A DNA stretch of 22,141 nucleotides from positions 1 through 22,141 of the IMG/VR virus record IMGVR_UViG_3300035158_000238; one strand, 5' to 3'. A program made the position numbers and the translations under genes. Of the stretch, positions 1-22,141 are shown piece after piece. The DNA comes from a virus. The notes beneath the pieces were generated by a model. It was not told where the DNA came from. It saw only the letters and a list, made by a program, of their open reading frames with translations, and made no database searches. The number at the start of each line of letters is the position of its first letter. The stretch's first letter is position 1.

Positions 1-56
1 CTTTATCAGTAGCAGATACAGTAATACTTCCACCGGGGTTTGAAGACCATGATTAA
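1..56 (+). CDS. 3' end of an upstream gene (partial)
   Basis: A reading frame open from the left edge ends at TAA 54-56 and reads LSVADTVILPPGFEDHD. It overlaps the next start codon (ATG 49) by 8 nt, an arrangement repeated throughout the window. The other two forward frames have stops at 10-12, 22-24 and 41-43. Only 17 residues are visible, so the protein cannot be identified and the frame choice is an inference from overlap and amino-acid make-up. Confidence 0.35.
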   Translation, partial: LSVADTVILPPGFEDHD

Positions 57-318
57 TAATATCCCACAAGACTTAATTGATACGACTATCGACATTCTGG
101 AAGCCAGAAGAAACCCTGAGTTGAATCCAAAGATCGGACCCTACACTAAACTCAAGAACCATCCCAAGGTTGAATCGATAAAGACAATATCAATTGCAAG
201 AAAGGGCTTTTTGGATGCATCTGAAATGCCCATCATCATCTCAAGAGTTGATCCCAATAAATTCCGTGAGATCGAGGAAGAGGTTGATACATTAGAAGAA
301 CTTTTGGAAAGGGTGTAA
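49..318 (+). CDS. hypothetical phage protein, 89 aa
   Basis: Small acidic protein of unknown function. I prefer ATG 49 to the in-frame TTG at 40 because it is the first ATG and lies just inside the end of the upstream frame. Its N-terminal stretch (NIPQDLIDTTIDILEARR) resembles the start of the following ligase (NISKELVAEAAKILTEKR), both predicted amphipathic helices. The C-terminus is a short acidic helix. The stop overlaps the next ATG (TAATG at 316-320), so the two genes are probably translationally coupled. No catalytic motif is seen. Confidence 0.7.
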   Translation: MINNIPQDLIDTTIDILEARRNPELNPKIGPYTKLKNHPKVESIKTISIARKGFLDASEMPIIISRVDPNKFREIEEEVDTLEELLERV

Positions 319-1112
319 TGAACATATCAAAAGAACTTGTCGCTGAAGCTGCCAAAATTCTCACCGAAAAAAGGGGAGGAAAGACTGATTGTGTTCCTAC
401 TGGTACACAGGAAGATATCAATGTCATTGACTACACCCGAGGCTACAAGCAAATCACAGGGATTCGCCGCATTCCTATTGCAAAGAATGTTGATCCCCAG
501 ACAAGAAGAGTTGACATCATCACATCACTGGAAGAGATCAAAGAAAGAGGATTGCTCATTCGTGGTAAACCGTACATGGAAACAGACGAGATGCAAAAAC
601 TCTTCTCTGATGAAATAGTGATTGAAGAGAAGGTTGATGGTCATCCTGTGATCATCATTCATGAAGGGTTTACTTTCTTTTGTGAATCTCTTGATATTCG
701 TCATACAATTGAATATGACAATTGTCCATTTTCTCATTCTGGATGGCCTGACATGACGGTTGTCTATGAAATTCTTGAAGGTGAATTTGAACCACCTTAC
801 AGAAAGGGACAGCACAGTAGTCAATGGATGTCTCGGTCTGAAAAGGAAGATATTTGCTCAATGGTCGGGGCTCCAATTGTCCCCTTGGTCTATTCGGGGA
901 AAATTGACCCTCAAGATGTGCCAGACCTTGCTGACCGAATCTCTTCCTTTGGCCGTCAGAAATCAGAAGGAATCGTCATCAAGAATCTCAAGAGAGGTAT
1001 CTTTGGTAAATTTATCAACATTGAATTTCAGAAGCAGATATCAGACGAAGACCTTATGGGTGATGTCCATCCAATGCAGAGACGAATCAAGAACATAAGA
1101 AAGTTTAATTGA
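318..1112 (+). CDS. ATP-dependent RNA-ligase-type polynucleotide ligase
   Basis: Member of the covalent nucleotidyltransferase superfamily, which seals 3'-OH/5'-phosphate ends through a lysyl-AMP intermediate. Visible motifs: motif I EEKVDGHP (K105 is the predicted adenylated lysine), a motif III-like VYEILEGE with E151, motif IV SEGIVIK at 217-222 region (E218), and a motif V-like GKF at 230-232. At 264 aa it is short for a DNA ligase and lacks an OB-fold, so an RNA ligase (Rnl2-like or a relative) is more likely. About 90 residues precede motif I, longer than in minimal ligases; this part resembles the preceding small protein. Phage RNA ligases commonly repair tRNAs cut by host anticodon nucleases. 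No polynucleotide kinase is seen in the window, so the repair partner, if any, lies elsewhere. Confidence 0.8.
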   Translation: MNISKELVAEAAKILTEKRGGKTDCVPTGTQEDINVIDYTRGYKQITGIRRIPIAKNVDPQTRRVDIITSLEEIKERGLLIRGKPYMETDEMQKLFSDEIVIEEKVDGHPVIIIHEGFTFFCESLDIRHTIEYDNCPFSHSGWPDMTVVYEILEGEFEPPYRKGQHSSQWMSRSEKEDICSMVGAPIVPLVYSGKIDPQDVPDLADRISSFGRQKSEGIVIKNLKRGIFGKFINIEFQKQISDEDLMGDVHPMQRRIKNIRKFN

Positions 1113-1115
1113 AGC

Positions 1116-2021
1116 ATGAAAAGTTTTCAAGAGTACCTTGTTGAAGTCAAGATCATTGGAAGAGGAATCCCCAAGAAGCCTCTGTCTGACAGCGACACAA
1201 TTCGAGTCTATCATGGTTCCTATGATCTGGGCACGGTAGTTCAAGGACTCAAATATGGCTTGACCGGAGACATCAGAGCTGACCGAAGATATTCCTATGA
1301 AGCCAACAACAATCCCCGAGGTCTCTTTGTCACCCCAGATTTGGATGTGGCCAAGGAATTTGGACCCTACATCATCGAATTCCATACTCAGGTCGGTGAT
1401 CTGGAGGCCCCAGTCTGGCCGGGAGGAAGTTTCACCGTTCAGGGTCAGATAGCCCCAACTTTCAGTGACGAGGAAGAAAGAGAAGCCGAAAGAATTGCTC
1501 AAAAAGAGCGAATCAGCAAAGACGCTGCCAAGCATATCATGCAAAGTGACAGTCCTGATGTGGCCTTTTGGTTGATGGATGCCGGAGAATCTCAGGCTCT
1601 TTTTCGGGGTGACCTCAACCGCAACTCAATCCGAGCGGTATGGGTTTCGACCGCCCCTGATCGAATGCGTCGTCCTTACAGGCGAATGAAGCCCCGAGAG
1701 TTTCTGAAAGAATATGAGAAAGAGGGCATTCCTAACAAATTTGGCGGTCGTTCCAAACCCTTCGAAGTCGAACAACCAAAGACCGATTGGTACAAGCTCA
1801 AGAAGAAGCTCTTTGCTCCCCGAGAATCTGCATCTTTTGAAGAACTCTATGATCGATTCAGCCAATGGATGATTGATCGATATGGTGATCGAGGGCGAAA
1901 AATCATGAAGAGTCAAGAAGATTTTTTGGACCTGATCCGAAAGAATCCAAGTATGGTAAGGGACTTGGTCTGGTCAGATCGTCAATACGATCAGATTATG
2001 AGAGACCTTGATCGTATGTGA
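1116..2021 (+). CDS. putative ADP-ribosyltransferase-fold protein
   Basis: 301 aa. The N-terminal half has the layout of an ADP-ribosyltransferase-like fold: VYHGS (31-35) as a candidate NAD-binding histidine strand, GLFVTPDLDVAKEFG (69-83) resembling the 'yltps...A..yg' segment, and FRGDLNRNSIRAVWV (163-177) resembling the 'G.i....I..vwv' end of such domains. I cannot point with certainty to the catalytic glutamate. The C-terminal 100 residues are charged and helical with no recognised motif. The first ten residues, MKSFQEYLVE, match an N-terminal 'M-K-S/T-F-x-E-Y-L-x-E' pattern I associate with many T4-superfamily proteins. It sits 3 nt after the ligase stop and overlaps the next gene. Phage ARTs can modify host RNA polymerase or other host proteins; that role is inference. 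It may instead be an uncharacterised virion protein. Confidence 0.45.
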   Translation: MKSFQEYLVEVKIIGRGIPKKPLSDSDTIRVYHGSYDLGTVVQGLKYGLTGDIRADRRYSYEANNNPRGLFVTPDLDVAKEFGPYIIEFHTQVGDLEAPVWPGGSFTVQGQIAPTFSDEEEREAERIAQKERISKDAAKHIMQSDSPDVAFWLMDAGESQALFRGDLNRNSIRAVWVSTAPDRMRRPYRRMKPREFLKEYEKEGIPNKFGGRSKPFEVEQPKTDWYKLKKKLFAPRESASFEELYDRFSQWMIDRYGDRGRKIMKSQEDFLDLIRKNPSMVRDLVWSDRQYDQIMRDLDRM

Positions 2022-2386
2022 TGACTGATCAGAATCGTCAGTATCCAGCTAAGGTGACAAGAATCGTGGACGGAGATACCATTGATCTTGAGGTTGATCT
2101 TGGTTTTGGGGTTCGCAAGTCAATCCGAATGAGGCTTTCTGGTGTCAATACCAACGAGGTATTTGGTGTTTCACATGATTCAGAAGAGTTTCAGAAAGGA
2201 ATTGACCAGAAAAAATTTGTGGCCGACTTGATTTCGGAGGGTTCTTCGGTCATCTTGGTTGATCGTGGAAAAACCGGAAAGTATGGGCGTCATCTGGGAG
2301 ACATACTAGTTGGTGACCGATTGTTGTCCGAGCAGATTCTGGAACAATTTGATTACTTGGAGGAAGACTATGGAGAATCTTGGTGA
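2021..2386 (+). CDS. staphylococcal-nuclease-like (TNase) protein
   Basis: 121 aa thermonuclease-family domain. Visible motifs: RIVDGDTIDL (14-23) matching the first Ca-binding strand (D17, D19, T20), RLSGVNTNE (38-46) corresponding to SNase R35...E43, and YGRHLGDI (88-95) containing the R87 equivalent R90. The SNase Asp40 position is Asn (N43), a possible weakening of metal binding. No signal peptide is present, unlike secreted nucleases, so action in the host cytoplasm or packaging in the virion is likely. I chose ATG 2021 over the GTG at 2018; either way it overlaps the upstream stop (TGATG). It could help degrade host nucleic acid, but the family also has non-catalytic members. Confidence 0.8.
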   Translation: MTDQNRQYPAKVTRIVDGDTIDLEVDLGFGVRKSIRMRLSGVNTNEVFGVSHDSEEFQKGIDQKKFVADLISEGSSVILVDRGKTGKYGRHLGDILVGDRLLSEQILEQFDYLEEDYGESW

Positions 2387-2603
2387 ACATAGTAAACGCA
2401 CTCATGGACAATTCCTTCGCGATGTCATGAGTAGTCGGAACATGAGCATCACAGAGATTTCCGCATGGTCGGGTATTCATCAGTCAGCCGTCGAACGAAT
2501 TCTCCTTGATCAGATTCCTATGACCACCGAGATCGCCTTTCGCTTGTCAATGGCCACCGGAATTTCTGAGAAGGTATGGTGTACATACATTCATAAAAAA
2601 TAA
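2370..2603 (+). CDS. HigA/XRE-like helix-turn-helix protein (orphan antitoxin-like)
   Basis: 77 aa DNA-binding protein. The central part (LRDVMSSRNMSITEISAWSG followed by IHQSAVERIL) fits a lambda-repressor-type HTH, and the tail (FRLSMATGISEKVW) fits the 'alRLs.alGts...W' ending of HigA/VapI antitoxins. The start ATG 2370 is set by a strong Shine-Dalgarno (GGAGGA at 2359-2364) and overlaps the end of the nuclease gene by 17 nt. No HigB-like toxin gene is adjacent. It may be a phage transcription regulator, or an antitoxin that neutralises a host toxin; the sequence does not decide between these. Confidence 0.7.
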   Translation: MENLGEHSKRTHGQFLRDVMSSRNMSITEISAWSGIHQSAVERILLDQIPMTTEIAFRLSMATGISEKVWCTYIHKK

Positions 2604-2616
2604 TTGCAGAAAATTC

Positions 2617-2644
2617 TTGCAATCTCCTTGAAGATTGATATGAT
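2617..2644 (+). promoter_or_regulatory. sigma70-type promoter immediately upstream of ATG 2652
   Basis: TTGCAA (2617-2622), 16 nt spacer, TATGAT (2639-2644). The -10 box ends 7 nt before ATG 2652, so transcription should begin at or beside the start codon (leaderless mRNA). Confidence 0.6.
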
Positions 2645-2651
2645 AGTCTGT

Positions 2652-2951
2652 ATGAATCAACCAAACCACACTCCCGGCCCGTGGCGTCTGGATCAGAGCC
2701 GAACCTCTCATTGCGTCACGGCTCCCCATCCTCTTCCGCACCTCGCCCGACGAGTCACGGTTGCCCATCTGGAATGGGTTCCTCACGACCATCGTCAGCG
2801 TGATGCCAATGGCCGACTTCTGACGGCTGCTCCTGATCTTCTTGACTTTGCCCAAGCCTTTCTGTCGGGCAATCATAACACCGAGACCCTAACCGAGATG
2901 GCTCAGAATGCCGTTTCGTCTGCTCTTGACAATTCGTCTGAAGTCTGCTAG
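2652..2951 (+). CDS. HTPGPW-family phage protein (copy 1)
   Basis: 99 aa protein with the two hallmarks of a widespread phage/prophage family of unknown function: an N-terminal HTPGPW (6-11) and a later 'NxRLixAAPDLL' box, here NGRLLTAAPDLLDF (53-66). Between them the sequence is variable and rich in His, Pro and Arg. Two further members occur at 12180 and 12911. ATG 2652 is chosen over the in-frame ATG 2604 because a promoter occupies 2617-2644. The gene's TAG stop lies inside the -10 box of the next promoter. No enzyme motif is visible. Confidence 0.75.
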   Translation: MNQPNHTPGPWRLDQSRTSHCVTAPHPLPHLARRVTVAHLEWVPHDHRQRDANGRLLTAAPDLLDFAQAFLSGNHNTETLTEMAQNAVSSALDNSSEVC

Positions 2952-2954
2952 GCT
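2926..2954 (+). promoter_or_regulatory. sigma70-type promoter, leaderless arrangement
   Basis: TTGACA (2926-2931), 17 nt spacer, TAGGCT (2949-2954), then 6 nt and ATG 2961. The stop codon TAG of the preceding gene forms the first three bases of the -10 box. Confidence 0.65.
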
Positions 2955-2960
2955 AGTAGG

Positions 2961-3155
2961 ATGAACGACGACAAGACTCCATTTACCACCTACGAAGAAG
3001 CCAAGAAATGGTTTTATCGTGCCCGCAACCGCATCAATGAGGTTGAGGATGAAGTGGATGAAAAGCGCGACGAGATCATCCGCTCCCTGGAGAAGAAGCT
3101 TTCCCAAAAAACTGAACTGCAAACGCTCTTTACCATACGGTGGCGAGTCATCTGA
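2961..3155 (+). CDS. small coiled-coil-like protein, possibly truncated at its 3' end
   Basis: 64 aa, mostly charged helix (residues 10-50, rich in E, D, K and R). The start is fixed by its own promoter (-10 ends 6 nt upstream). The last residues, from about 50 on, change character (LQTLFTIRWRVI), and the frame ends just before a much more GC-rich methyltransferase gene. This is consistent with the original C-terminus having been lost when the methyltransferase was acquired, but an intact relative is needed to show it. Function unknown. Confidence 0.55.
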   Translation: MNDDKTPFTTYEEAKKWFYRARNRINEVEDEVDEKRDEIIRSLEKKLSQKTELQTLFTIRWRVI

Positions 3156-3175
3156 ACCTTTGTGAAAACCCTGTC

Positions 3176-6100
3176 ATGACGAAATACGAAGAACTCATCG
3201 AGAAGCTGAAAGTCTTGTTTGAGCTGGACAAGGCCGACCTTGATTTTGGCATCCATCGGATCATTAAATCCCGGCACCGCGAAATCCTCCGCTACCTGCA
3301 AGGAGCGCCCGGATACGATGGCCCGATGCTCAAGCGCAAGGTGGAGCAGGTTCTAGGCGATCTTCAAGCTGCGGGGCAGGAAGACGAATTGGAGCGGCTG
3401 CGGGCGCAGATCGTCGAGGAGTTTGGACGGCGTGCTTTCAATGATGATGGCGAATTGGTCAACGAGGACGCCAAGGCGCACGATCTCGGGCAGCGGTGGA
3501 TGGTCTTGCAGGATGGCCAGGGGCACTACGGCCGCCGCTCGATGGAGCAACTGGAGACGGAGGTTTACTCTCACCTGCTCGAGTTCTTCGGTCGCTACTA
3601 CGAAGAGGGCGACTTCATTTCGCTCCGCCGCACACGGGCCGGAGCCAAACCCTACGCCATCCCCTACAGCGGGGAAGAGGTCGTCCTCCATTGGGCCAAC
3701 AAAGACCAATACTACATCAAGTCCTCCGAGGACCTGAAGGACTACACCTTCACCGTCGAGGAAATGGGCAGTCGCTTTCGCGTCCACTTCAAGTGCGCAC
3801 GTATGGACCCCGTGGCCAACAACAACAAGGCGCACCGAGCCTTCGTCCTCGATGAGGAGGCCGAGATCGAGGCGACAGAGGACACGTTGGTCATCCCGTT
3901 CTACTTCAAAATCTTTGAGCGGAAGCCGACCGAGAAGCAACAGGTGGAGGCGTTGGAGGAATCCCTGATGGCCGCGCTGGGGAACGAATGGAAGACCCGC
4001 CTCAATCAGCAGGGCACGAGCTACACCGGAAGCGGCGAGCGAACGCTCCTTCAGAAGCATCTCCAGAACTACACCCGGAAAAACACCACCGACTATTTTA
4101 TCCACAAAGACCTCGGCGGCTTCCTGAAACAGGAGCTGGATTTCTACATCAAGAACGAGGTGATGTATCTCGACGATGTGGACAATCGCCCGGCGGATTA
4201 CCTCACTGCCGAAGTCCGCAAGATCAAGGCCATCCGTTCCGTGGCCAAGGACCTGATCGACTTCCTCGCCCAGTTTGAGAATTTCCAGAAGCGGCTCTGG
4301 TTAAAGAAAAAGTTCGTCACCGAATGCCACTACTGCATCACCCTCGACCGCATCATCGAGCACGCGACCGAGCTGCTACCCGAGATCGCCGCCAACGAGG
4401 AGCAGCGCAAGGAATGGGTGAAGCTTTACGCAATTGACGAAATCCGCGCCGAAGAACTTGGACAGGTGGCTTACTCGGAGCCGCTGACGGTGGAGTTCCT
4501 GCGGGCGAATCCGTTTCTGATGGTGGATACGGGATTCTTTGCGTTTGACCAAAGAAAGAGGTTGCTGGAGGCGTTTGATGATTTGGACTCTGCAACTAAT
4601 GGTCTGCTGGTTCATTCCGAGAATCGCCAAGGAATAGACTTCCTTCGCATGCGATTGAGAAACCAAGTCAAGTGTATTTATATTGATCCTCCATACAACA
4701 CAGGGGAGGATGAGTTTATCTACAAGGACAACTATATGGAATCGAGCTGGCTAACCATGCTGGCAGAAAGGCTTAGAATCGCGCGTGATTTATTAAAGGA
4801 AGACGGCATTTTATTTTGCAGTATTGACGACGGAGAATATAGAAACTTGTGGCACATGATCTCTGCGGTGTTTGAGAAGAGAAATTACTTGTCAAGTTAC
4901 GTATGGAAAAGGCGTTCTTCATCGGGTTTAGCGGCAACTCCAATATCCCTAGATCATGAGTATGTGCTTGCGTATGCGAAGAATATAGGCGCGGCCAAGC
5001 TTTCTGGGCTAAAGAAAACGGAAGACGGATACCCTTATTGGGACGAGTTAAAGCATAAGCGTTTTGCGAGCACTGATCTTACCATTGGGGCAACGCGGGA
5101 ACAACGCCCTAATCAGTTTTATCCAATTACCAATCCTCGCACTGGCGTGACTTACGAGGGAAACCCTAATCGAGTTTGGAGGTTTTTCCCCGAAACAATG
5201 CGAGATGTCATAGCTCAAGACCTCGTGATCTGGCCTGATGAGTTTGAAGGCAATTTGGAAAGACCTCGGTATAAGACCTATTTTGATCCAGAAGAGGCAA
5301 AAACAAAACCATGTTCAAGTTGGATTGAATCGGCATCCACGAATGATCGAGAATTGAAGGAAGAAGAGTCGGATTACGAAATCGAAATTCTCACTTCCTC
5401 CATGAATCAAGAAGGTGGCCGTTCTCTTCAGCGCATCTTCGCTTCCAAGCCATTTGCTTATCCAAAACCAGTATCTCTTATTAGGTCATTTGTTAGGGCT
5501 GCTACCAATGAAGGTGCAATGGTTGGTGATTTCTTCGCGGGGTCTGGAACCACTGCCGATGCTGCAATTCGGCTACAGCGTGAGGATGGGAGACAAGCTT
5601 CTTATTTCTTGGTCGAGTTGGGTGATTACTTCGACGAAGTAATAAAACCCCGCATCCAGAAGGTCGTCTATTCCCCTGACTGGCGGGACGGCAAGCCCAC
5701 CCGCCGCGACGCAGGCATTTCTCACTGCTTCAAATACCTTCGCCTCGAATCCTACGAGGACACGCTTAACAATCTGGAACTGGAGGACCGCTCGGCGGAC
5801 CTGCTCGGCCTACCTGCCGACGTGCAGGAGGACTACCTGATCCGCTACATGCTGGACATCGAGACACGCGGCAGCCTGATGAACCTGCAACGGTTTGCCG
5901 ATCCGTGGGGCTGCACGCTGAAGATCTACGACCGCAAGCCCGGTGAAGCCCGACCGAAGGTAGTCGATGTGGTCGAAACCTTCAACTACCTGCTGGGCCT
6001 GCGCGTGCGGGAGCAGAAGGTCCACGAAGGCTTCCTCACCATCGAGGGTGAGAATCCCGCCGGTGAAACTGTGCTGGTCATCTGGCGCAAGCTCTCGGGC

Positions 6101-6292
6101 GAAAGCGACTGGCCCACGACTGACAATGCGGCCCTGAACGCCTTCGTCGCCGACGAGCTGCGGGTGAACCCGGTAGACACCGAATACGCCGCCATTTACA
6201 TCAACGGCGACACCACCCTCGAAGACCCGCACAAGAAAATCCTCCTCACCGAGCAGGTCTTCCACGAACTGATGTTTGCCGACACCGAGTAA
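3176..6292 (+). CDS. orphan beta-class adenine DNA methyltransferase (type III Mod / DrmMI-like)
   Basis: 1038 aa predicted N6-adenine methyltransferase. DPPYNTG (504-510) is catalytic motif IV and FFAGSGTT (786-793) is the S-adenosylmethionine-binding motif I; the order IV, target-recognition region (about 560-770), I is the beta class, as in type III Mod subunits. The long N-terminal region (1-450) and C-terminal domain (830-1038) are as in the large single-chain methylases of type III or DISARM-like systems. ATG 3176 is preferred to GTG 3140. No Res, helicase or nuclease gene is adjacent; small phage genes flank it. The ends are GC-rich (39/60 G+C at 3601-3660) while the catalytic/target-recognition block is not (27/60 at 4741-4800). 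As an orphan it probably marks phage DNA against host restriction; the target site cannot be read from sequence. Confidence 0.85.
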   Translation: MTKYEELIEKLKVLFELDKADLDFGIHRIIKSRHREILRYLQGAPGYDGPMLKRKVEQVLGDLQAAGQEDELERLRAQIVEEFGRRAFNDDGELVNEDAKAHDLGQRWMVLQDGQGHYGRRSMEQLETEVYSHLLEFFGRYYEEGDFISLRRTRAGAKPYAIPYSGEEVVLHWANKDQYYIKSSEDLKDYTFTVEEMGSRFRVHFKCARMDPVANNNKAHRAFVLDEEAEIEATEDTLVIPFYFKIFERKPTEKQQVEALEESLMAALGNEWKTRLNQQGTSYTGSGERTLLQKHLQNYTRKNTTDYFIHKDLGGFLKQELDFYIKNEVMYLDDVDNRPADYLTAEVRKIKAIRSVAKDLIDFLAQFENFQKRLWLKKKFVTECHYCITLDRIIEHATELLPEIAANEEQRKEWVKLYAIDEIRAEELGQVAYSEPLTVEFLRANPFLMVDTGFFAFDQRKRLLEAFDDLDSATNGLLVHSENRQGIDFLRMRLRNQVKCIYIDPPYNTGEDEFIYKDNYMESSWLTMLAERLRIARDLLKEDGILFCSIDDGEYRNLWHMISAVFEKRNYLSSYVWKRRSSSGLAATPISLDHEYVLAYAKNIGAAKLSGLKKTEDGYPYWDELKHKRFASTDLTIGATREQRPNQFYPITNPRTGVTYEGNPNRVWRFFPETMRDVIAQDLVIWPDEFEGNLERPRYKTYFDPEEAKTKPCSSWIESASTNDRELKEEESDYEIEILTSSMNQEGGRSLQRIFASKPFAYPKPVSLIRSFVRAATNEGAMVGDFFAGSGTTADAAIRLQREDGRQASYFLVELGDYFDEVIKPRIQKVVYSPDWRDGKPTRRDAGISHCFKYLRLESYEDTLNNLELEDRSADLLGLPADVQEDYLIRYMLDIETRGSLMNLQRFADPWGCTLKIYDRKPGEARPKVVDVVETFNYLLGLRVREQKVHEGFLTIEGENPAGETVLVIWRKLSGESDWPTTDNAALNAFVADELRVNPVDTEYAAIYINGDTTLEDPHKKILLTEQVFHELMFADTE

Positions 6293-6296
6293 AACC

Positions 6297-6602
6297 ATGT
6301 TTAAATCCGGAGTGAGCTATCCTCCGAAGGACGAAATGACCAAGGAGGAAAAGAACGGAATCTTCCGAATTGACATTGAGGTCAAGGAAGGACTTGATCT
6401 CAATTACTTTGGGGGAACCGAAAAGGTACTCTTTGTCTCAGGGCGAAATCTCCATAAGCTGATGAAGCGAATCAAGAAGGTCGTCAAGAGCGAAGCGAAC
6501 CTTGTTTCCTTCTACTGTGAGTACGAAGGCGACTACACCGAGGCTTGGGTTCCCGAGTCGGTAAACAGCAATGGAGGCTGCTGGGATTGCCCCGAACTCT
6601 GA
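6297..6602 (+). CDS. hypothetical phage protein, 101 aa
   Basis: Small soluble protein with a mixed alpha/beta pattern and a lysine-rich helix (LHKLMKRIKKVVKS, around 52-65), ending GGCWDCPEL with a C-x2-C pair. I do not recognise the family. It starts 4 nt after the methyltransferase stop and has no promoter or clear Shine-Dalgarno of its own, so it probably belonged to the same transcript as the gene at 2961 before the methyltransferase was inserted. It is followed by a terminator. Confidence 0.65.
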   Translation: MFKSGVSYPPKDEMTKEEKNGIFRIDIEVKEGLDLNYFGGTEKVLFVSGRNLHKLMKRIKKVVKSEANLVSFYCEYEGDYTEAWVPESVNSNGGCWDCPEL

Positions 6603-6625
6603 TTGATCAACCACAAAAAAACCAA

Positions 6626-6653
6626 AAAAGGGCGAGTTTTCTCGCCCTTTTTT
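6626..6653 (+). terminator. Rho-independent terminator (copy 1 of duplicated cassette)
   Basis: GGGCGAG (6630-6636), TTTT loop, CTCGCCC (6641-6647), then six T. An A-run precedes the stem, so it could also work on the minus strand. The same 35 bp, including the following TTGACA, recurs at 7188-7222. Confidence 0.9.
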
Positions 6654-6654
6654 G

Positions 6655-6684
6655 TTGACAGAAACCCGTCATTCTTGCTATTCT
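6655..6684 (+). promoter_or_regulatory. sigma70-type promoter, leaderless arrangement
   Basis: TTGACA (6655-6660), 18 nt spacer, TATTCT (6679-6684), then 6 nt and ATG 6691. It starts one base after the T-run of the upstream terminator. Confidence 0.7.
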
Positions 6685-6690
6685 CTATAC

Positions 6691-7164
6691 ATGATCACAG
6701 AAAAGATGGAAAAGATGCTGAAAGAATACTTGCTCGACGAGTCCCACTCTGGTGGCATTGATGATGCCACCCTTCGAGAGTACGAGGAGCGGTACTCTCT
6801 TGTCGAAAAGTGGGCTAACCGTTTGGGGGTGGTGATGCCTCCTCGCCACACCCCCGAAGAGATTGAGGAGAAATCCCTCTTCGGAGTCCAGCGGGAGCTT
6901 GAGGCTCCTCTTGAGAAGGTCGCCTTTGAAGAAATCGAAGGCGAAGGCCCCAAGAACAAGCATCTCATTGTCCGGGAAGAGGAGCTGATGTCGGGCGATC
7001 GCTACTGGACCGCCACCTACGACGGTTTCGAATTGGTCTGGGTCCACCATCGTGAGAAGGAAGAGGCCGATCGCAAGGCTCGCGAAGCCGAGGCCGAAGC
7101 TCGTCGGATGCGGCCTGATCCTTCGGACTTCTCTTCGGGCGGCGGCTACTCCAAGGTCCGGTGA
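6691..7164 (+). CDS. hypothetical phage protein, 157 aa
   Basis: Acidic, highly charged protein of unknown function. The N-terminal half is helical. The middle (YWTATYDGFELVWVHHREKE, about 109-128) is a beta-strand segment leading into a long Glu/Ala/Arg helix (about 125-147), and the tail is Gly/Ser-rich. ATG 6691 is chosen over the in-frame ATG 6652 because the promoter overlaps the latter. It forms a single-gene transcription unit bounded by identical terminators. I find no known domain. Confidence 0.75.
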   Translation: MITEKMEKMLKEYLLDESHSGGIDDATLREYEERYSLVEKWANRLGVVMPPRHTPEEIEEKSLFGVQRELEAPLEKVAFEEIEGEGPKNKHLIVREEELMSGDRYWTATYDGFELVWVHHREKEEADRKAREAEAEARRMRPDPSDFSSGGGYSKVR

Positions 7165-7187
7165 TCCGACACCGAAAAAAAAATCAG

Positions 7188-7215
7188 AAAAGGGCGAGTT
7201 TTCTCGCCCTTTTTT
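7188..7215 (+). terminator. Rho-independent terminator (copy 2 of duplicated cassette)
   Basis: GGGCGAG (7192-7198), TTTT loop, CTCGCCC (7203-7209), then six T. It is identical to the copy at 6626-6653. Confidence 0.9.
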
Positions 7216-7216
7216 G

Positions 7217-7245
7217 TTGACATGATTGGCAGAATAGGCGATAAT
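7217..7245 (+). promoter_or_regulatory. sigma70-type promoter, leaderless arrangement
   Basis: TTGACA (7217-7222), 17 nt spacer, GATAAT (7240-7245), then 6 nt and ATG 7252. Confidence 0.7.
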
Positions 7246-7251
7246 AGCATC

Positions 7252-7611
7252 ATGATAACGACAATCAAGACGAAATCAAAAATTGACGCTTCCCCCCTCA
7301 AGCTCAAGAACGGGTCTTGGGGGGCTCGGGTCAAGAGCGAAAGTGTGGAATCCGGCGACTCCATTCTGATCACCACCAAGAGTGGCAAGTCTTGGACCGC
7401 CACCGTCTCCAAGGTATTGTGGTCCGGCAATGGAGTTTCCATTGTGACCACTCGGTCCAACAAGAGCCGGAGTAACTATGTTCCGGCGGTTCGGAACCGA
7501 AACGGTTATGTGGTTGACCGAGGCCATTACGAGGGCTATTGCGGATATCCCTGTCCGGTGACCGGGAGGAAGTGCTGCCCCAAGAACGGGCCTTGCCACG
7601 ACTGTTTGTAA
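7252..7611 (+). CDS. hypothetical protein with cysteine-rich C-terminus
   Basis: 119 aa basic protein. Residues 1-85 look like beta strands with many Lys, Ser and Thr, including a repeated 'SGKSWTATVSKVLWSGNGVS' texture that suggests a small barrel. The C-terminus has a cysteine cluster C-x3-C-x6-C-C-x5-C-x2-C, a likely zinc-binding or disulfide knob. ATG 7252 is chosen over ATG 7222, which lies inside the promoter. It is the only gene between two terminators. Nucleic-acid binding would fit but is inference. Confidence 0.75.
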   Translation: MITTIKTKSKIDASPLKLKNGSWGARVKSESVESGDSILITTKSGKSWTATVSKVLWSGNGVSIVTTRSNKSRSNYVPAVRNRNGYVVDRGHYEGYCGYPCPVTGRKCCPKNGPCHDCL

Positions 7612-7623
7612 GATGACCCGGCC

Positions 7624-7663
7624 AAGACCGTCTCGGATTTTCCCCCGAGACGGTCTTTTTTTT
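7624..7663 (+). terminator. strong Rho-independent terminator
   Basis: 13-bp stem AAGACCGTCTCGG (7624-7636) / CCGAGACGGTCTT (7645-7657), 8 nt loop, followed by T residues to 7663. The next promoter starts within two bases. Confidence 0.92.
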
Positions 7664-7664
7664 C

Positions 7665-7693
7665 TTGCCATTCCGAAAAAACCATGCTACCTT
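7665..7693 (+). promoter_or_regulatory. sigma70-type promoter, leaderless arrangement
   Basis: TTGCCA (7665-7670), 17 nt spacer, TACCTT (7688-7693), then 6 nt and ATG 7700. Confidence 0.6.
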
Positions 7694-7699
7694 AAGACT

Positions 7700-7990
7700 A
7701 TGAAGACAGAAACCATAATTGTAACCAGACACTCCGCTCTGGTCGATCTTCTGATTGAGCGGGGTGTCATCAACGGGGACGAAGAGGTCATTTCCCATGC
7801 CACCTCAGAGGACATCACGGGCAAGAATGTCATTGGTGTCTTGCCCCTGAGGCTGGCCTCGATGGCCAAGACGGTGACCGAAGTCCCCCTGAAGCTGACC
7901 GCCGATGATCGAGGCAAGGAATTGCCCATCGAGCGTCTGCGTGAAATCGCAGACGATCCGGTCACTTACACTGTCGGAGTGGTCAACTGA
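7700..7990 (+). CDS. Csx16-family protein (candidate ring nuclease / anti-type III CRISPR)
   Basis: 96 aa, full length for the Csx16 (VVA1548) family. Matching family features in order: IIVTRHSALVDLL at 6-18 (family 'fvTRHpGAvdWl'), VIGVLPLRLA at 44-53 ('ViGtLPvhlaa'), RGKEL at 71-75 ('RGreLs'), and a beta-strand end YTVGVV. Csx16 genes are normally found in type III CRISPR loci, and I recall the family being reported to degrade cyclic oligoadenylate; that is memory, not shown here. Here it is the first gene of a phage transcript, with its own terminator-promoter boundary and no cas genes nearby, which suggests an anti-CRISPR that quenches the host second messenger. ATG 7700 is fixed by the promoter. 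It overlaps the next gene (TGATGA). Confidence 0.75.
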   Translation: MKTETIIVTRHSALVDLLIERGVINGDEEVISHATSEDITGKNVIGVLPLRLASMAKTVTEVPLKLTADDRGKELPIERLREIADDPVTYTVGVVN

Positions 7991-8241
7991 TGAATGACCA
8001 AGAAGACAAAAAGTCGATCTCTCTCCTAGCCGCCCTTGGTCTCCTTGGGTGGCTAGTGATTTTTCTCTGGATCTTTGCTCCGGTCGGATTGATCAATCTG
8101 ATCAATCTTCTCTACGGACTTGATCTGGCCGTCAACGAATGGACCATCACCAAGGGGATGATTCTTGTAGTGAGCACTTATCTGGTGGTCAAATATGCAA
8201 TCATCTTTTTGATTCGGTTTGCATGGTCTATCGCAAAATGA
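7990..8241 (+). CDS. small inner-membrane protein, two TM segments
   Basis: 83 aa. After a charged N-terminus there are hydrophobic spans at about 12-33 (LLAALGLLGWLVIFLWIFA region) and about 55-77 (MILVVSTYLVVKYAIIFLIR region), joined by a short loop. The second span ends in a basic residue. The gene overlaps the csx16-like stop (TGATGA), so the two should be co-translated. No holin-specific feature beyond size and hydrophobicity is seen; function unknown. Confidence 0.75.
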   Translation: MNDQEDKKSISLLAALGLLGWLVIFLWIFAPVGLINLINLLYGLDLAVNEWTITKGMILVVSTYLVVKYAIIFLIRFAWSIAK

Positions 8242-8276
8242 TCAAAGAACACAAAACACCAACAATCAATACTACT

Positions 8277-8540
8277 ATGAGCAAAAGCAAAAAAAATCTA
8301 CGAATCGGCGATGTCAATTACCTTGTAGAAGCTGACTGGTCTGACGGATCGTCCACAATTCTCGTCAATGGTGAGCGAACACCCTATGATGTCTCCGATT
8401 TTGGGTCTCCGGAAGACATGGCCCATCCGAACAGCATCATGATTCGGTGGCTGGACCCCTATGCGATCTATGACATCAAAGAAGGGGCAATCAGTTCTGA
8501 GGTCGTTGATGTTCTCACCGAAGAGGGTGGTCAGGATTGA
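8277..8540 (+). CDS. hypothetical phage protein, 87 aa
   Basis: Small acidic protein of unknown function with no recognised motif. Two starts are possible: ATG 8238, which overlaps the upstream stop as ATGA, or ATG 8277, preceded by an A/C-rich, Shine-Dalgarno-free stretch like those before the genes at 16308 and 19408. I favour 8277 because the protein then begins MSKSKKNLRIGDVNYLV, a normal-looking start, but the choice is uncertain. A hairpin terminator overlaps the stop codon. Confidence 0.65.
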   Translation: MSKSKKNLRIGDVNYLVEADWSDGSSTILVNGERTPYDVSDFGSPEDMAHPNSIMIRWLDPYAIYDIKEGAISSEVVDVLTEEGGQD

Positions 8541-8559
8541 CCGATTTTTTTCGGTTTTT
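8540..8559 (+). terminator. short Rho-independent terminator
   Basis: ACCGA (8540-8544), T6 loop, TCGGT (8551-8555), followed by four more T. The stem is only 5 bp but it is well placed between a stop codon and a promoter. Confidence 0.55.
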
Positions 8560-8562
8560 CTC

Positions 8563-8591
8563 CTGCCAACCACCCTCATAAATGCTAGTCT
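8563..8591 (+). promoter_or_regulatory. promoter, leaderless arrangement
   Basis: CTGCCA (8563-8568), 17 nt spacer, TAGTCT (8586-8591), then 6 nt and ATG 8598. The boxes are weaker matches to consensus than the others, but the spacing is identical. Confidence 0.5.
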
Positions 8592-8597
8592 TTCCCT

Positions 8598-8915
8598 ATG
8601 TCCAAGAAAGAATACAGCGTGAAGGTCGAAAAGTTTTTCGACGAAGCTCCTGAGTACATCCTTGAAATTCTCCGGAAGCATTTTGGCTCTGCTGAGGAGC
8701 CGGGAATTTCCATTGAGGGGACCGTCAATGGATGGCTGACCTCTGGGACCTATGACGATCCCCCTGAAGGAGATTGCGAGTTTGACGACGATGTCGTTGT
8801 CAACATTTCGATCAAGGATCGGAATGTCGATCTTGATCCCCTCAGTGAGGATTCTGATGTGATTTTGTCCTACTTTGAGGACGAAATCTTTGATTGGGCC
8901 GTTGATCGGGTGTAA
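8598..8915 (+). CDS. hypothetical acidic phage protein, 105 aa
   Basis: Very acidic soluble protein (many Asp and Glu) beginning MSKKEYSVKVEKFFDEAPEY. No domain is recognised. Strand-rich segments around 35-75 (GISIEGTVNGWLTSG, VVVNISIKDRNVDL) suggest a small beta sheet. Acidic phage proteins of this size can be DNA mimics, but there is no specific evidence for that here. It is the first gene of the unit that includes the HD hydrolase and exonuclease; the stop is 3 nt before the next ATG. Confidence 0.7.
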   Translation: MSKKEYSVKVEKFFDEAPEYILEILRKHFGSAEEPGISIEGTVNGWLTSGTYDDPPEGDCEFDDDVVVNISIKDRNVDLDPLSEDSDVILSYFEDEIFDWAVDRV

Positions 8916-8918
8916 GAT

Positions 8919-9491
8919 ATGACCGAGAAGCACGGCGAAATCGCAACAAAGGCTGCCTACTTTGCGGCTGGTGCCCACAAGAGCATCGGCCACAAGAGGC
9001 GGTACACTAACAAATGCTATTTTGACACTCATGTGTCGGAGGTAGCAAGGACCATCTACATGATGGAAAACAGCACCGAGGAAATGGTGGCTCTGGCCTA
9101 TCTGCATGATGTTGTTGAGGACACTCATGTCACTATTGATATGCTGAGGTCTCTTTTTCCTCATATCTTGGTCGGATATGTGAGCATTCTGACCAAAGAC
9201 ATGGGTGCCTATGGAGTTGGTCTACCCAATCGGTTTGAAATCGCCAAGATAGAAGCCGAACGAATCAACTCCAGTATTGATCCTTATGTTACGGCAACGG
9301 TCAAGTATGCAGACATTCTCTCCAACCTGTCAGATGTCTATGAAAAGGATGTCTCTTTTGCCAAGACCTATGTAAAGGAAAAGGAGATCATGATTGACAT
9401 CATGGACAAGGGTGATCAATATCTGAAGAGAATGTGTTATTTGCTGATTGACGAGATCAACGAAAAGATCAAGGAAGGAACCAAAGAATGA
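8919..9491 (+). CDS. HD-domain small alarmone hydrolase (SpoT/Mesh1-like)
   Basis: 190 aa. The HD hydrolase residues align with Mesh1/SpoT-type (p)ppGpp 3'-pyrophosphohydrolases: H38 in YFDTHVSEVAR, H63-D64 and E67-D68 in LHDVVEDT, and D132/N136 in VKYADILSNL. Early RRYTNKCYF (27-35) takes the place of the 'RrKd..g.PYi.HP' substrate loop. There is no synthetase domain, as in free-standing hydrolases. The likely role is removal of ppGpp during infection so that host starvation signalling does not slow phage synthesis; other nucleotide substrates are possible. It overlaps the exonuclease gene by 4 nt (ATGA). Confidence 0.8.
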   Translation: MTEKHGEIATKAAYFAAGAHKSIGHKRRYTNKCYFDTHVSEVARTIYMMENSTEEMVALAYLHDVVEDTHVTIDMLRSLFPHILVGYVSILTKDMGAYGVGLPNRFEIAKIEAERINSSIDPYVTATVKYADILSNLSDVYEKDVSFAKTYVKEKEIMIDIMDKGDQYLKRMCYLLIDEINEKIKEGTKE

Positions 9492-10174
9492 CCCCCCAAG
9501 AAATTCGCAATCTAACCAAGCCTCAATGTCGATGGATAGTCGTTGATATTGAGACTACTGGTCTTGATCCCAAGCAGTACGAAATGCTGGAGATCGGAGC
9601 TGTTCTGGACACCGGAATCGAATGGGAGAGTGGACCGATCACTCTCTCCAAATTCCAGTTTGAGTCGGCAGCTCTTCGCTGCAATGGTGCTACTCAATGG
9701 CATCCTCAACTGATGGGCGTTGATCTCAATCAATTCTGTCTACCAGATGGCCCTATGACCAAGGAAGATGATAGTCATAGTCATAGACAGACTTTAGAAC
9801 CTTCTACGGCTCTGGATGGACTTGCAGATTTCTGCAAACAGTACATGAACCATGCTGATGAAAAATTCATGATTGTGGGCCGATATCCCCAATTTGACAT
9901 TGGCTTCATTCGAGCCAATCTGGACAAATCTGTTCAGAGGATTCAGACCGATTTTGAGATGGTCTTTGATCTCAAGGAGAATCTGGACCTCCATGATCTA
10001 GTCAGATGGACTCTCATGCTCTCTCGGAGACATTTTTCTGGAATGAGCAAAAACAAGCGTTATGAGACTATCGGTTCCGAAACCGAACCTCTTCCCCATC
10101 GAGCCATTCAAGGAGCCAAAATGGAATATGAGCAGGTTTTTGCGGCTCTGGATTTTTTGTTCGCTTCTCTTTGA
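9488..10174 (+). CDS. DnaQ/RNase T-like 3'-5' exonuclease, altered ExoIII motif
   Basis: 228 aa DEDD-superfamily exonuclease. ExoI is VVDIETTG (D20, E22) and ExoII is FDIGFIRANLD (D137). The third motif, normally HxAxxD in DEDDh enzymes, is HRAIQG with Gly209 at the aspartate position (H204 retained); E213 is nearby. A His/Ser/Asp insertion (DDSHSH, 94-99) precedes residue 100. Substrate unknown: DNA proofreading or RNA trimming are family roles. Start ATG 9488 overlaps the HD gene and is preceded by AAGGAAGG. The TGA stop lies inside the -35 box of the next promoter. Confidence 0.8.
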   Translation: MTPQEIRNLTKPQCRWIVVDIETTGLDPKQYEMLEIGAVLDTGIEWESGPITLSKFQFESAALRCNGATQWHPQLMGVDLNQFCLPDGPMTKEDDSHSHRQTLEPSTALDGLADFCKQYMNHADEKFMIVGRYPQFDIGFIRANLDKSVQRIQTDFEMVFDLKENLDLHDLVRWTLMLSRRHFSGMSKNKRYETIGSETEPLPHRAIQGAKMEYEQVFAALDFLFASL

Positions 10175-10198
10175 CAACCATCAAAAAATGTGTATCAT
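10171..10198 (+). promoter_or_regulatory. sigma70-type promoter, leaderless arrangement
   Basis: TTGACA (10171-10176), 16 nt spacer, TATCAT (10193-10198), then 6 nt and ATG 10205. The stop codon of the exonuclease is embedded in the -35 box. Confidence 0.7.
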
Positions 10199-10204
10199 AA
10201 GCCT

Positions 10205-10558
10205 ATGAATTATCCCATCAGATTAAACCTCTCTCGTCCCATTGACCAGATCACGACACCTCGGCTTGTCAAGATCGTCGCATCGATGGTCGAAGACGGG
10301 GGTCTCTACGAAATCGACGCTTCCAAGAATAATCATTCTGAGGTGGCTTCGATTATTGAGTCCATTCGTGTCGGGCTCAAAAGACCCTTCCAACCCTCTC
10401 AAGATCAGCAGTACCATTGGATCGACCCTTCGGCTTTGGTCGAAGAAAAGATCAAAGGGGGTGTTCGTTTTATCATTCTCTGGAAGGACCAAAACAAAAT
10501 GACCTGCAAGTCTTGTTTTGACCTCAATCTGGTCGAAAAGGAGGAGGACGATAAATGA
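10205..10558 (+). CDS. hypothetical phage protein, 117 aa
   Basis: Soluble protein starting MNYPIRLNLSRPIDQITTPR. ATG 10205 is chosen over ATG 10190 because the -10 box lies at 10193-10198. A C-x2-C pair (CKSC) occurs near the C-terminus, before a strongly charged tail. No recognised domain. Its 3' end carries the GGAGGAGG Shine-Dalgarno for the next gene, with which it overlaps as ATGA. Confidence 0.7.
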   Translation: MNYPIRLNLSRPIDQITTPRLVKIVASMVEDGGLYEIDASKNNHSEVASIIESIRVGLKRPFQPSQDQQYHWIDPSALVEEKIKGGVRFIILWKDQNKMTCKSCFDLNLVEKEEDDK

Positions 10559-10881
10559 TCAAGATCAGGTACTTTGTGTTGCCGATTCTTGTTGCTCTTG
10601 GAATCCTCTTATGGACAGCATTTCCCTTCCTCACTTCACGGGAGGTGACTGTCACAGTCCAAGACAAGGATCGTATTACCAAAACTGATATCAGCTATTA
10701 TCTCATCTACACCGATCAGGGTGTCTATGAGAATACCGATTGCTGGATTTGCTTCAAGTTTGCTTCCTCAAATCTCTATGGGGACTTGAGGATCGGCGAA
10801 ACCTACAACCTGAAAGTCTACGGATGGCGAGTCCCCATCGTCTCCATGTACCCTAACATCTTGAAGATCAAACATGACTGA
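10555..10881 (+). CDS. membrane-anchored DUF1523-like phage protein
   Basis: 108 aa. There is one N-terminal transmembrane segment (about 5-27, FVLPILVALGILLWTAFPF), then a beta-rich periplasmic or cytoplasmic domain with the pattern YLIYTDQGVYENTD ... SSNLYGDLRIGETY ... VYGWRVPIVSMYPNI. This pattern I associate with DUF1523-like proteins common in phages; the function is unknown. Start ATG 10555 is supported by GGAGGAGG about 10 nt upstream and ATGA overlap. The C-terminus overlaps the next gene by 8 nt. Confidence 0.75.
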   Translation: MIKIRYFVLPILVALGILLWTAFPFLTSREVTVTVQDKDRITKTDISYYLIYTDQGVYENTDCWICFKFASSNLYGDLRIGETYNLKVYGWRVPIVSMYPNILKIKHD

Positions 10882-11245
10882 CCTAACTGGAATCAGAAAC
10901 ACTTGTCCATCAATTGATGGTGCTATCACCGAAATCCGAGAAGCAGCCGATTGGGCTGAATCTCTGGAAGCAGAGGCTGATAGTAGGCGTCAGTCATTTT
11001 TGCATATGATTGATCTGATGGAGGAACTGAGGTCTGACAACGAAAAGTTGAGGTCTTTGGCTCTTGAGAAGATAGAAGAGGTTTCGGACAAGGATGACGA
11101 AATCACTGATCTTGAAATCAAAGTCCGAACACTAGAGGACGAGATGGAAGGATTGAGGGAAGACAAAGATAGAGAGATTAGCGACCTTGAATCTCAAATT
11201 CAGTCGCTGGAAGACGAGGTAGAGGAGTTTAACAATGACCGATAA
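10874..11245 (+). CDS. coiled-coil protein, 123 aa
   Basis: After about 35 residues the protein is a nearly continuous heptad-like helix (residues about 38-120, regularly spaced Leu/Ile with Glu, Asp and Lys), typical of a parallel coiled coil. It overlaps both neighbours (8 nt upstream, 11 nt downstream). No specific function is indicated. It could act as an oligomeric scaffold or adaptor. Confidence 0.75.
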   Translation: MTDLTGIRNTCPSIDGAITEIREAADWAESLEAEADSRRQSFLHMIDLMEELRSDNEKLRSLALEKIEEVSDKDDEITDLEIKVRTLEDEMEGLREDKDREISDLESQIQSLEDEVEEFNNDR

Positions 11246-11720
11246 TGAAGAAAGACAACTGCAAGAGGCGATAGAACATATTGTCTGCTTTCGATTCGGC
11301 GAAGAATGGGGCAACCCCACAAGCGTGGTTCCTCCGAGTAAGCACATCGCAAAAGCTCAGGAGATTCTGGAACGATTGGTTTTCACCCATGAGAGAAATC
11401 ACAACATCAAAGATTTGGTAATTTCTGAAGTTGAATATCAACCTGCTGTGGGTGGAAGAGGTGGTGCATGGCTGGAGATTGATCCTCCTCTGGTGCTACA
11501 GCCGAAAGGATTGGAAAACGGTAGATATTTCATCGTAGAAGACATTGACTGGAAGATTCTTGCTATGGCTGCTACTCATAAGCAATTGCTTGCCGAAGTG
11601 AAACAAGAGATTCGGGTCATGTGGGATGTCTATGCAAAGGCAGATGATGAAACTCTTACCAAGGATGCCAAGAAGCTTAAGTATCAACTTCTCTCAAACA
11701 TAACCCTAGTAGTACAATGA
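11235..11720 (+). CDS. hypothetical phage protein, 161 aa
   Basis: Soluble protein of unknown function. The start has a Shine-Dalgarno (GAGGAG about 10 nt upstream) and overlaps the previous gene. A Gly-rich segment AVGGRGGAWLEIDPPLV (about 71-87) may be a loop between strands; the C-terminal half is helical. No recognised family. It overlaps the next gene by 4 nt. Confidence 0.7.
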   Translation: MTDNEERQLQEAIEHIVCFRFGEEWGNPTSVVPPSKHIAKAQEILERLVFTHERNHNIKDLVISEVEYQPAVGGRGGAWLEIDPPLVLQPKGLENGRYFIVEDIDWKILAMAATHKQLLAEVKQEIRVMWDVYAKADDETLTKDAKKLKYQLLSNITLVVQ

Positions 11721-11971
11721 ACAAAGAAACGATCAAAAACATACATGATTCAATCAGAAAACTTAATGATGAATTTGAAGGATTTTTTTATGATCTAAAT
11801 CATGAAATTAATACGATCCGTCAATTTCTGGACGATAATGATGTTGTAGTTAGTGTCGTAGTTGGGGAAGACAATTGGGAGATCAATGATTATAATTCAT
11901 TCTTTGATATTGCGTTTAATCATTGCAACAAGAAATGGTTAGACGATATCGAAAGGTTTACAAATGAGTAA
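11717..11971 (+). CDS. hypothetical phage protein, 84 aa
   Basis: Small acidic protein. It begins with a helix (MNKETIKNIHDSIRKLNDEF), continues with a short strand segment (DDNDVVVSVVVGEDNWEI) and ends in a second helix. The nucleotide sequence is more AT-rich than the genes before it. It starts in an ATGA overlap and its end overlaps ATG 11964 of the next small gene. Function unknown. Confidence 0.7.
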   Translation: MNKETIKNIHDSIRKLNDEFEGFFYDLNHEINTIRQFLDDNDVVVSVVVGEDNWEINDYNSFFDIAFNHCNKKWLDDIERFTNE

Positions 11972-12180
11972 CAAGCCAGAGAGAAAGAACAAGAAATACA
12001 ATGTCTCTGTATTTCATACAAATGCAGTTGAAAACGAATTTCCTGTAGTGGTATACAGGTCTCGTAAAAACGATTACAACGCGAACATCGATAAATACTG
12101 GCTCCGCTGAACTGGCCAAGACTGACGAAGACCACAAGAAGGCTGTTATGGCCTTTTTTGAAGAATTCTACGGTCGGTAA
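11964..12180 (+). CDS. small gene with an apparent +1 frameshift
   Basis: ATG 11964 opens a 48-codon frame ending ...NIDKYWLR with TGA at 12108-12110. If one base is skipped at the CGC-TGA-A site, reading continues as ELAKTDEDHKKAVMAFFEEF and ends at TAA 12178-12180, which overlaps the next ATG (TAATG), just as other genes here do. The joined product would be 71 aa and reads as one continuous helix across the junction. The upstream part is typical small phage protein (KKYNVSVFHTNAVENEF, VVVYRSRKNDY). Either this is a sequencing or assembly indel, a genuine mutation, or programmed +1 frameshifting at UGA as in prfB. The 48-residue frame alone is also possible. Confidence 0.55.
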
Positions 12181-12497
12181 TGAGCAGTAAATACACACCG
12201 GGGCCTTGGTATGTCGATTCCTTTCTTGGATCTGACTCATATGAAGACCCAGATATGCCTTTTGTTGAGATTGGAGATGTAAAGTGGTCTCCTAATAGGA
12301 CAAGCGTTCCAGCAGCCCTTCAACAATACACAGATGCTTACTTGATCGCCGCAGCCCCAGAGTTGTTGGAAGAACTGGAGAGTAGATATGTAGATGCCAA
12401 ATGCGGATGTGGTCATCCAGCGTGTAAGCGTTGCCGAGATGATCAAGAAACTGAAAGAATTATCAACAAAGCCAAAGGAGAAACAAACTATGAATGA
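12180..12497 (+). CDS. HTPGPW-family phage protein (copy 2) with Cys cluster
   Basis: 105 aa. It has the family's N-terminal YTPGPW (5-10) and the box DAYLIAAAPELLEEL (52-66), plus a C-terminal C-x-C-x4-C-x2-C cluster (C75, C77, C82, C85, with H79), which suggests a zinc knuckle absent from the other two copies in the window. It ends with the family tail NKAKGE. The codons for AKGE supply the Shine-Dalgarno of the next gene. It starts in a TAATG overlap. Function unknown. Confidence 0.75.
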   Translation: MSSKYTPGPWYVDSFLGSDSYEDPDMPFVEIGDVKWSPNRTSVPAALQQYTDAYLIAAAPELLEELESRYVDAKCGCGHPACKRCRDDQETERIINKAKGETNYE

Positions 12498-12786
12498 ACG
12501 AGAATATGAAGAACTGATCAAACTACTTGAAGATGATTTTGATGGTGATTTTACGATTACCAGAAAGAGTCTTTTGGAGTATTTAAATAAGGCCAAGTGG
12601 AATGCAAACAAGCCTGAGACCACTACAGTTTGCATCACCTACAAGGTAGCCGTTATGAATTTCGGTGGAGAAGGTGTTCAACTTTTGCTTTATGGTCCTG
12701 AAAGTTACGAGTGCGTTGAGGAGTCTGATTCTTTCATCTGTTGGGATACCGAGGAAAGGATCGTTGAAGTAGAGGTGGAAGTGTGA
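12490..12786 (+). CDS. hypothetical protein with SFICW...VEVE C-terminus (module copy 1)
   Basis: 98 aa. The C-terminus (SFICWDTEERIVEVEVEV) matches that of the gene at 13198 (SFVCWEGKDRVAKVEVEE); the N-terminal halves differ. It follows an HTPGPW gene with the same spacing logic as the second pair. ATG 12490 has AAAGGAG about 12 nt upstream and overlaps the previous stop. The middle contains a beta-rich segment (TTVCITYKVAVMNFGGEGVQ). Function unknown; the shared tail suggests a common binding partner or fold. Confidence 0.7.
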   Translation: MNEREYEELIKLLEDDFDGDFTITRKSLLEYLNKAKWNANKPETTTVCITYKVAVMNFGGEGVQLLLYGPESYECVEESDSFICWDTEERIVEVEVEV

Positions 12787-12911
12787 GAATATTCATTCAA
12801 TTCCTCCTTGTTGCCTTCATCTCTCTGGGGGTGTTTTGTGCAACGATGAATAGTCTTGGATACCAAATTTGCAAACAAGATGATATTGAAACCAAAGCAG
12901 AAACAGAATAA
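12783..12911 (+). CDS. small single-pass membrane peptide, 42 aa, GTG start
   Basis: GTG 12783 overlaps the previous stop (GTGTGA) and the frame ends at TAA 12909-12911, which overlaps the next ATG (TAATG). It fills the gap between the two genes exactly. The peptide begins MRIFIQFLLVAFISLGVFC, a hydrophobic signal-anchor of about 18 residues, followed by a polar acidic tail. A cysteine at 19 sits at the end of the hydrophobic stretch, but the preceding residues (GVF) are not a good lipobox. The coding call rests on the two overlaps and the signal-anchor character. Confidence 0.6.
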   Translation: MRIFIQFLLVAFISLGVFCATMNSLGYQICKQDDIETKAETE

Positions 12912-13201
12912 TGAAAATCAAACACACACAAGGACCGTGGGTTGAGCACGATGACCTAACTGTCCGCGATAGCAAAAGAGTTGAGATCGCCAAGATTAAT
13001 GCTTTTGTGGACATAGTTAACTACAAAGAACCTTCCGTGATGGCGCAAGAAATACTTGCGAACTCTCGCTTGATCGCTGCCGCGCCCGATCTTCTGAAGG
13101 CTTTGGAAGATTTGATCCAAAGCTCCGTGACTAGTGCTTCTGTTCCAAAAATGAATCAAGCCAAGAGGGCCATCGCCAAAGCCAAAGGAGAAGAAGAATG
13201 A
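12911..13201 (+). CDS. HTPGPW-family phage protein (copy 3)
   Basis: 96 aa with HTQGPW (5-10; the second residue of the motif is Gln rather than Pro) and NSRLIAAAPDLLKAL (51-65), the canonical form of the family box, and the tail KRAIAKAKGEEE. Like copy 2, it starts in a TAATG overlap and ends in an ATGA overlap with a VEVE-tailed gene. The codons for the AKGEE tail contain AAAGGAG, the ribosome-binding site of the next gene. Function unknown. Confidence 0.8.
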   Translation: MKIKHTQGPWVEHDDLTVRDSKRVEIAKINAFVDIVNYKEPSVMAQEILANSRLIAAAPDLLKALEDLIQSSVTSASVPKMNQAKRAIAKAKGEEE

Positions 13202-13551
13202 ACGAACACGCAAAGAAAATCTGGCAAACTTGGCTGGACGGTGAAGATGTCGTCCAGTTCCATGCTGGAGGTCGCTGGCAGGACGCCAACCCGAACGAGT
13301 ACGCTAGTTTTCATCAGCCCCAATGCATGGAAAATCACTGGCGAATCAAGCCGAAGCCTGAAACCGAATTCCTGCGGTATCGCTGTTGGGTCGAGCGCAC
13401 AAAAGACGGATCATTGGTTGTTCATGCAATGCAACTTAATGACGACTCGGTCGGCGAGAGGAATTTCAGAATGAAGATGATAGAATCATTGCCTTCCTTT
13501 GTATGCTGGGAGGGGAAAGATCGTGTGGCGAAAGTAGAGGTGGAAGAATGA
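13198..13551 (+). CDS. WRIKP-containing phage protein (module copy 2)
   Basis: 117 aa. The N-terminal part (QTWLDGEDVVQFHAGGRWQD ... HWRIKPKPE) matches a common phage pattern in which a short W...GE.V.fr....W.d segment ends in YRIKP/WRIKP. The C-terminus SFVCWEGKDRVAKVEVEE is shared with the gene at 12490. SD AAAGGAG lies inside the preceding gene; start in ATGA overlap. Such proteins are frequent in phage accessory regions and uncharacterised. Confidence 0.75.
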   Translation: MNEHAKKIWQTWLDGEDVVQFHAGGRWQDANPNEYASFHQPQCMENHWRIKPKPETEFLRYRCWVERTKDGSLVVHAMQLNDDSVGERNFRMKMIESLPSFVCWEGKDRVAKVEVEE

Positions 13552-13868
13552 CACAAAATATTGAAGTACTAGATAAAAGAGTATTAGTAATCAATGATGT
13601 TGAATATGATATCATCAAAGAATTCTTTGTTCCTCAAGTTGGATGGGAACTAGATTACATGGCCTACATCATTGAGTATGAGGGTGAGCGACGACTAGTG
13701 TATTCAGATCATGGTGAATTGTACATAATGGATAAAGATTTAAGAGATGATTTAGGTCGGGAAGATCAAAATTTTATTGAAATTACGATTGAAATGCAAG
13801 AAGAACATATTGAAAACCTAAGAGAAGCATGGGAACTCTTGCAGGAAGAGAAGGTGAATGAAGATTAG
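13548..13868 (+). CDS. hypothetical phage protein, 106 aa
   Basis: Acidic protein of unknown function. ATG 13548 (ATGA overlap) is chosen over the upstream in-frame ATG 13503, which lies in the previous gene. Beta-rich first two thirds (VLDKRVLVINDVEYDIIKEF, MAYIIEYEGERRLVYSDHG) and a C-terminal acidic helix. It overlaps the next gene by 11 nt. The DNA is AT-richer than the preceding module, as is the next gene. Confidence 0.7.
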   Translation: MTQNIEVLDKRVLVINDVEYDIIKEFFVPQVGWELDYMAYIIEYEGERRLVYSDHGELYIMDKDLRDDLGREDQNFIEITIEMQEEHIENLREAWELLQEEKVNED

Positions 13869-14232
13869 AAATATCATATTTCGTGGTATGAAAGGGTGTA
13901 GTAATCACGGTTGTGTAGTTAATCCATACAAGTCGGTTGGCACAAATGGACATTGCAATTGTTTGATTGACATGAATAGGAGTCAGCTTTCCATTGTGCA
14001 AGAACATATCAACCAAATCGGTGATCGTGAAATTGAAGTTCAAACCAAAGAAGAAACAGATAGCTATCCTCTCTATGCAGTGATGCAAGTTGAAACATCC
14101 AGAGGGTTCAAGAACGAGTATTTTGTTGATATCGCACATGATGAAGATGATGAACTCGGACCTGAGAAGACTATCTTAAATATTGAGCGGGAGATTGCTC
14201 TCAAGGAGAATCTGGTCCCCCACAATCAATAA
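13858..14232 (+). CDS. phage protein with N-terminal Cys/His cluster
   Basis: 124 aa. Residues 11-36 carry a Cys/His arrangement C14, H17, C19 ... C33, C35 within GCSNHGC and TNGHCNCL, resembling a small phage family of the form 'C.NH.C......TNG.C.C'. This may bind zinc. The remainder is acidic with no recognised domain. The start overlaps the previous gene, and the stop overlaps the next ATG (TAATG). Function unknown. Confidence 0.7.
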   Translation: MKIRNIIFRGMKGCSNHGCVVNPYKSVGTNGHCNCLIDMNRSQLSIVQEHINQIGDREIEVQTKEETDSYPLYAVMQVETSRGFKNEYFVDIAHDEDDELGPEKTILNIEREIALKENLVPHNQ

Positions 14233-14543
14233 TGATAGTACCATTCACAATGAACATACACGAAATCAAGAAATACTACGAATATCGAGGCATGAAGTTG
14301 CCCAACTCCAAGGAAGCTCTTGACTTTGCGGTCACCGAGATCGGCGAAGCAATGGATGCATGGATTCGGGAAAATCAAGAAGGATGGTCTCGGAACAATC
14401 CTGACAAGAAGAGCAATCTTGCCTTTGAGCTTGCCGACACTTATCAGATGTTGGAAATCGCAAGCATTCTCCATAATGGTGCTACTCTTGAGGAAAATCT
14501 TCGGGCCAAGTGGGCGTCCAAGGGGTATCAGAACCGCAAATAG
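14232..14543 (+). CDS. MazG-like nucleotide pyrophosphohydrolase
   Basis: 103 aa all-alpha NTP-PPase of MazG/dUTPase type, which converts (d)NTPs to monophosphates and pyrophosphate. The metal-binding pattern is E36-x-x-E39 in EIGEAMDAW and E66-x-x-D69 in FELADTYQML. ATG 14232 overlaps the upstream stop; ATG 14250 (MNIHEIKKYYEYRG) is a possible alternative. Phage MazG proteins are usually linked to nucleotide-pool recycling or alarmone control. Here the flavodoxin and ThyX genes follow, and an alarmone-hydrolase-like gene lies 5 kb upstream. Confidence 0.75.
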   Translation: MIVPFTMNIHEIKKYYEYRGMKLPNSKEALDFAVTEIGEAMDAWIRENQEGWSRNNPDKKSNLAFELADTYQMLEIASILHNGATLEENLRAKWASKGYQNRK

Positions 14544-14548
14544 TATTG

Positions 14549-15115
14549 ATGAAAATTATCTACGCAACTCAGACAGGAAACTCAGAAGAGCTAGCTGAAC
14601 AACTGGGGAAATCTCTCAATATCACACCAGTTTCAATTGCTGATATTGATCTTGATGATCTTCAAAACGAGACCTGTATGTTTATCTTGTCAACATGGGG
14701 CGAAGGTGAACCTCCAGATGACGGCGAAAGGTTTCTTGATGAAATTGCATCATCCGATAAAGACCTTTCGGCAATGTCATACTCAATCTGCGGGTTAGGT
14801 GATGATTCGTATGAGATTTTCTGCGGCTTTGCCAAAGAAACAGACAAGTACCTCTCCCAACTTGGTGCCAATCGATTTTCGGAGAATGTGTACTGTAATG
14901 TTGATTATGAAGATGAGTTTCAATCGTGGTCATCAAATGTAATTTCGACACTGGTAAATAAGAATCCCACCAATCGTAGTGATTCAGACAAAGAGAAAAT
15001 CTCTCTTCTTATTGACGATCTCAAAATCATAAACAACAGAGTTAAAGAATGGGAATGGAAATGGCCAAACATACAAATCGAAGCACTTATTCGTGCTCTT
15101 CACCGCAAGCAATGA
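14549..15115 (+). CDS. flavodoxin (CysJ/CPR-like) with C-terminal extension
   Basis: 188 aa FMN-binding electron carrier. TQTGNSEELAEQL (8-20) is the phosphate-binding loop, STWGEGEPPDDG (48-59) the second flavin loop, and CGLGDDSYEIFCGFAKETDK (81-100) the third, in the style of sulfite-reductase or P450-reductase flavodoxin domains. About 45 residues after the flavodoxin core form a charged helical extension. ATG 14549 is chosen because the upstream part of the open frame lies inside the previous gene. Phage flavodoxins may feed electrons to ribonucleotide reductase or other phage enzymes; none of these lies in the window apart from ThyX, which normally takes electrons from NADPH. Confidence 0.85.
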   Translation: MKIIYATQTGNSEELAEQLGKSLNITPVSIADIDLDDLQNETCMFILSTWGEGEPPDDGERFLDEIASSDKDLSAMSYSICGLGDDSYEIFCGFAKETDKYLSQLGANRFSENVYCNVDYEDEFQSWSSNVISTLVNKNPTNRSDSDKEKISLLIDDLKIINNRVKEWEWKWPNIQIEALIRALHRKQ

Positions 15116-15270
15116 ATGAATCTGACTACGACTCAATGGGTAATTTCTCTCGATTTGGTAACCCATATCGAAAGATCGATCGCAGCAATAGTAATTCGCC
15201 CTTCTTATTCAGAGTTGCAATTGTCAGTGTAATCGCGATTATGGCGGTACTAATCTTTACAATTTATTAA
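15112..15270 (+). CDS. small C-tail-anchored membrane protein, 52 aa
   Basis: Starts in an ATGA overlap with the flavodoxin gene. Polar N-terminus (MNESDYDSMGNFSRFGNPYR) followed by a C-terminal hydrophobic segment (FLFRVAIVSVIAIMAVLIF, about 32-50), so the predicted topology is a tail-anchored, single-pass protein. No function is recognised. Confidence 0.7.
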   Translation: MNESDYDSMGNFSRFGNPYRKIDRSNSNSPFLFRVAIVSVIAIMAVLIFTIY

Positions 15271-15275
15271 CACCT

Positions 15276-15566
15276 ATGGAAGACTTCATCATCAGAGTCA
15301 ACGGACACGATTACACGATCACCCCCATGATCGTTGAGGACACTTCTTATGGCGATGAGATTGTCATCTTTTACACCGATCTTCCTTTTGAGAAGGACTA
15401 TCAGTTTGAGACGACAATCTCTCGTTCCGACTATGAAGAGTATGATAATCAAAATGCCTTTGCATCCAATTTCTCATACCACGAAGAGGGGCAAATCAAT
15501 AACATCCTGTCGCTTCTTCTGTGGGATGAAATCAACTCTTTTTTTGAAACTGAATTATCTGAATGA
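15276..15566 (+). CDS. hypothetical acidic phage protein, 96 aa
   Basis: Soluble, acidic protein with beta-strand pattern in the first half (FIIRVNGHDYTITPMIVED) and a helical end (INNILSLLLWDEINSFFE). It begins 5 nt after the previous stop, with no Shine-Dalgarno and no clear promoter. It overlaps thyX by 4 nt (ATGA). No family recognised. Confidence 0.7.
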   Translation: MEDFIIRVNGHDYTITPMIVEDTSYGDEIVIFYTDLPFEKDYQFETTISRSDYEEYDNQNAFASNFSYHEEGQINNILSLLLWDEINSFFETELSE

Positions 15567-16261
15567 ACAGTAATAATAGCAACGACGACATCGCTCAATT
15601 CGTTTCGGTCTCTCAGCCCGAGATTGAAGGCATTGAGAATCCCGAAGACCTCATTGCCTACTGTGCCCGAGTATCCAATCCTTCCAATCAAAGCAACACC
15701 GATACTGCTCCCCGATTGCTAAAGTATCTGATAAAGCATAAGCACTGGAGTCCATTTGAGATGGTCTCAATGACTCTTGAGATCAATACCACCCGTGATA
15801 TTGCTCGACAAATTCTTCGCCATCGGAGTTTCTCCTTTCAGGAATTTTCGACTCGATATGCAGAAGCTGAATCTGAGATGAGTCTTCGCGAGGCTCGGTT
15901 GCAGGACTCGACCAATCGTCAGAATTCTCTGCCCATTGATGATGACATCATTGCGATGCAATGGGAACTGACTCAAAAGATCGTCTGGCAAAATGCTCGT
16001 CAATATTATCAATGGGCTCTGGAAAAAGGAATTGCCAAGGAGCAAGCTCGGGCTCTTCTCCCCGAGGGTCTGACTCAATCTCGTCTCTACATGGCCGGGA
16101 CAATCCGGTCATGGATTCATTACATCGATCTTCGGTCGGGACCGGAAACACAAAGGGAACACCGAGAGGTGGCCTTGGCTTGCCAAGAGATTATGGCATC
16201 TCGATTTCCTGCGGTTGCCGAAGCTCTGGATTGGGAAAAATCGTCTTTGATGATGATATGA
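15563..16261 (+). CDS. thyX: flavin-dependent thymidylate synthase ThyX
   Basis: 232 aa. It converts dUMP to dTMP using FAD, NADPH and methylenetetrahydrofolate. The ThyX signature RHRxxSxxExSxRY is present as RHRSFSFQEFSTRY (86-99), and the C-terminal GPETQREHRE segment matches the family's conserved arginine/glutamine region. Length is typical. It starts in an ATGA overlap after a small hypothetical gene and lies close to MazG-like and flavodoxin genes, making a nucleotide-metabolism group. ThyX is common in phages that rebuild their own dTTP supply. The sequence appears intact. Confidence 0.93.
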   Translation: MNSNNSNDDIAQFVSVSQPEIEGIENPEDLIAYCARVSNPSNQSNTDTAPRLLKYLIKHKHWSPFEMVSMTLEINTTRDIARQILRHRSFSFQEFSTRYAEAESEMSLREARLQDSTNRQNSLPIDDDIIAMQWELTQKIVWQNARQYYQWALEKGIAKEQARALLPEGLTQSRLYMAGTIRSWIHYIDLRSGPETQREHREVALACQEIMASRFPAVAEALDWEKSSLMMI

Positions 16262-16307
16262 CTCCGAATCAGAGAGAACACAGGAATACTCACCACAGAA
16301 AAACACA

Positions 16308-16556
16308 ATGACTACAGAAGTAACAAACAAAGAACACATGGCTCAACGAATTCGACATCTTGTCGAGGAGAATCTTCGGGGTATCCACATGACATTTCAT
16401 ACCCCCGAAGATTTTGAGCGATTTGACTCTGCCAAAGATGCCATTGGCGAAGAGATTGCCGAGCTAATCGCCGAAAAAGTCTATGATGAATATCTCAAGG
16501 GATGCTCGGTTGGGTATGAGTATGGCATGAAAGATGGAGAGTCGGTCTATTCATGA
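16308..16556 (+). CDS. hypothetical phage protein, 82 aa
   Basis: Helical acidic protein (HMAQRIRHLVEENLRG, EEIAELIAEKVYDEYLKG). It is separated from thyX by 46 nt of A/C-rich DNA with no promoter I would call and no Shine-Dalgarno, similar to the leader before gp32. The end overlaps the next small gene (ATGA). No family recognised. Confidence 0.65.
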   Translation: MTTEVTNKEHMAQRIRHLVEENLRGIHMTFHTPEDFERFDSAKDAIGEEIAELIAEKVYDEYLKGCSVGYEYGMKDGESVYS

Positions 16557-16651
16557 ACCTCTCCTTTCTAGACATTATTATCTATTTGGCCTTGACGGCA
16601 ATTGCCGTGACCGCTGTCATCCGAATCAACAAAGACCTTGACGAGGATTGA
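16553..16651 (+). CDS. 32-aa single-pass membrane peptide
   Basis: ATG 16553 (ATGA overlap) to TGA 16649-16651. The peptide begins MNLSFLDIIIYLALTAIAVT, a hydrophobic span of about 20 residues, and ends in a charged tail (RINKDLDED). The stop codon is embedded in the TTGACA of the following promoter. The coding call rests on the overlap, the TM character and exact filling of the gap. Confidence 0.55.
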   Translation: MNLSFLDIIIYLALTAIAVTAVIRINKDLDED

Positions 16652-16676
16652 CATCGACGAAAAATCGTGCTATGGT
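16648..16676 (+). promoter_or_regulatory. sigma70-type promoter
   Basis: TTGACA (16648-16653), 17 nt spacer, TATGGT (16671-16676), then 6 nt to an ATG at 16683, the same geometry as the other leaderless units. However, ATG 16683 opens only a 6-codon frame. Confidence 0.65.
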
Positions 16677-16782
16677 CTCTTCATGTTCACGAATTCACGG
16701 TGATCACGGAAGTGTCCACAATGTCCCCCGTGATGTGATTCACAAGATGATCTCTCGCTGGGATCACAATCCGGTACTCTGA
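16672..16782 (+). CDS. small His-rich protein, start uncertain (36 aa as drawn)
   Basis: An open frame from ATG 16672 to TGA 16780-16782 includes IHGDHGSVHNVPRDVIHKMI and ends WDHNPVL; it overlaps the next gene as TGATG. As drawn, its start codon falls inside the -10 box, so the natural start may differ: the leaderless ATG at 16683 is in another frame and would join this one only after a one-base shift near 16695-16700. The His-rich composition and overlap argue for a real gene. Function unknown. Confidence 0.4.
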   Translation: MVSSCSRIHGDHGSVHNVPRDVIHKMISRWDHNPVL

Positions 16783-17222
16783 TGAAGATGTCCCTTTTAT
16801 TGGTAGTAATGACAACCTCTACTGCCTTTGCTCTTCTGGCCGAGACCAAGAAGCCAACATCTCAGGACATTCTGGTCGCGGCCACTCTGATTCTGGAGGC
16901 TGGAGGAGAAAGTGACCCTCGGGCCATGAGAGCGGTTCATGAGGTGATTGTCAATCGATCAATCAATCGGAATCTCAATCAAGGTCAGGTCGTTTTGCAG
17001 AGACTTCAGTTTTCCTGTTGGAATAATGAGGACCGAAGGGTTGAGCTTCTGAATCATGCCGTTGATCATCCAAAGTTTCATGACGCTCTGAAGATTGCCA
17101 TGAATCCACCCAGCAATTTCACTGATGGCGCGACTCACTATCATGCTGTCTATGTCAATCCTTACTGGGCCAAATCACTGAAAAAGACCATTCAAATTGA
17201 GAACCATATTTTCTATAAATAA
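16782..17222 (+). CDS. SleB-type cell-wall hydrolase (endolysin candidate)
   Basis: 146 aa. N-terminal hydrophobic signal (LLLVVMTTSTAFALLA, 5-20), then a Hydrolase_2/SleB domain: AATLILEAGGE (33-43, catalytic Glu candidates E39 and E43), VHEVIVNRS (52-60), LQFSCW (75-80), DGATHYHAVYVNPYW (115-129) and the final NHIFYK. This family cleaves peptidoglycan glycan strands. The signal suggests Sec export or a signal-arrest-release endolysin, so lysis may need less help from a holin; no certain holin is seen, though small membrane proteins lie just upstream. The start is set by TGATGA overlap with the preceding small frame. Confidence 0.85.
   Translation: MKMSLLLVVMTTSTAFALLAETKKPTSQDILVAATLILEAGGESDPRAMRAVHEVIVNRSINRNLNQGQVVLQRLQFSCWNNEDRRVELLNHAVDHPKFHDALKIAMNPPSNFTDGATHYHAVYVNPYWAKSLKKTIQIENHIFYK
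17214..17221 (+). promoter_or_regulatory. possible T4-type late promoter TATAAATA
   Basis: TATAAATA at 17214-17221, 15 nt before ATG 17237, is the T4 late promoter consensus, recognised by gp55 with gp33; a gp33-like gene is 1.2 kb downstream. The octamer overlaps the last codons of the hydrolase gene (TAT AAA TAA), so it may be fortuitous. I saw no other copy in the window. Confidence 0.35.
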
Positions 17223-17236
17223 TTCCGTTTTACATA

Positions 17237-18430
17237 ATGAGTAAGATATTTGGTAAAGACGGGCTCATCCCCAACGAGCCGCTCTGGAAAAACTGGGAGA
17301 AATTCCCGCCCGAAAAGTTTGCGTCAAAGGTCGGCGATATGCTGAATTTTTACAATTCGCATACCGACAAGAGCGATCTCAAGAATGATCTGCTTGAATG
17401 GATGGCCCACCAAGAATTCAACAAATCTGATGTGTCCAAGGTAAGGTCTCGGTATGATGAAATTCCGTTCACTGCTGCCAAGATCGCCCGAGCCATTAAT
17501 GTAGGAATGCCCGAAGAGCATCCTCTCAACGAGGGGCATCAGAAATCAACAACCGAATTTCTGAAGAAGTCGATCAATCATGTTCTGAATTCTGATCCTC
17601 CGGCCAAGATTGAAAATAACGACGAAGCCCCAGAATCCAAGCAAGCCCCCAAGATTTCTCCAATGGAAAGGCTGCGGAACAAGGTCGAATCAACGGTCGT
17701 GGCCGATCTCAATGTGATGATCGACGAATGGATCATGGCCTCGTCCAATCAGATTGCACCGATTGACATTGTGGCCAAAATCAAATCCAACGAAATTCCT
17801 CCCAAAGGAATCCCTATAATTCGAGAATGGATCAATCGTTCCAAGAAGGAAATTGATCTGGCCCGTGAAGGAAACGATCCTGATCTGACCGAAGGATATT
17901 CCTATCTGGGCAAACGCGCTCTCAATGCATGGTCCAAGAATCTGCAAAAGATGAATGACGATCTGGACAAGTATGAACGCAAACTGAAACAGCAGAAAAA
18001 GAAGTCTGGCAAGAGCAAGAGCACCCAGAAAAAGCAGACAGCGGCTCAACTTGCCAAACAGGTGGCCAAAGTCTCTTATCAGTCGTCTATTGAGATTTCA
18101 CCCTCTCTGATTCTGGAGTCAATTCAGCCGATTGAAATTCTGGGGTCTCGGTTTCTTTTCACCTTCAATTCCAAGTATCGCAGAATCTCTTTCTTTGCAG
18201 CCAAGAATCGGGATGGGATCTCGATCAAGGGGACGACTCTTCAGAATTTTGATACTGATCAAAGTTTCAGTCTTGTCCTTCGGCATCCTGAAAAGGTTCT
18301 CAATATGTTTCTGGATCAGAGCTCGAAGTCTGAAAGAGTTCTTCAAGAGCTTGACAAAGAGAATACAAAGCGTAATGTACCCAATGGCCGACTCGGTCAG
18401 AACACAGTACTACTTGCAAAATTCAAATAA
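17237..18430 (+). CDS. conserved T4-superfamily protein of unknown function, 397 aa
   Basis: Three regions. Residues 1-110 begin GLIPNEPLWKNWEKFPPEKF and are helical. Residues about 140-270 are a charged helical middle with a Lys-rich linker (KLKQQKKKSGKSKSTQKKQ). Residues about 280-397 are a beta-rich C-terminal domain with FLFTFNSKYRRISFFAAKNR, GISIKGTTLQNFD and LVLRHPEKVL. I associate this C-terminal pattern with an uncharacterised protein found beside the 33-59-32 cluster in marine T4-like phages; that is recollection and should be checked. Position suggests a role in replication or late transcription. There is no Shine-Dalgarno; a TATAAATA lies upstream. Confidence 0.75.
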   Translation: MSKIFGKDGLIPNEPLWKNWEKFPPEKFASKVGDMLNFYNSHTDKSDLKNDLLEWMAHQEFNKSDVSKVRSRYDEIPFTAAKIARAINVGMPEEHPLNEGHQKSTTEFLKKSINHVLNSDPPAKIENNDEAPESKQAPKISPMERLRNKVESTVVADLNVMIDEWIMASSNQIAPIDIVAKIKSNEIPPKGIPIIREWINRSKKEIDLAREGNDPDLTEGYSYLGKRALNAWSKNLQKMNDDLDKYERKLKQQKKKSGKSKSTQKKQTAAQLAKQVAKVSYQSSIEISPSLILESIQPIEILGSRFLFTFNSKYRRISFFAAKNRDGISIKGTTLQNFDTDQSFSLVLRHPEKVLNMFLDQSSKSERVLQELDKENTKRNVPNGRLGQNTVLLAKFK

Positions 18431-18446
18431 GAGGTATTCACCCAAC

Positions 18447-18737
18447 ATGGAAAATATTGATGAAAATAAACTAAAGTCAGATCGTCGCAAGATGATTGAA
18501 CAGAAACTTGAACTTGCCTACACACCCAAGACTCTGGCCGAAGAGGTATTTGAGCTAGTAAGGAAAGACAAAATGAGGTATTCAGAAGCGATTGCTCATA
18601 TCTGTGAGACCAAGGAAATTGATCCATCTGACATCGCCAAAATCATTACCGGACCCCTCCACCAAAAGATTGAAGAGGAAGCAATCAATAATCATGTCAT
18701 CCCCAAGCGCAGAGGTGCAACCCTTGACGGCATTTGA
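18447..18737 (+). CDS. 33: gp33-like late-promoter transcription coactivator
   Basis: 96 aa. In T4, gp33 bridges RNA polymerase and the sliding clamp to activate late promoters with sigma factor gp55. The pattern EEVFELVRKDKMRYSEAIAH (32-51), CETKEIDPSDIAKII (53-67) and HQKIEEEAINNHVIP (72-86) matches the helical core seen in gp33 of T4-like phages ('yieAi...ce...ie...vakli...l..kie.eA...n.l'). Its place just before gp59 and gp32 supports the call. ATG 18447 is preceded by an A/C-rich stretch without a clear Shine-Dalgarno. A GAGGTG inside its 3' end serves the next gene. Confidence 0.75.
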   Translation: MENIDENKLKSDRRKMIEQKLELAYTPKTLAEEVFELVRKDKMRYSEAIAHICETKEIDPSDIAKIITGPLHQKIEEEAINNHVIPKRRGATLDGI

Positions 18738-19317
18738 TTCATGGCGAATCTACATGGCGATCAAGCTTCATTTCCAGTCCAACAATTCCTATGACTGTTT
18801 CACCTATTCATTTCAATCCAAGAATTTCGTTCGGTCTTCTTTTGAGAGCCGCCGGGATCGATACTTCTTTGAGAAGTTTTCGGACAAGTTTCGGACGACC
18901 CAAGACTGGATTCGGTTTGTCCTGTCCAATATGGTCTTTGGAGAGAATGTCTGGATTGGTGACTTTGACATGAGCATCTATCGGAAATTTGTGGGCCGTC
19001 TTGAATCCATCAGCTATCTCTTTCAGAATGATCTGAAGAAATTGAAATCCATTGAGCCCAACCTTGATCTCCTTCTCGGAACTCCAGATCACAGAACTCC
19101 TCAAGCTGTCAAGGCTTATCTGGCCAAACAGGTCAATCTGGAGTCGATTGTCATTCTGCAAATTCTTACTCAGTTCCTGAACAAGGCTAAGGTCAAAGAC
19201 GACACATTGCTGTGGCCAAGCGTTCGTTACAATCTGATCCAGACAGCTCCCTTTCTACAAAGAGAAGTCAATGTCGAAAAAATGCGAAAAAAAGTGCTTT
19301 CGGTCTTTACAGGATAG
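18724..19317 (+). CDS. 59: gp59-like replicative helicase loader
   Basis: 197 aa. It loads the gp41-type helicase onto gp32-coated forks. Similarity to T4 gp59 is visible in FDSWRIYMAIKLHFQS (start), SRRDRYFFEKFSDKF, LSNMVFGENVWIGD, IYRKFVGRLESI and the helical C-terminal domain. I choose TTG 18724 (MTAFDSWRIYM...) because GAGGTG at 18712-18717 sits 6 nt upstream and because the protein then begins where gp59 homologues begin. The alternative ATG 18694 would add ten residues and a longer overlap with gp33. It lies between gp33 and gp32 genes. Confidence 0.85.
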   Translation: MTAFDSWRIYMAIKLHFQSNNSYDCFTYSFQSKNFVRSSFESRRDRYFFEKFSDKFRTTQDWIRFVLSNMVFGENVWIGDFDMSIYRKFVGRLESISYLFQNDLKKLKSIEPNLDLLLGTPDHRTPQAVKAYLAKQVNLESIVILQILTQFLNKAKVKDDTLLWPSVRYNLIQTAPFLQREVNVEKMRKKVLSVFTG

Positions 19318-19334
19318 CCTTTCTGTGGTACATT
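19306..19334 (+). promoter_or_regulatory. promoter for gp32
   Basis: TTTACA (19306-19311), 17 nt spacer, TACATT (19329-19334). This would give a leader of about 65 nt before ATG 19408, in contrast with the leaderless units elsewhere. Confidence 0.5.
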
Positions 19335-19407
19335 GTGCCCACAATAACAATTTCTCGAATCCGAGAATCATCACAAAAGCAACTAAACAAACATAATCGT
19401 ACAAAAT
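19332..19407 (+). promoter_or_regulatory. gp32 mRNA leader: hairpin plus unstructured A/C-rich tract (possible autogenous operator)
   Basis: A palindrome ATTGTGCCCACAAT (19332-19345) straddles the expected start site. A hairpin TTCTCG-AATC-CGAGAA (19352-19367) follows, and then 40 nt with almost no G up to the ATG. T4 gp32 represses its own translation by nucleating on a leader pseudoknot and spreading over an unstructured A-rich region; the layout here is similar. A pseudoknot partner is not obvious to me. Confidence 0.4.
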
Positions 19408-20343
19408 ATGTCATTTGAAGCACTCAAGAAAAACCGCAAAGCTGCGTTCAACAGTCTGCTTGACCGAGCCAAGGCCGCCGAAGGAAAGCAGAATTTCAAG
19501 GATGATCGATACTGGAAGCCGACTCCGGACAAGAGTGGAAGTGGTCAAGCCATTATTCGTTTTCTTCCTCCCCCAGACGGCGAAGAAGTCGAATGGGTCC
19601 AATACTATGATCATGGATTCAAGGGGCCTTCTGGCCGTTGGTACATTGAGAAGTCGCTGACCTCGATCGGAGAACCCGATCCGGTGGGTGAAATGAACTC
19701 CAAGATTTGGAGTGAAGCCGAACGCACAGGCGACGAGTCCAAGAAGAATCTGGTCCGAAGCCGCAAGCGTCGTAGGCATTTTGTTTCCAACATCTATGTC
19801 GTCTCTGATCCTGCTGCTCCCGAGAACAATGGCAAGGTCTTTCTCTACCGTTATGGGAAGAGAATCTTTGACAAGATCAAGCAAGCAATGGAACCTGAGT
19901 TTGATGACGAGACTCCGATCAATCCGTTTGACTTCTGGGAGGGAGCCAATTTCAAGCTTCGTTTTCGTGTCGTTGACGGACAACGGAATTATGATCTGTC
20001 TACTTTCACCGAAACATCTCCACTTCTGGACGGCGATGAAGAAAAGCTGAAGGAGGTCTATGAATCACTCCATTCTCTCACCGAAATTGTTGATCGGTCT
20101 CAATTCAAGTCCTATGATGAACTTCGCAAGCATCTGATGAGGGTTCTGGGTGAAGACGATCTGACCACCAAGCAGCAGATTGAGTTGTCCGAAACCGCTG
20201 AACCTGTCTCGGAAAAGTCAGTTGACTCTGATGTCGTGGTCGAAAGCACGGTCAATACTGCTAGCACGGACGAAGACGAAGACGAAGAGGATGAAGACGA
20301 TGATGCCTTGGGATTCTACCAGCGTCTGGCTGCCGAAGATTGA
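19408..20343 (+). CDS. 32: gp32-like ssDNA-binding protein lacking zinc cysteines
   Basis: 311 aa. Similarity to T4 gp32 runs along its length: basic N-terminus for cooperative self-binding, GSGQAIIRFLP (44-54), YYDHGFKGPSGRWYIE (66-81), SNIYVVSDPAAPEN (127-140), GKVFLYRYGKRIFDKI (142-157), WEGANF, and an acidic C-terminal tail rich in Asp and Glu. T4 gp32 binds zinc through H64, C77, C87 and C90. Here H69 remains, but the cysteines align with S83, D91 and G94 (DPVG in place of CPVC). The core fold must therefore be stabilised without that zinc. It is the last core gene before a small gene and a strong terminator. Confidence 0.93.
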   Translation: MSFEALKKNRKAAFNSLLDRAKAAEGKQNFKDDRYWKPTPDKSGSGQAIIRFLPPPDGEEVEWVQYYDHGFKGPSGRWYIEKSLTSIGEPDPVGEMNSKIWSEAERTGDESKKNLVRSRKRRRHFVSNIYVVSDPAAPENNGKVFLYRYGKRIFDKIKQAMEPEFDDETPINPFDFWEGANFKLRFRVVDGQRNYDLSTFTETSPLLDGDEEKLKEVYESLHSLTEIVDRSQFKSYDELRKHLMRVLGEDDLTTKQQIELSETAEPVSEKSVDSDVVVESTVNTASTDEDEDEEDEDDDALGFYQRLAAED

Positions 20344-20376
20344 GGTAACAACATTCACACAAGAGTCAAGCAAATT

Positions 20377-20592
20377 ATGAAGGAAAAATCAGTATACACA
20401 TTTGAAGACGGAGAGATCGAAGTCACCGTTGACAAGAAAATCCGCGAAAAACTGGGGAAGGAAGGTGTCGATGTCGATTCTGAGATTCGCAAGGGAATCC
20501 GCAAGGGCCTTGAAGGATTTGAAGATCGACTGAACCTTGACGAGAATCAAGACACTCGGGAATTTCTTCAGGAGGAAAAGAACAACATCTAG
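20377..20592 (+). CDS. hypothetical acidic phage protein, 71 aa
   Basis: Small charged protein (MKEKSVYTFEDGEIEVTVDK start, acidic helical end). It begins 33 nt after gp32 with no Shine-Dalgarno and no obvious promoter, so it is probably co-transcribed with gp32. It is followed by a terminator. No family recognised. Confidence 0.65.
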   Translation: MKEKSVYTFEDGEIEVTVDKKIREKLGKEGVDVDSEIRKGIRKGLEGFEDRLNLDENQDTREFLQEEKNNI

Positions 20593-20624
20593 TACCAAAA
20601 CTAATTTTCTGTCGTCATCATACT

Positions 20625-20656
20625 GCCCCTCAAGGTTCGCCTTGGGGGGCTTTTTT
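20625..20656 (+). terminator. Rho-independent terminator with UUCG loop
   Basis: GCCCCTCAAGG (20625-20635), TTCG (20636-20639), CCTTGGGGGGC (20640-20650) with one G-U pair, then T6. It closes the plus-strand unit 3 nt before the end of the convergent tail gene. No T-run exists on the minus strand side, so it probably acts only on the plus strand. Confidence 0.92.
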
Positions 20657-20658
20657 GG

Positions 20659-22141
20659 TCAGAAAGAGTTCCCCAGAACCGACTTCATTGTCGGGTCGAT
20701 ATGATTGGCTTGATTGACTGTGAATCTGGTGTTGTTGTTTGTGGTCGGTCCCTGATAAGGCATGACCGAGTTGATCGTAGGACTTGCCATTGAGGAAGAC
20801 ACCATTGCAGTCTTCACAAATGCATCGGTCTCTCTCTGAGTCGATTCCATCTGGATTCCTGTATTGTGAGGCATCGTAGTGATGACATCGACAAATTGAT
20901 CAATCCTGCGCTCGCGAGGCGAAGAAAATACTTCAACCAGACGACCCTGCGGAGATTCACGGGGAATTACTGCTTCGACTCCATGAAGTTTGGCAAGACT
21001 TTCCCGGCCAAAGTCAACAAATCCTTGGGTTCCTCTTCGGTACGATCCCTGAAGAGCTGGTGCCATTTCTATTGACTTGACCAAATAACCCAAAGCTGAT
21101 CGAGCTTTCTCTATTTGGTCATAGGCTCCAGAATCAACCAATTTTTGAGCAATCTGATCCAATTGATCAATAGTTTCTATTCCCTTCTCATCTTCTACCG
21201 TTGTGTCTGGTAGAGCCTGAACCGCTGCTCTGGCTCGGGCTTCCTCTGATTCTTCATTGAGGTCAGTTTCTTCGGGTGGATTTTTATTTTTGTTGAAGGG
21301 CCAAGGAAGCCATGAAAGAAGTGTTTCCTTGATGCTGGCAATTGACGGAAGCTCAAATGTCGGTAATTCCACCCCAAGAACTTTTACACGATCACCCGAT
21401 GCGTCATAGATGTTATTTTTCCACCATTCACCAATTTTTTCTTTAAGCTTTTGCCAGCCTTCGCCAATGTCACTTAAAGTTGGCATTGTCACCCCAAGAA
21501 CTTTTACACGATCACCCGATGCGTCATAGATGTTATTTTTCCACCATTCACCAATTTTTTCTTTAAGCTTTTGCCAGCCTTCGCCAATGTCCTCAAATGA
21601 TGGCAACTCAACCCCGAAGATTCTCTTGGGTGGGCCACCATCATAAATGTTGTTTTTGAACCAGTCTCGAATGTCACCCATCATCACATTGAATTGGGCT
21701 CCGATCGGAGCAGCCCTTCCAGCCTCCCGAGCTTTTTTGACAATCTTGCGGTCTGTTTCAAGAAGATTTTCCTTGGCGATACTGAGTTCTTCGTCAGCCT
21801 CCTTTCTTTTTCGGTCAACGCTGGCTCTGATTGCGTTCAAATTCTCTTGTTCCTTGAGCAGATTCTGATGCTCTTCTGAGCCTTCTTTGGCCAGTCGGAG
21901 TTCCATCTTGATCTGCTGCTGACGATTGTAAACTCTCCACTGCTCCTGATAGATTTGGTCAACCTTTTGACGAGCCGCTACCTTTTCGTTACGAGCCATG
22001 TCTCGTTCAATCTGCAATTGACTGTCAATTGCTTGCTGCCTTTCGGTTTCCAATTCTGCCAGTTCGTCATAAGACTTTCTTAGGTCTTCCTGAAGACGAA
22101 TGATGACATCTTCAGGTTTGTCTTCTTTAACTGATTCTCGA
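20659..22141 (-). CDS. tail protein with tape-measure-type C-terminus (5' end beyond window)
   Basis: The minus-strand frame is open to the right edge (no start codon needed: the TTG at 22053 is internal), giving at least 493 residues. From N to C: a long charged coiled coil (Gln, Glu, Lys, Arg), amphipathic repeats with GEWWKNNIYDASGDRV (two perfect 40-aa copies plus a degenerate first copy), a Pro/Glu linker, and a C-terminal region with DFGRESLAKLHGVEAVIP, the 'DFG.gt...LHG.EAV.p' motif that ends many tape-measure-like tail proteins. It would set or line the tail tube. It is on the strand opposite to all other genes and would be expected under late control from a promoter outside the window. 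It could be another long structural protein of the tail. Confidence 0.7.
   Translation of the reverse strand, partial: RESVKEDKPEDVIIRLQEDLRKSYDELAELETERQQAIDSQLQIERDMARNEKVAARQKVDQIYQEQWRVYNRQQQIKMELRLAKEGSEEHQNLLKEQENLNAIRASVDRKRKEADEELSIAKENLLETDRKIVKKAREAGRAAPIGAQFNVMMGDIRDWFKNNIYDGGPPKRIFGVELPSFEDIGEGWQKLKEKIGEWWKNNIYDASGDRVKVLGVTMPTLSDIGEGWQKLKEKIGEWWKNNIYDASGDRVKVLGVELPTFELPSIASIKETLLSWLPWPFNKNKNPPEETDLNEESEEARARAAVQALPDTTVEDEKGIETIDQLDQIAQKLVDSGAYDQIEKARSALGYLVKSIEMAPALQGSYRRGTQGFVDFGRESLAKLHGVEAVIPRESPQGRLVEVFSSPRERRIDQFVDVITTMPHNTGIQMESTQRETDAFVKTAMVSSSMASPTINSVMPYQGPTTNNNTRFTVNQANHIDPTMKSVLGNSF
21370..21591 (-). repeat. perfect 102-bp direct repeat, 120-bp period, inside tail gene
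   Basis: 21370-21471 is identical base for base to 21490-21591. The period of 120 bp (40 codons) keeps the reading frame. The 18 bp between copies, and the segment following, diverge. A related but degenerate copy of the protein repeat is encoded at about 21592-21680. Confidence 0.95.

Follow-up and report, generated by a model that had tools for sequence, protein, structure and literature searches.

A Csx16-family gene in a phage genome fragment: a predicted cyclic tetra-adenylate ring nuclease and candidate antagonist of host type III CRISPR

Cellular Csx16 degrades cyclic tetra-adenylate (cA4) specifically in vitro, not cA3 or cA6, and the protein tested fully degraded cA4 supplied at 100-fold excess; ring nucleases of this kind occur together with cA4 effectors, and phage-encoded Csx16 has previously been reported in two of 28,114 genomes (PMC12409355). 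The known viral destroyers of type III messengers are few, namely AcrIII-1, AcrIII-2 and Crn4b in phages, and their natural anti-CRISPR action is disputed: AcrIII-2 failed to give rescue in vivo, and it is contested whether AcrIII-1 serves as an anti-CRISPR in its native setting (PMC12751052). Since both phage Csx16 and viral ring nucleases are already known, the gene described here adds a further case. Novelty may lie in the mobile-element branch of Csx16 in which it falls, in how large that branch is and how separate.

The csx16 gene product and its phage

The window (the whole stretch of DNA that was analysed) is an entire IMG/VR virus record of 22,141 bases, representing a fragment of a phage genome. 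In addition to csx16 it encodes a gp32-like SSB (phrog_224, E 8e-104), a gp59-type helicase loader, ThyX, a SleB-type endolysin, an RNA ligase and a flavodoxin, a gene content that bears out the phage context given in a preliminary description of this DNA. The gp32 protein is nearest to those of T4-like cyanophages, at 43-55% identity, implying that the source is, as judged from its genes, a T4-like phage of a lineage missing from the isolate collection; searches with the proteins encoded at 8919-9491 and 17237-18430 found no close relatives of the phage. Neither Cas10 nor RAMP genes were found in the 22,141-base record, in agreement with the earlier claim that no cas genes lie nearby.

Two other products of the record were examined by eye. 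The protein at 8919-9491 appears to be an HD phosphohydrolase like the ppGpp hydrolases (HDVVEDT motif) and matches phrog_990, and that at 1116-2021 looks like an ADP-ribosyltransferase-type fold (YHG...GL motifs) and has no family match.

The csx16 reading frame is present exactly as first described, and the three claimed hallmarks are located at residues 8-11 (VTRH), 44-49 (VIGVLP) and 71-75 (RGKEL). A Pfam profile search matched PF09652 (Cas_VVA1548, that is, Csx16) to residues 7-90 of the protein and model positions 2-88 of 91, with an E-value of 1e-14 and 54.9 bits against a gathering cut-off of 25, and the PADLOC Csx16 models agree (best E 1.5e-13). Against the NCBIfam model TIGR02620, an equivalog domain for type III-associated Csx16, the protein scores 18.3 bits, well short of the 46.35 that the model requires. 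The product is thus, as judged from these profiles, a Csx16 domain, an assignment that we regard as safe, but its form is not the canonical type III one. The Csx16 part of a PADLOC CARF-HEPN-Csx16 fusion model also matches (E 4.7e-5), which ties the Csx16 domain to cyclic oligoadenylate (cOA) effectors.

The columns conserved in type III-associated Csx16 (T/SRH, H33, G-LP, RG-E-L) are all kept in the window protein. In an alignment of 28 viral sequences, the window included, and seven cellular ones, R10, H11, G46, P49, R71, G72, E/D74 and L75 are kept in nearly all and H33 in most. Across the 34 viral and cellular relatives H11, G46, P49, G72 and L75 are invariant and R10 and R71 nearly so, and the window protein has all seven.

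The AlphaFold2 model, made from an alignment (pLDDT 95.4), is a Rossmann-like monomer of alternating strands and helices, in which the conserved residues occupy the loops that follow strands 1-3 or precede the last helix. Loops of that kind are the usual ligand edge of Rossmann-like folds. Neither the PDB nor BFVD yielded a Foldseek match to the model at E<=0.001. When 1000 PDB chains were re-aligned with VIA, the top 50 rows included several cOA-binding CARF/SAVED proteins (Cam1, Cad1, Sso2081 and a viral SAVED), with Z-scores of 2.8-3.9 and interspersed with methyltransferases and other, unrelated Rossmann folds; these rows lend mild support to a predicted cOA-binding fold. AcrIII-1/Crn2 entries were absent from the VIA list. 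A published Csx16 model gave a DALI hit at Z 4.8 to an AcrIII-1/Crn2 homologue (PMC12409355), so that the earlier statement that AcrIII-1 has a different fold is not settled.

Matches of the protein to DARPins (designed ankyrins), seen with phmmer against PDB sequences at E 7.5e-5 or worse, were rejected as chance likeness: the segment GKNVIGVLPLRLAS resembles the ankyrin consensus G-TPLHLAA, and the model shows a Rossmann-like sheet rather than a helical repeat.

Transcription unit and surrounding cargo

The arrangement of signals around csx16 (Table 1) suggests that it is one of several successive cassettes, each transcribed separately from a putative promoter and probably leaderless. The promoter that had been claimed for csx16 is plausible, as it stands directly after a terminator and has a layout that is enriched in the window. 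This layout, a TTGACA-like element, 16-18 nt, a TANNNT-like element, exactly 6 nt and an ATG, is also found before the genes at 2961, 6691, 7252 and 10205, and in weaker form at 8598. Leaderless-type sites number 14 in the whole window, against 4.5 +/- 2.1 (maximum 11) in 200 first-order Markov simulations, and the window-wide spacing between -10 element and ATG peaks at exactly 6 nt. The repetition of such promoters suggests a host with many leaderless mRNAs, and the start of csx16 would itself be leaderless.

Table 1. Features in and around the predicted csx16 transcription unit
Feature	Position	Strand	Remarks
Terminator and promoter start of preceding cassette	7170..7222	+	91% repeat of 6608-6660
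Neighbouring, independently transcribed cassette gene	7252..7611	+	No family match
Intrinsic terminator of upstream gene	7624..7663	+	13-bp stem (hairpin 7624-7657) and T-run; insulates csx16
Putative promoter	7665..7693	+	TTGCCA-17-TACCTT, TGN-extended -10; ends 6 nt before csx16 ATG
csx16	7700..7990	+	ATG start; 96-aa Csx16/PF09652 protein, predicted cA4 ring nuclease
Gene for 83-aa hydrophobic protein	7990..8241	+	2-3 membrane segments; overlaps csx16 stop codon (TGATG)
87-aa ORF	8277..8540	+	No function assigned; probably last gene of csx16 transcript
Terminator-like hairpins with T-runs	8528..8556	+	Probable end of csx16 transcript

The overlapping membrane-protein gene is probably co-transcribed with csx16. 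A general operon of csx16 with a membrane protein was considered and rejected: a downstream ORF was called in 12 other viral loci, and in only one of these (L011) is it a membrane protein, with a single hydrophobic segment.

The two copies of the 53-bp terminator/promoter block could possibly serve as a recombination handle for the exchange of cargo genes. The G+C content is 0.51-0.59 across most of 3.0-8.0 kb, although it falls to 0.45 at 4.5-5.5 kb, compared with 0.36-0.50 for most of the record, and the higher values fit a cargo region. Within this stretch, at 3140-6292, is a gene for a 1,050-aa type III (Mod) DNA methyltransferase; the ORFs examined in the record included no recognisable Res restriction partner, and the methyltransferase is a possible anti-restriction gene.

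Relatives in viruses, plasmids and cellular genomes

Used alone as query, the window protein found nothing in a scan of viral contigs or in a tblastn search of the phage collection. An alignment-based scan found relatives beyond the window in 30 viral records or loci, with at most 58% identity in the best segment. The PF09652 cut-off was exceeded in 26 of 29 viral records, nearly all of these copies scoring 54-76 bits and one 25, and a terminase (phrog_2) is encoded in 20 of 30 viral records, the window included. None of the 29 related viral records searched has Cas10, and RAMP is absent from 28 of them, the other having a borderline match ~50 kb from csx16. When neighbouring proteins were clustered, none besides csx16 was shared by more than three loci, implying that csx16 is an accessory gene scattered among phages that are otherwise unrelated. 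Relatives are also borne by plasmids (Deinococcus pDEIPR02, Allomeiothermus pMESIL02 and one archaeal plasmid), again with no annotated cas genes within 6 kb of csx16. The family had been described at the outset as otherwise tied to type III loci, a view that must be given up, since there is a cas-free branch of Csx16 borne by mobile elements.

In the phage isolate collection a viral query matched only the Methanobacterium viruses Drs3 and PhiF3, which may be the two csx16 phage genomes counted previously (PMC12409355). For two close viral copies of csx16 the dN is 0.09 and the dS 0.58 (dN/dS ~0.15), values indicative of purifying selection, which shows csx16 to be maintained in at least one phage pair.

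Our cellular sample comprised 398 genomes from one phylum, the Pseudomonadota (that of a Pelistega MAG). Csx16 scored over the cut-off in 12 of the 398, always at 115-140 bits, and in nine of these 12 it lies 0.5-7 kb from a RAMP gene on the same contig; a first scan of the genome contigs with a viral-type pattern had found no relatives. The plasmid copies of Aeromonas media and Photobacterium toruni are inside cas loci. In a maximum-likelihood tree, a branch (80/95, not starred) sets apart 20 cellular, mostly cas-linked sequences; the other main group (91/87) comprises 29 viral sequences and two from plasmids. This division is to be read with the partly different search patterns behind the two sets, the shortness of the protein and the many weak inner branches in mind. 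A four-residue insertion is present in the cellular group and absent from the viral one. We tentatively suggest that the viral group could be a common mobile branch, distinct from the form found in type III loci, with members in many unrelated bacterial phages and in some plasmids and ranking among the commonest viral families that destroy cA4, which surveys of phage collections have largely missed because it falls below the cut-off of the strict type III model and is rare in isolates.

Several features of the viral loci are recorded here as separate observations. Directly 3' of csx16 in L008 (7729-8019) is a protein that by eye looks like an ADP-ribosyltransferase-type fold (YHG...GL motifs), and pentapeptide-repeat proteins are encoded near or directly downstream of csx16 in L016, L022, L026, L019 and L025. 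Tandem Csx16-like domains, one of them degenerate, are found in L003 (5992-6777), L032 (9713-10279) and L034 (9722-10291), and are perhaps fused dimers. Some phages with sister csx16 copies have terminase matches containing in-frame stops (G015:C1:70218-71654, G021:C1:18951-20273, G016:C1:38291-38707 and G028:C1:70087-70236), which could be read as a recoded genetic code, introns or frameshifts.

Predicted function and comparison with known systems

Why does a phage with no Cas10 or RAMP partner in its record encode a Csx16 protein? The likely answer, in our view, is that this is a cA4 ring nuclease deployed against the type III CRISPR system of the host. The activity is predicted because cellular Csx16 cleaves cA4, and the anti-CRISPR role because of the context: the record yielded no Cas10, so the cA4 that the protein would destroy is most simply taken to be host-made, as for AcrIII-1 and AcrIII-2. 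The cOA-degrading role put forward in the preliminary description is thereby narrowed, in that the literature makes a ring nuclease likely and points to cA4, with cA3 and cA6 not favoured (PMC12409355). We envisage a stand-alone enzyme that the infecting phage would express from a promoter serving this gene. Like the cellular Csx16 tested, it would probably act as a small Rossmann-like dimer, binding cA4 produced by host Cas10 and linearising it by means of conserved elements, namely the T-R-H loop, H33 and the R-G-x-E-L loop; the loss of cA4 would then switch off cA4-activated type III effectors, to the presumed benefit of the phage.

It is also conceivable, if unlikely, that the viral branch targets some other defence nucleotide, for example a CBASS cyclic oligonucleotide, with the same fold and a shifted specificity. 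The viral and plasmid branch does stand apart from the type III branch and is without the four-residue insertion, and Crn4b shows that ring nucleases of mobile elements can act on cA3 (PMC12830947), but the conserved putative pocket residues are all retained in the window protein, the tested Csx16 is cA4-specific (PMC12409355) and PADLOC models include fusions of the Csx16 domain with CARF effectors. We think it improbable that the protein is a cA4 sponge that binds with no useful turnover, a role that has been suggested for ring nucleases of weak activity. Csx15 binds cA4 well and cleaves it slowly (PMC13148439), and the catalytic residues of Csx16 are unmapped in the literature covered; the complete degradation of excess cA4 by the tested Csx16 (PMC12409355) nevertheless argues otherwise, as do the retention of H11 and R10/R71 in the window protein and the argument that the large messenger output of type III systems makes sponging inefficient (PMC13148439). 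Repurposing of the domain for a function unrelated to immunity messengers, to which the high divergence among viral copies and the failure to reach TIGR02620 might point, seems very improbable given the conserved motif set, the purifying selection and a scattered presence, in unrelated phages without common neighbours, that resembles that of a counter-defence gene. Already disfavoured, and scarcely credible, is a normal self-limiting role within a phage-carried or host-flanking type III locus: although the record is a fragment and one related record has a borderline RAMP match, the Cas10 and RAMP searches were otherwise negative in the window and all 29 related records, the genes around csx16 are phage replication and lysis genes, and in the tree the window sequence lies apart from the type III branch.

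As a probable cA4 ring nuclease, the window protein can be set beside several described systems. With cellular type III Csx16 (PF09652/TIGR02620) it shares the same Pfam family over its full length and the T/SRH, H, G-LP and RG-x-E-L positions; it differs in being phage-borne, with no cas genes and no four-residue insertion, and in lying in a separate tree branch and below the TIGR02620 cut-off. The Csx16 proteins of Drs3 and PhiF3 are likewise virus-encoded with no adjoining cas genes, but these are archaeal viruses and their sequences fall outside the branch that holds the window. AcrIII-1 (viral Crn2) and AcrIII-2 (viral SAVED) are also small ring nucleases of viruses, for which destruction of cA4 has been proposed (PMC12409355, PMC12751052), but they belong to different protein families, and no sequence relation to them was found in this analysis. 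Crn4b, in phages and plasmids, is similarly a ring nuclease family common to type III loci and mobile elements, and the T-x-H and R residues conserved in it, which are thus far implicated in its catalysis (PMC12830947), can be counted as a likeness to Csx16, whereas its fold is unrelated and its cOA specificity broader. Compared with these few viral messenger destroyers, a Csx16 branch spread across unrelated phages without cas partners offers many natural test cases, and makes it testable, for another family, whether viruses gave ring nucleases to CRISPR loci or took them.
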